Assembly: GCA_003149065.1 (NCBI GenBank)
Contig: QGFZ01000001.1
Coordinates: 992,001-1,056,000 of the forward strand
Direction: 5' to 3'
Length of the DNA: 64,000 nt
From: Ruminococcaceae bacterium R-25
GTDB taxonomy: Bacteria > Bacillota > Clostridia > Saccharofermentanales > Saccharofermentanaceae
Below the pieces are notes generated by a model, which was not told the DNA's origin, made no database searches, and worked only from the letters and a program-made list of their open reading frames with translations. This document shows positions 1-64,000 of the stretch, one piece after another. A program made the position numbers and the translations under genes. Numbering within the stretch: position 1 is the first letter of the stretch; each line of letters begins with the position of its first letter.

Positions 1-1694
1 AGGTCTGACTTGTTCTCGCACTCAAAGCCCATGAAGATCTCGTCATCGTCCTTTGTCTTAAGTTCGCCTGCGCTCTGCAAAGACTTCATCGTGTGCTTCT
101 TAAGATAGCCGTGACGGGTAAGCATCAGGTGGAGCCTGTAATCAGGAATGACTGCAGACTCAACAAAGGTCTCAGTCTCTTCCATTCCTACGAGCTCAGA
201 CTTTCTGGGCTGGCCGTACTTTTCTGCGACTTCCTTCAATGTTTTGGCGATAAGGTTGTTGATCCTTCTGGGGCTGTTTAACATGTCCTCAGTATCAGCA
301 ATATCTTCCTTTAACTTATCCCTGTCTGAAATACGGTTGATGATGTACTGCTTGTTGATGTTACGGAGCTTGATCTCAGCAACATATTCAGCCTGCTCTT
401 CATCAATGCCGAAACCTTGCATGAGGTTAGGGATAACGTCAGCTTCTAATTCAGTCTCTCTGATGATCTTAATTGCCTTATCAATGTCTAAGAGGATAAC
501 TGCAAGACCGTCTAACAGGTGCAGTTTTTTCTTCATCTTATCGAGATTATAAGAGAGCTCACGGCAGACGCATGTTCTTCTCCACTTGAGCCATTCGTCG
601 AGGATCTGGGCAATGCCCATAACTCTCGGTGAACCGTCGATAAGGATATTGAAATTGCATGAGAAAGTATCTTCGAGCTTTGTAAATCTGAAGAGCTTTG
701 TCATGAGCTGTTCGTGATCGGTACCGCGCTTGCAGTCGATCGTGATCTTAAGACCATCAAGGTCTGTCTCGTCACGTATGTCGGCGATCTCTTTTGCCTT
801 GCCGCTCTTAACGAGATCCGCAATGTTGTCGATGATAGCTTCAACGCTTGTAGAATAAGGGATCTCAGTGATCTCGATAAGGTTTTTGGCCTTATCCACC
901 TGATACCTGGCTCTTACAGAGAACGTTCCCTTACCTGTATCATAGATGGCCTTCATCTGATTCTTGTCGTAAAGGATCTTGCCGCCGCCGGAAAAATCAG
1001 GTGCAGGCATGATCTCCAACAGATCTGTTGAAGGATCTCTCATATATGCTTCTGTTGCAGCGCATACTTCAGCGAGGTTGAATGAACAGATATTAGATGC
1101 CATACCTACGGCGATACCCTGGTTTGCATTTACCAGAACTGCCGGGAATGTTGTAGGAAGAAGCGTAGGTTCCTTTAAAGTACCGTCATAGTTATCGACC
1201 ATATCGACAGCATCTTTATCAATGCCCTTGAAGATCTCTTCGCAGATCTTTTCGAGCCTTACCTCTGTATAACGCGGTGCAGCGCACTGCATGTCCCTGG
1301 AATACTGCTTACCGAAGTTACCCTTTGAATCAACAAAAGGATGAAGCAATGAACCATTGCCTCTGGTAAGTCTTACCATCGTATCGTAGATAGCCTGGTC
1401 GCCGTGAGGATTGAGCTTCATGGTCTGACCTACTACGTTTGCAGACTTGGTCCTGTTGCCGCCCAAAAGTCCCATCTTATACATCGTATAAAGGAGCTTT
1501 CTGTGTGAAGGCTTGAAGCCGTCGATCTCAGGAATTGCACGGGATACAATGACGCTCATTGCATACGGCATGTAGTTGATCTCGAGCATCTCGGTTATCG
1601 GCTGATCGATAGCCGGCATGTCCTTGGCATTGCTGTCTGTAAGCCTTGCCTTAAGTGAATCTGAATTGATATCTTCTTTTTTCTTACGTGCCAT
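1..1694 (-). CDS. parC: DNA topoisomerase IV / gyrase-like subunit A, C-terminus missing
   Basis: This is the DNA breakage-reunion subunit of a type IIA topoisomerase, which passes one duplex through another to relax or unlink the chromosome. The reading frame opens with MARKKKEDINSD. It carries the winged-helix stretch NPHGDQAIYDTM, and the active-site tyrosine lies in AAPRYTEVRL at about residue 130. The gene runs off the left edge, so the C-terminal beta-pinwheel that would separate GyrA from ParC is not visible. It starts 5 nt after the subunit B gene with the ribosome site AGGGTGAT, so the two are surely one operon. The residue matching GyrA Ser83 in the quinolone region is Gln. The NPHGD and YMPYAMSVI forms resemble the second, non-canonical gyrase-like pair of many Clostridia; the ParC name is therefore tentative. 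Confidence 0.85.
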   Translation of the reverse strand, partial: MARKKKEDINSDSLKARLTDSNAKDMPAIDQPITEMLEINYMPYAMSVIVSRAIPEIDGFKPSHRKLLYTMYKMGLLGGNRTKSANVVGQTMKLNPHGDQAIYDTMVRLTRGNGSLLHPFVDSKGNFGKQYSRDMQCAAPRYTEVRLEKICEEIFKGIDKDAVDMVDNYDGTLKEPTLLPTTFPAVLVNANQGIAVGMASNICSFNLAEVCAATEAYMRDPSTDLLEIMPAPDFSGGGKILYDKNQMKAIYDTGKGTFSVRARYQVDKAKNLIEITEIPYSTSVEAIIDNIADLVKSGKAKEIADIRDETDLDGLKITIDCKRGTDHEQLMTKLFRFTKLEDTFSCNFNILIDGSPRVMGIAQILDEWLKWRRTCVCRELSYNLDKMKKKLHLLDGLAVILLDIDKAIKIIRETELEADVIPNLMQGFGIDEEQAEYVAEIKLRNINKQYIINRISDRDKLKEDIADTEDMLNSPRRINNLIAKTLKEVAEKYGQPRKSELVGMEETETFVESAVIPDYRLHLMLTRHGYLKKHTMKSLQSAGELKTKDDDEIFMGFECENKSD

Positions 1695-1699
1695 TTAAA

Positions 1700-3694
1700 T
1701 CACCCTAAATCAAGCATATCGAGGTACTTCTTGCCGTCCATCTCGATATGGAGTTTTCTTCCTGCGAGGTTGTCTCCTAAAAGAAGATCGAAAACTTCAG
1801 CAGTTCTCATTGCATCTTCAGGACAAGCCTTGATAAGTCTTCTGGACTTCGGATTCATTGTGGTCTTCCACATCATCTCAGGCTCGTTCTCGCCCAAACC
1901 TTTGGATCTCTGGATCGTGCAGAGCTTGGGATCGACCTTGGATAATATCTCAGCCTTTTCCTTCTCGTTAAACGCGAAGAAGGTTTCTTCCTGCGCATTC
2001 TTTCCCTTAGGTCTGTATGTGATCTCGAAAAGCGGAGATTCAGCTATATAGACATAGCCCTTCTCGATAAGAGTAGGAGTAAGTCTGTAGAGCATCGCAA
2101 GGATCAGTGTTCTGATCTGGAATCCGTCGACGTCGGCATCGGTACAGATTATGATCTTGTTCCATCTGAGATCATCGAGATTAAATGCACTCATGTCCTT
2201 GGTGTGCTTATTCTTGATCTCAACGCCGCATCCCAATACCTTAAGAAGGTCTGTGATGATCTCGCTCTTAAAGATGGTTGCATAATCAGCCTTAAGGCAG
2301 TTTAAGATCTTACCTCTTACAGGCATGACAGCCTGGAATTCAGCGTCACGGCCGAGCTTAACGGAACCCAAAGCGGAGTCACCCTCTACGATGTAGAGCT
2401 CGCGCTTTTCAACATCTTTTGTTCTGCAGTCAACGAACTTCTTGATACGGTTGTTGATATCGACCTTGCCCATTAAGGTCTTCTTGATGTTGACCTTTGC
2501 CTTCTCGGCATTTTCGCGCGCACGCTTATTAATTAGGATCTGCTCGATCGTCTTGGCAGCAAAATCCTTATTCTCGATAAACCAGATCTCCAGGTTATCC
2601 CTGATAAGCTGTGTCATGAAGTCCTGGATGAACTTGTTGTTGATGGCCTTTTTGGTCTGGTTCTCATAAGATGTCTGAGTAGAGAAGGTATTGGTTACAA
2701 GGATCAATGAATCAGCTATATCCTGGAAAGTGATCCTCGACTCATTGGCCTTATATTTCTCCTTAAGCTTTATCTGCTTGTCGATCTCTGCGACAAAGGC
2801 ATTTCTTACAGCCTTATCCGGCGAGCCGCCATGCTCAAGGAAACTGGAGTTATGGAAGTATTCCAAAGCATTTACTTCGTTATTGAAGCAGAATGCGACC
2901 TCTGCCCTTACCTTGTATTCGTCACGGTCTTCCTTATCACGGCCTCTGCCTTCGCCTGAGAATGTATATGTCTCGGTAAAGCCCTTCATGTCGTTCAATT
3001 CATCGACATATCCCTTGATTCCCTCAGGATACATGAATGAGAACTCTTCGCCTGACTCGGCATCCTTAAGGATGAACTCGATTCCGCTGTTGATAACGGA
3101 CTGGCGCTTGATGATCTCCTTAAATGTCTCGAGAGGAATTATGATCTCGGTAAAGACCTCTGTATCAGGCTTCCAGCGCTGGATCGTACCTGTTCTCTTA
3201 AATCTGTAAGGCTCCTGCATGAGTTCGGTTACAGGGACACCCTTCTTAAAGCCCATCTCGTACTTTGTATGGTCTCTGAAAACGGTTACCTGGAAGAATT
3301 CAGACGCATACTGTGTGGCGCACGCACCAAGACCGTTAAGACCCAGTGAGAATTCATAGTCGCCCGATGAATTATTGTTATACTTACCGCCCGCATAAAG
3401 CTCGCAGTAAACGAGTTCCCAGTTATATCTGCCCTCTTTGGCATTGTAATCCATAGGGATTCCGCGTCCGAAGTCCTCTACTTCGATCGTACCGTCCGCG
3501 AATCTTGTGATGATGATCTTATCGCCGTGACCTTCTCTGGCCTCGTCGATTGAGTTCGAAAGAATCTCAAAGAAGGAATGAATGCATCCTTCGAGATTGT
3601 CTGAACCGAAAATAACAGCCGGACGAAGTCTTACACGATCTTCGCCCTTGAGCATCGAAATGCTCTCGTTGCCGTAATCTTTCTTACCCGGCAT
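1700..3694 (-). CDS. parE: DNA topoisomerase IV / gyrase-like subunit B
   Basis: This is the ATPase subunit partnering the downstream subunit A (664 aa, normal length for ParE/GyrB without insertions). The N-terminal GHKL ATPase shows EILSNSIDEA, DFGRGIPMD and the glycine-rich GLNGLGA lid. The Toprim domain around residues 410-520 shows VEGDSALGS and DADVDG, and the end shows RSKGLGENEPE. The first Toprim motif is normally EGDSAGGS, and KGLGE is normally followed by MNP or MDA, so this belongs to a divergent branch. ATPase and Mg-binding residues look intact. The gene heads a two-gene operon with subunit A. Whether it acts as gyrase or topo IV cannot be told from this subunit alone. Confidence 0.88.
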   Translation of the reverse strand: MPGKKDYGNESISMLKGEDRVRLRPAVIFGSDNLEGCIHSFFEILSNSIDEAREGHGDKIIITRFADGTIEVEDFGRGIPMDYNAKEGRYNWELVYCELYAGGKYNNNSSGDYEFSLGLNGLGACATQYASEFFQVTVFRDHTKYEMGFKKGVPVTELMQEPYRFKRTGTIQRWKPDTEVFTEIIIPLETFKEIIKRQSVINSGIEFILKDAESGEEFSFMYPEGIKGYVDELNDMKGFTETYTFSGEGRGRDKEDRDEYKVRAEVAFCFNNEVNALEYFHNSSFLEHGGSPDKAVRNAFVAEIDKQIKLKEKYKANESRITFQDIADSLILVTNTFSTQTSYENQTKKAINNKFIQDFMTQLIRDNLEIWFIENKDFAAKTIEQILINKRARENAEKAKVNIKKTLMGKVDINNRIKKFVDCRTKDVEKRELYIVEGDSALGSVKLGRDAEFQAVMPVRGKILNCLKADYATIFKSEIITDLLKVLGCGVEIKNKHTKDMSAFNLDDLRWNKIIICTDADVDGFQIRTLILAMLYRLTPTLIEKGYVYIAESPLFEITYRPKGKNAQEETFFAFNEKEKAEILSKVDPKLCTIQRSKGLGENEPEMMWKTTMNPKSRRLIKACPEDAMRTAEVFDLLLGDNLAGRKLHIEMDGKKYLDMLDLG

Positions 3695-3744
3695 AGCCTA
3701 CCCAACTCCTTAAAATAAATAATATATATGTATTTGACTTTTCG

Positions 3745-3775
3745 ATTATATCACAAAGATTTCGATATCCTTCAA
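3745..3775 (-). promoter_or_regulatory. Putative promoter of the parE-parC operon
   Basis: A perfect TATAAT (3745-3750 on the plus strand as attata) lies about 50 nt upstream of the subunit B start. A TTGAAG-like -35 sits at 3770-3775. The spacing of 19 bp is longer than ideal, so the -35 is less certain than the -10. Confidence 0.4.
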
Positions 3776-3789
3776 GCCTAAAGGCGGCA

Positions 3790-3824
3790 AAAAACAAGGT
3801 TGTCCCAAAAACGGACAACCTTGT
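3790..3824 (-). terminator. Rho-independent terminator after the zinc-ribbon gene
   Basis: A perfect 12-bp stem (3794-3805 with 3813-3824) has a 7-nt loop. Read on the minus strand it is followed by a run of six Ts. It lies 25 nt beyond the stop codon of the 216-aa zinc-ribbon gene and would end that transcript before the topoisomerase operon. Confidence 0.85.
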
Positions 3825-3848
3825 CACAATAAACTAAAAAGCCTTTGA

Positions 3849-4499
3849 TCAAATGTTCGGAATCTCCTCAGGAGCGCACTGTTTAAACTCCATCGGAATT
3901 CCTCTTCCGGGATACGTAAAAGGTCCTTCGTAAACAAGATTGAACTTGAACGCAAAATTATAGTACTGAGGGCTTACCACGATCTGGAAAGCCTTGGACT
4001 GCTTGGTTGAATTGCCGCAGCAGACAACATGAGGGCCCGCCGGAAGCATGATCCTTACAGATTCCTGATTCGTTATCCTGCCGTAATCCAGGCCGTCGAT
4101 AAAAATGCTCATGGGAGTAGCGGCAAAAAGCGGATGAAAACATCCCATCCTGTAGATCAGGACCTGTCCGCCGTAAGCATAAGCTTTTTTGCAAACCGGA
4201 CAAGGAAACCCTGCTGTAAGATCCCTCTTTATATCATCAGAAACATGTCCGCAGTCAGGACAACGGACTCTGAACTTCCTGCTCAAAGGAAGAGTGATAT
4301 TAGCGCCGTCCATAACCGGCTGGCAATAAGGAATCGAAGGCTTTTCAGGAGCCGGCTGACCCTGTTCTGCCTGGGCAGGTGCCGGATCAGGTGCTGAAGC
4401 CTGAGCAGCAGGTGTTTCTACAGCCGGAACAGGCGTTCCGCAGATCATACAGAACCTGTTTCCTTCTGCAATTACAGAACCACACTTAACACAATTCAT
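3849..4499 (-). CDS. Double zinc-ribbon protein with a PEGA-like C-terminus
   Basis: Function unknown (216 aa). The N-terminus is a zinc-ribbon, MNCVKCGSV...FCMICG (residues 3-21). A Pro/Ala/Gln-rich linker of about 45 residues follows. A second four-Cys zinc-binding unit lies at about residues 80-100 (CPDCG...CPVCKK). The last 80 residues hold a beta-rich stretch with IFIDGLDYGRIT and LPAGPHVV, resembling PEGA-type surface domains, which is only a resemblance. No membrane segment or signal peptide is visible. The ribosome site GGGGGGAG is strong. It lies downstream of a second zinc-ribbon gene on the same strand and has its own terminator. Confidence 0.75.
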   Translation of the reverse strand: MNCVKCGSVIAEGNRFCMICGTPVPAVETPAAQASAPDPAPAQAEQGQPAPEKPSIPYCQPVMDGANITLPLSRKFRVRCPDCGHVSDDIKRDLTAGFPCPVCKKAYAYGGQVLIYRMGCFHPLFAATPMSIFIDGLDYGRITNQESVRIMLPAGPHVVCCGNSTKQSKAFQIVVSPQYYNFAFKFNLVYEGPFTYPGRGIPMEFKQCAPEEIPNI

Positions 4500-4560
4500 T
4501 CTTTCTCCCCCCTGTTAAATGAATACCCGGATTATATCATTAATCAAGATTGCTTTATTT

Positions 4561-5226
4561 TCACTTGCAGATAAGGATTGCATGGTCGAAGTCTTCAGCT
4601 TCACCGCTTTCAAGGAGCATTCTTACCTTTCTCATGCCCTGTTCAGTGCGCAAAAACGCGGGCACCCTGTTCTCAAGGCCCGGCAAGTTGTATTCGCACT
4701 GATTTAATATACTCCTGAGTTCAGCGATCCTGACTTCGATATTCCTCTGCTTGTTGATTATGATCTGTTCTTCTTCTTCAAGCTTCATATTAAGCCTGTC
4801 TCTTTTCAGACGCGCGACAACAGCACCGATGATCATCGTCACGCCTTCTGCGGGAATACCAAGCAGATACACGAGTGCTTTGATACTATCTGAACTGTAG
4901 TTATCGAAAGCGCCGGCAAACAGGAAAATGATCAATATGATCGCAACTCCGACAACAGCCAATTGTGACCAGATCAAAAAAGGCCAGAAAAACCTAAATG
5001 CGGAATATCTGGGTCTTTTAGAAGGAAGCCGGTATTTAAGGCTTTCATGCTCCATATCGGAGATCTCCCTTTTGATCCTCGTCCGCTCGGCGAATCTCTT
5101 TTCGAGCTCAGATGCAAGAGAAATGCTGTCTTCTTTAGAGAGCCTTTCCGCCACCTTCAAACCGCAATGTTTGCAGAAAAGATCGTCATCTTTAAGCTCA
5201 GCGTTGCAATTAACACATATCCTCAT
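4561..5226 (-). CDS. Zinc-ribbon membrane protein with coiled coil
   Basis: Function unknown (221 aa). The protein begins MRICVNCNAELKDDDLFC, a CxxC...CxxC zinc ribbon. A charged region follows, then two hydrophobic segments at about residues 85-110 and 118-145, and then a Glu/Lys/Arg-rich helix likely to form a coiled coil. This ATG was chosen because GGATTAAGGAGGAT sits 7 nt before it; an upstream in-frame ATG at 5262 has no such site. The layout (cytosolic zinc ribbon, membrane hairpin, coiled coil) recurs in Clostridia, but no role is known to me. Confidence 0.75.
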   Translation of the reverse strand: MRICVNCNAELKDDDLFCKHCGLKVAERLSKEDSISLASELEKRFAERTRIKREISDMEHESLKYRLPSKRPRYSAFRFFWPFLIWSQLAVVGVAIILIIFLFAGAFDNYSSDSIKALVYLLGIPAEGVTMIIGAVVARLKRDRLNMKLEEEEQIIINKQRNIEVRIAELRSILNQCEYNLPGLENRVPAFLRTEQGMRKVRMLLESGEAEDFDHAILICK

Positions 5227-5347
5227 AGTTCTATCCTCCTTAATCCAAATTAAGTGTAACAAACGGAAATTTTCTCAACAATAACGGCAGGATATCGGAG
5301 ACGTAAAATCGGAATGCATCTTTTTATGCAATATCTTTAAATAAACC

Positions 5348-5380
5348 AAAAGCGCTCCGTTATTAAACGAAGCGCTTTTT
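5348..5380 (-). terminator. Terminator of the tRNA-Gly/tRNA-Arg transcript
   Basis: An 11-bp stem (5351-5361 with 5366-5376, one G-T pair) has a four-base loop. It begins 3 nt after the CCA end of tRNA-Arg on the minus strand and is followed by TTTTGGTTTATTT. Confidence 0.75.
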
Positions 5381-5382
5381 GA

Positions 5383-5459
5383 TGGTGAGCCATGGGGGAC
5401 TCGAACCTCCGGCCCACAGCTTAGAAGGCTGTTGCTCTATCCAGCTGAGCTAATGACCC
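5383..5459 (-). tRNA. tRNA-Arg (anticodon TCT)
   Basis: The cloverleaf reads cleanly. The acceptor arms GGGTCAT and ATGGCTC pair in all seven positions with two wobble pairs. The seven-base anticodon loop CTTCTAA gives anticodon TCT (5423-5425), reading AGA codons. The T loop is TTCGAGT, and the T stem has one A-C mismatch as read here. CCA is encoded (5383-5385). Its first base directly follows the last base of the upstream tRNA-Gly. Confidence 0.93.
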
Positions 5460-5533
5460 TGGAGCGAGTGATGGGAATCGAACCCACGTGGTCAGCTTGG
5501 AAGGCTGAAGTTCTACCATTGAACTACACTCGC
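5460..5533 (-). tRNA. tRNA-Gly (anticodon TCC)
   Basis: The acceptor arms GCGAGTG and CACTCGC pair perfectly. The anticodon loop CTTCCAA gives TCC, reading GGA/GGG. The T loop TTCGATT is normal, and CCA is encoded. It is the promoter-proximal member of a two-tRNA transcript. Confidence 0.95.
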
Positions 5534-5562
5534 GTATCGGCACTTAAATCAAGTGCCTATGT

Positions 5563-5591
5563 ATATTACACTAAGGTTCGAAAATAATCAA
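5563..5591 (-). promoter_or_regulatory. Putative promoter of the tRNA-Gly/tRNA-Arg pair
   Basis: On the minus strand a TTGATT -35 (5586-5591) and a TAATAT -10 (5563-5568) are separated by exactly 17 bp, about 30 nt before the tRNA-Gly. A short inverted repeat ggcactt/aagtgcc (5539-5557) lies between promoter and tRNA and could be part of the leader or the end of the SH3-gene transcript. Confidence 0.5.
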
Positions 5592-5600
5592 CTAAGAATT

Positions 5601-6032
5601 TTAGTTAGGGATCTTTCCTGAGAGATATGTCTCTGAGATGAAGTATCCGTCCTGTGTCTTATACCAAATACCGTTGGATCTTGCGACTACAGTTACTGAC
5701 TGACCTCTTGTAAGCTTGGCAACGATAGGATATGAAGTACCGGGGCCGCTTCTGACATTAAGGAACTCGCCCTTGGAAACCTTTACATAATATGTGGCAG
5801 GTGACTCGAGCTGGGTCTCTTTCCAGTTAATTTCAGTAGTATTCTGCATCGGTCCGGAATATTCGGTAAGCGTCGTTGTCGGAGCTGTGGTGGTGGTAGT
5901 TGTTGTAACCTCGGAAGTCTCAGTCGTTGTCTCAGTAGGCTCAGGCTTTTTTCCGCAAGCTGCAATACCAAGGCACAAAGCACCGATAGTCATAGCGGCT
6001 ACAAGGGCTAATGTAAATCTTTTTCTATTCAC
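5601..6032 (-). CDS. Secreted SH3-domain lipoprotein
   Basis: This is a probable envelope lipoprotein of 143 aa. A signal peptide ends in the lipobox GIAAC, so lipidation would fall on the Cys near residue 27. A Thr-rich linker (TTTETSEVTTTT) leads to one bacterial SH3 (SH3b) domain with the signature LNVRSGPGTSYPIVAKL, a module that usually binds peptidoglycan. The GTG start is chosen because TGGAGGTGATTATT stands right before it; the ATG 54 nt upstream has no such site. No catalytic domain is attached, so it may be a wall-binding or adaptor protein. Confidence 0.82.
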   Translation of the reverse strand: MNRKRFTLALVAAMTIGALCLGIAACGKKPEPTETTTETSEVTTTTTTTAPTTTLTEYSGPMQNTTEINWKETQLESPATYYVKVSKGEFLNVRSGPGTSYPIVAKLTRGQSVTVVARSNGIWYKTQDGYFISETYLSGKIPN

Positions 6033-6069
6033 AATAATCACCTCCACATAAACGTGTGCATAATCATTT

Positions 6070-6098
6070 ACTATATTAAAACACACTTTGCGTGTAAA
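6070..6098 (-). promoter_or_regulatory. Promoter of the SH3 lipoprotein gene
   Basis: On the minus strand TTTACA (6093-6098) and TATAGT (6070-6075) are exactly 17 bp apart, each one base off consensus. They lie about 38 nt upstream of the GTG start. Confidence 0.6.
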
Positions 6099-6165
6099 TT
6101 TATTTAATTTTTGTTACATCTTAAGGCAAATTTACATTATTTCAAAGAAAATGCAAATATCAGAC

Positions 6166-6762
6166 CTATTTCACGTCATCTTCAAGGATATAAAACGCAT
6201 CATGGTCCCTGTATCTGCCGTTAATATGCATGTAGGATATCCTTCTTCCCTCGTAATGGAATCCGCACCTTTTTACCAGATTTAACGAAGGTTCGTTATC
6301 AGGCACGATAAAAGCTTCGATCCTGTGCAGCTTATATTCATCGAAAACAAAGGCCATGGCGCCCTTTAACGCCTCAGTCATGTACCCTTTCCCTGTATGG
6401 TCCTTATCCAGGTGATAACCACAGGCGCAGGACATCATTCCGCCGAAAGCGAAATTAAAGAAAGATACCCTTCCTATGATCTCCCCCGTTTCCTTCAGCG
6501 TGATCCACAAAGGAACCAGTGTCCCGTCAAGAAAAGAATTGTAGTCATACGCAAGATACTTCCTCTGCATTGAGACAGTGAAATAATCTTCCGTATGAGT
6601 CTGGGAATACTTCTTATGGAAATCCCTGTTCTTAACAAAATAAGCGTTAACTCTTGAAGCCTCACTCTTACGAAGGACAGAAAGCCTTAAACGCTCAGTC
6701 TCCAAAGCAAGAACTTCATATCTGTTCCTGTCATTAGCGACCTTATATCCTGTCCTGGACAT
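6166..6762 (-). CDS. GNAT N-acetyltransferase, RimJ/RimL type
   Basis: It probably acetylates an amino group (protein N-terminus or small amine) using acetyl-CoA. The RimJ/RimL pattern is visible: ETERLRLSVL near the start, TGEIIGRVSFFNF in the middle, the acetyl-CoA loop DHTGKGYMTEAL, and NEPSLNLVKRCGFHYEG near the end. Length (198 aa) is normal. An ATG at 6762 or a TTG at 6768 could be the start; the ribosome site AAGGAA is poorly spaced for the ATG. It begins about 22 nt after the GH5-like gene on the same strand, so the two may be cotranscribed. Substrate is unknown. Confidence 0.8.
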   Translation of the reverse strand: MSRTGYKVANDRNRYEVLALETERLRLSVLRKSEASRVNAYFVKNRDFHKKYSQTHTEDYFTVSMQRKYLAYDYNSFLDGTLVPLWITLKETGEIIGRVSFFNFAFGGMMSCACGYHLDKDHTGKGYMTEALKGAMAFVFDEYKLHRIEAFIVPDNEPSLNLVKRCGFHYEGRRISYMHINGRYRDHDAFYILEDDVK

Positions 6763-6784
6763 CAGCAAAGCGACTTACCGTTCC

Positions 6785-8023
6785 TTATGTTGACTTGGTA
6801 GTTTCAGAAGATGCCGAAGAAGCTGAAGAATCAGAAGGATCTGAAGATGCAGATGTTTCTTCTGTTTCAGCGACCTTGCCTGCAAGGAGCTTTTCCTTTG
6901 CATACTGGCCGGACTTAGAGATCAAGCCGTCAGGCCAGTGTGAAGCCTTCTGCTCATCCCTGTACTGGCTGTTTAAGAGCGCAAGAGCATTTGCATCATT
7001 ATTTATATAGCTTCCGATGGCATAATTGCACCAGGAGATCTTGTTCTCATCAAAGAAAGAAATCCACTTATCGCTCTCAAGGTAATATACGCCGCCTTTG
7101 CAGTCAGGGCTGCAAAGACCCCATTCTGTTACGAATACGCAGATGCCCTTCCCCATAGCTTCCTTGATCTTTTCTCTCTGTTCATCAGATGCTGAACCTG
7201 AGAAGAAACGGCAGCCGTAAACGACATTATCGAACTTAAGCTTTGCCTTGGAAGCTGATTCAACATCAAGACCAAAATCAGGCGTGCCGACAACAACCAG
7301 ACTCTTAGGGCTGTTCTTTCTGATCGCGGTGATGACTTCAGACGCAAAAGGAGCAATAGCCTTTGCCCATTCGTCCTTGATCGGGTGCTCTTCATCAACT
7401 GCTATAGGATCGTTATTGATCTCATAGATAACATTAGGATCTTCAGCATAGATAACGGAAATCCTGTTAAAGAAATCCACAGCAGCCTTCTTGTTTTCAG
7501 AAGAATCCTTTTCGTAACCTACATTCCAGTCAACGATAACGTAGATGCCCTGCTTGATGCACAGATCACAGATCTTGCAGATAGGGTCAAAGTACTTATC
7601 GGGTTCTTTCATATAACCGGTATTTGCATCGCCGTTGATCACGATCCTTACGACATCACAGCCCCAGTCCTGTGCAAGGGTCTTGATAGCATCGAAAGTA
7701 AAGAAATCGCCGCAATCCTGGATACCGAAAGAGCTCATGCCCTTAAGCACTACTTCCTGACCCCTGATATTTAACAGTTTGGAATCCTTAACCATTAAGA
7801 AGCCGTTCTTTTCGACTACGCTCTCGGTAACGACTGCAGTGCTGAAAGGATCTGTAGCCTCTGGCTTAATGGTCTGTGTGGTAGCAGAAGTCTCAGTCTC
7901 GGTTGTTGTTGTAGTGGGTTTTATCGAAGGGAGTGTCTCCGGTCCCAAATTCATCGAACAAGAAGACAGCAATAAGGCCCCTGATATAATGAATACGGCT
8001 ATTCCGTAAGTTAGTTTGTTCAT
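6785..8023 (-). CDS. GH5 (subfamily 2-like) lipoprotein with altered active site
   Basis: This 412-aa secreted lipoprotein starts at the ATG after GAGAGGTAAAT. A signal peptide ends in LLSSC, followed by a Thr/Glu linker, then a glycoside hydrolase family 5 barrel, then a Ser/Thr/Glu tail with no dockerin or carbohydrate module. The barrel aligns well with GH5_2 endoglucanases (VIYEI, VFVTEWG, ISWCN). The nucleophile Glu in VTEWG (residue 300) is kept. However, the acid/base motif NEP reads NDP (Asp 205), the substrate-site HFY reads RFF (Arg 272), and DWH reads DWN (Asn 167). It may be a binding protein or have shifted specificity rather than being a normal cellulase. Confidence 0.82.
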   Translation of the reverse strand: MNKLTYGIAVFIISGALLLSSCSMNLGPETLPSIKPTTTTTETETSATTQTIKPEATDPFSTAVVTESVVEKNGFLMVKDSKLLNIRGQEVVLKGMSSFGIQDCGDFFTFDAIKTLAQDWGCDVVRIVINGDANTGYMKEPDKYFDPICKICDLCIKQGIYVIVDWNVGYEKDSSENKKAAVDFFNRISVIYAEDPNVIYEINNDPIAVDEEHPIKDEWAKAIAPFASEVITAIRKNSPKSLVVVGTPDFGLDVESASKAKLKFDNVVYGCRFFSGSASDEQREKIKEAMGKGICVFVTEWGLCSPDCKGGVYYLESDKWISFFDENKISWCNYAIGSYINNDANALALLNSQYRDEQKASHWPDGLISKSGQYAKEKLLAGKVAETEETSASSDPSDSSASSASSETTKST

Positions 8024-8219
8024 TAAAAATTTACCTCTCAAAGCAATCAAATATGTAAAATCACATTTTAATTCTACATTTTGACTGTATAATCAAAAGT
8101 ATTATAGAGCAAATTACACCAAAATCTAATATAAAGTAAGGTTATTTTGGTGAGAGTGATGTTTTTTTGAGAGATTTAATCTATAATATTGTTGATTAAT
8201 GATAGTAGGAGCCTAAATT

Positions 8220-8561
8220 ATGGGACGCACCGACGCTTTGAAAGAAAAAATCCTTAAACTCGGATCGAAGCAAAAACTTGGCGCACTGATGAAATATTCT
8301 GACAGCACCGAAGACGACGTTCGTATGACTGTGGCAATGGCTATGGGTATGTGCCCTTCTTATGAGTCAGGCATGGCTCTCATCCCTCTCTTACGTGATT
8401 CATCTCCTATGGTAAGAGCAGCAGCAGCTACCGCAGCAGCTGATATCCACGCTAAGCATTGCGAGGAATACGTTAAGAAACTCGCATTCGCTGACTCCGA
8501 CCCTAACGTAAGACAGGTTGCAAAGGCAGCATTCGATAAACTCAAAGATTCCGTTGTATAA
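8220..8561 (+). CDS. Small HEAT-repeat protein
   Basis: A 113-aa soluble alpha-helical protein with two to three HEAT-like repeats: DVRMTVAMAMG, PLLRDSSPMVRAAAATAAADI and ADSDPNVRQVAKAAFDKL. HEAT repeats form protein-binding solenoids, so an adaptor role is likely, but the partner is unknown. GGAG lies 8 nt before the ATG. The gene is monocistronic with a strong terminator. A possible promoter TTGACT-16-TATAGA lies at 8081-8108 and a TATAAT is seen near 8190; I cannot say which is used. Confidence 0.75.
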   Translation: MGRTDALKEKILKLGSKQKLGALMKYSDSTEDDVRMTVAMAMGMCPSYESGMALIPLLRDSSPMVRAAAATAAADIHAKHCEEYVKKLAFADSDPNVRQVAKAAFDKLKDSVV

Positions 8562-8584
8562 TTTTTCGCAACAACAAATAAAAT

Positions 8585-8613
8585 AAAGGGCGTGATCCAT
8601 CTCACGCCCTTTT
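8585..8613 (+). terminator. Terminator of the HEAT-repeat gene
   Basis: A perfect 11-bp GC-rich stem (8585-8595 with 8602-8612) has loop tccatc and is followed by TTTTAATTATT. It lies 24 nt after the stop codon. Confidence 0.88.
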
Positions 8614-8638
8614 AATTATTGTCAGTCTTTTGTACGAG

Positions 8639-8716
8639 AATAAACTATTTTGAGTCGCTTCTGCACAAGCGAAGCGTAGCGACGCGCGGAAGCCCCGCGA
8701 CGAAAAATAGTTTATT
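8639..8716. repeat. Long palindromic intergenic element A
   Basis: Perfect 13-bp arms (aataaactatttt at 8639-8651 and its complement at 8704-8716) enclose about 52 bp of GC-rich, self-complementary sequence (gcttc/gaagc, gtcgct/agcgac, cgcgg/ccgcg). The right arm contains the TAA stop of the minus-strand beta-helix gene. It sits between convergent genes and could end transcription of the minus-strand gene, but its GC-rich centre is unlike its surroundings and is not needed for a simple terminator. Confidence 0.6.
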
Positions 8717-9374
8717 CCTCAATCGGTACGATTTCGTCCTTATCCTTGAAGATGTGCTTTTCAGGGATAACTCCTCTTACTCTTGAGAGAGGATATACGC
8801 GGCAGCCTCTGCCGATGACTGTACCGGGGTTAAGAACGCTCTGGCAGCCTACTTCTACGTTGTCGCCGACGATAGCAGCAAACTTCTTGAGGCCTGTCTC
8901 GATTACTTCGTCACCGTTCTTAACGCAGACCAATGTCTTATCGGACTTAACGTTTGATGTGATGGCGCCTGCACCAAGGTGTGACTTGTATCCGAGGATG
9001 GAGTCACCTACATAGTTATAGTGAGGAACTTGAACGTTGTCGCTGATGATTACGTTCTTAAGCTCTGTGGAGTTACCGATAACGCACTTGGAACCTATAA
9101 GAGCGCTGCCTCTGATGAATGCGCACTGACGTACTTCCGTCTCAGGTCCGATGATGCAGGGTCCTGCGATATAAGCGGAATCGAAAACCTTGGCGCTCTT
9201 TGCGATCCAGATATCTTCTGCTTTCTGCTCATAGATCTCAGGGTCGAGCGTGGGGCCTAACTTAAGGATGAATTCCTTAATGAGCGGCAATGCTTCCCAG
9301 GGATACTTCTTATCTTCCAAAATGGGAGCTGCAAGCGTGTGTGTCAAATCGATAAGATCTTTTGTCTCAATCAT
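8712..9374 (-). CDS. Left-handed beta-helix (hexapeptide repeat) protein, GlmU-C/acyltransferase-like
   Basis: A 220-aa protein of hexapeptide repeats: IAKSAKVFDSAYIAGPCIIG, then repeated V/I-I-G steps to VEVGCQSVLNPGTVIG. The fold matches the C-terminal half of UDP-GlcNAc pyrophosphorylases and sugar-nucleotide acyltransferases. The N-terminal 50 residues are helical and there is no nucleotidyltransferase domain (no GxGxRM motif). The reaction is therefore uncertain: it may be an acetyltransferase or a regulatory subunit. AAAGGAT lies 8 nt before the ATG. Its stop codon is inside palindromic element A. Confidence 0.7.
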   Translation of the reverse strand: MIETKDLIDLTHTLAAPILEDKKYPWEALPLIKEFILKLGPTLDPEIYEQKAEDIWIAKSAKVFDSAYIAGPCIIGPETEVRQCAFIRGSALIGSKCVIGNSTELKNVIISDNVQVPHYNYVGDSILGYKSHLGAGAITSNVKSDKTLVCVKNGDEVIETGLKKFAAIVGDNVEVGCQSVLNPGTVIGRGCRVYPLSRVRGVIPEKHIFKDKDEIVPIEE

Positions 9375-9422
9375 AAATATATCCTTTCTTCCCTGCCCGT
9401 TTATAAGGTCAGGTCTTTAGAA

Positions 9423-10922
9423 TCAGTTATTAACGGAATATACCGTTACCGGGATCGTCGGAGTCTTATTTCTCTCAACGCGGAAATAAACATTTCTGTC
9501 CTTGCTCGTTATCTCGACAGGGAGATCGAAGATTCCGACGTCACCTGATTTGATCTGGCTATAGTTTATAGATGCAACGATATCATCAGATGTAAGCGAA
9601 TTGATCGTGCTTGCCCGTCCTACGATCTCCAGTTCAACAGAATCGATAGGATATGTAGGATCGACATTATCAGGCAGATCGTCATCTGTATACTTACTGA
9701 TGGGAACTGTAATGTTTCTGGTAACTACAGGGTCCGTAATTACCTGGATATAAGTCCAAAGAGCGAGAGACATAAAGATCGACAGAACAAGGAAAAGGAT
9801 CCTTGTTGTAGTGCTGACTCTCTTTGAATTGGATGTTTCATCAGCAACTTTTGTACGGATAGAGATAGGTACAGCAGCTTCGCCAGCAACTTCAACCTGG
9901 GTAGCAGCAACGACCGGCTCGGGATTAGCTGATGAAGTCTTAGCCTTGGAAGCATTCTCGACATCTTCCTGGCTTAAGAGAGTATCCTGGTTCGAATCGG
10001 AATTGCCGCGGAGCTTATCAAGGATCTTACCGAAGAAGGTCTTATTCTCTGTGCCGTATTCCTTAAGTCCCAAAAGATATGAGAGATTAGCTTCAAGTTC
10101 CTTTGTTGATCTCATCTCAAAGAGTCTTCCGTTAACTGCGATGGAAGTCTTGCCTCTCTCTTCTGAAACTACTACTGCTACGGTGTCACCCATTTCGCTC
10201 GCACCGACAGCTGCTCTGTGGCGTGTTCCGGCACGTTCGAGAGAATGCATTGTTACGGAGAGCGGAACATGGCATCTGGCTGCTATGATCCTGCCGTCTC
10301 TTATGAGAAGGCCGCCGTCATGCATCGGAGATCCTTTATAGAAAATACTCTGGAGTACCGAACTCGTTACTTCAGAATCGAATGAAACTACATTTTCCTG
10401 AGATAAAAGCTCATCGAGCCTTGTCTTTCTCTCGATAAGGATAAGAGCGCCTGTATATGTCCTGGACATCTCCTTGCAGGCGGAACTGATCTCTTTGATA
10501 AATGAAGAAAGCTCTTCCCTCGTCATCTTGGCTTCGCTGTGCCTGAAAGGATTTGCAGCGCTCGATGTACGAAGACCCACGGTCTCAAGCGCTCTTCTGA
10601 GTTCCGGCTGGAACAAAACAACGAAGAGGATCGCAACGATATAAAGAAGCCTGTTAAAGAGGAATCCTACCATGTCGAGTCCGATAAGGCCGCAGAAAGC
10701 AACAAATACCAGTACGAATACGATACCCTTGATGAGCTGCCAGGCTCTGGTCTGTCTGATGAACATCAGGACTGAATAGAAAAGGAATGTGACAAGCGCG
10801 ATATCGATCGCATATCTGATGAAGTCCCAAGGGCTGCCGAAAAACAGCGTGCCCTTAGCAAGGCTGTTAAAAAGCTCGCCTAAAAAATCAAATATCTGGC
10901 CGATTATTGATGTATTTGACAT
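9423..10922 (-). CDS. cdaA: Diadenylate cyclase CdaA fused to a YbbR domain
   Basis: This makes cyclic di-AMP from two ATP, the messenger controlling potassium and osmotic balance and wall synthesis. Residues 30-105 hold three membrane segments, and the DAC catalytic domain covers about 115-285 with MHDGGLLIRDGRI (201-213) and GTRHRAA (232-238). The RHR motif is intact; the usual DGA motif reads DGG. After an Ala/Ser/Glu-rich linker (about 290-370) there is a further membrane helix (374-394) and one extracellular YbbR domain (399-499). CdaA is normally about 270 aa and its regulator CdaR (YbbR repeats) is a separate gene next door; here both are one polypeptide. No glmM follows. AAGAAGGA lies before the ATG. 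Confidence 0.9.
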   Translation of the reverse strand: MSNTSIIGQIFDFLGELFNSLAKGTLFFGSPWDFIRYAIDIALVTFLFYSVLMFIRQTRAWQLIKGIVFVLVFVAFCGLIGLDMVGFLFNRLLYIVAILFVVLFQPELRRALETVGLRTSSAANPFRHSEAKMTREELSSFIKEISSACKEMSRTYTGALILIERKTRLDELLSQENVVSFDSEVTSSVLQSIFYKGSPMHDGGLLIRDGRIIAARCHVPLSVTMHSLERAGTRHRAAVGASEMGDTVAVVVSEERGKTSIAVNGRLFEMRSTKELEANLSYLLGLKEYGTENKTFFGKILDKLRGNSDSNQDTLLSQEDVENASKAKTSSANPEPVVAATQVEVAGEAAVPISIRTKVADETSNSKRVSTTTRILFLVLSIFMSLALWTYIQVITDPVVTRNITVPISKYTDDDLPDNVDPTYPIDSVELEIVGRASTINSLTSDDIVASINYSQIKSGDVGIFDLPVEITSKDRNVYFRVERNKTPTIPVTVYSVNN

Positions 10923-11009
10923 CGAAAAATGTCCTTCTTTATACGCTTATCTTATTTAGTATAACATAAGCAAAACGATTGAAAGTCGGATTTTTTAAAT
11001 GATTTTGAT

Positions 11010-12326
11010 TTAAGTTGAGGTTTCAGAAGACTCGGTAAAATATGTCTGCTTGGTCGATTCTATCTTGAAAGCTTCATACTGGGCAGGCGTCATACCCTTG
11101 TCAGAACCCTTCAGCAGAGCCTCAATAACAATAAATGCAACGCAGTTGACCCTTATCTGGAGCCTGTCTCCGGTGCAGTCGATCTCGCCGTCTTCATTAC
11201 GGTCTATATCTTCGGTAACGAGGAGAGAATCCAGGAAATAAGTGCAGTCCGAAGGCGTTCTTCTGACCTTTCCGCCGAAATCCTGAAGGTTTAGGTTCTT
11301 TGTCTCCTTCATCTTTTCAAGATCTGTATAGTTATAATCGTAGCTCTCGAAATAGACTATTACGATTCCCCTGTCGTCGAACGGTTTATAATCGGAAATG
11401 GTGTTGGGGATCTCATTGAAGATATCCTTATAGCCATCGCCGTTTACATCGAACTTTAATCCGGACTCGTTGTAGCAGAGGTCAAATCTGTAATTTGTAT
11501 AAAGAGGATTTGCAAAGCATACGTCATAAGCCTGATAGAGCTTTCTTCTCATCTCATACTTCTGGTTGGTATTAAGAGACTTAAAACCTGAAGATGCATA
11601 GACTTTATCGCCTGCATATAAGCTGTCGATATCGTACATTACATCGATGCTGTAGAGCTCTTCACCCTTTAAAGAAGCGCAGAATGCCTCAGCTCCTGCC
11701 TGGTCATCTGTTCCGGCACCGAAAAATACGAACCAGACATCGTAAGCGATGTCCTTATATTCCTTGAAAGCCTTCATGGCGGTCAAAACACATGCCGTTC
11801 CGGAAGCGTTGTCTGAAATGCCGTCATATACATATTTCGGGCGCTCGGTCGGCGTAGCATCAGGATCTGCGGGCTTTTCCTCTTCCTTCTTCTCCTCTTC
11901 TTTCGGAGCATAATCAGGAAGCATAGCCGAATCGTAGTGAGCACCGATCACTGCGACCCTGTGCTCAACCTGATATGTACCGTCGTCCTGACGGCAGTAA
12001 AAACCGGTACCCGGTACCTTAACGATATAGTTTGCCGAACTTCCGACTTCTTCTTTTTCGAAAGTCTGGATCTCAGGCGTATAGCCTAATTCCCTGATCT
12101 TTCCGGCGATATAAGCGCCTGTCGCGGTCTCGCCCTCCGAATAAGGTTTCCTGTCAGGGAATTTCGAAGCGATCTCTCTGGCGATATCAGAACCGAAAGA
12201 GCCGTAATCAGCTGCTTTGGTGCCTGTATTCTCATTTTTCTTGCAGGAAGTCAAAACGAGCGGTCCTGTCAAAACCGCAAAGCACAAGGCAGTTGCTATT
12301 AATTTTGTGAACTTAGTGTTGCTCAT
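11010..12326 (-). CDS. M28 (aminopeptidase-fold) lipoprotein, catalytic site changed
   Basis: A 438-aa lipoprotein: the signal peptide ends in VLTSC, then an M28-type Zn-peptidase fold. Zinc-ligand motifs GAHYDS, DGISDNASG and the YDIDS aspartate are recognisable. The catalytic Glu-Glu segment (GAEE in active enzymes) reads GAGTDDQAG, and the last ligand motif SDHxPF reads SDYKPF. A Lys/Glu insert (about 150-170) interrupts the fold. Two Asp-rich loops, DVNGDGYKD and DIDRNEDGE, look like calcium-binding EF-hand or dockerin-type loops. It may be a non-peptidase binding protein. It starts 17 nt after the AroB-like gene on the same strand. Confidence 0.72.
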   Translation of the reverse strand: MSNTKFTKLIATALCFAVLTGPLVLTSCKKNENTGTKAADYGSFGSDIAREIASKFPDRKPYSEGETATGAYIAGKIRELGYTPEIQTFEKEEVGSSANYIVKVPGTGFYCRQDDGTYQVEHRVAVIGAHYDSAMLPDYAPKEEEKKEEEKPADPDATPTERPKYVYDGISDNASGTACVLTAMKAFKEYKDIAYDVWFVFFGAGTDDQAGAEAFCASLKGEELYSIDVMYDIDSLYAGDKVYASSGFKSLNTNQKYEMRRKLYQAYDVCFANPLYTNYRFDLCYNESGLKFDVNGDGYKDIFNEIPNTISDYKPFDDRGIVIVYFESYDYNYTDLEKMKETKNLNLQDFGGKVRRTPSDCTYFLDSLLVTEDIDRNEDGEIDCTGDRLQIRVNCVAFIVIEALLKGSDKGMTPAQYEAFKIESTKQTYFTESSETST

Positions 12327-12343
12327 AACTCCGCTATTATACC

Positions 12344-13444
12344 CTAAGTTTCCTCTTCTTTTGAGGCAACTTGTGATGAGCAGGACGTGATATTCTTCAA
12401 ACGCTCCTCCAAAATGGCCAAAGCCTCTTCCGTATCAGGATTCTTAATGGCCCAGCTGCCCTTGCCGTCTGTCTCTTCATAACAGACGAGGGGATCGTTA
12501 GAAACAGAGCCTTTCCTGTATGAATCCTTAAGAGAGTTCATTATCGCATTAAAACTTACGCCCTTGAGTTCTGTCGGGAGCCCGAGTTTAAGATAGATCG
12601 CCTTAAAAGCTGGTCTTACCTTATCGGGAACGGTGGCATAAAGGCTCAAAGCCAGAGCCTCTCCCTCCGAATAATTCATGAACCTGAAATATCCTTCGAT
12701 TGCTTCCGAGAGCTCGGAACCGAGTGTCAAAAGCAAAGGATTCTTCTTGTCGATCGCAGCCCTTGCAGCATATACGCGGTTTAAGAAAACCCTGATGTCC
12801 GAAGGCTTTGAGCCCGAAAGCTCGATAAGCTCGGTCAAAAGCCCGAAATCGGCAAGCAATGCATATCTTATTATCTGAGAATAACCGTTCGGAATAAATT
12901 TTTTCGGAACTGTCGAAAGATAAACGGGATCGACAAATACGGCAGTCTGGGAAATTGCCACGGAAGCAGTATTCTTGCGGCTTCCGGAGTTAAGGCAGGC
13001 CTTATCTGCGCAGCATGTCTCCGACATGGAAGACAGAGTCGTCGGAACTGCGATATAACGTGATCTTCCGGTGTAAAGAGCTGAGGCAAAAGCCGTGATA
13101 TCAAGGACAGAGCCGCCGCCGAAGCCAATGATCCAGTCATTGCTGTTAAGACCGAACTCGTTTAACTCTTTAACAACTTCATTTACCTGTGAAAGATTCT
13201 TATTCTGTTCGCCCTCTTCTACCGTGATAAGGTATGTCTTAATGTCCCTTAAAGCGAACTGCTTTTCAAATGAATTGTAGTAATAAGCGCTGACCTGTCT
13301 GTCAGAGACAATTGCGACTTTGATCCCGCAGCCGCTTAAGTCCTTGTTGTCGTACTGCTCGAGAATAAAGCCTGCGATAAATTCCTCCGCAATGCCGCTT
13401 CCCGTAAAGCAATCGTAGCTTCTGTTACATTCAAGTCTGTCCAA
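12344..13444 (-). CDS. AroB-fold (3-dehydroquinate synthase-like) protein without usual metal ligands
   Basis: A 366-aa member of the dehydroquinate synthase / iron-alcohol dehydrogenase superfamily. The NAD-binding GFGGGSVLD and YIAVPTTLSS follow AroB closely. The metal-ligand motifs do not: AEVIKYG reads SQIIRYA, GHxxGHAIE reads GSELSEAIE, and HGEAVAIG reads EGEALALS. All three canonical ligands (Glu, His, His) are thus replaced, so ordinary dehydroquinate synthesis is doubtful. The start is a TTG preceded by AAGGAG at 10 nt; no in-frame ATG is near. No other shikimate gene is adjacent. Confidence 0.65.
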   Translation of the reverse strand: MDRLECNRSYDCFTGSGIAEEFIAGFILEQYDNKDLSGCGIKVAIVSDRQVSAYYYNSFEKQFALRDIKTYLITVEEGEQNKNLSQVNEVVKELNEFGLNSNDWIIGFGGGSVLDITAFASALYTGRSRYIAVPTTLSSMSETCCADKACLNSGSRKNTASVAISQTAVFVDPVYLSTVPKKFIPNGYSQIIRYALLADFGLLTELIELSGSKPSDIRVFLNRVYAARAAIDKKNPLLLTLGSELSEAIEGYFRFMNYSEGEALALSLYATVPDKVRPAFKAIYLKLGLPTELKGVSFNAIMNSLKDSYRKGSVSNDPLVCYEETDGKGSWAIKNPDTEEALAILEERLKNITSCSSQVASKEEET

Positions 13445-13477
13445 GATTTAAGGGCTCCTTTCGCTCTCAAAGTCAAT

Positions 13478-13505
13478 TTGTATATTACCACAAAAGTGTT
13501 AGAAT
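13478..13505 (+). promoter_or_regulatory. Putative gltX promoter
   Basis: TTGTAT (13478-13483) and TAGAAT (13500-13505) are 16 bp apart and end 35 nt before the gltX ATG. The -10 is one base off consensus and the -35 is weak. Confidence 0.4.
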
Positions 13506-13540
13506 ATACGCTCAGGTAAATTTATTAATAGAGGTTATGT

Positions 13541-14992
13541 ATGAAAATAAGAACGAGATTCGCACCCAGCCCCACTGGTTTTATGCATGTCGGCAATCTT
13601 CGCACAGCGCTTTACGAGTACCTTACGGCCAAGCACGAAGGCGGCACTTTTGTATTGAGGATCGAGGATACCGACCGTGAACGTTATGTAGAGGGTGCAA
13701 CTCAGGTTATATATGATACCTTGAAGCTTGCAGGTCTTGAGCATGACGAAGGACCTGATATCGGCGGCGAGTTCGGACCTTATGTCCAGAGCGAGAGACT
13801 TTCTATGTATAAGCCTTATGCTGAGCAGCTCGTTGAGCAAGGCAAGGCTTACAGATGCTTCTGCACCAAGGAGCGCCTTGAGGCTCTTAAGGAGAATGCT
13901 CCTGAAGGAACAGGCTACGACAGACACTGCAGAGACTTATCTCCTGAAGAGATCCAGAAGAATCTGGATGCAGGTATGCCCTATGTAATCCGCCAGAAGA
14001 TGCCCCTTACAGGCTCTACTTCTTATCACGACCTCGTTTATGGCGATATCACATTCCCCAACGAGGATCTGGACGACCAGGTGCTTATCAAGACAGACGG
14101 CTTCCCTACATATAACTTCGCAAACGTAATCGATGACCACACAATGGGAATCACACACGTTGTAAGAGGTTCCGAGTACTTATCTTCAACACCTAAGTAC
14201 AACCTCCTCTATGAGGCATTCGGCTGGGAGATCCCCACATATATCCACCTGCCGCTCATTATGGGCAAGTCAGTTGACGAGGAAGGAAATGAGGTTATCT
14301 CCAAGCTCTCCAAGCGTCACGGCTCCACAGGCTTTATGGATCTCATAAACGAAGGTTACCTCCCTGAGGCGATCATCAACTATATCGCACTCTTAGGCTG
14401 GGCTCCCAAGGACACAAGAGAGATCTTCTCCCTGCCTGAACTCATCGAAGCATTCGATATCAACGGCATCTCCAAGTCACCTGCCGTTTTCGACTACGAC
14501 AAGCTCTCATGGGTCAACCAGGAACACATCAAGGCAATGTCCGATGAGGATTTCCTTACACACGCAAAGCCTTTCTACGATGAGGCAGGTGTCGATCCTT
14601 CATGCTATGCACTCCTTGCAGAGCTCTTGAAGCCCAGGATCGCTAAATTCAACGAGATCACAGAGAAGCTCTCATTCATTAAGGAATACGGAGACTTCGA
14701 CCTCGCACTTTTCGAGCACAAGAAGAGCAAGTCCACTTTGGAATCTTCCAAGGAAATGCTCGAAAAGGCAATCCCCGTTTTGGAGAACTTAGACTGGGAC
14801 AGAGACGCTATCACTGAGGCAATGAAGACATTGGCAGAGAGCCTTGAAGTCAAGAACTCTGTTGTTATGTGGCCTGTAAGGATCGCAGCTGCAGGCGTTG
14901 CGGTAACCCCCGGCGGATGCGCTGAGGTTATGCTCCTTTTAGGCAAGGAAGAATCCTTAAGAAGAATTAAATACGCTTATTCAAGACTTTGA
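13541..14992 (+). CDS. gltX: Glutamyl-tRNA synthetase
   Basis: This enzyme attaches glutamate to tRNA-Glu. The class I signatures are clear: PSPTGFMHVGN (HIGH motif, residues 9-19) and KLSKRHG (KMSKS motif, about 250). Length (483 aa) is normal for a bacterial GluRS. GAGGT precedes the ATG by 5 nt. It is followed 17 nt later by glnS, giving a two-synthetase operon. Because a GlnRS is present, this GluRS may be discriminating rather than also charging tRNA-Gln. Confidence 0.97.
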   Translation: MKIRTRFAPSPTGFMHVGNLRTALYEYLTAKHEGGTFVLRIEDTDRERYVEGATQVIYDTLKLAGLEHDEGPDIGGEFGPYVQSERLSMYKPYAEQLVEQGKAYRCFCTKERLEALKENAPEGTGYDRHCRDLSPEEIQKNLDAGMPYVIRQKMPLTGSTSYHDLVYGDITFPNEDLDDQVLIKTDGFPTYNFANVIDDHTMGITHVVRGSEYLSSTPKYNLLYEAFGWEIPTYIHLPLIMGKSVDEEGNEVISKLSKRHGSTGFMDLINEGYLPEAIINYIALLGWAPKDTREIFSLPELIEAFDINGISKSPAVFDYDKLSWVNQEHIKAMSDEDFLTHAKPFYDEAGVDPSCYALLAELLKPRIAKFNEITEKLSFIKEYGDFDLALFEHKKSKSTLESSKEMLEKAIPVLENLDWDRDAITEAMKTLAESLEVKNSVVMWPVRIAAAGVAVTPGGCAEVMLLLGKEESLRRIKYAYSRL

Positions 14993-15009
14993 TCGGGAGA
15001 ATATGAGAA

Positions 15010-16671
15010 ATGGCTGAAAGCAAGAATTTTATTGAACAGATCATTGACGAAGAACTCAAAGAAGGCGGTAGAGTTTACGGTAAGAAGATCCACACAAGAT
15101 TCCCGCCCGAACCTAACGGCTACCTTCACATCGGTCACGCAAAGGCCTTAGAGATCGACTTCGGCACAGCAGAGGCTTATAACGGTCTCTGCAACCTCAG
15201 AATGGACGACACGAACCCCACCAAAGAGGATGAGGAATACGTTGAAGCCATCAAGGAAGATATCCACTGGTTAGGACACGACTGGGATGACAGATTCTTC
15301 TACGCTTCCGAGTATTTCGAGAAGATGTACGGATTTGCGATCGAGCTCATCGAAAAAGGATTGGCTTACGTTTGCGAGCTTACACCCGACCAGATGAGAG
15401 ACATGAGGGGCGACACTAAGACTCCTGCTGTCTCACCTTACAGAGACAGACCTATCGAAGAAAGCCTAGATCTCTTTAAGAGAATGAGAGCCGGCGAGTT
15501 TGAGGACGGTAAGATGACTCTCAGAGCCAAGATCGACCTCGCTTCCGGTAACTTCAATATGAGAGACCCTGTTATCTACAGGATCAATCACCTCCCCCAC
15601 CACAGAACAGGCACTGAGTGGTGCATCTATCCTATGTATGACTTCGCTCATCCGATCGAAGACGCTTTGGAAGGTATCACACACTCACTCTGCTCTTTGG
15701 AGTTCGAAGCTCACAGACCTCTTTACAACTGGGTAGTAAACAACATCTCCGTTGAGTGCAAGCCCCGTCAGATCGAGTTCGCAAGACTCGGAATCACACA
15801 CACAGTACTTTCCAAGAGAAAGCTCCGTGCCATGATCGAAGCAGGCATCGTATCAGGCTGGGATGACCCCAGAATGCCTACTCTTTGCGGCCTTCGCAGA
15901 AGAGGTTACACACCTGCTTCAATCCATAACTTTAGCGCACGTAACGGTGTTGCCAAGGTCAACTCCGTTGTTGACTTCGCTTTCCTCGAATACTGTCTCC
16001 GAGAAGATCTTAACGATCACGCTCAGAGAGCAATGGCAGTCTTAAAGCCTGTTAAGCTCATCATCGACAACTATCCTGAGGGACAGACAGAAGAATTCGA
16101 CGTCGAGAATAATCCTAAGGATGAGAACGCCGGCACACGTAAGGTATCCTTCTCCAGAGAACTCTGGATCGAAGAAGAAGATTTCATGGAAGTTCCCGCT
16201 CCCAAGTATTTCAGACTCTTCCCCGGTAACGAAGTTCGCCTTAAGTCCGCTTATGTTGTTAAGTGCGTATCCTGTGATCATGACGCTGAAGGCAATGTAA
16301 CTGCAGTTCACTGCACATACGACCCTGATTCCAGAGGCGGCAACACTTTAGACGGCAGAAAGATCAAGTCCACTATCCACTGGGTTGACGCAAAGACTGC
16401 TGTTGACGGCGAGATCAGACTCTACGACAGACTCTTTACAACAGAGCAGCCTGACCTTGCTGACTGCAACTATCTGGATTTCATCAATCCCGATTCATTG
16501 GAGATCATCAAGGGCGCAAAACTCGAGGCATTCCTCAAGGACACAAAGCCTGCTGACAGATTCCAGTTCTTAAGAACAGGTTACTTCTGCGCAGACTCCA
16601 AGGATTCAACACCTGATCACCTCGTATTCAACAGAGCTGTATCTTTGAAAGATAGCTACAAACCGGAATAA
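15010..16671 (+). CDS. glnS: Glutaminyl-tRNA synthetase
   Basis: This enzyme charges tRNA-Gln directly with glutamine. The signatures [14 protein letters not shown] (residues 33-46), RMDDTNP and VLSKRKL are diagnostic of GlnRS rather than GluRS. At 553 aa it has the full catalytic and beta-barrel anticodon domains. It is downstream of gltX in the same operon and ends in a strong palindromic terminator. Confidence 0.97.
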
Positions 16672-16678
16672 GCAAAAT

Positions 16679-16735
16679 TAATACCCCGCACTTCAGACAA
16701 TAATTGCTTACGCAATAAACTCGTGCGGGGTATTA
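16679..16735. terminator. Bidirectional terminator / palindromic element B
   Basis: Perfect 13-bp arms (16679-16691 with 16723-16735; core ataccccgcac) enclose a second small hairpin attgc-ttac-gcaat (16703-16716). It starts 8 nt after the glnS stop and 7 nt from the minus-strand ferredoxin gene stop, so it can serve both converging transcripts. The nested inner hairpin is unusual for a plain terminator. Confidence 0.7.
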
Positions 16736-16741
16736 TTATGC

Positions 16742-17503
16742 TTATTTGCTGTTTCTCTCGTAAGTGGGCTGCTCGTGCAATGTCTTGCCCAAGAGCGTCA
16801 TCGCCTGCTTCGGGCAATGATCTATGCATCTGTAGCACATGGTGCATTTAGAAGATGCGACCGCCTTGCCGTTCTCTATTTTGATGTTTTGTGTCGGACA
16901 ATTCTTCGCACAGATGCCACAACCGATGCACTTATCAGGATCGATCTTAAGCTTATCGGTATAGCCTGTCGTCTTATTGTAGAACCAGAGTCTCTGACCG
17001 AATAAGCCTGCCAGATGCGCTGCAAACGACAGACCTTCTTTAGGATAGTTACCTGCCTTCATCTGTTTTGCGGCTTCAATAATGCGTTTGTTGGCCTTCT
17101 CGATTATCGCCTTATTCTGTTCTTTAGTCTTCTTAAGAGCCTTGCAGTCTCCGATAGAGTCTGGCATAACGATCTGAAGACCGCCTGTTATTTCTGCGCC
17201 ATACTTCTTAAGAAGCCTTGCAGCACATCCTGTACCGTCACCTGCAAACAATCCCATGGTCGTTATAAGAAAGATCTTCTTGCTCTTCCATATTGTTTCG
17301 TGGCTGTTTATAAAGTCTCTTACAAGATACGGAATATTCGAAAACATCGTAGGATAAGCAAGAATGATCTCATCGCCTTCTAATGCTTTCATTGCATCTT
17401 CTGACTCAATAGGCGCGCATATCCCGGTGCTTCCGAGCTCATTTAAGAGCAGCGTTACGATATGCTTTGTATTGCCTGAACCGCTCAGGTATATGGCGTT
17501 CAT
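16742..17503 (-). CDS. EFR1-family flavodoxin-ferredoxin fusion
   Basis: A 253-aa electron carrier. The N-terminal half is flavodoxin-like (IYLSGSGNTKHIV FMN loop, residues 4-16). The C-terminal part carries two 4Fe-4S clusters, CIGCGICAKNCP and CTMCYRCIDHCP, as in the EFR1 family. The middle (about 110-180) is helical. It overlaps the upstream TetR gene by 4 nt (ATGA), so expression is coupled to that regulator. The ribosome site TTGGAGGGC is inside the TetR gene. Confidence 0.87.
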   Translation of the reverse strand: MNAIYLSGSGNTKHIVTLLLNELGSTGICAPIESEDAMKALEGDEIILAYPTMFSNIPYLVRDFINSHETIWKSKKIFLITTMGLFAGDGTGCAARLLKKYGAEITGGLQIVMPDSIGDCKALKKTKEQNKAIIEKANKRIIEAAKQMKAGNYPKEGLSFAAHLAGLFGQRLWFYNKTTGYTDKLKIDPDKCIGCGICAKNCPTQNIKIENGKAVASSKCTMCYRCIDHCPKQAMTLLGKTLHEQPTYERNSK

Positions 17504-18120
17504 AAGCAGCCCTCCAAGAGCATCTTGAATGCTTTCTTCAGATAGTCCTTTTTGGTCATGTTAAATCTTACTTTCAAGTATTCTTCCTTATCCATTGCCA
17601 TAGAGATGATACCTGATATCGATGACCACATCATGATGACCGCCGGATAAACGTCGATGTCCTTTCTGACAACGCCTTCCTTGATGCCGCTCCTGATGAA
17701 GTCAGCAATCGCTTCGTTCGTCTGTTCGCCTACATCGTAGATCTTCTTATAGATCTCCTGCTCCATATCCATCGAAATCGAGCCGAGCGTTGCCCTGTAA
17801 AACATAGGGTGCGCTTCAAATTTGTCTGCAATGTCAAAACAGAGCTTATAGTATCTTTTCTCAAAGCTTCCCTTGCCTTCAGCGACCTTTTTCGCATCCT
17901 CCAAAAGCTGTTCCATATACTTGCAGACAATGTGATCCCAGATAAGCTGCTTGCTCTTGAAATAAACATAGAGCGTGGACTTGCTGATCCCTGTATTAAA
18001 AGCAATGTCGTCTATTGATGCAGCCTCGTACCCTTTTTCTTCGAAAAGCCTTTCTGCCGCCATCATGACCGAAGCCGTATGGATCTCTCTTAATCTGTCT
18101 TTACGTTTTTTGACTTCCAT
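17500..18120 (-). CDS. TetR-family repressor
   Basis: A 206-aa regulator with an N-terminal helix-turn-helix (AAERLFEEKGYEAASIDDIAFNTGISKSTLYVYFKSKQ) and a helical ligand domain. The ATG at 18120 is preferred (GGGGA 9 nt before) over an upstream TTG. It is translationally coupled to the EFR1 ferredoxin gene, and two 19-bp palindromes in its own promoter make autorepression very likely. The inducer is unknown; a redox-active or toxic compound handled by the ferredoxin is a guess. Confidence 0.88.
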   Translation of the reverse strand: MEVKKRKDRLREIHTASVMMAAERLFEEKGYEAASIDDIAFNTGISKSTLYVYFKSKQLIWDHIVCKYMEQLLEDAKKVAEGKGSFEKRYYKLCFDIADKFEAHPMFYRATLGSISMDMEQEIYKKIYDVGEQTNEAIADFIRSGIKEGVVRKDIDVYPAVIMMWSSISGIISMAMDKEEYLKVRFNMTKKDYLKKAFKMLLEGCL

Positions 18121-18144
18121 ATGTTGTTTCCCCAATCCTATATA

Positions 18145-18183
18145 ATCGTACTGTCAGTACGATTATCGTACTACCAGTTCGAT
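18145..18183 (-). promoter_or_regulatory. Tandem TetR operators in the TetR-EFR1 promoter
   Basis: A perfect 19-bp palindrome atcgtactg-t-cagtacgat (18145-18163) is followed, with centres 20 bp apart, by an imperfect second copy atcgtactaccagttcgat (18165-18183). They lie 25-63 nt upstream of the TetR ATG and overlap the likely -10 region (TTATAT on the minus strand). The two-turn spacing fits two dimers on one DNA face. Confidence 0.75.
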
Positions 18184-18239
18184 TTTATGTCAACAGAAGT
18201 CCTGTATCCGGATCTGAAGATTTTGAAAAACAGAGATTC

Positions 18240-19391
18240 TTATCTGACTTCAGGGATTGCCAGCATTCGGTCTAATGCTTCATTTACAACGCTTCTGGGG
18301 CAAGCGATATTCATACGAATGAACTGCGTTGCCTTTTTCGAGAAGAACGTACCCTCTGAGAACTTAATATGCGCATTATCAAGGAAAAACTTCGAAGGAT
18401 CGTCCATGCCCAACGCTGATGCATCTATCCAAATGAGGTATGTTCCTTCGATATCGGTAACCTTAAGTTTCGTGCCTGCAAGACGGCTCTTTGCCAGTTC
18501 AATATTGCCTTCAAGATAAGATACCAGCTCATCCATCCACTTGTCGCCGTATGTATATGCGGCTCTGGTCGCAACCAGGCCCATAATGTTCAAGCCAAAT
18601 GCACCGGTCGAAAAAGCATACTTGTCTACTGCCCTTCGCATCGAGTCATCTGCAATAACGATATTTGCAGCCTGAATTCCTGCGATATTAAAAGACTTGG
18701 TAGCAGACGTACATGTTACCGTGATCTTCTTCAGTTCTTCGGACAAAGAAGCGATCGGGATATGCTTATGACCGCTGTAAACAAAATCCGCGTGGATCTC
18801 ATCACAGACGATCAGCATGTGATTTCTAAGACAGATATCACCCACTCTTAACAGTTCTTCTCTTGTCCATACGCGGCCGGCAGGATTATGCGGATTGCAG
18901 AAGATAAGCATCTTCACATCATTCTCGCGGACCTTGCGTTCGAAATCTTCAAAGTCGATCTCGTAACGGGATCCCTTCATGACAAGATCTGATACAACGA
19001 GGTTTCTGCCGCTGCCCTTTACTGCCCTGCCGATAGGACCGTAAAGCGGTTCGAAAATGAGAATGCTGTCGTTCTTTTCGGTGAGCGCATTGATCGAATC
19101 TGAGATACCAAGAACAACGCCGGGCATCTTTAAAACGGTCTTGGGATCAACGTCCCAGCCGTATCTTCTCTTATACCAGCCGGTAAGCGCACGGTCGTAG
19201 GATTCATCCGCTTCAGAATATCCGTAAACACCTCTTTTCGCCTGCTCTACAAGAGCCTCAACGACTTCATCAGGGCTCTTAAAATCCATATCGGCGACCC
19301 ACATCGGAATAAGATCATCGATACCGTCTATCTTTGCATGCTTAAGATCTTCAGGTGTATTTCTATCTACTATCTCATCAAAGTTAATCAT
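18240..19391 (-). CDS. PatB/MalY-type PLP-dependent C-S lyase or aminotransferase
   Basis: A 383-aa fold-type I PLP enzyme. PMWVADMDF near the start, NPHNPAGRVW, CDEIHADFVY and the PLP lysine in TSATKSFNIAG match the PatB/MalY cystathionine beta-lyase group. Members cleave cystathionine or cystine to pyruvate, ammonia and a thiol. It lies downstream of a polar amino-acid ABC permease and ATPase on the same strand, so import and cleavage of cystine is the natural reading. AAAGGAG precedes the ATG. Palindromic element C separates it from the ATPase gene. Confidence 0.87.
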   Translation of the reverse strand: MINFDEIVDRNTPEDLKHAKIDGIDDLIPMWVADMDFKSPDEVVEALVEQAKRGVYGYSEADESYDRALTGWYKRRYGWDVDPKTVLKMPGVVLGISDSINALTEKNDSILIFEPLYGPIGRAVKGSGRNLVVSDLVMKGSRYEIDFEDFERKVRENDVKMLIFCNPHNPAGRVWTREELLRVGDICLRNHMLIVCDEIHADFVYSGHKHIPIASLSEELKKITVTCTSATKSFNIAGIQAANIVIADDSMRRAVDKYAFSTGAFGLNIMGLVATRAAYTYGDKWMDELVSYLEGNIELAKSRLAGTKLKVTDIEGTYLIWIDASALGMDDPSKFFLDNAHIKFSEGTFFSKKATQFIRMNIACPRSVVNEALDRMLAIPEVR

Positions 19392-19419
19392 GTTTATTCT
19401 CCTTTATATTCCTCGAAAA

Positions 19420-19495
19420 GCAATTAATTAATTCGAACGAATGAGTTATTTGCCGAAGGCAAATACTGTTCGAAATTCGCGAATTAATTAATTGC
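19420..19495. repeat. Long palindromic intergenic element C
   Basis: Perfect 16-bp arms gcaattaattaattcg (19420-19435) and its complement (19480-19495) enclose a near-palindromic interior whose centre is atttgcc-gaa-ggcaaat (19448-19464), with TTCGAAC on one side and GTTCGAA on the other. The 76 bp would fold into one long bulged hairpin. It lies inside the ATPase-patB intergenic region of a single operon, so it could be a processing or attenuation site, or a small mobile palindrome. Confidence 0.65.
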
Positions 19496-19540
19496 GACTC
19501 AAATTACTGTCTGAAGTGAGGGGATTAAATAATTGCGCCT

Positions 19541-20308
19541 TTAATAACCCGCGAGGAACTCTTTGGTTCTTTCCTCTTGAGGATTTGTGACGAGATCATA
19601 TGCGGGGCCTTCTTCAACGATAACGCCGCCGTCCATGAAGACGATCCTGTCTGCAACGTCTCTTGCAAAGCTCATTTCATGAGTAACGATGACCATCGTC
19701 ATCTTTTCTTTGGCGAGTTCCTTGATTACGGTTAAAACGCCCTTTGTGAGCTCAGGATCCAGAGCGGATGTGGGCTCGTCAAAGAAAATGATCTCAGGGT
19801 TGGTGGCAAGGGCTCTCGCGATAGAGACTCGCTGCTGCTGACCGCCTGAAAGATTGCAGGGATATTCTTCAGCCTTAGTTTCCAGATCCATCTTCTTAAG
19901 AAGGCCGTCACAGATGGCGTCAGCTTCGGTCTTGCTCTTTTTGTGGACATGGATCAAGGCTTCAGTGATATTTCTTCTGACCGTGAAATGCGGGAAGAGA
20001 TTGAAGTTCTGGAAAACAAGACCGAACTTGGATCTGATCTCTTTTTCGAGATTTTTATCGCAATATACCGAATGTCCGTCTTTGTCTTCACAGAGGACGT
20101 CGCCGCCTATTACGATCTTGCCGGAGTCGATCTTTTCGAGAGTGGTGGCGCATCTTAAAAGAGTTGATTTGCCGCCGCCGGAAGGACCAATGATCGCAAC
20201 TACTTCGCCGCGCTTAACTTCCAGATCGATACCTGTTAAGACCTCCAGTTTGCCAAAGGACTTATGTATGTCTTTCATCTCAAGAACGATGTCATTAACT
20301 TCTGTCAT
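19541..20308 (-). CDS. Polar amino-acid (cystine/glutamine-type) ABC transporter ATPase
   Basis: A 255-aa ABC ATPase of the GlnQ/TcyC type. Walker [18 protein letters not shown] signature, Walker [13 protein letters not shown] and the switch His (VTHEM) are all present. It would energise the adjacent permease for uptake of a polar amino acid. It begins 14 nt after the permease gene with AGAGGTG as ribosome site. Given patB downstream, L-cystine is the best substrate guess. Confidence 0.92.
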
Positions 20309-20322
20309 TATTCACACCTCTC

Positions 20323-20976
20323 TTAAGAATAGTAAGACATGGATTTCTCCACGCGGTTCAATATCACTTCGATGATCAGGTTCATGAAATAGTAGAACAA
20401 ACCTGCAACGATGAACGGCATTACAGAAACCTGCTTGGAAGCTGCTGCTGAAGCCTTGGTGAACATTTCCGTTACCGAGAGGACCTGTGCTAAGGATGTA
20501 TCTTTTACGAGCGTGATTATCTCGTTTGATACCGAAGGCAGGACTCTCTTTACTACCTGGGGCAGGATGATCTTGAAATATGTCTGTGTCTTCGAAAAGC
20601 CTAAGACAGTTGCAGCTTCATACTGGCCCTTGGACATTGACTGGATTCCGCCTCTGAATATCTCGGCAAAATAAGCTGCATAATTCAATGAGAACGCGAT
20701 TATCGTTGCTATAAAACGGTAGTTGTTGCCGAGGTTGACCCTAAAGATATAGTAAGGTCCGAAATAGACCAGAAGGAGCTGGAGCATCAGCGGCGTACCT
20801 CTTAATACAGAGATATAAAGCCTGAAGATCGTTGATACGGGCACGAATTTTGACATCCTTCCCTTACAAACGAGAAGTCCCAAAGGAATAGAGAAGATCA
20901 ATGTCAAGCCAAAGATCGCCAGTGTATAACCCAAACCCTGACTTAATTGCGTTAATGTTGACCAGACTAAACTCAT
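20323..20976 (-). CDS. Polar amino-acid ABC transporter permease
   Basis: A 217-aa HEQRO-family permease with about five membrane segments. The motif YAAYFAEIFRGGIQSMSKGQ carries the EAA loop that docks the ATPase, and LALVYFGPYY-like and RGTPLMLQL motifs are typical. It is the first gene of a permease-ATPase-patB operon. A GATACAAT -10-like site lies about 60 nt upstream on the minus strand. The matching solute-binding gene is probably the one at 24557-25336, now separated by three acyltransferase genes. Confidence 0.9.
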   Translation of the reverse strand: MSLVWSTLTQLSQGLGYTLAIFGLTLIFSIPLGLLVCKGRMSKFVPVSTIFRLYISVLRGTPLMLQLLLVYFGPYYIFRVNLGNNYRFIATIIAFSLNYAAYFAEIFRGGIQSMSKGQYEAATVLGFSKTQTYFKIILPQVVKRVLPSVSNEIITLVKDTSLAQVLSVTEMFTKASAAASKQVSVMPFIVAGLFYYFMNLIIEVILNRVEKSMSYYS

Positions 20977-21078
20977 ATAGATCCTCTGTTTTAGAACTTA
21001 TAAAGCCACACAGGGCTTTTTCACAGGCTTAATTGTATCATAGACTGCCCTTTATGAGGGTAAAGTATTCATTCTCTC

Positions 21079-21179
21079 AAAACTAATTTATAATAAAATA
21101 ATCAAATCAAGAGGAAGATCATAATACTCATGGGCGGCGAAAACAGCGATATCAGCAAAAACGGATTTAAACAGATCTC
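21079..21179 (+). repeat. Direct repeat, copy 1: promoter and 5' end of acyltransferase gene 1
   Basis: About 101 bp nearly identical to 22204-22305 (I see two substitutions and one indel upstream, one substitution inside the gene). It includes a perfect TATAAT (21089-21094), the ribosome site AGAGGAAG and the first 16 codons or so. The AGAGGA is 14 nt from the ATG, longer than usual, and that odd spacing is kept in both copies. Confidence 0.85.
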
Positions 21180-22212
21180 TAAATATCGTGGCGCAATTAT
21201 GGGATTCGCAGCTTTATCGATACTCTTTTTTCACGCTTGGATACCAATTACTCTTGAACCAGATGAAAGCAAAATCTATTTGATAAGTTTTCTCGAACAC
21301 TACTTTAAGAAAATAGGATTCTTAGGCGTCGATATCTTTTTTCTTCTTTCCGGAATAGGATTAACCTTTTCAATAAAAAAAGGATCGACACTGAAATTCT
21401 ACTATCGACGCATTCGACGTATAATACTTCCTTTTTTCGCAGTAGGAATTATCCGTGGCATTATTCAAAATTGGGGAATTGCCACAATTATCGGCAATTT
21501 GAGCGGTTATAACTTTTACACAAAGGATGTTAATTCGTTTCTATGGTTTATCCCTGCTATTATCACTCTTTATTTGATATTTCCCTTATACTATAGAATT
21601 TTTTGTCGTTTCAATAACAAGGTTTTGTTCACAATTATTGTCATAACAATCTGGCTCATAGTGTCTCTTATCGTAAGCGATACTATGCGTAAGGATCTGT
21701 TTGGCTTTACTAACAGGATACCTATATTTGTAATTGGAATCCTTTTTGGTTTTATTATGCAAAACAAAAAAGAAATCGTTTTCAACTTTAAGATTTATCT
21801 ACTATTAGCCATTGTCCTCTTAACTGGTTTTTACCTCGCGTATCTGACTACTATTCAGGGAATGGAATTAATCGTTCCTATAGGAAACTGTTTTTTACCT
21901 AATCTTTTAATTGCAACAAGCTTGTCCTTCCTTTTAGCCAAACTGTTTGACGTGCTTGAGAGACGTCTGCCAAAAACAGGAAAAATAGTAAATAAAACAC
22001 TTGGTTTCTTTGGAATGATATCGCTTGAATTATATTGTGTTCAGTCATGGTTTGTAGACATAATAGAACTTCTGCTGAATGATGGCTGGTCAAAACACAT
22101 TATCAATATAAGTCTGTTTCTTATAGTAACAGCAACATCATGGGTAGCATATGTAGTTTTCAGATCGTTCTGGGAATTAGTCGAAATTCCATTCAAGCAT
22201 CACAAAACCTAA
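21130..22212 (+). CDS. Membrane acyltransferase, acyltransferase-3 family (copy 1 of 3)
   Basis: A 360-aa multi-pass protein with about ten hydrophobic segments. The family 3 pattern is clear: RGAIMGFAALSILFFHAWIP with the catalytic-type His near residue 36, GVDIFFLLSGIGLTFS, FYYRRIRRI and FLWFIPAIITLYLIFPLYY. Such proteins acetylate or acylate surface sugars or lipids. The coding sequence is visibly more AT-rich than the neighbours and than copy 3. It stands opposite to the surrounding transporter genes and shares its first codons with copy 2. Confidence 0.87.
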   Translation: MGGENSDISKNGFKQISKYRGAIMGFAALSILFFHAWIPITLEPDESKIYLISFLEHYFKKIGFLGVDIFFLLSGIGLTFSIKKGSTLKFYYRRIRRIILPFFAVGIIRGIIQNWGIATIIGNLSGYNFYTKDVNSFLWFIPAIITLYLIFPLYYRIFCRFNNKVLFTIIVITIWLIVSLIVSDTMRKDLFGFTNRIPIFVIGILFGFIMQNKKEIVFNFKIYLLLAIVLLTGFYLAYLTTIQGMELIVPIGNCFLPNLLIATSLSFLLAKLFDVLERRLPKTGKIVNKTLGFFGMISLELYCVQSWFVDIIELLLNDGWSKHIINISLFLIVTATSWVAYVVFRSFWELVEIPFKHHKT

Positions 22213-22305
22213 TCTATAATAAGATAATCAAATCAAGAGGAAGATCATAATACTCATGGGTGGCGAAAACAGCGATATCAGCAAAAACGGATTTAAACAG
22301 ATCTC
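22204..22305 (+). repeat. Direct repeat, copy 2: promoter and 5' end of acyltransferase gene 2
   Basis: The second copy of the 101-bp sequence, with TATAAT at 22215-22220. It begins inside the last codons of gene 1 (the gene 1 TAA stop, 22210-22212, lies in it), which fixes the duplication unit at about 1125 bp. Confidence 0.85.
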
Positions 22306-23368
22306 CAGATACCGCAGCGTGCTCATGGGCCTCGCGGCCATCTGGATATTTGTATTTCATGCCTGGATACCCGTATTTAATGAACCGTCCGGCACAACAA
22401 CGTCAGTTTTTCACAACATAGAAGAATTTGTCCGGAGAACAGGGTTTTACGGAGTAGATATCTTCCTGCTGCTGTCAGGAATCGGATTAACTTTCGCCAT
22501 AAAAAAGGAATCGCTATTAAAGTTCTATTACAGGAGAATCCGCAGGGTTTACTTGCCTTTTCTGCTTGCAGCACTGATAAGATGGCCATTTGCACATTGG
22601 AGCATATGGGAGTTCTTTAAAATTATCACAGGCATATCTTTCTATACCGAGCACATCCACGTTCTCTGTTGGTTTGTACCTGCAATAATCTCACTTTATC
22701 TGGTATTTCCGCTCTATTATAAATTCTTCTCAAAAGCAAAGAAGAAATTTCTCTTCACGGCTGTATCCATTACCATATGGCTGATCCTGTCCATCCTTTT
22801 AGACGGAACAATGAGATACGACCTTTACGGATTCACAAACAGGATCCCCATATTTCTTATCGGCATTTATTTCGGCGATATCATCCAAAGACAAAAAGAG
22901 CTTGAATTTACACTTAAACACTATGTAATAATGCTGTTAACTCTGGTTGCCGGACTGTTTCTGGCATATCTATACGTATTCATGGATTTCGAGATCATCC
23001 TTTCTGAAGAACTGCTCGTTTTGCCCGGAATCCTCATTTCGATAAGTTCCTCATTTTTAATAGCAAAAGTTATGAATATGCTTGAGATCTCGCATTCGAA
23101 GATATTCAAGTTCATTTCATCTGTTCTGGGATTCTGGGGCGCGATCTCTTTGGAGTTATATTGCGCATGTGAGTGCCTTCTTGTTTCCTTCAGTGCTGAC
23201 GCTATCAGATTCTTAGCAGGCATTGGATTTAAGCAGCTGCCTATAAACATCGTATTATTCGCTGCCATTACACTTGCTGCATGGATAGCAAGTCTCCTTT
23301 TCAAGTATTTCTGGAAGTTGGTTGAACTTTCAAAAAGCAATAGAAAGGTTGATAATAAAGTCAGCTAA
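22256..23368 (+). CDS. Membrane acyltransferase, acyltransferase-3 family (copy 2 of 3)
   Basis: A 370-aa paralogue of gene 1. The first 16 residues match gene 1 exactly (MGGENSDISKNGFKQIS), then the two diverge. RSVLMGLAAIWIFVFHAWIP, GVDIFLLLSGIGLTFA, FYYRRIRRVYLPF and the FTNRIPIFLIG loop mark the family. The C-terminal region lacks the SYCVQ/ELYCVQ motif seen in the other two (here LELYCACE). Start and ribosome site are as for copy 1. Confidence 0.87.
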   Translation: MGGENSDISKNGFKQISRYRSVLMGLAAIWIFVFHAWIPVFNEPSGTTTSVFHNIEEFVRRTGFYGVDIFLLLSGIGLTFAIKKESLLKFYYRRIRRVYLPFLLAALIRWPFAHWSIWEFFKIITGISFYTEHIHVLCWFVPAIISLYLVFPLYYKFFSKAKKKFLFTAVSITIWLILSILLDGTMRYDLYGFTNRIPIFLIGIYFGDIIQRQKELEFTLKHYVIMLLTLVAGLFLAYLYVFMDFEIILSEELLVLPGILISISSSFLIAKVMNMLEISHSKIFKFISSVLGFWGAISLELYCACECLLVSFSADAIRFLAGIGFKQLPINIVLFAAITLAAWIASLLFKYFWKLVELSKSNRKVDNKVS

Positions 23369-23389
23369 ACAAAAACCGGTACGGAACAA

Positions 23390-24505
23390 ATGGATAAAAA
23401 AGTATTACAAGCAACTGAAGATACCAGTGCCGTCAGCAGAAACGGTTTTCTACTGGTTTCAAAATACCGCAATGCAATAATGGGAATTGCGGCTTTGTGG
23501 GTACTCTTTTTTCATGCCTGGATACCTGTAATGCCAGCTTCAACTCCGCAGCACTTCAATCTTTTCGGGTTTATTGAGAGTTACACCAAAGCCATAGGTT
23601 ATTGCGGTGTCGACATATTCCTGCTGGTGTCTGGTATTGGTCTTACCTTTGCGATAAATAAGGGTTCTCTCTTAAGATTCTATTACCGCAGATTAAGAAG
23701 ATTGATCCTCCCGCCTCTGGTCGTAACGCTTTTGCTCTGGAACATTTTCGGATGGAGCACAAAGGAATTCCTCCAGAGCATCAGCGGATATAATTTCTTC
23801 TTCAAAAGCACTACCTGCTTTTTGTGGTTTATCCCCGCAATATTTACTTTGTATCTCCTCTTCCCGCTTTATTACAAGCTGTTCGAAAAGGCCCGCAACA
23901 AAGTGCTTTTCACAGGCATTGTGATCGCAGTTTGGTTCCTCATATCATTTCTCCTCCGCGGCATCATGCGCGAAGACCTCTTTGGATATACAAACAGGAT
24001 TCCTGTATTTATCACCGGCGTATTGTTCGGATATCTAACACAAAGCCGCAAGGAGATCGTATTCTCGATAAAGACCTATATCTGCATCATCTTTACGCTG
24101 GCAGCAGGTTTTTGTCTCGCATATTTAACTTCAATTCAGGGATATCAGTTCATTATTCCTTACGGGAATATTCTTGCGAACTATTTTATCGCTGTAAGTC
24201 TCCCCTTCGTTATCGCCAAGCTGCTTGATCTGGCTGAACGTCATCTCTCTTTGTTCGGCAAGTACCTGGCTGTTGTAATCGGCTTTTTCGGAACCTTCAC
24301 GCTCGAATCCTACTGCGTTCAGGAATGGTTCGTCAGGATCATCAACGATATGATGGATGACGGCCTTTCAATACATCTGATAAACATCGGAATGTTCTTT
24401 GTCATCAATGCAACCGCCTGGGTCGCAAGCGTCCTCTTCAAATACTTTTGGGAACTTGTTGAACTCCCTTTCAAAAAGAAAAAGGCAAAAACAAAAGCAA
24501 ATTAA
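23390..24505 (+). CDS. Membrane acyltransferase, acyltransferase-3 family (copy 3 of 3)
   Basis: A 371-aa paralogue with the same features (RNAIMGIAALWVLFFHAWIP, GVDIFLLVSGIGLTFA, TNRIPVFITG, LESYCVQEWFV). It lacks the repeated 5' end of copies 1 and 2 and begins 21 nt after copy 2, so it is probably expressed from the upstream promoters. It is less AT-rich than copy 1. The gene ends in a Lys-rich tail and a bidirectional terminator. Confidence 0.87.
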   Translation: MDKKVLQATEDTSAVSRNGFLLVSKYRNAIMGIAALWVLFFHAWIPVMPASTPQHFNLFGFIESYTKAIGYCGVDIFLLVSGIGLTFAINKGSLLRFYYRRLRRLILPPLVVTLLLWNIFGWSTKEFLQSISGYNFFFKSTTCFLWFIPAIFTLYLLFPLYYKLFEKARNKVLFTGIVIAVWFLISFLLRGIMREDLFGYTNRIPVFITGVLFGYLTQSRKEIVFSIKTYICIIFTLAAGFCLAYLTSIQGYQFIIPYGNILANYFIAVSLPFVIAKLLDLAERHLSLFGKYLAVVIGFFGTFTLESYCVQEWFVRIINDMMDDGLSIHLINIGMFFVINATAWVASVLFKYFWELVELPFKKKKAKTKAN

Positions 24506-24540
24506 AAGGGCTGCTTCATTTCTGAAACAGCCCTTACTTT
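24505..24540. terminator. Bidirectional terminator between acyltransferase 3 and the solute-binding gene
   Basis: The stem aagggctg/cagccctt (24505-24512 with 24527-24534), extended by ttca/tgaa, is followed by acttttt on the plus strand and TTTTAATTT on the minus strand. It ends both converging transcripts. Confidence 0.8.
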
Positions 24541-24556
24541 TTGATTGTTTTAAGAA

Positions 24557-25336
24557 TTACTTCTTGATGATCGTAATGTCCTTGCCGAACCACTTTGTGG
24601 AGATCTGAGCCATTGTACCGTCAGCAGCCATCTCCTCCAAAACCTTCTGAACTTTGTCGCGAAGGTCCTTGTTGTCCTTGTAGAAACCTACGCCGTACTG
24701 TTCGGTAGCAACAGATTCATCAAGAACCGTAAATGCCTTGCCGGATGTCTGGATCTCATAGCGTGCAACGATCTCATCCATAACGATTGCGTCTACAGAA
24801 CCCATCTCAAGCTCCATCATTGCGTTGAGGTAAGAATCCATCTCAACGAGCTTGCCGAAAGACTCCTTAAGAGCTGCATTATCTTCGACAGCTTCAAGTC
24901 CGGAAGAATCCTTCTGAACGGCTACTGTCTTGCCTGCGAGATCAGCGAGTGAAGAAATGCCCGAATCATTCTTAACTACAACTACCTGAGCATTAGCCAT
25001 ATAAGCTGATGTCCATGCGTACTTGTCCATTCTCTCATCTGTCATCGTAAACCCGTTCCAGATGCAGTCGATGTTGCCTGTTGCAAGCTCCTGGTCCTTT
25101 GAATCCCAAGCAATAGGCTGAGCAACGAACTCTTTGCCCATACGCTTTGCAGCTTCCTTAGCAAGATCCAGGTCAAATCCGGCATAAGAACCGTCATCAG
25201 CGACGAAACCCATGGGCGGGAATTCCTGGTCAAAGCCAACAACGAACTTGTTGCTTTCTTTCTTGCCGCAGCCTGCAAAAGCCACAGCCATAGTAGCAAC
25301 TGCCATAACAGAAGCTACGATCTTCTTAATAACCAT
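24557..25336 (-). CDS. Polar amino-acid ABC transporter solute-binding lipoprotein
   Basis: A 259-aa family 3 solute-binding protein. The signal peptide ends in AFAGC, then FVVGFDQEFPPMGF, GFDLDLAKEAAKRMG, IDCIWNGFTMTDERMDKY and AIVMDEIVARY, typical of cystine or glutamine receptors. The ATG at 25336 is chosen; an ATG six codons upstream overlaps the GGAGG ribosome site. Its natural partners are the permease and ATPase at 19541-20976 on the same strand, now split off by the acyltransferase cluster. Confidence 0.9.
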   Translation of the reverse strand: MVIKKIVASVMAVATMAVAFAGCGKKESNKFVVGFDQEFPPMGFVADDGSYAGFDLDLAKEAAKRMGKEFVAQPIAWDSKDQELATGNIDCIWNGFTMTDERMDKYAWTSAYMANAQVVVVKNDSGISSLADLAGKTVAVQKDSSGLEAVEDNAALKESFGKLVEMDSYLNAMMELEMGSVDAIVMDEIVARYEIQTSGKAFTVLDESVATEQYGVGFYKDNKDLRDKVQKVLEEMAADGTMAQISTKWFGKDITIIKK

Positions 25337-25367
25337 ATAACACTTTTCCTCCAATGGTTAATTTGTT

Positions 25368-26012
25368 TTATTTGGTGCCGAAAATACGGTCACCCGCATC
25401 TCCCAAACCGGGGAGAATGTACGCGTTTTCGTTGAGCTCTCTGTCAACGTTACCTACATAGATATCGATGTCAGGATGAGCCTTTGCAAGTCTCTCGATT
25501 CCTACGGGAGCAGCGATGATGCACATGAACTTGATCTGCTTGCCGCCGTGAGCCTTGATGGAATTGATCGCATCAACAGCGGAACCGCCTGTAGCGAGCA
25601 TAGGATCAACTACAACGATAAGTCTCTGGTCGATAGGATCAGGGAGCTTGCAATAGTAATCGTGAGGTTCATGTGTCTCAGGATCTCTGTAAAGGCCGAT
25701 ATGACCGACCTTTGCAAGAGGAGTTAATGCCTGAACGCCAGGAACCATTCCGAGACCTGCACGAAGGATAGGAACTATGGCAAGCTTCTTACCGTCGATC
25801 ATGGGAGCCATTGTCTTTTCGAGAGGTGTCTCAACTTCGACATCCTTCAAAGGAAGATCTCTCAAAGCTTCATAGCCTTCCAATGTAGCGATCTCTTCTA
25901 CGAGATGTCTGAACTCATAAGTACCTGTCTCGATCTTTCTCAAAAGAGAGATCTTGTGCTTGATCAAAGGATGATCCATGACCTGAACGTTTTTAAAATC
26001 TTTGTACTGCAT
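25368..26012 (-). CDS. upp: Uracil phosphoribosyltransferase
   Basis: This salvages uracil to UMP using PRPP. The 214-aa protein has HPLIKHKIS at the start, [10 protein letters not shown], the PRPP loop [12 protein letters not shown] and the uracil loop [17 protein letters not shown], all canonical. It lies 48 nt after the uracil permease gene on the same strand and would take the imported uracil directly. Confidence 0.96.
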
Positions 26013-26060
26013 ATTCCGTTTCCTTTTCTGTTTTAAAAAGATGAATGTTCTTTTTAGTGT

Positions 26061-27452
26061 TTACTTCTTATCTGTTTCGGAAGAATCAGCAACGAGCTTA
26101 CCGTTGTTTACGATAAGGTTTGTAATGATACCGAAGATAAGAGCTACTGCGAGAGCTGTAACTGTAAGGATAGGACCCTGTGTCATTTCGTTGTAGCCGA
26201 ACTCCAATGTAAGTCCGCCGATACCTGTAACGAGGATGCTCGATACGATAAAGAGGTTCTTACTGTTGTTGAGGTCGACCTTGCGGAGCATCTGGAGTCC
26301 TGATACTGCGATGAAGCCGTAAAGCGCAACGCATGCACCACCCATGACGCACTTAGGGATGGAGTTGATCAGTGCTACGAAAGGTGTGAAAAATGACAGG
26401 ATCATACAACCTAATGAAGCAACGATGATCGTAATGATAGAAGCATTACCTGTGATGGCAACGCAGCCGATTGATTCACCATAAGTAGTATTTGCAGCAC
26501 CACCGAAAATTGAACCTACGATGGATCCGATACCGTCACCGAAGAGTGTGTTATCAAGACCGGGATCAGTAATGAGGTCCTTATTGATGATGTTTCCGAG
26601 GTTCTTGTGGTCAGCGATATGCTGAGCGAGTTCTACGACACCGATAGGAACGTAGATCAAAGCGATAGAACCGATATCTGCAACGGAGAGTGTCTGCCAG
26701 CCCTTCTCCTGAATAGCCTTAAGGAAGAAGAAGTCAGGCATCTTAACGAAAGATGAAACTGAGAGCGGAACAAATGCTGACTTGAAAGAGTCAAAGCTGA
26801 GGATCTGTAAACTCTCAAGACCTGTTGCATTTCCGATAAGTGTAAGTACCAGAGCAACAACATAACCTGCGCCGATACCTACGATGAAAGGGATAAGCTT
26901 AATGTTCTGTGAACCCTTAACGGAAGCGATAACTATAGCAAAGAATGTGATCGCACCGACAATGATCGTGATGAGGCTGTAATTGTCGCCGCCGTTAGAA
27001 GCCATCCAGCCTGTAGCTGTTCCGGAAAGAGAAAGACCGATGAGGGCAACGATGGGTCCAATGATTACGGCAGGCATGAGCTTGTTAACCCAGCCGGAAC
27101 CAACTGCCTTGATGATGATACCGATTACGACATAAACAAGGCCGGCAAAGAAAACACCGATGATGATACCAAGGTAGCCGAAATTCTGTCCGATAGAAGC
27201 ACCATAAGCGCCAAGGAACGTGAAAGAGCTTCCGAGGAAAACAGGGCTCTTCTTTTTAGTAAAGAAGATATATACCAAAGTACCGATACCCGCACCAAAC
27301 AATGCTGCGGAAGGATCCGCTTCAAGTCCGAAAGAAGTAACGAGCATAGGAACGAGAAGCGTTGCAGCCATGATAGCGATCATCTGCTGCAGTGCAAAAA
27401 CGATAGTCTTACTCATTTTAGGCTTATCGTTTACATCATAAACAAGTTTCAT
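26061..27452 (-). CDS. uraA: Uracil permease, NCS2 family
   Basis: A 463-aa proton symporter with 14 expected membrane segments. The NCS2 marks include FLGSSFTFLGAYG, VGVVELAQHIADHKN with the substrate Glu, and GGAANTTYGESIG (second half signature). It lies between two uracil phosphoribosyltransferase genes, giving an upp2-uraA-upp salvage operon on the minus strand. AGGAGGG precedes the ATG. Confidence 0.93.
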   Translation of the reverse strand: MKLVYDVNDKPKMSKTIVFALQQMIAIMAATLLVPMLVTSFGLEADPSAALFGAGIGTLVYIFFTKKKSPVFLGSSFTFLGAYGASIGQNFGYLGIIIGVFFAGLVYVVIGIIIKAVGSGWVNKLMPAVIIGPIVALIGLSLSGTATGWMASNGGDNYSLITIIVGAITFFAIVIASVKGSQNIKLIPFIVGIGAGYVVALVLTLIGNATGLESLQILSFDSFKSAFVPLSVSSFVKMPDFFFLKAIQEKGWQTLSVADIGSIALIYVPIGVVELAQHIADHKNLGNIINKDLITDPGLDNTLFGDGIGSIVGSIFGGAANTTYGESIGCVAITGNASIITIIVASLGCMILSFFTPFVALINSIPKCVMGGACVALYGFIAVSGLQMLRKVDLNNSKNLFIVSSILVTGIGGLTLEFGYNEMTQGPILTVTALAVALIFGIITNLIVNNGKLVADSSETDKK

Positions 27453-27470
27453 TTTTACCCTCCTGAATAC

Positions 27471-28130
27471 TTATTGTGGTTTATAACTAACGGTTCCGCA
27501 GATCCTGTCACCTGCGTCGCCGGCAGCATCAATGATGTAGCCTTTTTCATTCAACGGATAGGTTGAATGATATGCAGCATAGATTGGCACTTCCGGATGA
27601 CGGGAATGAACAAATTCGATTCCCTGGTCGCACGAAAAGATGCACATGAACTTGATCCTCTTGCAGCCTGCTTCCTTAAGGAGCTTGATCGTAGCTTCAG
27701 CACTTACGCCCGTAGCAAAAGCAGGATCCACAATGATGACTTCCCCCTCAGTAACATCAACAGGAAGCTTGAAATAATACTGGACCGGCTGCAGAGTCTC
27801 TTCGTCTCTGTAAAGACCTACGTGTCCCACCTTTGCAGTAGGAAGAAGACTTCTTAAGCCGTCTACCATGCCAAGGCCTGCCCTTAAGATCGGAACGATC
27901 GTAAAGTCCTCAGCAATGACAGGAGATTCAAATTTAGAAAGAGGTGCCTGTATCTCTACCATCTTTGTTGGCAGATCCTTAAGCACCTCATATCCCATTA
28001 ACATTGTAATCTCTTTGACGATTTCGCAGAATTCCTTTGAACCGGTATTAACGTCACATAGATGAGTGACTTTGTGTCTGATCAAAGGGTGATCGAAAAC
28101 AGTTACATTTTCCATGTACTTACTGTCCAT
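27471..28130 (-). CDS. Second, divergent uracil phosphoribosyltransferase-like protein
   Basis: A 219-aa paralogue of the downstream upp. [10 protein letters not shown] and GLYRDEET are kept. The PRPP loop reads DPAFATGVSA instead of [10 protein letters not shown], and the uracil loop reads IIDAAGDAGDRICGT where PGLGDAGDR is usual. The PGL that contacts uracil is thus lost, so substrate or function may differ, for example regulation or another pyrimidine. The ATG at 28130 is chosen (AAGGTGGAAATT before it) over one five codons upstream. It heads the operon; a TATAAT lies about 45 nt upstream. Confidence 0.82.
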   Translation of the reverse strand: MDSKYMENVTVFDHPLIRHKVTHLCDVNTGSKEFCEIVKEITMLMGYEVLKDLPTKMVEIQAPLSKFESPVIAEDFTIVPILRAGLGMVDGLRSLLPTAKVGHVGLYRDEETLQPVQYYFKLPVDVTEGEVIIVDPAFATGVSAEATIKLLKEAGCKRIKFMCIFSCDQGIEFVHSRHPEVPIYAAYHSTYPLNEKGYIIDAAGDAGDRICGTVSYKPQ

Positions 28131-28247
28131 AATTTCCACCTTCATAAAAGAATTGCCAAACTCACATTGGGAAAATTATAATATTAAAATCAGGTTTGAT
28201 AAATAGAAAATGTATAAGAATTGTAATTTATTTTTCAGGAGTTTGTC

Positions 28248-28682
28248 ATGTCAAAGATTCTTGTCAGTGCTTGTCTTTTAGGAGTTGAATGCAGATATAA
28301 GGGCGATGCATGTCCCTGTCAGAAATTAATCGACCTTGGTAAAGAGCATACGCTCATCCCCGTCTGCCCTGAGCAAGCCGGAGGGCTTCCTACTCCCCGC
28401 ACTCCTTCTGAAAGAGTTGGCGACAAAGTGATCATGAAAAACGGCACTGATGTAACCGCTGAATATCAGAAAGGCGCCCAGACCGCGCTTTATCTTGCCA
28501 AGACCCTTGGAGCGGACTTTGCGGTCCTTAAGGCGAACAGCCCTTCATGCGGAAAAGGCATAATCTACGACGGGACATTTACGGGCGGCAAATGCGAAGG
28601 CAACGGAGTTACCTCTGAATTGCTGTTAAATAACGGTATAGCTGTTTATACGGAAGACGAGATCGACCGGTTACCTTTTTAA
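28248..28682 (+). CDS. DUF523 family protein
   Basis: A 144-aa conserved cysteine protein. SACLLGVECRYKG, VCPEQAGGLPTPR and LKANSPSCG carry the conserved Cys residues of DUF523 (YbbK-like). The family's biochemical role is not established to my knowledge; the Cys pattern suggests metal or thiol chemistry. AGGAG lies 6 nt before the ATG. The transcript reads into the 52-bp hairpin array. Confidence 0.85.
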   Translation: MSKILVSACLLGVECRYKGDACPCQKLIDLGKEHTLIPVCPEQAGGLPTPRTPSERVGDKVIMKNGTDVTAEYQKGAQTALYLAKTLGADFAVLKANSPSCGKGIIYDGTFTGGKCEGNGVTSELLLNNGIAVYTEDEIDRLPF

Positions 28683-28731
28683 TTGAGGCTTGTTCATGAT
28701 TGAGAAGCCATTTTGTTTTTGGATCTCATAC

Positions 28732-28984
28732 AAACTTATCCCAAATACTGAAAAATCTATCATTTAGGATACGCACGGCATTCAAAGCGTATCCTATTTT
28801 TCGATTTTTGGAGATTTGGGATACGAATGACAGTCAAAACGTATCCTGTTTTTCGAATTCTGGAGATTTGGGGTACGAATGACAGACAAAACGTATCCTA
28901 TTCTTCTATTTCTGGAAATTTGGGATACGAATGACAAACAAAACGTATCCTGTTTTTCGATTTCTGGAAATTTGGGATAAGTTT
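28732..28984 (+). repeat. 52-bp tandem hairpin array bounded by a 15-bp inverted repeat
   Basis: Four consecutive units repeat with an exact 52-bp period (arms start at 28767, 28819, 28871 and 28923), with a fifth partial arm at 28975. Each unit holds GGATACG, a 14-nt loop (AATGACAxxCAAAA in units 2-4), CGTATCC, then a 24-nt linker of the form TGTTTTTCGATTTCTGG plus AAATTTG. Units 2-4 are nearly identical; unit 1 is diverged but keeps an extended stem. The array is enclosed by aaacttatcccaaat (28732-28746) and its perfect complement (28970-28984). It fills the gap between the convergent DUF523 and 194-aa genes. Each stem is followed by Ts on the plus strand, so it could end DUF523 transcription. 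Confidence 0.9.
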
Positions 28985-28987
28985 CAA

Positions 28988-29572
28988 TTAAAGGATCGCG
29001 AGCAATAAGATTCCGGTGATCTCCATAATGATCACCACACCCAGAAGAAGTGTATACATCTTAAGTTTAGCGACATCGTCTGACGGCTGCTCAGCCTTGA
29101 CGGTCTTAACTGCCGCCTCTGTCTCGACGCCGCTGAAAGCACTGGAGATATAATCAGATGAAGCAGCCTTATCCTCATCTGCAATATAGATGGGCTGCTC
29201 AGGTTCCTGCTGTAATGCAGGCTTTCTGACCTTGGGCTTTTCCACGTCCATATCAAACTCAGGAACGAAGATCTTGCTCTCCATCTTGGGAGCGCCTGTC
29301 CTGACGCCTACAACCTTGGGCTTAACATCACCAAACAACAACGCCGTATCCTCAAAAGGATCCATCGCGTTGGCGGATTCACCGGTAAATTCAGGCACAT
29401 TGGAATCTTTGAAATAGCCCTTCGGGTCATCGGAATAATGGACGTTAACATCTACCCTGCTGCGTTTTTCCATAGGAATATTGCGGTCAGGATCAAGTCG
29501 TCCCGGCCTCTCATATATCGGCAACTGGCTAGTGCTCTTGTTCAAAGATATATTGTTTTCTTCTTCGCCCAT
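28988..29572 (-). CDS. Hypothetical C-tail-anchored membrane protein
   Basis: Unrecognised, 194 aa. The first 170 residues are polar, acidic and probably disordered; the last 22 (LKMYTLLLGVVIIMEITGILLLAIL region) form a single membrane helix, so it would be tail-anchored with a cytosolic domain. It begins 28 nt after the giant helicase gene on the same strand, suggesting cotranscription. No convincing ribosome site is seen; a TATAAT lies only 8 nt before the ATG, so a nearly leaderless message is possible. Confidence 0.6.
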   Translation of the reverse strand: MGEEENNISLNKSTSQLPIYERPGRLDPDRNIPMEKRSRVDVNVHYSDDPKGYFKDSNVPEFTGESANAMDPFEDTALLFGDVKPKVVGVRTGAPKMESKIFVPEFDMDVEKPKVRKPALQQEPEQPIYIADEDKAASSDYISSAFSGVETEAAVKTVKAEQPSDDVAKLKMYTLLLGVVIIMEITGILLLAIL

Positions 29573-29600
29573 CGTTAGTGATTATACCACACGAATAATT

Positions 29601-32600
29601 TCATTCTGTTCCTTTGACAAAGCCGTCGTCATCCATTACCAGTACTTCCTGGTTGATGCAGTAATCCACGGCCTTCTTTCCGAGTCTGTAGTTATCAGAA
29701 TCAACAGGGGCCCTGGATAAGCCCAAAGCCTTGGCTGTTTCTACTATAAGGCTGTCATAAGGCATTCCGTACTGTGACACGGCCAGATATCTTGCAGCGC
29801 AGGCTGCTTCCTGGACAGGAATATCACATGCCTTTCTGGCCTTTTCGCCTTCAGCAGGGACACGGTAATAATCCATTACCTTGCCGATCTCAGTGCCGTC
29901 TTTCCAGAGGAAGACAACTGTTTCAGGCTCATCAGCCGTAGGATCGAGCACCTGGTTGGTAAAGTGGAATTTCGAAGTCTTTTCTATGCTTCTGACCAGA
30001 TAAGAACAACGCTCGCGAAGCTTGGGTGTCATCTTGGCTATACCCGCAGCAGCAATCAGTTCTCTTGCGAGAACGTCGGAGCTGATAGGAGATTCCTGTT
30101 CGACTATCGATGCAACATAGCCCTGCAATTCCTTGGTTTTCATGGCATCGCAGAAATCAGCAGCATTTAAGATAGACTTTGGCTTAATATCTGTTGCTTT
30201 ATAGACGATCTCAGGAGAGCCTTCTGCCCTTATGTCGTCAGTTTTTTTTTGAGCCTGATCTTCCGATCCTTCTAATTCTTCTGCTACTTCCGTTTCCTCT
30301 TCCGGTGTGACACCGTAAATCGTCACTTGAGGTTCAGGTCTGCCTGATTCTTCAGGTGCAGATTCGATAGCCTCACCCTCAGATGCCTCAGCAGTCTCAG
30401 CAGCCTCAGCAGTCTCAGCAGCCGGAGCCTCCTCTACAGCAGGCTCTTCTTCCTTCTTCTTGGATTCTTCGATTATGGCAACCAACTTTTCGAATACGCT
30501 GTCAGGATTCTCCCACCATTCGAGAGACCAGATTCTTACGATATTCCAGCCGAAGCCCTTGAGCATCGACATCTGGGATACTTCTCTTGCTGTAGTGGTT
30601 CCTGACTGTGCATAGACAGGGCCGTCCAAAAGGATACCGAGACAGTAAGTGCCGTCCTTTTCGGGAGATACGACACCGATGTCGATCTTAAAGCCGGACT
30701 TGCCGACACCCTTGTCGGTATCGTAACCGATTGCCTTGAACCTTGCGCAAATATCGTCTGCGATGCCCGTAAATGCTGCATTTCTGTCGATCAGAGGTGT
30801 TCCTGAATTATCAGACGAACTGCCTGTGTTAGCGATATCCTGATCCCAGATCGTGCTTCCTGACGCATACTGCAGGAATCTCTTAAATGCCTTAACGCCT
30901 TCCGATGCCGTGTCATTGATGCGGATCTCTTCAGGCGAAATGGATGAAAATACTTTCATCTCGATTCTTGATCTCGTGACAGCAACGTTAAGTCTTCTCC
31001 AGCCGCCGTCTCTGTTCAAAGGACCGAAGTTCATTATGAGCTTGCCGGTCTCATCCTTGCCGTAGCCTACGGAGAACAGGATAACATCACGTTCATCGCC
31101 CTGAACATTCTCCAGGTTCTTAACAAAGATCGGCTCTTCACTGCCGAACGCCCACTTTTCGAGAACAGGGTCTTTACTTGCGGCTTCGTCTAAGAGGTCT
31201 TCTATCAAGGACTGCTGTTGGATATTGAACGTTACGACACCGACGCTGTACTTTGAAAGCGCAGGATTGTGAGCACGCTTTATGATCTCATCAATAACCG
31301 CCTGAGCTTCAACCTTATTGGTTCTGGTCTTGCCGGAATCAAAAGATCCTGCGCAGTCGATCATGGTGACCTTCGAACATCTGTCGTCAGGTGACGGGAA
31401 TGTATAGAGTCTGCCGTCGTAGAATGCCTTGTTCGAGAAAGTGATAAGGCTCTCGTGGCGGCTTCTGTAATGCCATGCGAGGAACATCTGAGGCATTGAG
31501 ATAGCGAGGCAGTCGTCGAGGATGCTCTCCAGGTCATCCGTCTCGAAACTCTCGTCGCCGTCATCTACCTGCTCCATGAAGAATGACGTAGGCGGCATCT
31601 GCTTAGGGTCGCCGACGATAACGGCCTCCTTACCTCTTGCGATAACGCCTATAGCCTTACATGTGGGAAGCTGTGAAGCCTCGTCGAAAACAACGATGTC
31701 AAACATTCCGCACTTATCGGGATCCAAGAACTGTGCGCATGACAGAGGGCTCATGAGCACGCAGGGACAGAGCTTTAAGATGAGCTCTCCGATCTGCGTG
31801 AACAATGTTCTGATCGATACGCCTCTGCCGCCTGCCTTTATGGCATGCTGCAGGATTCCGAGTGCCGATGAAACATGAGCGTCTTTTGACAGATCCGGCA
31901 GATTCTTTGCGATCTTTAAATAGATCTCCTGTCTCGTAAGCTTTTCGAAATCATCGTTGACCTTTGAGAGCTCAGCGATCTTCTTTTCGAAAACAAGACC
32001 TGAGAAAGTTCTCAATACTTCAGAGCTGTCGATAATCATGGAAATGAGCATCGCGCTGTAGCCCTTGCGGAATGCACCAATGATCTCATCTCCTCCGATC
32101 ATGCCGCAGCCGTAACCTGTTACAAGATTGGAGATCTTATAGTTTCCGCACCTGGATGCCATAAGGTTAAACTGCATCCTGTCTCTTAAGTAATCGCTGT
32201 CAGCCTTAAGTGTCTCAGCCATCTTTTTCTTGCTCTCGAGCAAAGAAGAAGCAGGTTCGAACGCGCCATATTCAAGGCCGTATGTTGCATTAAGATTGTC
32301 GTAAGATGCCTTATATGCAGATGCCTTTGCATTAAATGCATTCGCAGCATCAGTAACGAGCACGTCGCCGTTACCTATCAGCTTTCTAAGTGAACCTGTC
32401 GGATCGTAAGGCGCAAACTCTGCAAATACCGCATGGGCATTCTCATTCGCAGCTTCAAAATATGCGAGGTCAAAACCGGGGAATGCTGCGCCCGGATTAT
32501 AGTATTCACCGAGATAAGATCTTCCCACTGTTATGAAGTTCATCGCATTCTGAACTGAGTTCTTATAATCGATAAGGAGCTTGAAATCCTGTTCAAGAAC

Positions 32601-34808
32601 TTCTTTTCTGTTGCCCTTGATATCGTAGGCCTTGACCTTCTTATAAACGTTATTCTCGGCCATACCTCTTACGAGTGCATTCTTTGCCTTAGCCGTAACG
32701 ATCTCATTAAGAAGCGTTGTGCCGTCGAGATCAAGGAAGCCTGGCTGGTATACGGCAAGCAGAGCATCGCGCTTGGCGATTGCATCCTTTGAACTTACGA
32801 TCATGTCTCTCATCGTAAGATAAGCGCTCTCCGTATCATCACAGCAGATCATCCCCTTAGGAAGATTAAGGTTCTTGAGCTTGGCGATAAGCGCGCTCAC
32901 AGAGCTTAATCCTGCAATTCTTCCGATCGTCAAAGGCTCACCGGGGATGCGGCAGTTATTAGCTGCAAGGAGCTTGTCGAATGCATCGACTGATGCGGCA
33001 AATTCATCGTATGCCTTAACAAAAGCATCAACCAAAACAGGGAGCTTGCCCTTTGCATCCTGCGAAAACTCTGAAGATTTAACAAAAGGAAGCTTGCCGT
33101 TTAAATGAGTCGAAGAAGCAACGAGTTCGCCTAATGCAGACTCGATCTCCTTGATCCTGTCAGACGTCAGTTCATTAACGAATCCGTCGTCGAAAGCGCC
33201 GCACTCGGCAGCGGATTGGTTGCTCGCATAAACATTGATCAGCTCATATAAAGACATTCCGCAGCCGCGCTTAGTGTGGAGCTCATTAACGTACTTGTCG
33301 AGTTCTCTTCTCTTAGCTGCGATGTCCTCCAAAGCTTTATCGTAATCGCCGTCGACCTTGGCATTGAGCCTTACTTCGCTTGCGACTTTGAGCTGGTCCA
33401 AAACATAGCTCTTACGCACTTTGTTTGAATGAAGTTCCAGACAGAACGGAGCAATTCCGATCTTTTCAAGACGCTTATAAACGACATCCAGAGCAGCCTT
33501 CTTTTCGGCAGCGAAAAGAACCTTCTTGCCGTTAGCAAGGCAGTTGGCGATTATGGATGTGATAGTCTGTGACTTACCTGTTCCCGGAGGGCCATGGAGA
33601 ACAAAGCTCGTGCCCTCGCCCGCACGCTTGATAGCAGCGAGCTGAGATGCATCGGCAACGATAGGAAGATAAACGTCTTCTTCCGGAACCTTGCCGTTAG
33701 CAGAGATATCCTGATAATCCCACTCGAGCTGGCCGTTGATAAGGCTTTTAACGATCTTATTCTGCGCGATCTCGTCTCTGTGGCTGTGCATGTCATTCCA
33801 CATAACGAACTGTGAGAATGAGAAAAGACCCAGAACACATGAAGGAATTACTTCCCAGCCCTTAAGGGGCTTTATGATCTCTTTTATCTGACCGAAGATC
33901 TTATTAACATCAACGCCTGATTCATCAGTCGGAAGATTGTTGCTGAATTCATCGAACTCAATCTTGAAATCCTGTCTGAGCTTCTCTGAAACCGTAACGT
34001 TGAACTGGGTATCCTCGTCCCTTCTTCTCATCGTGTACTTGATGCCGAACTTCTTAACGAGTTCAACAGGGATCAGGAGGATCGGCGCATAGCAGGGTTC
34101 CTTTCTGTCCTTTTCATACCACTTCAAAAAACCGCATGCGAGGAACAAAGTATTGGCGCCGTTTTCTTCCATAGAGGTCTTAGCGCCTCTGTAGAGTGTC
34201 TTGATGTTCTTATCGAGAACGGCATTTGTAAGAGAAGAAACCAAAATGTTCTTCTCATATTTGCTTACGATATAATCTTTGAATTCATCGATCTTGGGAA
34301 GGTCTTCGATCGAATAATCCTTTGCAGGGATCTTCTTGATCTTCTTTTTGACAGATGCCTTTGCTTCGGCTCCCTTTTCTGCTTCCGTATTTGCTTCCTG
34401 TACAGGCTTATCTTCAGCGGGCTTTTCTTCAGGATTCTTCTCTGTTGCCTCTTCAGTCTTTTCAGACTCTGCCTCAGCTTCTGCTTTGGCTGCCAGCTCT
34501 TCTACAGGAGTCTTCTCAGCCTCTATCTCATCAACAGGCTTGATCGCATCAGGAACTTCCGTTTCGGAAGGAGTTTCAGAAGCAGATTCTTCTGCCTCGT
34601 CCTCTTCTTCATCACCTCTGGAAATGATCGAAAAACTCTTATCCTGAGCAAGAAGGTCCTCAATCTTGTCGCACTCCGGAACAAACAACGGAATGCTCGT
34701 TCCCTTTATCCTCAGATTAAGAAGCGCATTTCTTGTGCTGAGATCAAGGAGTTTTCGCTCCCACAAGTCAAATTTGACCTTACTTCTCTCAAGATTGAGT
34801 TCACCCAT
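29601..34808 (-). CDS. Giant superfamily 1 helicase with DUF4011, nuclease-like and DUF3320 domains
   Basis: A 1735-aa protein. The N-terminal DUF4011 domain (WERKLLDLSTRNALLNLR, residues 16-33) is interrupted by about 100 residues rich in Glu/Ala/Lys/Pro. The helicase core has Walker A GPPGTGKSQT (about 404), the motif II region VVFDEASQLP (about 1039), GDPKQMPP and the C-terminal LNVAVTRSR. A restriction-nuclease-like (DUF559/MTES_1575-type) domain follows at about 1340-1440 (FKIDIGVV, LGILLDG, WNIVRIWS), then a second acidic linker and a DUF3320 domain (about 1530-1730). It probably remodels DNA or RNA. The nuclease motif usually IECDG reads ILLDG. Related helicases occur in defence loci, but no partner is seen here. 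AGGAGG precedes the ATG. Confidence 0.87.
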   Translation of the reverse strand: MGELNLERSKVKFDLWERKLLDLSTRNALLNLRIKGTSIPLFVPECDKIEDLLAQDKSFSIISRGDEEEDEAEESASETPSETEVPDAIKPVDEIEAEKTPVEELAAKAEAEAESEKTEEATEKNPEEKPAEDKPVQEANTEAEKGAEAKASVKKKIKKIPAKDYSIEDLPKIDEFKDYIVSKYEKNILVSSLTNAVLDKNIKTLYRGAKTSMEENGANTLFLACGFLKWYEKDRKEPCYAPILLIPVELVKKFGIKYTMRRRDEDTQFNVTVSEKLRQDFKIEFDEFSNNLPTDESGVDVNKIFGQIKEIIKPLKGWEVIPSCVLGLFSFSQFVMWNDMHSHRDEIAQNKIVKSLINGQLEWDYQDISANGKVPEEDVYLPIVADASQLAAIKRAGEGTSFVLHGPPGTGKSQTITSIIANCLANGKKVLFAAEKKAALDVVYKRLEKIGIAPFCLELHSNKVRKSYVLDQLKVASEVRLNAKVDGDYDKALEDIAAKRRELDKYVNELHTKRGCGMSLYELINVYASNQSAAECGAFDDGFVNELTSDRIKEIESALGELVASSTHLNGKLPFVKSSEFSQDAKGKLPVLVDAFVKAYDEFAASVDAFDKLLAANNCRIPGEPLTIGRIAGLSSVSALIAKLKNLNLPKGMICCDDTESAYLTMRDMIVSSKDAIAKRDALLAVYQPGFLDLDGTTLLNEIVTAKAKNALVRGMAENNVYKKVKAYDIKGNRKEVLEQDFKLLIDYKNSVQNAMNFITVGRSYLGEYYNPGAAFPGFDLAYFEAANENAHAVFAEFAPYDPTGSLRKLIGNGDVLVTDAANAFNAKASAYKASYDNLNATYGLEYGAFEPASSLLESKKKMAETLKADSDYLRDRMQFNLMASRCGNYKISNLVTGYGCGMIGGDEIIGAFRKGYSAMLISMIIDSSEVLRTFSGLVFEKKIAELSKVNDDFEKLTRQEIYLKIAKNLPDLSKDAHVSSALGILQHAIKAGGRGVSIRTLFTQIGELILKLCPCVLMSPLSCAQFLDPDKCGMFDIVVFDEASQLPTCKAIGVIARGKEAVIVGDPKQMPPTSFFMEQVDDGDESFETDDLESILDDCLAISMPQMFLAWHYRSRHESLITFSNKAFYDGRLYTFPSPDDRCSKVTMIDCAGSFDSGKTRTNKVEAQAVIDEIIKRAHNPALSKYSVGVVTFNIQQQSLIEDLLDEAASKDPVLEKWAFGSEEPIFVKNLENVQGDERDVILFSVGYGKDETGKLIMNFGPLNRDGGWRRLNVAVTRSRIEMKVFSSISPEEIRINDTASEGVKAFKRFLQYASGSTIWDQDIANTGSSSDNSGTPLIDRNAAFTGIADDICARFKAIGYDTDKGVGKSGFKIDIGVVSPEKDGTYCLGILLDGPVYAQSGTTTAREVSQMSMLKGFGWNIVRIWSLEWWENPDSVFEKLVAIIEESKKKEEEPAVEEAPAAETAEAAETAEASEGEAIESAPEESGRPEPQVTIYGVTPEEETEVAEELEGSEDQAQKKTDDIRAEGSPEIVYKATDIKPKSILNAADFCDAMKTKELQGYVASIVEQESPISSDVLARELIAAAGIAKMTPKLRERCSYLVRSIEKTSKFHFTNQVLDPTADEPETVVFLWKDGTEIGKVMDYYRVPAEGEKARKACDIPVQEAACAARYLAVSQYGMPYDSLIVETAKALGLSRAPVDSDNYRLGKKAVDYCINQEVLVMDDDGFVKGTE

Positions 34809-34878
34809 AAGTGATTCCTCCTGACAAGCCTAATATCAAATAATTATAACAAAATATTTTTAATATGGGCTCCCGGAA

Positions 34879-35592
34879 TTACTTATTATTAAGTCTTTTA
34901 CGGAGTTCTTTGTAATCAGGGACAAGCTCGGAGACGACTGCCCAGAAACGGTCGGAATGGTTAGGCTCGATAAAATGCGAGAACTCATGAACGACCACAT
35001 ATCTGATGAGCTCCCTGTCCTTTTCGAAAAGCCTGTAGCTGAACTTCAATTCGCCCCTTTTGGCAAAGCATTCACCCCAGAAAGACTTATATTCGCCCAA
35101 AGTGATCTTTTTCGGCATAGCGACTCCTCGCTTTTCAAACCACGGATAGAGCTCGTTGCAGTAATCGATAATGACACTCTTAATGCAGGCTCTTCTCCAC
35201 TTTTCATAAGTCATGTACTTGGTGCGGTAGCTTGTGGGGTCTTTTACTTCAAGATTAATGACACCGTCAGATGCGCGGCAGATATTTTTCGGGCCCTCCG
35301 AAACCTTTAAAACATAGGGCTTTCCGAAGACACAGAAGACCTCGCCGTCGACATACTGGCGCGAAAGGCTCTTGGCCTTCTCATCCTGCACAACAGAATC
35401 CAGGGACTTCAAAAGATAATCCTGCTTGGAGATGATGAAGGCTTCAGCTTCCCTGACCGAGCAGTAATACGGAAGCGAGCAGTACAAAGTGCCGTCGCGC
35501 CTTACGCGGACGTTGATGTTCCTTACTCTTTTGCGTTCGAAAGTGATCGTGATCTCTCTGTTACCGAGAACGAGCTTGCGATCAGAAGACAT
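34879..35592 (-). CDS. YgjP-type zinc metallopeptidase (DUF45)
   Basis: A 237-aa soluble protein with the zinc site VVHEFSHFIEPNHSDRFW (about residues 198-215), the HExxH...NHS..FW signature of the YgjP/WLM-related group, and LGEYKSFWGECFAKRGELKFSYRLF before it. The physiological substrate is unknown. The N-terminus is beta-rich. It lies 10 nt after the acyl-CoA ligase gene on the same strand, so the two are probably cotranscribed. Confidence 0.87.
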   Translation of the reverse strand: MSSDRKLVLGNREITITFERKRVRNINVRVRRDGTLYCSLPYYCSVREAEAFIISKQDYLLKSLDSVVQDEKAKSLSRQYVDGEVFCVFGKPYVLKVSEGPKNICRASDGVINLEVKDPTSYRTKYMTYEKWRRACIKSVIIDYCNELYPWFEKRGVAMPKKITLGEYKSFWGECFAKRGELKFSYRLFEKDRELIRYVVVHEFSHFIEPNHSDRFWAVVSELVPDYKELRKRLNNK

Positions 35593-35602
35593 AGGACTTC
35601 CC

Positions 35603-37471
35603 TTAAGGATTTGCCTTGATCATCTTGTCGAAGTTCTTGCCGTTCATGTCAGCCATTGTATGGCCTAATTCAGCAAGGCGCGACTCGATATGTTCCTGCT
35701 CCTTGGGACGCTTGATCTTAAGCGTTGTAGTCTTGATCATGTCTTCTTCGGAGAAGACGAAGTTCCTTACGATCTTATACTGGGGCATCTTGTGATTAGC
35801 CTCATGCATCTTGTCGTTCAGATACATCTCGACCTGGCCGTCATCAGGCTCAGTGGAAAGACCTAATTCGGCACCGATAGCTTTACGGTTGATAAGGAGC
35901 TTAGCGCAGATATCTATTGCATCGCGCTCATTTCTGTTACCCCAGACGAAAGCTTCTGCGACACCCTTGATCTCGGTGAGGACTGCTTCGATCTCTTCAG
36001 GGAAAGCCTTCTTACCGTTTGTAAGAACGATCATGGACTTAACACGTCCTGTGATGTGGATAGAACCTGTCTTGTCGATATAACCCATATCGCCTGTATG
36101 GAACCATCCGTCGTCATCGAAAACATCCTTTGTGGCTTCCTCGTTTTCGAAATAGCCTCTCATAACGCAGTCAGACTTGGTGAGGATCTCACCTACAGCC
36201 TTATGGCCCTTGCCTTCGGCATCGATAGCAACAGTTACACCGGGCAGCGGGCGTCCTACAGAACCGTGGACATTGCATACCTCAGTTGTAACGGAAATAA
36301 CCGGTGACGTCTCAGTAAGACCGTAGCCCATGAAGAACTGGAGACCGAAGTCCGTGAATGCATCGATATATTTCTTGTCGATTCCGGCGCCGCCGATAAC
36401 TACCATACGGAAGTTGCCGCCGAGCTTATCCAGAATGTCCTTAAAGACATTGCGTCTGATATCAAGACCGCACTTTCTAAGGAAACGCGTAACAGGTCTT
36501 GCAATGGAGATGATCCTCTCCTTGCCTGATGCCTTGATACCGTCTTCGATCTTGGAGTAGATATTTTCGAAAAGGAGCGGAACGGAAATGCAGACATCCG
36601 GCTTCCACTCTTCCATATTCTTAACGATATATCTCAGGCCGTCGCACATGCAGATGCACGCGCCACAGGAAAGGATAAAGAAGTCACAGGTATTCTCAAA
36701 CGTGTGATGCAAAGGGAGGATAGAAAAAGCCCTGTCTCCTCTTCTTACATCAAGCGTCTGTGATATAGCATAGACATTGGAAGTGATATTGTTGTGAGTG
36801 AGCATAACGCCCTTACTCATTGATGTCGTTCCTGAAGTAAAGAGGATGATCTTTGTCTCGTTAGCATCGATCTCGGTCTCTTCGAACTTCTTATCGCCAG
36901 CATCTCTTAAAGCATTACCGTCCTTGATAAGGTCGTAGATATCCACAAAGCGCTTATCATCTTCAGGCCATGTGTCATCCGAAGTCTTTCCGGTCAGACC
37001 TTCCTTATAGAAGATTACAAACTTATTGAGCGGGATATCCAATTCGCCGGACTTGATCTTTGCTGCGATCGAAAGCATCATCTTGTGGTGCTTATGATGG
37101 TAGAAGATAAGCTTCGACTTTGATCTTACGAGGAGTTGGATAAGTTCTTCTTCAGGCAGCATTCTGTCCAAAGGAACGCCGACGGCGCCCGAAGACAGAA
37201 TCGCATTGTAAGAAACAAACCATTCGTAAGCATTCTCACCTACAACAGCAAGTCTCTCTCCCGCGTACTCGCTGTTAAGGATATATGTTGCCAAACCCTT
37301 AATGTCATTTCCGTACTCAAAGAAACTTCTGTGAATCTCGGAAAGCTTGGGTGAACGTCTAAAAATGAAAGCATCAGACTCTGAGTACTTATCACAAGTG
37401 CGTACTACAAGATCCCTTATGTCCGTGAACTTCTCAGCTGTAAAAACCGGTGTGCCCTGAACAGGGTGCAT
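35603..37471 (-). CDS. Long-chain acyl-CoA synthetase-like AMP-binding enzyme
   Basis: A 622-aa adenylate-forming enzyme that activates a carboxylic acid, most likely a long-chain fatty acid, to its CoA thioester. Marks are ILFTSGTTSMSKGVMLTHNN (AMP-binding), YGLTETSPVIS and DGWFHTGDMGYIDKTG. The ATG at 37471 after CATGGAGGTAATAGT is preferred to an upstream in-frame start. It is divergent from plsC with back-to-back promoters, suggesting joint use in recycling fatty acids into phospholipid. Confidence 0.9.
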   Translation of the reverse strand: MHPVQGTPVFTAEKFTDIRDLVVRTCDKYSESDAFIFRRSPKLSEIHRSFFEYGNDIKGLATYILNSEYAGERLAVVGENAYEWFVSYNAILSSGAVGVPLDRMLPEEELIQLLVRSKSKLIFYHHKHHKMMLSIAAKIKSGELDIPLNKFVIFYKEGLTGKTSDDTWPEDDKRFVDIYDLIKDGNALRDAGDKKFEETEIDANETKIILFTSGTTSMSKGVMLTHNNITSNVYAISQTLDVRRGDRAFSILPLHHTFENTCDFFILSCGACICMCDGLRYIVKNMEEWKPDVCISVPLLFENIYSKIEDGIKASGKERIISIARPVTRFLRKCGLDIRRNVFKDILDKLGGNFRMVVIGGAGIDKKYIDAFTDFGLQFFMGYGLTETSPVISVTTEVCNVHGSVGRPLPGVTVAIDAEGKGHKAVGEILTKSDCVMRGYFENEEATKDVFDDDGWFHTGDMGYIDKTGSIHITGRVKSMIVLTNGKKAFPEEIEAVLTEIKGVAEAFVWGNRNERDAIDICAKLLINRKAIGAELGLSTEPDDGQVEMYLNDKMHEANHKMPQYKIVRNFVFSEEDMIKTTTLKIKRPKEQEHIESRLAELGHTMADMNGKNFDKMIKANP

Positions 37472-37526
37472 ACTATTACCTCCATGTGCTTTTTTCCGCT
37501 GTATGCGAAAAGCCAAGCGCAACTGA

Positions 37527-37556
37527 AAATATAACACACTTTGGAATTATTTTACA
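37527..37556 (-). promoter_or_regulatory. Promoter of the acyl-CoA synthetase gene
   Basis: TTGTAA (37551-37556, minus strand) and TATATT (37527-37532) are 18 bp apart. The -35 lies only 4 bp from the -35 of the divergent plsC promoter, so the two polymerases would compete or be jointly controlled. Confidence 0.45.
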
Positions 37557-37560
37557 ATAA

Positions 37561-37589
37561 TTCGCCAAATTGCCATTTTTGAGTATAAT
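37561..37589 (+). promoter_or_regulatory. Promoter of the plsC-like gene
   Basis: A perfect TATAAT (37584-37589) lies 17 bp from a weak -35 TTCGCC (37561-37566), about 38 nt before the ATG. Confidence 0.5.
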
Positions 37590-37627
37590 ATGTGCGTAAT
37601 TCTGACTGTATCTATTACGGAGTATTT

Positions 37628-38404
37628 ATGTCTGAAGAAAATAATATAAATAAAGATGAGAATATCAAACAGGGCGAAGAGTCCAAGATGTCCCGTTCAG
37701 ACCACCATAAGCACCTGGACGAGAAGTACCCTACCAAAAGAGGCTTCATGGATGTACTGGCCAAGGACGGATTCCTTCTCCTTACCCATATCCTCTGCGA
37801 TATGAAGTGCATCGGACGTGAGAATTTCCCCAAGAACAATCCTTACGTCGTTGCCTCCAACCATCAGAGCTATCCTGACGGCGTTCTCATCATTGACTAT
37901 CTCCCCAAGGGCCACTTCAAGTGGATGTGCTGCCTCGCAGCTTCCGACCTTGAGACCAACCACGGCAAATTAGGCCGCCTCATCATGCGTGTCGGCAGAG
38001 GCATCGCCGTTGACCGTTACGGCAACCCTGTAAGAGGTCTCATCAAGGCCAAGAAGGAAGTCGAAAAAGGAAACATCTGCTTTGTCTTCCCTGAAGGCAC
38101 CAGATCCCACACCGGTAAACTCGCCGAGATGAAAGACGGCGCTGCTTACCTCGCTATCAAGGCCGGCGTTCCCATGGTTCCCGTCTACATCGCAGGCGCA
38201 TACCAGATCTGGCCCAGAACTTCTAAAAAGCCCCATCCGCTTAACGGCTTACACCGCCGTAAGATCAGGATCTACGTAGGCGAACCTCTCCACGGCGAAG
38301 ACTTCGACAACGATGCTCACAAGATGACAGAAGCTTTGTCCGCCTGGATGCACAAACACGAAGACCTCTACTGGGATCCGGAAACAAATTTCGAAGCAAA
38401 GTAA
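37628..38404 (+). CDS. plsC: 1-acyl-glycerol-3-phosphate acyltransferase
   Basis: A 258-aa PlsC-family enzyme that would transfer an acyl chain to lysophosphatidate at the inner membrane. The catalytic NHQSYPDG (HX4D, about residue 82), VDRYGNP and the FPEGTRSHTGKL motif (about 155) are intact. The ATG after ACGGAGTATTT is used instead of one 12 codons upstream. The charged N-terminal 45 residues have no family counterpart that I recognise. It is divergent from the acyl-CoA synthetase and ends in a terminator. Confidence 0.9.
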   Translation: MSEENNINKDENIKQGEESKMSRSDHHKHLDEKYPTKRGFMDVLAKDGFLLLTHILCDMKCIGRENFPKNNPYVVASNHQSYPDGVLIIDYLPKGHFKWMCCLAASDLETNHGKLGRLIMRVGRGIAVDRYGNPVRGLIKAKKEVEKGNICFVFPEGTRSHTGKLAEMKDGAAYLAIKAGVPMVPVYIAGAYQIWPRTSKKPHPLNGLHRRKIRIYVGEPLHGEDFDNDAHKMTEALSAWMHKHEDLYWDPETNFEAK

Positions 38405-38412
38405 TAATGCAT

Positions 38413-38441
38413 AAAGGGTTGCCTCGTTGAGACAGCCCTTT
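38413..38441 (+). terminator. Terminator of the plsC-like gene
   Basis: The stem aaagggttg.ctc / gag.cagcccttt (38413-38425 with 38429-38441) has one mismatch, and TGTTATT follows. It starts 9 nt after the stop codon. Confidence 0.7.
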
Positions 38442-38471
38442 GTTATTGCGCACTGTGGCATTCTATACCAT

Positions 38472-38567
38472 CACTGTCATGCAGTCCCCTTTTTTCAGGG
38501 CAACAATTATATAAAAACGCCGTTTTATATAATTGTTGGTATTTTTTTGCCCGCTACAATTACAGTG
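38472..38567. repeat. Nested palindromic intergenic element D
   Basis: The core is an 18-bp AT-rich inverted repeat caacaattatataaaa..cg (38501-38519) and cgttttatataattgttg (38521-38538) with a single-base bulge. Outside it lie pairing arms gggcaa (38498-38503) with ttgccc (38547-38552), and cactgt (38472-38477) with acagtg (38562-38567). The whole unit sits between the plsC terminator and the minus-strand pqqD-like gene. It might end the pqqD-like transcript, but the size and nesting are more than that needs. Confidence 0.6.
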
Positions 38568-38587
38568 CTCCGGCAGTTTTACGCAGT

Positions 38588-38929
38588 TTAAGCCCCCACC
38601 CTCTTTACAAATCCGACTTCTTCGAGTTTTTTCATATATACGCTGAGGCGTTCATATAAAGGCTCAGCTTCATCACCGTACTTTTCCTTAACAAGCTGAC
38701 CTATATCGTAGACTGATTTCTTACCGTCTACGCACAGGAAGATAAAGCTGCCCATGCCTTCAAGTTTGATATGCGACACTTCAGGTCTTTTAAAGAACTT
38801 CTGCGCGATCTTATTCGTAAAGCCCTTGTTCTCCATATCAACGGTGACTTCGCCTTCATCTGAACAATTGAAGACAAGGCCTTCCGGGCGCTCGAAAACA
38901 TAATCGAGAAAGTTTTCCTTATTTCGCAT
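38588..38929 (-). CDS. PqqD-like small protein coupled to an OPT transporter
   Basis: A 113-aa protein whose second half fits the PqqD / RiPP-recognition winged-helix fold: HIKLEGMGSFIFLCVDGKKSVYDIGQLVKEKYGDEAEPLYERL. PqqD proteins usually hand a precursor peptide to a radical SAM enzyme. None is encoded next to it; instead it overlaps the end of an oligopeptide-type transporter gene by 11 nt. The role is therefore open: peptide capture for the transporter, or a degenerate domain. Confidence 0.7.
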   Translation of the reverse strand: MRNKENFLDYVFERPEGLVFNCSDEGEVTVDMENKGFTNKIAQKFFKRPEVSHIKLEGMGSFIFLCVDGKKSVYDIGQLVKEKYGDEAEPLYERLSVYMKKLEEVGFVKRVGA

Positions 38930-40826
38930 TCTTCTTTTTCCCGGATATCTTCTTTCCGCCTCCTGCCATAAAGAAGACTACTGCACCGATAGCAATGAGA
39001 ACGATGAGTGAAGTTATGTTTCCTGTAGGAAGATAGGAACTTATATTGATCTTATCCGTAACACCTGCAACCGTAAGGATCGCAAGCACGATGCCAAGGA
39101 TGCCTTCGCCTGCAATAAGACCCGAGCAGAAGAGGATTCCCTTGCCGGATTCATCATTCTGCTTGCCGTAGACCTTCTCAACGATGAACTTGATGAGACC
39201 GCCGAGCATGATCGGAGCAGAAAGCTCGAGAGGAAGATAAAGGCCGATTGCAACAGGAAGAGCAGATATGCCCAGGAGCTCAATTACTATCGCAATGAAT
39301 ACACCGATGAAGATCAATGTCCAGGGAAGGTTGCCGTCCATGACGCCTTCGATGATCATCTTCATCATTGTTGCCTGAGGAGCTGCGAGCTTGTCGGTAC
39401 CGAATCCGAATGCGGAATCGAGGAGCACCATTACGCCGCCTATTGCAAGCGCTGCAGCGATAGTTCCCATGATCTCACCGATCTGCTGCTTCTTAGGTGT
39501 GGCACCGAGGATATAACCGGTCTTTAAGTCCTGTGAAGTATCACCTGCCATGCATGCAGCGATGCAGATGATTGATCCGATAGCGATTGCGCCCTGCATT
39601 CCGTGAACGCCTGTATCGCCTGTGAGCTTAAGGCAGAATGTAGCGATAAGGACCGTTGCTATCGTCATGCCGGATACAGGATTGTTGGAGCTTCCGACAA
39701 GGCCTACCATTCTTGAGCTTACGGCACTGAAGAAGAAGCCGAAGATTACTACAAGGATGGCACCGACTATCGTTACGGGGATCGCCGGGATGATCCAGAT
39801 AAGAAGGATAAGAACAGCAATGGAGATGAGGACAAAGCGCATGTCGATGTCCATGTTGGTACGGTCGTTCTTTGCCTTGCTTCCGTTGCTCTTTGAGATG
39901 CCCTTAACTGAGCCTGTAAAAGCTTTTATGATCGTAGGGAAGGTCTTGATGAGACTTATGATGCCGGCAGCAGCAACAGCGCCCGCACCGATATATTTAA
40001 TGTAGCTTGCCCAGATGGCGGATGCGCCGCCTGTAGCATAGAGTTCAGCAACTGAAACTGTTGCAGGATACATAACTATATCCGTACCGAATGTGACTAT
40101 AGCAGGGATCAGTACGAACCAGCCGAGTATACCACCGGCGAACATATAACCTGAGATCTTGGGACCGCAGATATATCCGACCGAGATAAGCGCAGGATAG
40201 ATCTCTGAAGAGAACTCCGTCTTAAGTGCCGAGAGTCTGAAAGATACTACGGATCTGACAGCACAAAGTCCGTCAGTTACAAACTTGATGACAGCGCCGA
40301 TACCCATTCCGATGAAGACTGATTTTGCAGAAGATCCGCCCTTCTCACCTGCGAGAAGAACTTCGGCACATGCAGTGCCTTCCGGATAAGGGAGCAGGCC
40401 GTGCTCTTTTACGATAAGTGCGCTTCTTAAAGGCACCATGAAGAATACACCGAGAAGACCGCCGACCAGGGCGATGATGGTGATAGTGATAAGCGCGGGC
40501 TTATCCATTACACCTTCTTTTGCCCAGATAAAGAGCGCAGGCATGGTAAAGATAGAACCTGCAGCAAGAGATTCACCGGCGGAGCCTATTGTCTGGACCA
40601 TATTGCTCTCAAGGATCGAATCCTTGCGCATGATGATCCTGATTACCGTCATCGAGATAACGGCAGCAGGAATTGATGCTGATACCGTAAGTCCGACCTT
40701 AAGGCCAAGGTATGCATTTGCAGCACCGAAAACAACGGCAAGGACAATGCCGAGTATGACCGATGCCGGAGTCATTTCTGTTGTTACTTTATCAGCAGGA
40801 ATATACGGTTTGAAATTATTATCCAT
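38919..40826 (-). CDS. OPT-family oligopeptide / metal-chelate transporter
   Basis: A 635-aa membrane protein with about 14-16 hydrophobic segments. The OPT family pattern appears in LGIVLAVVFGAANAYLGLKVG near the start, PYPEGTACAEVLLAGEKGG, GDTSQDLKTGYILGATPKKQQ and FCSGLIAGEGILG. Members carry peptides, siderophores or metal chelates. The ATG at 40826 follows TTGGAGGCAGAC. It is cotranslated with the pqqD-like gene. Confidence 0.9.
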   Translation of the reverse strand: MDNNFKPYIPADKVTTEMTPASVILGIVLAVVFGAANAYLGLKVGLTVSASIPAAVISMTVIRIIMRKDSILESNMVQTIGSAGESLAAGSIFTMPALFIWAKEGVMDKPALITITIIALVGGLLGVFFMVPLRSALIVKEHGLLPYPEGTACAEVLLAGEKGGSSAKSVFIGMGIGAVIKFVTDGLCAVRSVVSFRLSALKTEFSSEIYPALISVGYICGPKISGYMFAGGILGWFVLIPAIVTFGTDIVMYPATVSVAELYATGGASAIWASYIKYIGAGAVAAAGIISLIKTFPTIIKAFTGSVKGISKSNGSKAKNDRTNMDIDMRFVLISIAVLILLIWIIPAIPVTIVGAILVVIFGFFFSAVSSRMVGLVGSSNNPVSGMTIATVLIATFCLKLTGDTGVHGMQGAIAIGSIICIAACMAGDTSQDLKTGYILGATPKKQQIGEIMGTIAAALAIGGVMVLLDSAFGFGTDKLAAPQATMMKMIIEGVMDGNLPWTLIFIGVFIAIVIELLGISALPVAIGLYLPLELSAPIMLGGLIKFIVEKVYGKQNDESGKGILFCSGLIAGEGILGIVLAILTVAGVTDKINISSYLPTGNITSLIVLIAIGAVVFFMAGGGKKISGKKKNAK

Positions 40827-40950
40827 GTCTGCCTCCAATGGTGTAATAGTAATAATCTACCATATGGAGCAGAATATTTCAGATACATATCAGGCCTCAT
40901 GCGTTGATAAATGGCACTTTCCTGCGAAATATATAATAAATTCAATGCTA

Positions 40951-43602
40951 TTACGTATACAGCCCGCCAAGGAACTCCGTTGCAAACTGGATCTTCGTCG
41001 GATTGAAGACATCACGGCTCTCATCAGTCGGATAGATGAAGAACGTGTCATCGTAGGTCGAAAGAGTTACACACGGACCATAGAGTCCCCTGTAATCGTA
41101 TTCGGTGTGGATCGATACCATGGACGATGCAGGGAACTTCAAAGTCTCATGCTTTTCCGTCCTGTAGTTATCGAACTCCAAAGAGAATCCGGAATTATCA
41201 TGAACAAGTCTTCCCTCACCGCAGTCGACAAAGTTTACGGAATTAGGCAATGCCCAGATCTTAACGGGGATATCGAGTTTATACTTTCCTTCCCTGCACT
41301 CTTCATGGACAAATCCTCTCTGCCATTCGTACCAGTCAGGGATGTGGATAGTCTCACCAGACTCAGAGTGAAGCTGGCCGTACTCATCCATCTCATATGA
41401 GTCGCCGCAGTACTTGCATGTGATCTTGCTGCCCTTTGTCGTCATGGCAAAATCCTTACCACACTTTCTGCAGCGGTACAAAGGATAGTGGAGTCCTTCT
41501 GCTCTCCACTCATCGTTGATGACGATCTTGTTTTCGAGCTGGTACTTATATTCGTCGTAAGTAAGTTCTTTTGAAATGCGCGAAAGGATCTCGTCTACAG
41601 AAAGCTTGCCAATCTCATCTTGAGTCACAACACACTTAAGATCAGCGTGGAGCCTTGCGCCTTTTCTCTCCTTCAAATTCCAGATAGGCTGCTGCAGATA
41701 GTTGCCCTGCATGTTGATCGTTACAACAGGAACCTTCAGAAGCTTTGCAAGCTTGGCAATAGAAGGAGTCAGATGAGAATTGGTTCCGACATTGGCATAT
41801 CTTGCCTCAGGATAGATGACCATGACGTCGCCGCGCTTGATGACCTTCATAATGTTCTTGATCAGCATCTGGTCGTTGATGAATTTGCGTGTTCCGAGAC
41901 ATCCTACCTGACGGTAGATCCACTCGCCGAATGCTTCGAATCCTTCGAGCTCGGAAATGTAATTCGCGCGGTAAGGCTTTAAAGCCAGCGGCGTTACATA
42001 GAAGTCCATGAAGGAATTGTGCGAACCGTAAACCAGGAACGGGGGCTTTATACCTTCCATGTTGTGCTTATCGATCTTGAGCTTATAAGGTGCCGTGATG
42101 AACTTACAGATAAGCCAGATAAAAGGCATGAAGAAAAGGTTCTGCCTGGGCGGTGTTTTCGCTCTGTCAAAAGGTCTCTTGTCAGGTCCCTTTCTGATGA
42201 CGTAGTCGCGTATGAAAGGGATCTTGCAGAGCAGATAATAAAGGATTCCAGTGAACAAGAACGACGCAAAAGTCGGTGTCAGCATGAACAGGATCTTATT
42301 ATGGATTATTCCCTTGATAGGATCGTAGATTACGAGCGTGAATCCGAATCCCAATGCAAGGCAGATGATACCTACGATATTAAATCCGCCGGTGTATCTG
42401 TAAGCAGTGTGACCGGGCAGTTCATAGGCACTCTTAAGGTCGATTTTCTGTTTTCTTACGAGGAAGAAGTCAACAAAGAGAAGCGCTGCCAAAGGAGCAT
42501 ATACGCACGCACCGATCGTCAAAAAACTGCCGAAATATTCGGTGATCTTACCCCAGATGCAGAGCAGCGCGACATAAAGTCCGAGTACAAGAACAAGTAC
42601 CTTGTAAGAAGATTTCTTGAACGTCGACTTGAGCATAACGCCATAGATATAAGATCCTACAGCCTGTGTTCCGATGTTCGCGAAAGCAACGAGCAGGAGC
42701 GAAGACAATCCCAGGATAGGCGCAGACAAAGTAGCCATCATGAGCGTCGGGTCATCTACCATCTGGCCAGTTACATACTGCATTGCGATAGCCATGACTG
42801 CGCCGACGACAACGAAGAAAGAGCCTGCCGCGCCCTGTCCCAAGACGCCTGCATAGTAACCGGACTTTTCAGATTTACAAAGACGCGGTACTTCAGCCAT
42901 GCCTCCGACAAGCGTGATAACAAATGCGAAGTTCGCTTCAATACTGAGCACATAATTTACAGTCTTTTCAGCGTCACCTGCAAGCTCCGGCTGATAATTC
43001 CAGATGACATCCATCGGCACAGAAGTAAAGCCTACGATAACGACTGCGACACCGACTAAAAGGAGCAGCGGAACTAAGATCCTCGTAGTCCATGTGATAG
43101 TGCCTACACCGCGCAGTGCAATGATGGTTCCGACGATAACGCAAGAAAGACTTAAGATAAGATGTGCACCGTTGAAGAGCTGTATTCCGAACAGTCCTAG
43201 GAGATTTTCCATCGAGTCTGCGAACAGTTCGCAACACACTGCATACCACGGGAAGTTAACAACGATGATTATTATCGTAACGATCTTATTTCCGGCAGGT
43301 CCGAAAACGCTTCGTAGCCAGATCCAGATATCTATTCCGTATCTTGCCGACATGATTACCGGAAGCTGGTAGATCATGAGCATGAAGATCGCTGCGAGGA
43401 AAGCGCCGATCAAAAGCTGCTTGAATCCTACAAGTGTTGCGAGGTATGAACCCTGCGTATAGCTCCAAGTCGCGATGCAATAGCCTGATAAAACGAGCAG
43501 CGCATCGATAAATCCGTATTTCCGCTCTTTGGGCAGAACAGGAAGTGTTCCGCAATAGACTTCATTCTCGATTTCTTTGTTTACATCATGTTTGCGGCTC
43601 AT
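40951..43602 (-). CDS. NCS1 permease fused to a PlsC-type acyltransferase and zinc ribbon
   Basis: A single 883-aa frame. Residues 1-470 form an NCS1 (cytosine/allantoin-type) permease with about 12 membrane segments (YCGTLPVLPKERKYGFIDALL, GSYLATLVGF, MAEVPRLCKSEKSGYYAG, NIGTQAVGSYIYG). Residues about 485-690 form a lysophospholipid acyltransferase domain: HX4D in YGSHNSFMDFY (about 527) and YPEARYANVGTNS. A rubredoxin-like zinc ribbon follows (CRKCG...CKYCG, about 711-733), then a beta-rich domain. The junction YYLLCKIPFIRDYVI is hydrophobic and continuous, with no frameshift sign. It overlaps a 51-aa membrane peptide gene (ATGA), whose 3' end provides GGAGGA as ribosome site. I know of no such fusion. 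Confidence 0.85.
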   Translation of the reverse strand: MSRKHDVNKEIENEVYCGTLPVLPKERKYGFIDALLVLSGYCIATWSYTQGSYLATLVGFKQLLIGAFLAAIFMLMIYQLPVIMSARYGIDIWIWLRSVFGPAGNKIVTIIIIVVNFPWYAVCCELFADSMENLLGLFGIQLFNGAHLILSLSCVIVGTIIALRGVGTITWTTRILVPLLLLVGVAVVIVGFTSVPMDVIWNYQPELAGDAEKTVNYVLSIEANFAFVITLVGGMAEVPRLCKSEKSGYYAGVLGQGAAGSFFVVVGAVMAIAMQYVTGQMVDDPTLMMATLSAPILGLSSLLLVAFANIGTQAVGSYIYGVMLKSTFKKSSYKVLVLVLGLYVALLCIWGKITEYFGSFLTIGACVYAPLAALLFVDFFLVRKQKIDLKSAYELPGHTAYRYTGGFNIVGIICLALGFGFTLVIYDPIKGIIHNKILFMLTPTFASFLFTGILYYLLCKIPFIRDYVIRKGPDKRPFDRAKTPPRQNLFFMPFIWLICKFITAPYKLKIDKHNMEGIKPPFLVYGSHNSFMDFYVTPLALKPYRANYISELEGFEAFGEWIYRQVGCLGTRKFINDQMLIKNIMKVIKRGDVMVIYPEARYANVGTNSHLTPSIAKLAKLLKVPVVTINMQGNYLQQPIWNLKERKGARLHADLKCVVTQDEIGKLSVDEILSRISKELTYDEYKYQLENKIVINDEWRAEGLHYPLYRCRKCGKDFAMTTKGSKITCKYCGDSYEMDEYGQLHSESGETIHIPDWYEWQRGFVHEECREGKYKLDIPVKIWALPNSVNFVDCGEGRLVHDNSGFSLEFDNYRTEKHETLKFPASSMVSIHTEYDYRGLYGPCVTLSTYDDTFFIYPTDESRDVFNPTKIQFATEFLGGLYT

Positions 43603-43754
43603 AAGAAGAATCCTCCGATTATCCCTATAAGGGCTATTACGGTTATCACCGCAGCGATGATGTAATCCTTTTTGGTCATGCGGGGGATCTTTTTTTCCTT
43701 CTCCGCTTTAAGGACCTCTTCGATCCTCGATTCAATCTCTTTGTTGGGTTCCAT
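43599..43754 (-). CDS. 51-residue single-pass membrane peptide coupled to the NCS1 fusion
   Basis: A small gene of 51 codons, read by hand: MEPNKEIESRIEEVLKAEKE, a basic stretch, then one membrane helix (DYIIAAVITVIALIGIIGG). GGAG lies 5 nt before the ATG. Its TGA overlaps the ATG of the NCS1-acyltransferase gene (ATGA), so the two are translated together. It resembles the small accessory subunits found beside some transporters. Function unknown. Confidence 0.75.
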   Translation of the reverse strand: MEPNKEIESRIEEVLKAEKEKKIPRMTKKDYIIAAVITVIALIGIIGGFFL

Positions 43755-43812
43755 AAAAGCTCCAATATTTTTACTGAATTTACAATAGCATAAAAAGGCG
43801 CTTAAACGATAA

Positions 43813-43838
43813 GGGCTGCCTTAAAGTTAAGACAGCCC
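43813..43838 (-). terminator. Probable terminator after the PadR-DUF1700 operon
   Basis: An 11-bp stem with one mismatch (43813-43823 with 43828-43838) lies 39 nt beyond the stop of the 59-aa gene. The T-run on the minus strand is weak (TTATCGTTT). Confidence 0.5.
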
Positions 43839-43876
43839 CTCTCTATCCTTATCCCAAAAACTTACTGTTGTCTTAA

Positions 43877-44056
43877 TTAATCGCCTAAACCCTGAACCTG
43901 CTCTGTAACCTGACCGAAGGTGCCCTTCCAGTCATATTCCATAGCCTTGTTGCCGAGCTTGATCGCGAACAATGCGATCGTGATTATTCCAAGGAAACAA
44001 GCAAGGAAAAGAGCGATTGCGCCGGTAATTAAAAGCTTAATGTCTTTTTTCTCCAT
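43877..44056 (-). CDS. 59-residue membrane peptide, third gene of the PadR-DUF1700 operon
   Basis: A short gene read by hand: MEKKDIKLLITGAIALFLAC then one membrane helix, ending DWKGTFGQVTEQVQGLGD. GGGGAGGACTGATCTT stands before the ATG with ideal spacing. It begins 4 nt after the DUF1700 gene. The helix and small size suggest a partner of the DUF1700 membrane protein. Function unknown. Confidence 0.75.
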   Translation of the reverse strand: MEKKDIKLLITGAIALFLACFLGIITIALFAIKLGNKAMEYDWKGTFGQVTEQVQGLGD

Positions 44057-44060
44057 AAGA

Positions 44061-44630
44061 TCAGTCCTCCCCTAAGCCGTAGTTCCAAATATGCTTGTTC
44101 CATCTGATGTAAGCCTTAAGACCTCTTGCGTAGTACTTGATTCCGAGGATCAGGATGATCAAAAGGAATATTGCTACACAAACGAGTGTGAGTACCAGGA
44201 AAATGAAAGGTACCAGGAACTCTGTTAACTTGCCCATGATAAGGCCTGCAACGATAAGACCTGTAACAGCGCAGTCACCTGCAAGGAAGCAGAATGCTGC
44301 AATGATCGCTGCCAAAAGGATAAGCCAGCACTCAATTCCTACGAATGCATTGAAGATAATTACAAAGAGTCTGCCTCTTCCGTCAGGTCCCTTGAAATTA
44401 TCAGTCAGCTTGCGCTTCTTAATAACCTGCTTAAACTTAGCACCGTCCTTAAATTCCTGCGCCAGCTCCTTGGGATCGCCAAGGCTTGCTGCAATCTCTT
44501 CTTCGCTTCTGCCTGCGCTGACGCCTTCATCAAAGTGCTCTTCCATGGATTGGATGATGTCTTTTACATCACCATAAGGCATGTGCCCCAATTCATTGGT
44601 GAGCTTTGTAAGATATTCACTCTTGTTCAT
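44061..44630 (-). CDS. DUF1700-family membrane protein
   Basis: A 189-aa protein. The soluble N-terminus (MNKSEYLTKLTNELGHMPYGD, then HFDEGVSAGRSEEEIAASLGDPKELAQE) is the DUF1700/HAAS domain. Two to three membrane segments follow. In Bacillota such proteins are usually paired with PadR regulators as here. The ATG after CTGGAGGAAAAGCTG overlaps the end of the PadR gene by 14 nt. It may act with PadR in envelope-stress control. Confidence 0.85.
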   Translation of the reverse strand: MNKSEYLTKLTNELGHMPYGDVKDIIQSMEEHFDEGVSAGRSEEEIAASLGDPKELAQEFKDGAKFKQVIKKRKLTDNFKGPDGRGRLFVIIFNAFVGIECWLILLAAIIAAFCFLAGDCAVTGLIVAGLIMGKLTEFLVPFIFLVLTLVCVAIFLLIILILGIKYYARGLKAYIRWNKHIWNYGLGED

Positions 44631-44955
44631 CAGCTTTTCCTCCAGTCTCTCGCTCCAATATTCCATTCACTTCCCCGCAGAACTTGATCCACTCATCACG
44701 TTCGCTGTCTAACTTCTTACAACCTGCATCCGTGAGGTGGTAGTATTTGCGCGGCGGCCCGTTCTGAGATTCTTGCAGGTAAGTCGATACCACGCCTTCA
44801 GAAGCGAGCTTGCGCAGTATCGGATAAACAGTGCCGTCTGCTACTTCGACTTTGCGCGCCAGGCTACCTGCGAGGTCGTAGCCGTAACTGTCACCTTTTT
44901 CGAGCAAGGCCAGCACGCACAGATCGAGAATGCCCTTCTTGATTTGGCTGTTCAT
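44617..44955 (-). CDS. PadR-family regulator of the DUF1700 operon
   Basis: A 112-aa winged-helix protein: LDLCVLALLEKGDSYGYDLA and ADGTVYPILRKLASEGVVSTYL are classic PadR. The ATG after AAAGGGGAT is used. It heads a three-gene operon (PadR, DUF1700, 59-aa peptide). A perfect inverted repeat over its promoter -35 makes autoregulation likely. Confidence 0.9.
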   Translation of the reverse strand: MNSQIKKGILDLCVLALLEKGDSYGYDLAGSLARKVEVADGTVYPILRKLASEGVVSTYLQESQNGPPRKYYHLTDAGCKKLDSERDEWIKFCGEVNGILERETGGKADEQE

Positions 44956-45031
44956 TGGCAAATCCCCTTTCATTCCGATTTGACGGGCTATGGGGCGCCC
45001 CCTATTCCTAAGCGCCCCGCCGTCACTACCA

Positions 45032-45077
45032 TTTATAGCACACTACTATTTATTGTTCAATACTAAATTTTGAACAA
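45032..45077 (-). promoter_or_regulatory. Promoter and operator of the PadR-DUF1700 operon
   Basis: On the minus strand TTGAAC (45055-45060) and TATAAA (45032-45037) are 17 bp apart. Perfect 8-bp arms ttgttcaa (45053-45060) and ttgaacaa (45070-45077) cover the -35. Downstream, the leader can form a GGGGCGC/GCGCCCC hairpin (about 44993-45019). Confidence 0.65.
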
Positions 45078-45107
45078 TTCCTGTTTTTGCATAAAGACCA
45101 ACCAACT

Positions 45108-45197
45108 TTTACACCAATTGTCTTATTTTTTGTCCTTTGGTGTAAAAACAGGCCGTTTTTTACACCAAAGCACTGTTTTTCGGAAATTTGGTGTAAA
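45108..45197. repeat. 51-bp two-unit hairpin array
   Basis: The 10-mer tttacaccaa and its complement ttggtgtaaa alternate: 45108-45117, 45137-45146, 45159-45168 and 45188-45197. Both orientations repeat at exactly 51 bp. The linker of the second unit, ctgtttttcg then gaaatttgg, is also found in the 28.7-kb array (there with seven extra bases between), although the palindromic arms are unrelated. It lies between the divergent PadR and amidase promoters. Confidence 0.85.
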
Positions 45198-45241
45198 ACC
45201 CAAGCCACCCTAAACTTCCACAATTAAACTCAAATAGTTAT

Positions 45242-45269
45242 TTGTCCTAAATATAAAGAATGGTATTAT
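45242..45269 (+). promoter_or_regulatory. Putative promoter of the amidase-like gene
   Basis: TTGTCC (45242-45247) and TATTAT (45264-45269) are 16 bp apart, ending 18 nt before the ATG, so the leader would be very short. Confidence 0.4.
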
Positions 45270-45286
45270 CCTTTGTGGAGGAATTT

Positions 45287-46831
45287 ATGCCTGAAGACAA
45301 TCTTGCCCAATTTAAGCAGATACTATCCAAGCTCCCTGAAGATAAAAGGAAGCGTTTATACGACCGTCTTCACGCCATGCCCCCTGCCCAGCGCGAGGCT
45401 TTTATCGCAGATTACACCAGAAAATATAAGTCAGGCCAGAGAAAGCATCCTTCGAGCAAGAACGCTTCCCAGATAAAAGGACAGGCTCCTGCTAAAAAGG
45501 CTGTTTCCTCCAATGAGCATGGTCAGAAAACTAAAACTGATCCCAAGAAGCAGGCTAACGCTAAAGCTGATGCGAAAAAGCAGGCTTCCGCAAAGGCTGA
45601 CCCCAAGAAGCATGCACCTGCACAGGTAGATCCTAAAAAGCATGCTCCCTCCCAACAGGATCCTCATAAGAAACATGCACCTACACAGGCTGACCATAAG
45701 AAGTCTGCACCTGCAAAAGCTGACCAGCAGAAAAAGCAGTCTGCTCCTTCTGGCAAGAACCCTCAGAAGGGTTCCCCTGCTAAAAAGCCCGGTGCTCTTG
45801 TAGCGCTTTCAGGCCGCAATGCCGCTCCCGTTCCGAAAAAGAAACACGAGATCGAAAAGAAAGAGCCGGAGATCGACATTGAAGCTGTCGAGGAAGAACT
45901 TGCAAAGCTCAAGCCTATCGAAGAAGAAGTAAAAGAACCTCCGACGACTAAAGAAGCTTCTCTTCAGAGCGCTGCCATCGGTGCGCTTATTGCACTGGTC
46001 ATCATCGGACTCTGCTATTTTGTTTATCTTTTTAATAAACCTTCAATGGATAAGAAGTTTAACCAGATGTTCGGCATGCCCGCTGAGGAAACGCTTGCTT
46101 CGACTCCAGACAGTCTCGGCATAGAAGGATCCGAACCCGTAAGGCAGTTCCCTACTGACACCCCTACACCGATACCGCCCTCACCTACTCCCAAGCCGGT
46201 AACTCTCAAAGAAGACCATCCGGATCTTAAAGGCAAGGTAATCGTTATCGATCCCGGTCACCAGGCAGTAGCTGACACCGAACTGGAAAATGCCATCAAG
46301 GGTTCATCTGCTGAGAAAGACAAGGCTACAACAGGTGCCGTCGGTGTTGACAGCGGCGCTAAAGAATATGAAGTCACGCTCACATATGCGCAGGTATTAA
46401 AAGAATATCTTGAAGGATGCGGCGCTAAGGTCATCCTTACAAGAGATTCCAACGAGGCCAACATCTCAAATATCGAGCGCGCGAAAATTGCTACAGACAA
46501 CAATGCTACCTGCTTCATAAGGCTCCACGCAGACAGCGCTCCCGACAGTGAGATCAGCGGTGTTAAGGTTTATGTTCCCTCCTCCGGCAAGTATTCCAAG
46601 AGTGCCGTAAAGGATGGCAACAAGCTCGCTGAACTCGTTGCAAAAGAGATCGGCAGCACATCTCTCGGCACCGTCCAGTCCAATATGTATACAGGTCTTA
46701 ACTATGCTGATTCAGTTAAATCCTATCAGCTCGTAATTGGCTACCTGTCCAACAGCAAGGACGATGCGATCATCACCGACAGCGAGACTCCTTATAAGGT
46801 TGCAGTAGCTGTATCCGAGTTCCTGAGATAA
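45287..46831 (+). CDS. Membrane-anchored amidase-3-fold protein with Lys/Ala/Pro repeats
   Basis: A 514-aa protein. The N-terminal cytosolic part has a helical domain (residues 1-50) and about 100 residues of imperfect repeats (variants of KADPKKHAPAQ). An acidic helix and a single membrane segment (about 225-247) follow, then a Thr/Pro linker and an extracellular N-acetylmuramoyl-L-alanine amidase fold. Zinc ligands are present (DPGH, GAKEYEVTL, RLHADS). The catalytic Glu normally in LVExGFLSN is missing: here LVIGYLSN. It probably binds peptidoglycan, perhaps as a regulator, unless another residue substitutes. GTGGAGGAATTT precedes the ATG; an ATG nine codons upstream has no ribosome site. 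Confidence 0.8.
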   Translation: MPEDNLAQFKQILSKLPEDKRKRLYDRLHAMPPAQREAFIADYTRKYKSGQRKHPSSKNASQIKGQAPAKKAVSSNEHGQKTKTDPKKQANAKADAKKQASAKADPKKHAPAQVDPKKHAPSQQDPHKKHAPTQADHKKSAPAKADQQKKQSAPSGKNPQKGSPAKKPGALVALSGRNAAPVPKKKHEIEKKEPEIDIEAVEEELAKLKPIEEEVKEPPTTKEASLQSAAIGALIALVIIGLCYFVYLFNKPSMDKKFNQMFGMPAEETLASTPDSLGIEGSEPVRQFPTDTPTPIPPSPTPKPVTLKEDHPDLKGKVIVIDPGHQAVADTELENAIKGSSAEKDKATTGAVGVDSGAKEYEVTLTYAQVLKEYLEGCGAKVILTRDSNEANISNIERAKIATDNNATCFIRLHADSAPDSEISGVKVYVPSSGKYSKSAVKDGNKLAELVAKEIGSTSLGTVQSNMYTGLNYADSVKSYQLVIGYLSNSKDDAIITDSETPYKVAVAVSEFLR

Positions 46832-46912
46832 TAATTTTCGTAATTGAAAATACAAAAAGTTTGATATATTAGTAATGAAGCTAACAATACAAAACTCGAG
46901 GAGGTAGGCATA

Positions 46913-47488
46913 ATGGTAGATTTCGATCCTAACATGATGAAGGATATGGCAAAGCTCAAGAATGTCAATGAAGCAGATGAGCTTTTACGTGGTATGAAAG
47001 AACCCGGCAAAGAAAACGAGATCAAGAGCGAGTATTCATCTCTTAAAGAAGTTGAGATGCTCAGGCAAAGAGTTGAAAAGCAGACTTATCTTCTCCACGC
47101 TTTCTGGCTCATGCTCAAAGAGCATGGCGCTACTAACGAAGAGCTCGATAAAGCATTGAACGAAGCAGTTCTGCTCGAAAAGAGAACAGATTTCAAGAAT
47201 ATCACTAACTGCCCTAACTGCGGCAAAGGTCTTCAGAAGATGGAAAACAAGCCTTTCGTTTCCAAGTGCTACTATTGCGGCACCGAGCTTCTCATCAATC
47301 CTTATAAGAAGTACGACGGACTCGATCCTTATAACACCGGTTATGCAGAAAAGATCGAAGAACCCGCACCTTATGTTCCTGACGATGTTGCAGACCAGGA
47401 AGAATTAAAGGATGCTCAGGAAATCATCGCACAGAGCTTCGAACCTTATGACGTTACAAAGGATCTGAACTTCGAAGACGAGCTATGA
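46913..47488 (+). CDS. Hypothetical zinc-ribbon protein
   Basis: Unrecognised, 191 aa, soluble and acidic. Residues 50-85 are helical; a zinc ribbon CPNCGKGLQ...CYYCGTELL lies at about 101-123; the C-terminal third is acidic and probably disordered. GAGGAGGT precedes the ATG. It has its own terminator. A weak promoter (TTGAAA at 46844, TATATT/TATTAG near 46865) lies upstream. Confidence 0.7.
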   Translation: MVDFDPNMMKDMAKLKNVNEADELLRGMKEPGKENEIKSEYSSLKEVEMLRQRVEKQTYLLHAFWLMLKEHGATNEELDKALNEAVLLEKRTDFKNITNCPNCGKGLQKMENKPFVSKCYYCGTELLINPYKKYDGLDPYNTGYAEKIEEPAPYVPDDVADQEELKDAQEIIAQSFEPYDVTKDLNFEDEL

Positions 47489-47512
47489 TATTTTATCAAT
47501 TGAGTTTCTTTT

Positions 47513-47545
47513 AAGAGGTTGTTCCCAAACGGGGCAACCTCTTTT
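47513..47545 (+). terminator. Terminator of the zinc-ribbon gene
   Basis: The stem aagaggttg/caacctctt (47513-47521 with 47535-47543), with an inner ccc/ggg extension, is followed by TTTTATATG. It is 25 nt after the stop codon. Confidence 0.8.
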
Positions 47546-47550
47546 ATATG

Positions 47551-47579
47551 TTGAGTAATCACGGCAAAGCATATATAAT
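47551..47579 (+). promoter_or_regulatory. tmRNA promoter
   Basis: TTGAGT (47551-47556) and a perfect TATAAT (47574-47579) have exactly 17 bp spacing. The start would be about 35 nt before the mature tmRNA 5' end. Confidence 0.7.
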
Positions 47580-47620
47580 ATGCGTCTGGAAAATCTGACG
47601 GTTTTCCTCTTTTCTGATAC

Positions 47621-48000
47621 GGGGATGCACTGGTTTCGACGGGGCTTCTGATGTCGGGAAAGCGGGTGGAGGATCCTCGTTGTGCCTCCTTAAAAAACGA
47701 GGAATTGCAAGTAATTGCAGACACAACAGAGCTCGTAGCAGCCTAAGGCTACCGTCCTCCCGCCTATCTTCTCGCGGGAGAGTACGTACACCGAAGACCT
47801 CGCCTGAGAGAGGTTAAGCAGGCAGTCCTACCGGTTAAGCTTTGCGCCGGCTAGTGACTTTAATCTTATGAAGCTACTGGAACCGACGCCCGTCGATGGG
47901 CCACGCGGGAATAGGAATAATTCATCCGTCGACTGCACCCGGAGATTGTCCCGGAGGACGAGGTTTCGGACAGGAGTTCGATTCTCCTCATCTCCACCAA
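47621..48000 (+). ncRNA. ssrA: Transfer-messenger RNA
   Basis: tmRNA rescues stalled ribosomes and tags the broken protein. The 5' GGGGATG and 3' CATCTCC-A-CCA pair as the tRNA-like acceptor; TGGTTTCGACGGGG at the 5' side and GGAGTTCGATTCTCC at the 3' side are the conserved tmRNA ends. The tag frame reads GCA GAC ACA ACA GAG CTC GTA GCA GCC TAA (47717-47746), peptide ADTTELVAA. The resume codon is inferred. Total length 380 nt with several pseudoknot-capable stretches. Encoded CCA. It has its own promoter and terminator. Confidence 0.96.
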
Positions 48001-48005
48001 AAAGA

Positions 48006-48036
48006 AACGACTGGAGGAATCCAGTCGTTTTTTATT
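48006..48036 (+). terminator. tmRNA terminator
   Basis: A perfect 10-bp stem (48006-48015 with 48022-48031) has loop aggaat, followed by a run of Ts. It starts 5 nt after the tmRNA CCA. On the minus strand TTTCTTTTT follows the stem, so it may also serve the CPBP protease transcript. Confidence 0.88.
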
Positions 48037-48063
48037 TGAAAACCCGGATTAATTGCTAACAGA

Positions 48064-48924
48064 TCAATGCATATTCTCTTTTGTAATGCTCTTCCTTTTA
48101 ATCATCAGCCAGAAACAAAATATCGCTAATATTGTCAACGGGATATTTGAAAGAATATGTATCCGCAGAGGAATATCAACATCCTGCTTCATGAATAATA
48201 ACAAAACACTGGGCGTAGAATTATTCACAGCATGCATAAAGGCTGCCGGCCATATAGAATTGGTCTTTATGGTGACATACATGAGTACAGTTCCAAGTGC
48301 AGTGCAAAACAGACACATCAGGACTATTCCCACATAAGGAAACCCAGGATAATCCATTCCGAAATTGTGTCCCACACATGTAAGAGGCGCGTGCCACAAT
48401 CCCCAGATAATTCCTCCGAAAATAATAGCTTTAGGCATCCCCATGAGTTCAATAAGCTTGGGCATCATATAGCCTCTCCAGCCGAGTTCCTCACCTAAGG
48501 CGGCAAAAGACAGCACAACACCTTGAACGATCACAAGCAGCGGATATATGATCACAACAAATGAACTGACTTCAGCTTCGCCAAAAGCCTCCGGACACAT
48601 CAGCCATATAACGGTATCTCCCAGCGTTGCATATACAACCGGGAGAATTACAGCCAACAGGAAGAACACCCATTTTCTTCCCTTCAGGTCGATACCGAGC
48701 ATCATGGAATTTTCACCGGTCAAACGGTACCCTTCATTTGTGATCTTACGGGTTATTACATGTGCAACAGCCGGAGCGAGCATTCCGAGACTTACAAGTG
48801 ATAACATTTCAGGCGAGCTGCCTGTCCATGTGTGTCCCGTAAAGATAAATATAAAGAATATAAGCCATGCCATCCCGAACGACAGTCCGAGATAGATATA
48901 TAATCTTTTCTTTGTGAGATTCAT
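48064..48924 (-). CDS. CPBP-family intramembrane metalloprotease
   Basis: A 286-aa, eight-segment membrane protein. The family signatures are GEELGWRGYMMP (EExxxR), IWGLWHAPL and AAFMHAVNN. Relatives are Rce1-like proteases and bacteriocin-immunity proteins. It lies 1 nt after an ABC-2 permease gene and belongs to the GntR-ABC operon, possibly processing or protecting against a peptide handled by the exporter. AGGAGGCGTGAT precedes the ATG. Confidence 0.88.
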   Translation of the reverse strand: MNLTKKRLYIYLGLSFGMAWLIFFIFIFTGHTWTGSSPEMLSLVSLGMLAPAVAHVITRKITNEGYRLTGENSMMLGIDLKGRKWVFFLLAVILPVVYATLGDTVIWLMCPEAFGEAEVSSFVVIIYPLLVIVQGVVLSFAALGEELGWRGYMMPKLIELMGMPKAIIFGGIIWGLWHAPLTCVGHNFGMDYPGFPYVGIVLMCLFCTALGTVLMYVTIKTNSIWPAAFMHAVNNSTPSVLLLFMKQDVDIPLRIHILSNIPLTILAIFCFWLMIKRKSITKENMH

Positions 48925-48925
48925 A

Positions 48926-49705
48926 TCACGCCTCCTGACGTGCTTTAAAGAAAACAGTGATCCTGTAAGAGATGAAGAGAATAATAAGATCTGCTATCGG
49001 CGTCAGATAAGATACCATCGTTACCTCAGTCTTATATTTCATAAACCAGTTAAAGAATTTATTAAAAAACTCTTCCCTTTCCGATAACCAGCTCATATCC
49101 GCAAACAACATAAAACCGATAAGGACAAACACAAGCAAGAGTGAAATCGCAACCTTTACAAGATTTCCCTTCTCTCTTCCAATCAGGATATATAACGGTA
49201 ATTCTATCGAAGCAACAAGAATAAGGAGCGATGTAACAGGAAGAACCATTACCTCAAACATTCTGAGAATATCCAGCACATATCCTTCTTCCGCAAATGC
49301 TGCCAGAACGATACCCGTAATGCTCAGCAAAGAGATCAAAACATATGTGGCTATGGTAATGAAAACATATTTGGAAGCAACATAACTGTTTGCTGAGACA
49401 GGCAACGAATATACATAGTTCTTTATTCTGGAACATGACTCATCCGCTTCAGATAGTCTTGCACACCACATATCGATAAAGCACACAATTGAGAAAATGA
49501 TACAGATATAGGGCATTACGAACATCAGATCCAGCGTATTAATTCTTATGCCCTGATCATTTTCTGATATCATTTCTAATCCTTCAGCCAAGCTTCCGGG
49601 GAAGATCATACGCAGGATGCAGAGAATTGCTATGGCTGACAACAGGATGATACAGATCCTTTTGCCTTTTATAGCAACGAAGTCTTTATACATTAATCCG
49701 CCCAT
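48926..49705 (-). CDS. ABC-2 type exporter permease, second subunit
   Basis: A 259-aa protein with six hydrophobic segments, of the ABC-2 permease type. The charged GLMYKDFVAIKGKR start resembles the GLIIKDLMCLRKMR start of the preceding permease, so the pair are divergent paralogues. It overlaps the upstream gene by one base (TGATG). A later ATG at residue 5 is possible. Substrate unknown. Confidence 0.78.
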   Translation of the reverse strand: MGGLMYKDFVAIKGKRICIILLSAIAILCILRMIFPGSLAEGLEMISENDQGIRINTLDLMFVMPYICIIFSIVCFIDMWCARLSEADESCSRIKNYVYSLPVSANSYVASKYVFITIATYVLISLLSITGIVLAAFAEEGYVLDILRMFEVMVLPVTSLLILVASIELPLYILIGREKGNLVKVAISLLLVFVLIGFMLFADMSWLSEREEFFNKFFNWFMKYKTEVTMVSYLTPIADLIILFISYRITVFFKARQEA

Positions 49706-50466
49706 CAGATCTCACCCCACTTTCTCTCAGCAATACCGGCCGAAACAAAATACGATATGAGAAGGCAGACTGCTGCAGCTGCAGCTAATATGAACCATCT
49801 GTTTTCCAAAAAGAGCAGACCGTCCGTGATAAGTTCCGTAGGCTTCATAGCACGCATCGCTTCGATTATCTTGCCCAGAGAGCAAAGAATAAATACTGCG
49901 GACATGATAAGCAAAGAGATTATCCTGGCATAATCAGTATTCTTCATCACCAGTAAAAAGATCAGTATCATTTCCAAAGCAGAGAAGATCAGGATCAGCG
50001 ATGCCGCTGACAGCACAAGCCCGGCGAAATCACCGAAAGTCATTATGTCAGTAAACAGAGATAATATAAACGACAGCAATAGACTTATTATTGTGCCCAT
50101 TCCGCATGTCAGGAACAGGGTTATAAATCTGGCTGAAACGCGCTGCTTTACTGATACCGGAAATGCACCGGCTACGTTCGCAAACCCTGAATTCTTATCA
50201 GCTTCAAAAACCAATGTCAGTGAATCGCCTATCGAAGCCAGAGGCAGGAGCACCATGACCGCTACCGCATACCAGAGCAGATGCACAGGTGACATCGGCA
50301 TATCGGTTCCGCCGGTAAGATACTCTTGCTCTGCAAGTGCAATATTGCCGTAACGTGCAGATATCAATGCCATAACAGTAATAACAAATGACGACACTGT
50401 CACGAAAATGAATGTAGCACGCATCTTTCTAAGACACATGAGATCTTTTATGATCAAGCCCTTCAT
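49705..50466 (-). CDS. ABC-2 type exporter permease, first subunit
   Basis: A 253-aa protein with six hydrophobic segments (for example TFIFVTVSSFVITVMALI and FILAAAAAVCLLISYF), of the ABC-2 permease type. GAGGAGGT precedes the ATG. It lies 6 nt after the ABC ATPase gene and would form a heteromeric exporter with the next gene. Confidence 0.8.
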   Translation of the reverse strand: MKGLIIKDLMCLRKMRATFIFVTVSSFVITVMALISARYGNIALAEQEYLTGGTDMPMSPVHLLWYAVAVMVLLPLASIGDSLTLVFEADKNSGFANVAGAFPVSVKQRVSARFITLFLTCGMGTIISLLLSFILSLFTDIMTFGDFAGLVLSAASLILIFSALEMILIFLLVMKNTDYARIISLLIMSAVFILCSLGKIIEAMRAMKPTELITDGLLFLENRWFILAAAAAVCLLISYFVSAGIAERKWGEI

Positions 50467-50472
50467 AATAAG

Positions 50473-51342
50473 TTACCTCCTCGCAGAAGCAACATAGAAG
50501 AGCATTATCTCCTCAAGACTTGTCCGGTCGATAACAAGTTCCGGATAAAGCTTGGCAGCAGCCTTCATGTCATTGATCAATACATCAACACCAAATGCTC
50601 CCTCCTGCACTCCGACGATCAGAGATTTGCTTATACTGTCGATCTCGTCTTTTTTGCATTTGAGGATGCCGTGTCTTTCCAGTATCTCGTCCTTATTGCC
50701 TTGCAGGAATAATTTTCCTCCGTCGATAAAGACAACTTCATCCGCGATCTTTTCGAGATCGCCCGTAATATGAGATGAAATAAATATCGAGTGATCCTCT
50801 TCAAGAACAAACTCACGGAAGATATCGAGGATCTCATTTCTTATTATCGGGTCAAGTCCCGCTGTCGGTTCATCCATGACGAGCAGCTTGGCATTATGTG
50901 ACAGCGCAACAGCTATCTGAAGCTTCATTCTCATGCCTCGGGAGAAATCCCCGCACTTCTTTTTCGAAGGCAGCGAAAACTTCTTCAGATAATCGAAAAA
51001 GACCTTTTCATCCCAATTCTTATAAATGTGCTTCATCATGATATTGATGTCTTTTCCGGTCATGAATTCATGAAAGCCCATCTCGTCATAAACGACACCG
51101 ATATCTTCACGAAGCCTAGGGGCATTTCCTTTTACGTCTTCTCCGAAAAGCTTTATCTCACCGCTGTCCGCCTTTATAACTTCCAGCATGAGCCTTATTG
51201 TTGTCGTCTTACCTGCACCGTTCTGTCCGATAAAACCACAAACCGAGCCCTTGGGAACCGTAAAACTTATATTGTCGAGCTTAAAATCACCATAATCCTT
51301 TACGACGTTATTAAGCTCAATAACATTCGTATATTTATCCAT
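50473..51342 (-). CDS. ABC exporter ATP-binding protein
   Basis: A 289-aa ATPase. Walker A GQNGAGKTTT, signature FSRGMRMKLQIA, Walker B LLVMDEPTAGLD and switch His SSHITGD are all intact. The order GntR, ATPase, two permeases matches YtrA-type operons, which answer cell-envelope antibiotics. It starts 12 nt after the GntR gene with AGAGG as ribosome site. Confidence 0.92.
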   Translation of the reverse strand: MDKYTNVIELNNVVKDYGDFKLDNISFTVPKGSVCGFIGQNGAGKTTTIRLMLEVIKADSGEIKLFGEDVKGNAPRLREDIGVVYDEMGFHEFMTGKDINIMMKHIYKNWDEKVFFDYLKKFSLPSKKKCGDFSRGMRMKLQIAVALSHNAKLLVMDEPTAGLDPIIRNEILDIFREFVLEEDHSIFISSHITGDLEKIADEVVFIDGGKLFLQGNKDEILERHGILKCKKDEIDSISKSLIVGVQEGAFGVDVLINDMKAAAKLYPELVIDRTSLEEIMLFYVASARR

Positions 51343-51354
51343 ATAAACCTCTAA

Positions 51355-51738
51355 TTAATCCGCTTGCCTTTCATCGTACAGCAGGTCGATCATTTCCTTG
51401 AGTTCATCACGTGTAACTTTGCCGATGACAGCTTTATCACAGGCCTTATCCAGGAGTTCCTGAATCTCAAACATCATGTTCTCTTTTACGATGTCACTGT
51501 TAACGGCCTTAACAAAGCTGCCCTTGCCGGTTACAGATTCAATAAAACCGTCACGCTCGAGATCCTCATAGGCTCTCTTGGTGGTGATGATGCTGATCTT
51601 AAGTTCTTTTGCCAGGACTCTCATAGACGGCAAGGCTTCGCCTGCCACCAAAGAGCCTGTCATGATCTGACTCTTGATCTGCTCCTCGATCTGCTCATAG
51701 ATGGGCACACCGGAAGTATTGCTGATGATGATATCCAT
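51355..51738 (-). CDS. GntR-family regulator, YtrA subfamily
   Basis: A 127-aa short GntR protein: PIYEQIEEQIKSQIMTGSLVAGEALPSMRVLAKELKIS is the winged-helix, and only a short dimer helix follows, as in YtrA. It is the first gene of an ABC exporter operon and very likely represses it through the operator over its own promoter. Confidence 0.92.
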   Translation of the reverse strand: MDIIISNTSGVPIYEQIEEQIKSQIMTGSLVAGEALPSMRVLAKELKISIITTKRAYEDLERDGFIESVTGKGSFVKAVNSDIVKENMMFEIQELLDKACDKAVIGKVTRDELKEMIDLLYDERQAD

Positions 51739-51819
51739 TCGTACCTCTTTGCAACTGCGCCTGTTGCAGCGGATCAGACATCTCCCGCGCGCCGAGAGTC
51801 TTCACCGCATAAACTAATT

Positions 51820-51860
51820 AGTGTATATACACATTATATACACTTTGCAAATGGTGTCAA
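51820..51860 (-). promoter_or_regulatory. Consensus promoter with overlapping GntR operator
   Basis: On the minus strand a perfect TTGACA (51855-51860) and a perfect TATAAT (51833-51838) are 16 bp apart. Perfect 10-bp inverted arms agtgtatata (51820-51829) and tatatacact (51835-51844) cover the -10 and start site. A strong promoter fully covered by an operator points to tight autorepression by the GntR protein. The 330-bp gap up to 52071 also holds an unexplained inverted repeat gttacta/tagtaac (51885-51891, 51930-51936) and the next promoter. Confidence 0.8.
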
Positions 51861-51993
51861 TTGATATTTCAGATTTAATGGATCGTTACTATCTGCTTTG
51901 AATGATTAACTGATACTTTATCTTACCAATAGTAACATTATTGAATTATTAGCAATCTTCAACCTGATATCGAGTTCTATGAATTGTTTCCGC

Positions 51994-52052
51994 TTGACAA
52001 AACCGCTGCACAAACCGATAATATATCAAATAGATATATCAAAATGATATAT
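51994..52052 (+). promoter_or_regulatory. Promoter and probable operator of the PadR-flavodoxin operon
   Basis: TTGACA (51994-51999) and GATAAT (52017-52022) are exactly 17 bp apart. Downstream, atatatc (52034-52040) and gatatat (52046-52052) form a 7-5-7 inverted repeat with another atatatc copy at 52021-52027, a likely PadR site. Confidence 0.65.
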
Positions 52053-52071
52053 GCACTTAAAGGGATCAAAA

Positions 52072-52620
52072 ATGGCAAAAGACAGAAAAATAGATGTGGT
52101 GATATTAGGGCTTTTATCACATGAAGATCTGACAGGCTATGACATCAAGAAGCGTATCGACGGAGCGATAAGCTTTTTCTGGAAAGGAAGCTTTGGAAGT
52201 ATCTACCCTGCTTTAAGCGCTATGGAGGAATCCGGTCAGATCAAAAGATACAGAGCAGATGATTCGGGAAGCCGCGAGAAAATACTTTATCACATTACTC
52301 CAAAAGGACTCAGTGTTTTGAAGCAGTGGCTCAAAGATGATCAGGCTTCTAACGAGCTTAAATATGAGACGCTTCTGAAATTATATTTCGGCGGTGTTGC
52401 AGGAACAGAGGCAACGGCTCATAACATTGATGTTTTCGAATCCGGCATTAAGAGTGAACTCGAAGTACTGAAAATGTATGAGAAGAATCTCAGGAAAAAA
52501 CAGGATAACGAGGATCACAAGTACTTTCTTATGACCGTCTTATTCGGGATAGAAACATATGAAGCGTATCTCAGGTGGTGCACAAAAGCTAAGAAAATTC
52601 TAAACAATCAACAGGAGTAA
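52072..52620 (+). CDS. PadR-family regulator (long form)
   Basis: A 182-aa PadR protein with a C-terminal helical dimer domain. VVILGLLSHEDLTGYDIKKRI and GSIYPALSAMEESGQI form the winged helix. The ATG after AAAGGGATC is preferred to one seven codons upstream. The next gene, a flavodoxin, starts 2 nt after its stop, so the pair is probably a self-regulated redox-stress unit. Confidence 0.88.
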   Translation: MAKDRKIDVVILGLLSHEDLTGYDIKKRIDGAISFFWKGSFGSIYPALSAMEESGQIKRYRADDSGSREKILYHITPKGLSVLKQWLKDDQASNELKYETLLKLYFGGVAGTEATAHNIDVFESGIKSELEVLKMYEKNLRKKQDNEDHKYFLMTVLFGIETYEAYLRWCTKAKKILNNQQE

Positions 52621-52622
52621 TT

Positions 52623-53108
52623 ATGAAAACAGCAATCGTTTATTATTCACTTCAGGGAAATGTACGTTATGTTGCAGAGAAGGTCGCAAGCAAGACCGGC
52701 GCAGATCTGATAGAACTTGTTCCTGTAAAGGCATATCCGGATAAAGGAATGATCAAATTCATCTGGGGAGGTTCAGCTGTCACGTTTAAAAAGAAGCCTG
52801 AACTTGAACCTTACAAATTCAATGCGGATGATTATGAACTCATTATCCTTGCCACACCGGTCTGGGCAAGCAGCTTCACTCCCCCGCTCCGGACTTTCCT
52901 GGAGGATAATGACCTGACCGGTAAAAAGATCGCGGTCATTGCAGCTTCTGCCGGCGGCAATTCCGCAAAGTGCATTGCTTCCCTCAAGGAAGCTGCAAAA
53001 GCAGAATCTGTAATTGCCGAGTTAAGTCTTATCGATCCTAAGGATCATCCGAGTGATGAGAACGAGAAAAAGATCGATGAGTTTATCAATAAGATAAGGA
53101 CTGCTTAA
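52623..53108 (+). CDS. Flavodoxin-like FMN protein
   Basis: A 161-aa electron carrier: the FMN phosphate loop YYSLQGNVRYVAEKV at residues 7-21, LATPVWASSFTPPLRTFL and VIAASAGGNSAKC. It is cotranscribed with a PadR regulator. Its last 4 nt overlap the convergent C26 hydrolase gene. Confidence 0.88.
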   Translation: MKTAIVYYSLQGNVRYVAEKVASKTGADLIELVPVKAYPDKGMIKFIWGGSAVTFKKKPELEPYKFNADDYELIILATPVWASSFTPPLRTFLEDNDLTGKKIAVIAASAGGNSAKCIASLKEAAKAESVIAELSLIDPKDHPSDENEKKIDEFINKIRTA

Positions 53109-53142
53109 GGCTTTTCCGTTAAGCTTTCCACAAAAGCCTTAA
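53105..53142 (+). terminator. Terminator of the flavodoxin operon, inside the convergent gene
   Basis: A perfect 11-bp stem ttaaggctttt (53105-53115) with its complement (53132-53142) has a 16-nt loop and is followed by agatcttttt. It encodes the last residues of the opposite-strand C26 hydrolase while ending the flavodoxin transcript. Confidence 0.65.
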
Positions 53143-53815
53143 AGATCTTTTTGCTGTTTTCATCGTTCTTATATGAAAACTCCGGATGCCACTGTACAGC
53201 CCACAAAAACCTGTATGAAGGTTTATACAGAGCTTCGACCAGTCCGTCTTCTGACTCAGCCATTACCATAAGTTCAGGCGCTACATCCTTAACAGCCTGA
53301 TGGTGATAACTGTTTACACGGATCTTTTCAGCACCAAGGCAATCAAAAAGAGGTGTTGTTTTCTTTATAAAAACGTCGTGAACAGGAATGTCATAAGGCG
53401 GAGTCTGGTGATGGTCGATCTCCGACGGATGCTGTGTAGGCAGGTCCTGATATAAAGTTCCGCCAAGCAAAGCGTTTATGAGCTGGATCCCTCTGCAGAT
53501 CCCTAAGACCGGCATATTCTTTTTCATGGCGTGATCCAGAACGATCTTCTCCATATTGTCACGCTCTGTGCAGCAAGCTACCTTGCCTTCCAAAGGAGTC
53601 TCGCCATAAATGGAAGGCGTAACGTCGTGACCACCTGTCATGAGGATTCCATCGCAAATATCCACCAAACGGCAGATCTCTTCCGGATCTTCTGTCAGCG
53701 GGAAAATGACAGGTGTAGCGCCGGCTTCTTTAAGACCTTCCAGATAGCCAGGAAGCATCCATAAACTGTCTTTTTCTTCGTCCCATAAAGGCATAACGCC
53801 AACTAAAGGTTTCAT
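53105..53815 (-). CDS. Class I glutamine amidotransferase-like hydrolase (peptidase C26, PuuD type)
   Basis: A 236-aa enzyme resembling gamma-glutamyl-GABA hydrolase. The nucleophile Cys is in LGICRGIQLINALLGG (about residue 108), and the His-Glu pair is in AVQWHPEFSY. YQDLPTQHPSEIDHHQ matches the family. It would split a gamma-glutamyl amide. AAGGAGA precedes the ATG. It lies 18 nt after the RelA/SpoT-domain gene on the same strand. Confidence 0.88.
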   Translation of the reverse strand: MKPLVGVMPLWDEEKDSLWMLPGYLEGLKEAGATPVIFPLTEDPEEICRLVDICDGILMTGGHDVTPSIYGETPLEGKVACCTERDNMEKIVLDHAMKKNMPVLGICRGIQLINALLGGTLYQDLPTQHPSEIDHHQTPPYDIPVHDVFIKKTTPLFDCLGAEKIRVNSYHHQAVKDVAPELMVMAESEDGLVEALYKPSYRFLWAVQWHPEFSYKNDENSKKIFKAFVESLTEKP

Positions 53816-53833
53816 ATATTGATCTCCTTCAAG

Positions 53834-54814
53834 TCACACCAGGTCATTCTGGAACCTGGACAGGTGCTCATAAGGAAGGATGAGCCTTCCTCTGTATAAG
53901 CCGCAGCCATCATTGATGAGGTTGTTGTCAGCGGCGCCGAACATGTTGACATCAACTTTGCTCAGGTCGAGTTTCTGGAGCATCATGCCGCGCTCGAAAG
54001 CATTATCAAAGAAAGCATTTTCGCCATATGGGATCGCTTCACGGCGTGCGCGGTCCTTCTCCTGGCGCTTCTCATAACCAAGATGGTTTGCAGGTCCGAT
54101 CTCGGCATTGTCGTCCATCACTTTCGTTCTGATCTGGACTTCGATGTTGCTTCTGGAAGTGTTGTCGAAAAATGCGATATGCAGAGACCTGTAATCGAAG
54201 TTTTTCGGCATCAGGATATAGTCGCGGTAGTACTGTCTGTACCTTTCATCAATCTTTTCGCTCTGGGCGTCCAGACCTGACAATTCAGGAGCAAAACCAC
54301 GCTCCTCAAGAAAACCCGGAAGCGCATTTGCAATCTCATAAAGATATTTCAATTCAAGCTCTTCCCTGCTCTCATCAGGTCCCAAATGGCACTTCGGCAA
54401 AGAGATAACGATCCTGTAAGCGATAAGGTCTTTAATACGTCTTATCTGTTCCTTGATCTCGTTTTCAGGCGGGAACTTTCCGTTGCGGGTATAGTATTCA
54501 TAAATGAACTCGACTATGTTGCCGTTTATCTTTTCTTCAAGACGAATCAGCGATTTGATCCTGCCCTTAAAAGTAAAAGCCAGGAAAGGATATCTGTCGG
54601 TCATGTATTTATAGAATTCGCGGATCGTCTGAGACTGCAAAGTCAGGAATTCATTATGCTCAAGGAGCTCTATCATCTGTATAAGGCAATTGCTGTGAGC
54701 AAGATCAACGCCGTTGCCGCTTTTGACCGCACTCTCTTTTAAGTCATGCGAATAGCAGTGCAGGATCTTTACAACCGTGTCCCCATTATATAAATAATCA
54801 TTAAGCGATATCAT
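53834..54814 (-). CDS. RelA/SpoT-domain nucleotide synthetase (long stand-alone form)
   Basis: A 326-aa protein with a ppGpp-synthetase-type core: FKGRIKSLIRLEEKI, DLIAYRIVI, FDYRSLHIAFF, EVQIRTKVMDDNAEIGPANHLGYE. There is no HD hydrolase, TGS or ACT domain. An extra helical N-terminus of about 80 residues and an extra segment of about 45 residues after YRIVI make it longer than typical small alarmone synthetases (about 210-260 aa). The ATG at 54814 follows CCGGAGAGTGCAC. It probably makes (p)ppGpp or a related nucleotide; activity is not certain. Confidence 0.8.
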   Translation of the reverse strand: MISLNDYLYNGDTVVKILHCYSHDLKESAVKSGNGVDLAHSNCLIQMIELLEHNEFLTLQSQTIREFYKYMTDRYPFLAFTFKGRIKSLIRLEEKINGNIVEFIYEYYTRNGKFPPENEIKEQIRRIKDLIAYRIVISLPKCHLGPDESREELELKYLYEIANALPGFLEERGFAPELSGLDAQSEKIDERYRQYYRDYILMPKNFDYRSLHIAFFDNTSRSNIEVQIRTKVMDDNAEIGPANHLGYEKRQEKDRARREAIPYGENAFFDNAFERGMMLQKLDLSKVDVNMFGAADNNLINDGCGLYRGRLILPYEHLSRFQNDLV

Positions 54815-54905
54815 GTGCACTCTCCGGTATCGGATAAATTCAAAACAGGTTCATTATATCGTAATAATCTGATTATTTTGTGTCCCATTATCAGGCTTTT
54901 AACAA

Positions 54906-54925
54906 AAACATTTGTTCGTTATAAT
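54906..54925 (+). promoter_or_regulatory. Toxin promoter with LexA-like (SOS) box
   Basis: aaacatttgttcg (54906-54918), which reads CGAACAAATGTTT on the other strand, fits the Gram-positive LexA box (GAAC-N4-GTTY). It is followed 1 nt later by a perfect TATAAT (54920-54925). A repressor bound here would block the spacer of this promoter. The -35 is not obvious. The same 12-mer occurs at the glycosylase promoter 2 kb away. Confidence 0.65.
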
Positions 54926-55025
54926 AATATTGGTACGGTCTGCTTAATGGGCGGTTGCCTTCTGAGTACTTACTTTTACATCTTGTGGTTTTCCTCAAGA
55001 GAGTCAGGAAAGGAGGGCTGTGGAA

Positions 55026-55142
55026 ATGACAGATTATGAGATTTTATCTTTAGTAATTGCAGCTTTCGTTTTATTGAATGGTGTTATTACACTGTTATTT
55101 AAACTATTTGACTTCCTGGATACCAGGTACAAGCGCAAATAA
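55026..55142 (+). CDS. 38-residue holin-like type I toxin
   Basis: A small gene read by hand: MTDYEILSLVIAAFVLLNGV then ITLLFKLFDFLDTRYKRK. It has the plan of the short holin-like toxins (TxpA/BsrG-like): an acidic start, one membrane helix and a basic tail. A full AGGAGGG lies 8 nt before the ATG. The predicted leader is about 94 nt and can pair ttttcct (54989-54995) with aggaaaa-like sequence next to the ribosome site. A convergent RNA overlaps its 3' region. It would act by inserting in the membrane. Confidence 0.82.
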   Translation: MTDYEILSLVIAAFVLLNGVITLLFKLFDFLDTRYKRK

Positions 55143-55179
55143 AAAACCTCGCCCAGGACCGCTAATTCTAGGGCGAGGT
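55141..55179 (-). terminator. Terminator of the antitoxin RNA
   Basis: A 9-bp stem acctcgccc/gggcgaggt (55146-55154 with 55171-55179) is followed on the minus strand by six Ts lying directly on the toxin stop codon. On the plus strand it is followed by atattta, so it could also weakly end the toxin message. Confidence 0.8.
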
Positions 55180-55227
55180 ATATTTACCTAACTTAGAAAG
55201 CAACCGTCTTTGCAGACCGTGCTTCTT
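55143..55227 (-). ncRNA. Antisense antitoxin RNA (RatA-like position)
   Basis: An RNA of about 85 nt is predicted from the promoter at 55234-55262 to the T-run at 55141. It would be complementary to the 3' untranslated region of the toxin message, the arrangement known for txpA/ratA. The extent is inferred from promoter and terminator; no transcript evidence is available. Confidence 0.65.
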
Positions 55228-55233
55228 GTGATT

Positions 55234-55262
55234 ATTCTAACATTGGGCTTGTTTTCAGTCAA
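55234..55262 (-). promoter_or_regulatory. Promoter of the antitoxin RNA
   Basis: On the minus strand TTGACT (55257-55262) and TAGAAT (55234-55239) are exactly 17 bp apart, each one base off consensus. No protein gene follows it on this strand, which supports a small RNA. Confidence 0.7.
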
Positions 55263-55315
55263 CGAAAAGCAGTTCTTTTTGCATCAAATACGCTCGTTTT
55301 GTTTCATCCCAAAAC

Positions 55316-55741
55316 TCATGCAAAATCAGCGAGCCATGAGTATGTATAGACAGTCTTCGACGGCTCTTCTGCCGTCTTTGAATTCACATCGCAGAATATG
55401 TAGATCCACTGCCCGTACTTAACATCTAATTTGCCTTCTCCGGTAAGAACAGGATCTGTATTCTTCAACTTTTGCGCTTCTTCGTCAGACAATTCATCAT
55501 CAGCTATATAAACGCTCCAAACAGCGTTATCTTCAGGAGGAGTTTTGAAAGCAAAATGCACCGCTGTTGTCCCCGTGAACTTCTCGCCTTTATAGCCCTT
55601 CTCGAAAACATCCTCTCCGGACACTTGAATCAGAAAACCTGCAGGTTCAGGCGGAAGCGTAGAATAAACAGGCACTTTGCTGCATGAAGCAAAGAGAAAC
55701 AGACACAAGATAATTGTTATAAAACTCAATACTCTTTTCAT
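55316..55741 (-). CDS. Hypothetical lipoprotein coupled to the DNA glycosylase gene
   Basis: Unrecognised, 141 aa. A signal peptide ends in the lipobox LFASC, followed by a predicted all-beta domain (VYSTLPPEPAGFLIQVSG, VHFAFKTPP, GQWIYIFCDVN). Its ATG overlaps the stop of the glycosylase gene by 4 nt (ATGA), so it is cotranslated with it. A link between a surface lipoprotein and a DNA repair enzyme is unexplained. Confidence 0.72.
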   Translation of the reverse strand: MKRVLSFITIILCLFLFASCSKVPVYSTLPPEPAGFLIQVSGEDVFEKGYKGEKFTGTTAVHFAFKTPPEDNAVWSVYIADDELSDEEAQKLKNTDPVLTGEGKLDVKYGQWIYIFCDVNSKTAEEPSKTVYTYSWLADFA

Positions 55742-56937
55742 ACTGAGATTGTATAACCCCTGCAGTCGTTAAAACAAGAGAATTCTTTTAAAGATTTGTC
55801 CAATGCACTGTTCAGTTTCTTTGTCTGACGTACGCCGGGCTCCCACCAGAGACCCTTTACCATGAGCACACCGGTTTCCTTATCAGGTGCGGCTTCGATG
55901 CGTCCTATGAAACGTTCGCCAAAAAGCACCGGCAGCGTATAGTAGCCGTATTTGCGCTTATCTGCAGGCGTATAGATCTCCCAGGAATAACGGAAATCAA
56001 ACAAAGCATTTATCAGATCTTTATCCCACATCAGAGGATCTAAAGGCGCAATAAAAGCCATGCGGGGCTTTATGTCAGCTGAACCATCCAGTATAGAATC
56101 CATAAGTTCCTTATCTTCAGAACGGTAATAGAACGGCTGCTTTATCCCTTCAACCATAACTGCGCATATCTTCCCCTCTAAAACAAGATCAGACAGGATC
56201 TTTTTTCTCGTATCGGCATTGATGTAAAGCCCTAAAAACGCAGTGCTGTTCTTATCCCAAAGAAGGCCTACGGCACCTATCCTTCTTAAGACGCGCCAGC
56301 AAAGAAAATCGTACTCATTCCTTAATGGGTTCTTCGTGCTAAGGATATCTGACGAAATATGCTTTTCTGCAAGATCGTAAAACTTACGGCTGCCATTCTT
56401 GTGATGGATAACAAGTTCGCCATCGGTATATAGCTGTTCCAGAATTGATCTTGCCGCAGGAGATTTCCTGTCCCAGTGGCCGCTCCAATGCATAGACGAA
56501 TGCCAGAATATCTCGCCTTCTATAGGAAGCGAGCTGCTCGTTACAGGGCCGTTCTCGCTGATATAAGAGATCGCCTCTTTTCTCAATTTGCTTATGCCTT
56601 TAAAAGTCTTTCCGAGCTTGCGGCTCCTGTCCCTGTAAGATGAGAAATATGGCCAGTCTTCAACAGGCCAGATAGAAAGTTCCTTATCTGCATAATCGAC
56701 AAGCAAACGGTCTTTATAGAGCAATTCAGCCAGCATGTTTTTTCGAAAACCTTTTACGCGTGACTGCAAAGTAAGTTCGGCATTCTTGCCGCATACATCT
56801 ACAGGATCAAACTGAATACAGCCGGCCTGACGGACATAATCGTAAGCTCCGCTTTTTCCTGCAAATCTGTAAGGACCGATCAGTCCCTGTTTCTCCAGAA
56901 TAAACAGTCTGGCCTGCTGCCTGGTAATGCTATCCAT
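55738..56937 (-). CDS. YcaQ/AlkX-type winged-helix DNA glycosylase
   Basis: A 399-aa HTH_42 (DUF1006) protein. The family enzymes remove alkylated bases and unhook interstrand crosslinks; their QxD catalytic motif is seen as IQFDPVDV (about residues 41-48). Other marks are SIWPVEDWPYF, WHSSMHWSGHWDRKSPAARSIL and FIAPLDPLMWDKDL. GGGGAG lies before the ATG. A LexA-like box overlaps its promoter, in keeping with DNA-damage induction. It is followed by a coupled lipoprotein gene. Confidence 0.88.
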   Translation of the reverse strand: MDSITRQQARLFILEKQGLIGPYRFAGKSGAYDYVRQAGCIQFDPVDVCGKNAELTLQSRVKGFRKNMLAELLYKDRLLVDYADKELSIWPVEDWPYFSSYRDRSRKLGKTFKGISKLRKEAISYISENGPVTSSSLPIEGEIFWHSSMHWSGHWDRKSPAARSILEQLYTDGELVIHHKNGSRKFYDLAEKHISSDILSTKNPLRNEYDFLCWRVLRRIGAVGLLWDKNSTAFLGLYINADTRKKILSDLVLEGKICAVMVEGIKQPFYYRSEDKELMDSILDGSADIKPRMAFIAPLDPLMWDKDLINALFDFRYSWEIYTPADKRKYGYYTLPVLFGERFIGRIEAAPDKETGVLMVKGLWWEPGVRQTKKLNSALDKSLKEFSCFNDCRGYTISV

Positions 56938-56954
56938 ATAACAATGCTCCCCAC

Positions 56955-56975
56955 AAACATTTGTTCTTGATTATA
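56955..56975 (-). promoter_or_regulatory. Glycosylase promoter with LexA-like (SOS) box
   Basis: On the minus strand a perfect TATAAT (56970-56975) is followed after 3 nt by GAACAAATGTTT (56955-56966), identical in all 12 bases to the box at the type I toxin. Here it covers the transcription start instead of the spacer. Confidence 0.65.
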
Positions 56976-57025
56976 GCATAACTTATAGCGATGAAAAGCC
57001 CTTTATCAGCAGACTTTTCTGCATT

Positions 57026-57823
57026 TTATTCATACAATTCAGTTCTTCGAAGTGAAGTATATGGCTTCTTTTTCCTGATCTCCGAAGCTGCCGCCAGATC
57101 TATATCAGCGATCAACAATTTTTCCTCTCCATCGGCAACAGATCTGATATCCCCATTAAAGTCACACACAAGAGATTCACCGGAGAAATTCATCTTATCT
57201 TCCTTCCCCACTCTGTTGCACATTGCGATATTTACGCTGTTCTGGAATGCCTGCACACGTACTTCCCACTGAAAAAGCTCAGACGGTTCTGCTGTTGTAT
57301 TTGCGGTAGGAACAATAATAAGTTCCGCCCCGTGAAGAGCCTCTGTACGGATACTTTCAGGATAATGCCTGTCAAAACAGACTACGATACCGATCTTTCC
57401 AAACCTTGTATCAAATACGCGAAAACCTTCTTCAGAGGGTGTGTAATAGTTCTGTTCGTAAAAACATTCACACTGTGCGACATGGACCATCTTCTGCTTT
57501 CCGATGATACAGCCGCTGTCATCTATCAGAAGGCTCATATCATAGCGTTTGCCGTTCTCTTCGATGTAAAAATTCGGACAGGCATAGATCCTTTTCTCTT
57601 TGCAGAACGATCTCATCTCAAATACATATTTGCTGTCTTCATCTATAACATAACGTGATGCGTCTGAATTCTCATACTGCGCAAAGAACGGAGACAGCTG
57701 AACCTCAGGAAAACAGATAAGATCAACACACTGCTTTGACGCTTCACGGATAAAAAACAGGCTCTTTTGAAAGTTCGCCTCCATATCCGGTTCCATTGAC
57801 ATCTGAGCCAGGGCAATACGCAT
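57026..57823 (-). CDS. Carbon-nitrogen hydrolase (nitrilase superfamily)
   Basis: A 265-aa amidohydrolase. The Glu-Lys-Cys triad is visible: CFPEVQLSP, GKQKMVHVAQ and GIVVCFDRHYPES. The family splits amides such as omega-amides or N-carbamoyl compounds. The ATG at 57823 follows GCAGGAGAATTTT; an upstream in-frame ATG is less likely. It is last in the HD-TcdA-small protein operon. Substrate unknown. Confidence 0.87.
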   Translation of the reverse strand: MRIALAQMSMEPDMEANFQKSLFFIREASKQCVDLICFPEVQLSPFFAQYENSDASRYVIDEDSKYVFEMRSFCKEKRIYACPNFYIEENGKRYDMSLLIDDSGCIIGKQKMVHVAQCECFYEQNYYTPSEEGFRVFDTRFGKIGIVVCFDRHYPESIRTEALHGAELIIVPTANTTAEPSELFQWEVRVQAFQNSVNIAMCNRVGKEDKMNFSGESLVCDFNGDIRSVADGEEKLLIADIDLAAASEIRKKKPYTSLRRTELYE

Positions 57824-57842
57824 AAAATTCTCCTGCACCTTA

Positions 57843-58055
57843 TCACTTATAGTCTGAGGAAACATCTTCATAGGTACGTTTCCCGTTTATATAATCTTCA
57901 TATGCGAGTTCTGCATCCTTTCCATGAAAGACTGTGCAGAGTCCGCACATGTCACAATCAGAAATACAGGGGAATCTGTTTCTGATATACTCCCGGCGTT
58001 CTTCCTGAGTTGATCTGCTGATGTCAGGTGCGGTATCCACAAAAATTACCCTCAA
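57843..58055 (-). CDS. Small cysteine-cluster protein, copy 2
   Basis: A 70-aa protein with FPCISDCDMCGLC, a C-x3-C-x2-C-x2-C cluster that could hold an iron-sulfur cluster or zinc. It shares the plan of the preceding gene: a hydrophobic start, an acidic REE helix, the Cys cluster, then YEDYINGKRTYEDV. Its ATG overlaps the stop of copy 1 by 4 nt. Family not recognised. Confidence 0.7.
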   Translation of the reverse strand: MRVIFVDTAPDISRSTQEERREYIRNRFPCISDCDMCGLCTVFHGKDAELAYEDYINGKRTYEDVSSDYK

Positions 58056-58273
58056 GTGATCTGTCTGTTCTGACGGTATTCTTCCATATAACTCATATTG
58101 ATCTCTTTGATCTCGCGCTTGCCGTCAATATAGTCCTGGTAGATATCCAAGGGAGAGCCTCCGCCAAGCCAGCAGGATGAACAATTCTCACAACCGCCGC
58201 CGCAGTCAAGAGAAGCTCTTACGATCGCTTCGCGCTCTTCACGGGTCGTATCTTTGATCAAGATGGATTTCAT
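58052..58273 (-). CDS. Small cysteine-cluster protein, copy 1
   Basis: A 73-aa paralogue: MKSILIKDTTREEREAIVRA, then DCGGGCENCSSCW with the same C-x3-C-x2-C-x2-C spacing, then YQDYIDGKREIKEIN. The ATG overlaps the TcdA stop by 4 nt. Chained overlaps with TcdA and with copy 2 indicate fixed stoichiometry, possibly a complex. Family not recognised. Confidence 0.7.
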   Translation of the reverse strand: MKSILIKDTTREEREAIVRASLDCGGGCENCSSCWLGGGSPLDIYQDYIDGKREIKEINMSYMEEYRQNRQIT

Positions 58274-59052
58274 GAGTTCATAAGCTCCTTTTCGCGATAA
58301 CCGTCACAAAGATCATTAATTACTTCACCTGCAATTATAAGCCCTACGACCGATGGAACAAAAGCTGTTGATCCGGGTATATCTCTCCTCTCGGTACATT
58401 TCCTGACTGTGCCCGGAGGACATATACAATGCTGTCTGCAGCTGATAGACATGTCTTCAAGAGGACGGATGGGCACCTCTTTGGAATATACGACCTTCAA
58501 AGATTCTATTCCTCTTTTCCTGCATTCACGTCGCATTACTTTCGCGAGAGGACAGATGGAAGTCTGATAGATATCAGCGACTTCAAAGGCAGAAGGATCG
58601 ACTTTGTTTCCGGCACCCATAGAAGAAATGACCGGAACGCCGGCTTTCTTTGCATTCTCGACGATTGCAAGTTTACCTGTTACTGTATCAATCGCATCTA
58701 CTACATAATCGTATTCGCTGAAATCAAATTGATCCTCTGTCTCAGGCAGATAAAATGTCTTGTATGTTCTTACATTGCAGTCAGGATAGATCTCTTTTAT
58801 ACGCTCTTCTGCCACATCGACCTTATACTTCCCTACAGTCTTTCTCGTAGCCAGTATCTGTCTGTTGATATTCGTAAGACAGACTTTATCATCATCGACC
58901 AGTTCCAGCGCACCTATGCCGGATCTTGCCAGAGCTTCGACAACATAGCCGCCGACGCCGCCTATACCAAATACTGCAACACGGCACGATGCCATATGCG
59001 CCATCGCTTCTTTTCCATAAAGCAGCTGTGTTCTCGAAAACTGGTTCAACAT
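58270..59052 (-). CDS. tcdA: tRNA threonylcarbamoyladenosine dehydratase (TcdA/CsdL)
   Basis: A 260-aa E1/ThiF-like enzyme that uses ATP to cyclise t6A37 of tRNA to ct6A. The nucleotide site GIGGVGGYVVEALARSGIG (residues 30-48), VDDDKVCLTNINRQ and the C-terminal CPPGTVRKC...GSTAFVPSVVG match TcdA. It sits 8 nt after the HD gene and overlaps the small cysteine protein gene. Confidence 0.92.
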   Translation of the reverse strand: MLNQFSRTQLLYGKEAMAHMASCRVAVFGIGGVGGYVVEALARSGIGALELVDDDKVCLTNINRQILATRKTVGKYKVDVAEERIKEIYPDCNVRTYKTFYLPETEDQFDFSEYDYVVDAIDTVTGKLAIVENAKKAGVPVISSMGAGNKVDPSAFEVADIYQTSICPLAKVMRRECRKRGIESLKVVYSKEVPIRPLEDMSISCRQHCICPPGTVRKCTERRDIPGSTAFVPSVVGLIIAGEVINDLCDGYREKELMNS

Positions 59053-59060
59053 AATAATCT

Positions 59061-59654
59061 TCAGAGTTCCGCTAATCTCTTGTTCAGTTCATCTTCCGTG
59101 TCTGCCATGGCCTGCAATGTCATGGACAGGAGCTTATCGAGTTCCCAACCGAGCTGAGATGCTCCACGTTCGATAACTTCTCTGGAACAACCGGCAGCAA
59201 ATCCCTTGCTCTTGTATTTCTTCTTCAAGGATTTGAGTTCCATGTCTTTCGTGCTTTTCGAAGGTCTCATAAGTGCCGCTGCCCATATTAGACCTGTAAG
59301 TTCATCAGCAGCGAAAAGGACCTTCTCCATCTCATGAACAGGCTCGACATCTATTGTCGTGCCGCACCCTACTGTTATTCCGTATCCATGAGAACAAACG
59401 GCATGGATAATATCTTCGCCGATCCCGTTTTCTCTTAATAATTCAGGAGCTTTCAGGCAATGCTCCTCAGGATAAAGTTCGAAATCAATATCATGAAGCA
59501 ATCCTACGATACCCCAGTATTCAGCATCATCAGCATAGCCGAGTTCTGATGCGTACCATTTCATCACGGCCTCAACTGTCAGGGCATGCTGAATGTGGAA
59601 GGGATCTTTATTGTATTTTTTCAGTACATCAAATGCTTCGTTACGGGTGATCAT
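59061..59654 (-). CDS. HD-domain hydrolase
   Basis: A 197-aa HD phosphohydrolase-like protein: IQHALTVEAVMKWYA gives the first His, LLHDIDFELYPE the HD pair, and HGYGI plus AADELTGL further ligands. It probably hydrolyses a phosphate ester or nucleotide. GGAG precedes the ATG by 5 nt. It is the first gene of the operon with tcdA. Confidence 0.85.
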   Translation of the reverse strand: MITRNEAFDVLKKYNKDPFHIQHALTVEAVMKWYASELGYADDAEYWGIVGLLHDIDFELYPEEHCLKAPELLRENGIGEDIIHAVCSHGYGITVGCGTTIDVEPVHEMEKVLFAADELTGLIWAAALMRPSKSTKDMELKSLKKKYKSKGFAAGCSREVIERGASQLGWELDKLLSMTLQAMADTEDELNKRLAEL

Positions 59655-59682
59655 AAAAACTCCTGCAGATTTATTTCAACTT

Positions 59683-59710
59683 ATTATATCCCACTTATCT
59701 AGTGTGTTAA
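59683..59710 (-). promoter_or_regulatory. Promoter of the HD-tcdA operon
   Basis: TTAACA (59705-59710) and a perfect TATAAT (59683-59688) on the minus strand are 16 bp apart, about 22 nt before the ribosome site. Confidence 0.6.
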
Positions 59711-59720
59711 TAGCATACGT

Positions 59721-60230
59721 TTAACGAAGGATCTTTTCCATCCAGATCATGTTGTACCAGCGGCCGAATTTATACCCGCACTTATGGAACTCACCGATCT
59801 TTGTATAACCCATATGCTGATGGAAATGTTCGCTGTCTTTGGTCAGATATTCATCCTCTTCAATTGGGTCACCGATGCATGCGTAAAGGTTGGTTATCTC
59901 AGTCTTACGCAGGGCTTTCTCCAATGATTCATATAATGCTCTTCCGTAGCCTTTGCCTTTATAATCACGATCAACATAGATCGTAACTTCACATGAACGG
60001 TCGTATGCTGCCCTGTCTTTGAAAACTCCCACATAGGCATAGCCTCTTATAACACCGTCATCTTCAAGCACAAAGTAAGGATATCTTTTTAATGTATTGG
60101 TAATGCGCTCACGGAATTCATCTTCAGAGGGAACATCGTATTCAAAAGATATGGCAGTCTTTTCAACATAGTAAGCATATATACCCAGGATTGCAGATGC
60201 ATCATCAGGAGTTGCGCTTCGGATAATCAT
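59721..60230 (-). CDS. GNAT acetyltransferase, phosphinothricin-acetyltransferase-like
   Basis: A 169-aa enzyme: MIIRSATPDDASAILGIYAYYVEKTAISFEYDVP and YVDRDYKGKGYGRALYESLE match the PAT/Bar group that N-acetylates phosphinothricin or methionine-sulfoximine-like amino acids. GHMGYTKIGEFHKCGYKFGRW-type sequence at the end is also typical. GGGAGGATCTTAA before the ATG lies inside the preceding reading frame. It is the last gene of the metNIQ-like unit. Confidence 0.85.
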   Translation of the reverse strand: MIIRSATPDDASAILGIYAYYVEKTAISFEYDVPSEDEFRERITNTLKRYPYFVLEDDGVIRGYAYVGVFKDRAAYDRSCEVTIYVDRDYKGKGYGRALYESLEKALRKTEITNLYACIGDPIEEDEYLTKDSEHFHQHMGYTKIGEFHKCGYKFGRWYNMIWMEKILR

Positions 60231-60831
60231 TTAAGATCCTCCCGTCCTCGTCAAACTTCAGTGTCGCATTCTCGGCATGCATCATTACAGGTCTGAATCT
60301 GTATGGTTTTATATCCCCTTCAGGAGTATGAATGACCGTGCCGAAAATCGGCTCTATGCTTCGAATCTTACCACTCTCATAAAGTTCTACTCCGAGTCTG
60401 GTTTTTATGGGTCCGGCGGGAGTGTTAACCGAGATCTCATCAGATGGCCAAAGCGTTATTGCTCTAATCTTTCCCGACGGATAGAAAAAGATACACTGCG
60501 GTCTTATGTGAATTATTTCACTCGCAATTGAAAAATCATAGTACGGTGCATTCTCTGCTTCTTCCTCTATGCTCCAGTAAGCGCTGATCTGTCCGTACAA
60601 GGGGAAGATCCTCTTCGCATTTCCATCCTCATAAAAAGTTATGAGTTCCGTCTGGAATTCACCTGCCGGGAATGACAAAACCGAAGGTTCTTCAAGATAA
60701 ACGCTCCTTAAAGATCCTGAATCAGAATAACAGACCGCACAGCGGTGCTTCTTTCTGTAATCAGAAGCCCCGCTGCACGGAAAGAGATTACCGTACTTGG
60801 TACTAATGAAAGCCAACCTATCAGTTACCAA
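60205..60831 (-). CDS. Beta-repeat protein of unknown function (MORN/YwqK-like)
   Basis: A 208-aa protein with repeated short beta pairs of the form F-YxSGKIRAI-LWPS, LYESGKIRSIEPI and ITFYEDGNAKRIFPL, like MORN or YwqK repeats. The start is probably the TTG at 60831, overlapping the MetQ-like gene by 11 nt; no in-frame ATG lies nearby. It overlaps the next acetyltransferase by 26 nt. Function unknown. Confidence 0.6.
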   Translation of the reverse strand: MVTDRLAFISTKYGNLFPCSGASDYRKKHRCAVCYSDSGSLRSVYLEEPSVLSFPAGEFQTELITFYEDGNAKRIFPLYGQISAYWSIEEEAENAPYYDFSIASEIIHIRPQCIFFYPSGKIRAITLWPSDEISVNTPAGPIKTRLGVELYESGKIRSIEPIFGTVIHTPEGDIKPYRFRPVMMHAENATLKFDEDGRILNDYPKRNS

Positions 60832-61720
60832 GGGTGATAACGGGAATTACCGCACCGTTGTACTTGTCAGCGATCCACTGCTGTGTCTCCTCAGAAAGAA
60901 GTGCTTCAACGAGTGCCTTAATTGCAGGATTATCAAGATCTTCTTCTCTAACAGCGATAATGTTCGCATAAGGGCTGTCCTTGCCTTCACTGAAAAGCTT
61001 TGTTGATGTAATACCTGCTTCGAGTGCCTTGTTTGTATTAGTAATAAAGAAATCATAGTCATCCTTGGTGGGAATGATCTGAGCTGAATCGATTTCTACG
61101 ATCTCAATCTGCTTCTTGAATTCAGTAATATCCTTTACTGAAGCGCTGAGTGAATCCTTTGCTGCGGGATCAAGCACGATGAATCCGTTTTCTTCAAGGA
61201 TACGGAGTGCTCTGTACTCGTTTGTACCGTCGTTAGGAATTGCGACTACTGCATTATCAGGAATCTGATCTACTGAAGTGTACTTATCAGAATATGCTGT
61301 AATAGGCTCAATGTGAATGCCGCCTGCGCTTACAAGCTTGTAGCCGTTAGCCTGAACTTCGCTCTCAAGATAAGGAAGGTGCTGGAAGTAGTTGAAGTCG
61401 ATCTCGCCCGAATTGAGTCTCTCATTGGTTGTTGAGTCTGCTGCTGTTGCTACGAGTACGATCTCGATGCCCTGCTCAGCGAGAATGGGCTTTACATGCT
61501 CAATGATCTCAGAGTGAGGTACAAGATCTACGATGCCCTTCAAGACGACCTTGCCGTCAGCATTTGCCTGTGCGTCAGATGCCGTAGCACTGTCCTGTGA
61601 TGTAACTGCATCAGAAGATGCGGGAGTCTGGGCGGGCTTTTGTGCGCATGCGCCGAGATTGAATACTAAAGCGCCTAAAGCGATGGTTGATAATAATTTT
61701 TTAACTAATGTGTTTTTCAT
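60821..61720 (-). CDS. metQ: MetQ/NlpA-type substrate-binding lipoprotein
   Basis: A 299-aa receptor. The signal peptide ends in FNLGAC, then VDLVPHSEIIEHVKPIL, SGEIDFNYFQHLPYL, AIPNDGTNEYRALRILEENG and FFITNTNKALEAG, typical of the NlpA family that binds methionine. AAGGAG precedes the ATG. Since the operon also contains a NifB-like gene, another sulfur or metal-linked substrate cannot be excluded. Confidence 0.88.
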   Translation of the reverse strand: MKNTLVKKLLSTIALGALVFNLGACAQKPAQTPASSDAVTSQDSATASDAQANADGKVVLKGIVDLVPHSEIIEHVKPILAEQGIEIVLVATAADSTTNERLNSGEIDFNYFQHLPYLESEVQANGYKLVSAGGIHIEPITAYSDKYTSVDQIPDNAVVAIPNDGTNEYRALRILEENGFIVLDPAAKDSLSASVKDITEFKKQIEIVEIDSAQIIPTKDDYDFFITNTNKALEAGITSTKLFSEGKDSPYANIIAVREEDLDNPAIKALVEALLSEETQQWIADKYNGAVIPVITLGN

Positions 61721-61735
61721 GTCTTTTACTCCTTA

Positions 61736-62446
61736 TTAAACAAGATTACGTGTTTTTAAAATTCTCTTTGACACCAGATTTCCGATGCCCTGTATCAGCT
61801 GTACCAGAACGATGAGTATGTATACACACGCAAACAGTCTGTCATGCTGAAATCTTTGATATCCGTATCTGACTGCGATGTCACCGATACCTCCTGCACC
61901 AAACATTCCGGCGAGGGCCGTCATGGACAATACAGTGATCACGGATACCGTGAATCCTCTGATAAGTGACGGCAGGGTCTCAGGAAGAAGCACTTTGAAG
62001 ATGATGCTTATGTTCTTGCTTCCCATCGCCTGAGCCGCTTCGATCTTACCTTTGTCAATCTCCAGAAGGCTGCTCTCAACGATACGCGCATACATCGGAA
62101 TGCAGCTTGCCGCTATTGCGATGATACATGCGTTGGTGCCGTATGATTTTCCGAAGATCAGTCTTGCGACCGGTATCATGAGGATTATCATGATCATCTG
62201 AGGCAAAGACCTTAAACAGTTGATCATCCACCCTGATAATGTGTATGACAGTTTCAGAGGGATCAAGCCGTTCGGATTTGTTATGTCCAGAAGGATGCCT
62301 ATGACGATTCCGAACACCAGCATGATCACGGATGATATCGCCGTCATGTAGAGTGTCTCACCGATAGGTCCCCAAAGATCTTTCCAAATCTCAGGAGACA
62401 ACGAAGCAAGAAACACTTCCCAAAAAGAAGAATCCAATAAACTCAT
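61736..62446 (-). CDS. metI: MetI-type ABC permease
   Basis: A 236-aa permease with five to six membrane segments; MTALAGMFGAGGIGDIAVRYGYQRF and AAQAMGSKNISIIFKVLLPE (the EAA coupling loop) match MetI. It lies 15 nt upstream of metQ and 11 nt after metN. Confidence 0.9.
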   Translation of the reverse strand: MSLLDSSFWEVFLASLSPEIWKDLWGPIGETLYMTAISSVIMLVFGIVIGILLDITNPNGLIPLKLSYTLSGWMINCLRSLPQMIMIILMIPVARLIFGKSYGTNACIIAIAASCIPMYARIVESSLLEIDKGKIEAAQAMGSKNISIIFKVLLPETLPSLIRGFTVSVITVLSMTALAGMFGAGGIGDIAVRYGYQRFQHDRLFACVYILIVLVQLIQGIGNLVSKRILKTRNLV

Positions 62447-62457
62447 CGCCAGTCTCC

Positions 62458-63243
62458 TTAAATGCCTTCACCTTTAGTGAATTCAGGACTTTGAAAGAGC
62501 ATAAATACCTTTGCAAACAACTCTCCTGTCTTGCTGTGCGGATTCTCGAAGATGTCTCTTACATGTCCGCTCTCAGTGATCTTTCCGCCTTCAAGAACAG
62601 CCATTCTGCTGCAGGTGTACCTGATAGCGTCAAGCTCGTGAGTGATCATCAGTATCGTGATCTTGTATTTCTCATTGATCTCCTTTAAGAGATCCAGGAT
62701 CTGGATGGTTGTCTGAGGATCGAGCGCCGACGTTGCCTCATCAGAGATGATGAAATCAGGCTTTGTGACGATGGCCCTTGCTATGCCGACTCTCTGCTTC
62801 TGTCCGCCGGATAATGCACCCGGATGGGCCTTCAGCTTCTCCGTAAGTCCGACGAGTTCTGCAGTTTCCAATACACGCTGCTTTATCTCTTTTCTCGGAA
62901 CTCCGGATATCTCAAGAGGGTATGCGATGTTCTGATAGACCGTCATGGAATCGAAAAGATTGAAGTTCTGGAATATCATTCCCATCTTATGACGCTGCTT
63001 AAGGAGCTGGTCTTTTGAGAGCGACAGAATGTCCGTGTCTCCCAGTTCGATCGTTCCCGAATCAGCCTTTTCGAGCCTGTTGATGCAGCGCGCGAGAGTT
63101 GATTTTCCGGCACCGGAGAAACCGATGATACCGAATATCTCACCCTTCTCGACTTCAAGGTCTATGCCGTCGAGCACCTTCAGCGGCTGGCCGTGCGGGT
63201 AGAATGTCTTATGCAGATCTTTGATCTTCAAATATGCACTCAT
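62458..63243 (-). CDS. metN: MetN-type ABC ATPase without the regulatory domain
   Basis: A 261-aa ATPase: Walker A GFSGAGKST, LSGGQKQR, Walker B FIISDEATSALD and switch His ITHEL. E. coli MetN is about 343 aa and carries a C-terminal NIL/ACT domain that senses methionine and inhibits the pump. This protein stops right after the ATPase core, so that feedback is absent. AAGGAT precedes the ATG, overlapping the end of the NifB-like gene. Confidence 0.88.
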   Translation of the reverse strand: MSAYLKIKDLHKTFYPHGQPLKVLDGIDLEVEKGEIFGIIGFSGAGKSTLARCINRLEKADSGTIELGDTDILSLSKDQLLKQRHKMGMIFQNFNLFDSMTVYQNIAYPLEISGVPRKEIKQRVLETAELVGLTEKLKAHPGALSGGQKQRVGIARAIVTKPDFIISDEATSALDPQTTIQILDLLKEINEKYKITILMITHELDAIRYTCSRMAVLEGGKITESGHVRDIFENPHSKTGELFAKVFMLFQSPEFTKGEGI

Positions 63244-63249
63244 TTATCC

Positions 63250-64000
63250 TTACCCGTGGCTGAACGTGTCAACTGCCCTTTCTTTCCTGTCTTTGTATAA
63301 TTCGTTATGTAAATCCTTGCCTTTACCCGGTATGCCGAGGCTGTCTGCCCTGCAGTGCTGGCAGTGACGGAAAACCTCAAGATATTTGCCTGCTTCCTGA
63401 CGGACTTCTTCAAGATCCGCACAGGTCGGGGCAGGTATATCAGCCATCTCATTCTGAGGGATCAGCGGAATGATATTAAGGATCGAAGCACCAAGTCCTG
63501 CTGTTACTTTTGCAACTTCAGGAATGTGCTTATCATTGATCCCGGGAACAAGAACGCTGTTGATCTTAACGACGATTCCCAGTTCAGCTGCACGGCGGAT
63601 ACCTTCAAGCTGTTTCTCTATAAGTAACTTCGCACCTTCCACACCTTCATGTTTCTGTCCCTTCTCATCGATAACAAAGTTATTGATCTTTGCTTCGATC
63701 TCAGGATCTACCGCATTAACAGTTACGGTAAGAGTCTCTATGCCTATCTTTGCGATCTCATCAACCTTATCGGGAAGCCTGAAACCGTTTGTTGACAGAC
63801 AGCAAATAAGCTCGGGAAATGCCTCTTTAACAAGACGGAATGCCTTGAGCGCCTGATCGTTCGCGAGTGTGTCTCCAGGCCCGGCTATACCCACTACAGT
63901 AAGTGCGGGACATAATTCTTTTGCTCTTCTGACTGTTTCAACAGCTTCTTCAGGCTTTAACACCAATGAACTGACACCGGGCTTTATCTCTGATTTGTTA
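63250..64000 (-). CDS. NifB-like radical SAM protein, N-terminus outside the window
   Basis: At least 250 residues are visible. NKSEIKPGVSSLVLKPEEAV, TVVGIAGPGDTLAN, CCLSTNGFRLP, TVTVNAVDPEIEAKI and the C-terminal CQHCRADSLGIPG follow the NifB radical SAM domain, which builds the nitrogenase cofactor core. The CxxxCxxC cluster motif would lie upstream, beyond the right edge. The frame stays open to the edge, so the true start is not in the window. It ends 6 nt before metN and is cotranscribed with it. In a non-diazotroph it may have another cluster-assembly role. Confidence 0.82.
   Translation of the reverse strand, partial: NKSEIKPGVSSLVLKPEEAVETVRRAKELCPALTVVGIAGPGDTLANDQALKAFRLVKEAFPELICCLSTNGFRLPDKVDEIAKIGIETLTVTVNAVDPEIEAKINNFVIDEKGQKHEGVEGAKLLIEKQLEGIRRAAELGIVVKINSVLVPGINDKHIPEVAKVTAGLGASILNIIPLIPQNEMADIPAPTCADLEEVRQEAGKYLEVFRHCQHCRADSLGIPGKGKDLHNELYKDRKERAVDTFSHG

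Follow-up and report, generated by a model that had tools for sequence, protein, structure and literature searches.

Organization of the fused gene

The window, that is, the whole stretch of 64,000 nucleotides from Ruminococcaceae bacterium R-25 that was analyzed (contig QGFZ01000001.1, positions 992,001 to 1,056,000), contains on its reverse strand an ATG-initiated frame of 883 amino acids with zero internal stops (40951–43602). The frame encodes a permease, an acyltransferase, a zinc-ribbon-like segment, and a C-terminal domain, and the junction between the permease end and the acyltransferase start is without an extra domain (Table 1). A preliminary description had proposed that these parts are joined in one polypeptide, which is borne out by the frame, the Pfam matches, and the recurrence of the fusion. 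It had also placed a 51-residue one-helix peptide upstream, overlapping the start of the fusion; the coordinates agree with this arrangement, and the peptide and the fusion are translationally coupled.

Table 1. Features of the fusion cassette (positions in the window)
Feature	Position	Strand	Basis
One-helix membrane peptide, 51 aa	43599..43754	-	Overlaps fusion start by ATGA
NCS1/LeuT-fold permease part, residues 1-470	42193..43602	-	PF02133 above cut-off; CodB and Mhp1 fold match
Junction, about residues 471-476	42175..42192	-	Separate homologues stop or begin near here
PlsC-type acyltransferase domain, about residues 473-689; H528, D533, R572, E599	41536..42186	-	PF01553 above cut-off; conserved residues
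Four-Cys zinc-ribbon-like segment, about residues 709-734	41401..41478	-	Invariant Cys; score under the Pfam ribbon threshold
C-terminal PH-like domain, about residues 771-883	40954..41292	-	Predicted structure and structural matches

Structure and conserved residues of the permease

The permease part matches the Pfam family Transp_cyt_pur (PF02133) over residues 21–424 with 51.6 bits against a cut-off of 23.5, and its model resembles CodB (7qoa, Z 34.6, 399 residues, 3.1 Å) and Mhp1 (4d1a, Z 31.0). The thresholds of the NCS1 nucleobase subfamily TIGR00800 (54.8 against 353.1 bits) and of PRK11017 (35.2 against 326 bits) were missed, and a plasmid search for the permease gave only two distant matches labelled cytosine permease (24%). 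The tryptophan of TM3 at the NCS1 base-stacking position aligns with W119, which is invariant in 20 of 20 permeases. The position of the stacking aromatic of TM6 in NCS1 nucleobase sites aligns with N224, as judged by eye from one profile alignment. In an alignment that leaves out TM1, the Na2 hydroxyl T312 is kept in all 20 permeases and the other hydroxyl position is occupied by G311. In a hand-picked set of 12 permeases, E222 is present in all and W119 in 11.

Acyltransferase, zinc-ribbon-like segment, and C-terminal domain

The acyltransferase part matches Pfam Acyltransferase (PF01553) over residues 510–631 with 29 bits against a cut-off of 23, and a profile search recovered PlsC of T. 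maritima (5kym, E 0.007). Of 35 acyltransferase rows, at least 34 conserve H528-x4-D533, R572, and YPEAR (597–601), in agreement with the earlier observation that the HX4D and YPEAR motifs are kept. R572 and E599 correspond to the arginine of block II and the glutamate of block III; in PlsC enzymes, this arginine binds phosphate. The domain shares HX4D and these two residues with PlsC and other 1-acylglycerol-3-phosphate acyltransferases. It differs from them in having YPEAR instead of PEGTR, the usual PlsC motif, in carrying the extra ribbon and PH-like domains, and in its score against TIGR00530, which is 14.1 bits and below the cut-off of 102.95.

The segment following the acyltransferase had been described as a four-cysteine zinc ribbon. 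C711, C714, C729, and C732, which form two CxxC pairs, show no variation across the alignment (37 of 37 rows, including two distant paralogues). The score against the Pfam family Zn_ribbon_8 is below the cut-off (14.9 against 34.4), and the segment is called zinc-ribbon-like here. The fold search with the whole model was filled by permease matches, and the C-terminus was therefore modelled separately. The presence of a beta domain at this end, as previously noted, holds, and its predicted fold is PH-like: in the model (pLDDT 92.8), a helix at the C-terminus comes after seven strands, and the top structural matches are mostly PH, EVH1, and Ran-binding domains, with a best Z of only 8.3 (103 residues, 3.1 Å) and a best Foldseek E of only 2.4e-3. 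The ribbon and the C-terminal domain also align in permease-free acyltransferases, including two paralogues in the R-25 genome.

Recurrence and history of the fusion

A search of 85 genomes of the genus identified a single-frame match in 31, with 70–100% identity; one of these (G066) is truncated at the end of its contig. The fusion is also present in G012, in two frames, and G050 has a permease fragment at a contig end. Permease and acyltransferase are fused in 36 of 77 named loci and encoded by neighbouring genes in 24; the remaining 17 encode only the acyltransferase. The fused loci comprise 21 with the same DNA as the genus genomes and 15 additional ones from other lineages; among them, L051 is truncated at a contig end, and L068 has a break within the permease part. 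The fusion is also carried by Lachnospiraceae bacterium NE2001 (L059) and Ruminococcaceae bacterium AB4001 (L044), two rumen isolates whose records are not labelled as metagenome assemblies. The domain combination thus recurs in related genomes, which refutes the proposition that the two parts are separate genes in every relative. It is exceedingly improbable that misassembly or a sequencing error fused two genes. The frame is broken at the junction in one genus member (L074/L148), but the recurrence of the same single frame in 31 of the genus genomes and in the 15 further loci led us to reject an artefact.

The acyltransferase accompanies the permease (at least 60% identity) in all 60 permease-bearing named loci, either fused or adjacent, in several families. 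The genus genomes G015, G017, and G045 keep the acyltransferase at 77–78% and have no permease match. Fused permeases form one clade with SH-aLRT supports of 100 and 99, and the result was the same in a repeated tree, for which the rows were truncated at residue 455 and columns with 85% occupancy were used. Of the 24 named loci with adjacent genes, 16 entered the acyltransferase tree, as did L142; row L069_F was left out. L003 and L004 have long branches in this tree, and no branch separates the outgroup from all other rows. Acyltransferase-only copies are nested within permease-linked ones, two of them inside the fused clade. One fusion event suffices for the tree. In the loci seen, the permease depends one-way on the acyltransferase, which has repeatedly lost the permease. 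The conserved adjacency and a fusion for which one origin is enough back the earlier idea of a functional link between the two proteins.

Association of the one-helix peptide with the permease

A homologue of the peptide is encoded at 58 of the 60 permease-bearing named loci, seven of which supplied the seeds of the peptide HMM; 57 are within 150 bases upstream of the permease and that of L081 is slightly further. L053 and L088, the two loci without it, are truncated at contig ends. The homologue was found at none of 19 acyltransferase-only loci. Because the peptide also precedes nine of ten permease relatives that lack the acyltransferase, it is tied to the permease and not to the fusion as such. 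An HMM built solely from acyltransferase-linked peptides detects those linked to lic genes with E values of 3e-10 to 4e-6, and the next non-peptide match has an E of 0.49. Judged by gene association, the peptide is probably a small subunit of the permease. Such a subunit would resemble MAP17, the small one-helix partner of the LeuT-fold carrier SGLT2, and the structural matches to the permease include 7vsi; here, the association of peptide and permease is a genetic one.

Gene neighbours of permease relatives

Genes of the LicC/LicA choline-phosphate type adjoin six of the ten permease relatives without the acyltransferase. The one of these six neighbours that was run against the PDB matched 1jyk (E 3e-40) and 4r77 (E 2.4e-26), and LicD (E 4.8e-45) is also encoded at one of the six. 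A lic-linked sister permease is located, for instance, at G000 C2:582.9 kb. Two other relatives adjoin MttB-type (trimethylamine-methyltransferase-type) genes and one an N-demethylase gene (HODM); near G657, there are only IS elements and uninformative genes. Because nine of the ten adjoin choline- or methylated-amine-type genes, the substrate probably belongs to a class other than the nucleobases. Of the earlier label of a nucleobase-type permease, the NCS1 family and fold stand, whereas these neighbours and the alignment, judged by eye, of the TM6 aromatic with asparagine make the nucleobase part doubtful. With only about 44% shared between fusion permeases and those linked to lic genes, their substrates may differ. 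At the locus of one relative, phosphonate-type genes adjoin the permease and the lic-type gene, and the head group there may be other than choline. Position 123, corresponding to Gln121 of Mhp1, is Cys or Ser in fusion permeases, and lic-linked permeases have Asp or Ala there; Asp123 was dropped as a mark of choline binding because the lic-linked L174 has Ala. A search of the DNA around the ten relatives with the acyltransferase part gave nothing better than E 0.30. An ordinary PlsC-like gene was seen by eye at L141:3648-4400, on the opposite strand.

Surroundings of the cassette

Beside the fusion cassette itself, no choline gene is among the matches listed, and the gene clusters shared beyond the cassette are, among the matches listed, genus-bound or broad families. 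A search with Rfam of the 64-kb window and ten loci identified no riboswitch directly upstream of the cassette. In L059, a TPP riboswitch and thiamine genes are located just downstream of the fused gene; with this element following the gene, the riboswitch was discarded as a substrate clue. In L064, a tRNA is located upstream at a distance of about 4 kb. R-25 probably makes PE, because a PS-decarboxylase gene adjoins a CDP-alcohol transferase gene in its genome. There is no clear signal relating the fusion to Psd within the genus: Psd is present in 15 of 33 genomes with the fusion, a set that includes G012, with its two frames, and G050, with its permease fragment, and in 35 of 52 without it (p 0.07); in near-complete genomes, the counts are 10 of 19 and 21 of 27 (p 0.11).

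Proposed function of the cassette

Our preferred reading, which is tentative, is that the cassette imports a choline-type lipid precursor and acylates it. The choline-type substrate class is suggested by the gene neighbours of the relatives and the residues of the site. The permease and its one-helix subunit would bring a choline-like or methylated-amine compound, most likely glycerophosphocholine (GPC) or lysophosphatidylcholine (lysoPC), into the cytosol. There, the PlsC-type acyltransferase attached to the permease, kept in place by the ribbon and PH-like domains, would esterify the imported compound to a membrane phospholipid. No LeuT-fold carrier of lysolipids is known to us, which speaks against this reading, as do the absence of a choline gene among the listed neighbours of the cassette, the low similarity to the lic-linked permeases, and the unclear signal for Psd. 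The acyl acceptor, the acyltransferase activity, and these roles of the two small domains are putative, as is a direct hand-over of the cargo. A more specific version is rather unlikely: a GPC or lysoPC importer and acyltransferase in one polypeptide, with a permease from a choline and methylamine branch of NCS1 and an obligatory one-helix subunit, would produce phosphatidylcholine-type lipid by direct hand-over without CDP-choline.

General recycling of lysophospholipids is an unlikely alternative, in which the permease would flip the cell's own lyso-PE or lyso-PG inward for repair by the acyltransferase, as a LeuT-fold counterpart of LplT–Aas without choline specificity. The pairing and fusion habit shared with LplT–Aas, so far as the available part of PMC11416262 describes it, would fit such recycling, as would the probable synthesis of PE and the persistence of the acyltransferase alone, which is expected if internal substrates are also used. 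However, the fold of the permease is that of CodB and Mhp1, not MFS, and the neighbours of its relatives indicate small amines. The same small-amine neighbourhoods would suit the direct acylation of an imported amine or amino alcohol to an acyl-choline or N-acyl amine instead of a glycerophospholipid, but this is quite improbable given the conservation of R572 and the persistence of the acyltransferase without the permease.

A shared substrate does not follow from the fusion alone, and the PH-like and ribbon domains could serve regulatory coupling, in which the acyltransferase and PH-like parts sense the membrane and gate the permease, or the permease senses for the enzyme. The occurrence of both domains in permease-free acyltransferases speaks against such coupling, to which we assign a low probability. 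It is very improbable that an ordinary permease for nucleobases or vitamin precursors was fused to a neighbouring lipid enzyme without a functional link. The Pfam family name and the thiamine genes with the TPP riboswitch in L059 would agree with this explanation, but the riboswitch is positioned after the fused gene, the scores fall far short of the cut-offs of TIGR00800 and PRK11017, and the linkage to the acyltransferase is complete in the 60 permease-bearing loci of several families.

Comparison with known systems

The preliminary description knew of no such architecture and suggested a new kind of membrane enzyme; this is not supported, as LplT–Aas is a functional parallel. According to the available part of PMC11416262, the MFS flippase LplT and the PlsC-type acyltransferase Aas are encoded adjacently in many Gram-negative bacteria and as a single fused ORF in some others. 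Both systems place a transporter adjacent or fused to a PlsC-type acyltransferase. In contrast to LplT, the transporter here has the NCS1/LeuT fold and a one-helix peptide, and whereas Aas carries an acyl-ACP synthetase, the Pfam scan of the fusion is without an AMP-binding family. The permease shares with the NCS1 members CodB, Mhp1, and MetT the fold, PF02133, the TM3 tryptophan, and one Na2 hydroxyl; it differs in the asparagine aligned with the TM6 aromatic, the invariant Glu222, the fused enzyme, the probable small subunit, and the amine-type neighbours of its relatives. MetT transports metformin, a cationic non-heterocycle, as stated in the available part of PMC13390362, which favours the reading of a choline-type cargo.

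The GPC pathway of phosphatidylcholine synthesis occurs in mitis streptococci, Xanthomonas, and yeast; bacterial salvage of GPC and lysoPC exists, and the 2019 study, on streptococci that produce phosphatidylcholine from scavenged GPC and lysoPC, left the transporters unidentified, with transporters and acyltransferases still needing identification (PMC6805115, available part). The chemistry proposed for the cassette is alike, in that imported GPC or lysoPC would be acylated, but the available part of that paper describes no permease–acyltransferase fusion for the pathway. No description of a fusion of this kind is among the matches listed from the open-access literature. If the import-and-acylate reading is true, the cassette is a candidate GPC or lysoPC transporter and acyltransferase in anaerobic Firmicutes, the two steps sought by that study. 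The results suggest that one branch of a family of nucleobase transporters handles choline and methylated amines, and therefore some cytosine permease labels may be wrong. They also suggest that small peptides, easily overlooked in annotation, form part of these carriers.

Domain organization of the fusion

The permease and the acyltransferase are joined in one uninterrupted frame, and a gene for a single-helix peptide overlaps its start, both as the preliminary description had stated. The whole-protein model has a pLDDT of 84 and a pTM of 0.63, so the relative placement of the domains is uncertain. The permease part of this model matches the NCS1-family transporters CodB and Mhp1 with Z-scores of 34.6 and 31.0, respectively, in structure comparison. 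Residues 690-883, modelled separately, reached a pLDDT of 92.8; their structural matches are mostly PH-superfold domains, the best with a middling Z-score of 8.3.

Features of the fusion, its surroundings and related loci (L numbers, individual loci; G000, genome of the window)
Feature	Position	Strand	Remark
Fusion	window 40951-43602	minus	883 codons
NCS1-type permease	residues 1-470		Pfam match above cut-off
PlsC-type acyltransferase	residues 473-689		Pfam match above cut-off
Four-Cys ribbon	residues 709-734		
Seven-strand domain and C-terminal helix	residues 771-883		PH-superfold-like in model
One-helix peptide	window 43599-43754	minus	51 aa; last bases are the ATGA that begins the fusion
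Second PlsC-like acyltransferase gene	window 37592-38404	opposite to fusion	
PqqD-like protein	window 38588-38929		113 aa
OPT-family transporter	window 38919-40838		adjoins PqqD-like protein
Tandem acyltransferase frame	L153:1225-2619 (G000 C1 ~868.7-869.7 kb)		464 aa
Permease and peptide in methylamine-type clusters	L176:6419-8069; L177:6652-8309		
lic locus	L174:757-8044		
Glycerophosphodiesterase-like gene	L174:12069-12800		by eye; after lic locus
Phosphonate-type and lic-type genes with permease	L144:1-9727		
TPP riboswitch and thiamine salvage genes	L059:8784-10444		directly downstream of a fused copy

The catalytic HX4D motif is indeed kept: H528 and D533, like R572 and E599, occur in at least 34 of 35 aligned rows. 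The genome of the window contains seven PF01553 matches in six frames. One of these frames, at 109 bits, is a far better candidate for the housekeeping PlsC, a role that the fusion is therefore unlikely to fill. Two paralogues in the same genome that stand alone can also be aligned over the ribbon and the C-terminal domain, which are thus traits of the acyltransferase family and not of the fusion. Another frame of this genome carries two tandem PlsC-type acyltransferase domains. Homologues of the second PlsC-like gene of the window lie near the cassette of permease, acyltransferase and peptide in 18 of 77 named loci, and the OPT cluster in only four.

Distribution and origin of the fusion

The domain combination recurs in related genomes. 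A single-frame match is present in 31 of 85 genus genomes, one of them cut by a contig end; the match is split over two frames in G012, and G050 has a permease fragment at a contig end. Relatives do not all encode two separate genes. Of the 77 named loci, 36 are fused in one frame and 17 carry only the acyltransferase; in the other 24 the two genes adjoin with the same orientation, a few bases being shared in several cases. Of the fused loci, 21 are DNA already counted among the genus genomes, and the other 15 are further copies from other lineages. The fused state is seen in the genus of the window, in records labelled Lachnospiraceae and Eubacterium, in L069 and in genome G296. In permease trees, built by a quick method and with L069 as a long branch, all 16 fused rows used form one clade (SH-aLRT 100 and 99), so that a single fusion event suffices. 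The frame is broken in two MAG copies, L068 and L074 (the same DNA as L148), which may reflect sequencing errors. In L074/L148, from one genus member, the break falls at the permease-acyltransferase junction and yields two overlapping frames, through either a sequencing error or a real split.

Linkage of permease, acyltransferase and peptide

All 60 named-locus permeases (identity at least 60%) have the acyltransferase fused or adjoining. So do the six permeases above 60% identity among 391 genomes sampled evenly from the class: five share a frame with the enzyme, namely G296 and four genus members, and in G362 the two adjoin. In the acyltransferase tree, proteins with no permease next to them are interspersed with linked ones; well-supported branches force at least six linked/unlinked changes, and two permease-less proteins sit within the fused clade. 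Genome searches found no permease match in three genus members with the acyltransferase at 77-78% (G015, G017 and G045); at the other acyltransferase-only loci absence was judged at the locus. Such a pattern, with a carrier apparently of no use on its own and an enzyme that can persist alone, would be expected if what the carrier brings in from outside is an optional substrate.

Judged by gene neighbourhood, the peptide goes with the permease. Of the 60 permease-bearing loci, 58 have a homologue and the remaining two are truncated by contig ends; none of 19 acyltransferase-only loci has one. In 57 loci its end is at most 150 bases from the permease start, and in L081 it is slightly further off. 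The peptide also precedes nine of ten permease relatives without acyltransferase (weakest in G860, E 7e-4). An HMM made solely from acyltransferase-linked peptides recovers those linked to lic (choline-phosphate) genes at E 3e-10 to 4e-6, the next non-peptide scoring 0.49.

Substrate class of the permease

The preliminary description called the permease nucleobase-type. The NCS1 fold stands, but the more plausible substrate is a compound of the choline or methylated-amine type, given the gene neighbours of the relatives, site residues and a precedent within the family. The genome of the window has no CodB above the model cut-off, and its sole other match to this model is a 44% paralogue of the fusion permease. 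The paralogue has its own peptide and adjoins a gene with LicC- and LicA-like halves, matching pneumococcal CTP:phosphocholine cytidylyltransferase (1jyk, E 3e-40) and choline kinase (4r77, E 2.4e-26). Among the ten relatives, gathered from several genome scans, LicC/LicA-type genes adjoin the permease in six (G000, G016, G022, G023, G383 and G890); all six pass the cut-off of the Pfam choline-kinase model, and G890 additionally has LicD (E 4.8e-45). In G825 and G860 the permease lies amid MttB-type methyltransferase and corrinoid genes, with Pfam matches above cut-off and the MttB NCBIfam equivalog model just under it (507.5 and 501.3 versus 525). The G752 permease (28% identity, no peptide) adjoins an N-demethylase and a betaine-aldehyde-dehydrogenase-like gene; the neighbours in G657 include nothing informative. 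Visual inspection of an alignment to Mhp1 shows the Trp of TM3 conserved and Asn at the TM6 aromatic position; 12 of 12 hand-picked permeases have Glu222 and 11 have Trp119. Background on CodB comes from PMC9379551; MetT (PMC13390362) is an NCS1 member that sets a precedent for a cationic, non-heterocyclic substrate. The 44% identity to the lic-linked paralogue does not fix the substrate.

In L176 and L177, an NCS1-like permease and a peptide of the same kind lie within trimethylamine/dimethylamine methyltransferase-type clusters, which makes them candidates for a methylamine permease and its small subunit. A TAG interrupts the MttB-type frame of L176 after 328 codons, beyond which no further stop occurs up to codon 491, the appearance expected of a pyrrolysine codon. 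The L174 locus combines LicD, a LicC/LicA-type gene, the peptide and an NCS1-like permease. Since phosphonate-type genes (PEP mutase by Pfam, phosphonopyruvate decarboxylase by eye) adjoin the lic-type gene and permease at L144, the head group there may be other than choline.

Proposed function and relation to LplT-Aas

The earlier view that no such architecture is known does not hold: LplT-Aas already pairs, and even fuses, a transporter (an MFS flippase) with a PlsC-type acyltransferase (PMC11416262). The cassette is therefore a variant of a known pairing, new in its transporter fold, extra small subunit, accessory domains and bacterial hosts.

The permease would import a choline-type precursor, which would then be acylated at the inner membrane face. 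The best-fitting cargoes are glycerophosphocholine and lysophosphatidylcholine: each contains choline, and each undergoes acylation in a bacterial route already described, for which PMC6805115 calls the transporters unidentified. The main rival to choline-precursor import is a general lysolipid flippase-acyltransferase resembling LplT-Aas (PMC11416262). PE-synthesis genes occur in 15 of 33 fusion-bearing genomes (including the split G012 and fragmentary G050) versus 35 of 52 others, a weak and not significant deficit (p 0.07); the counts are 10 of 19 versus 21 of 27 in near-complete genomes only (p 0.11). The genome of the window itself has a gene for Psd, the PS decarboxylase of PE synthesis.
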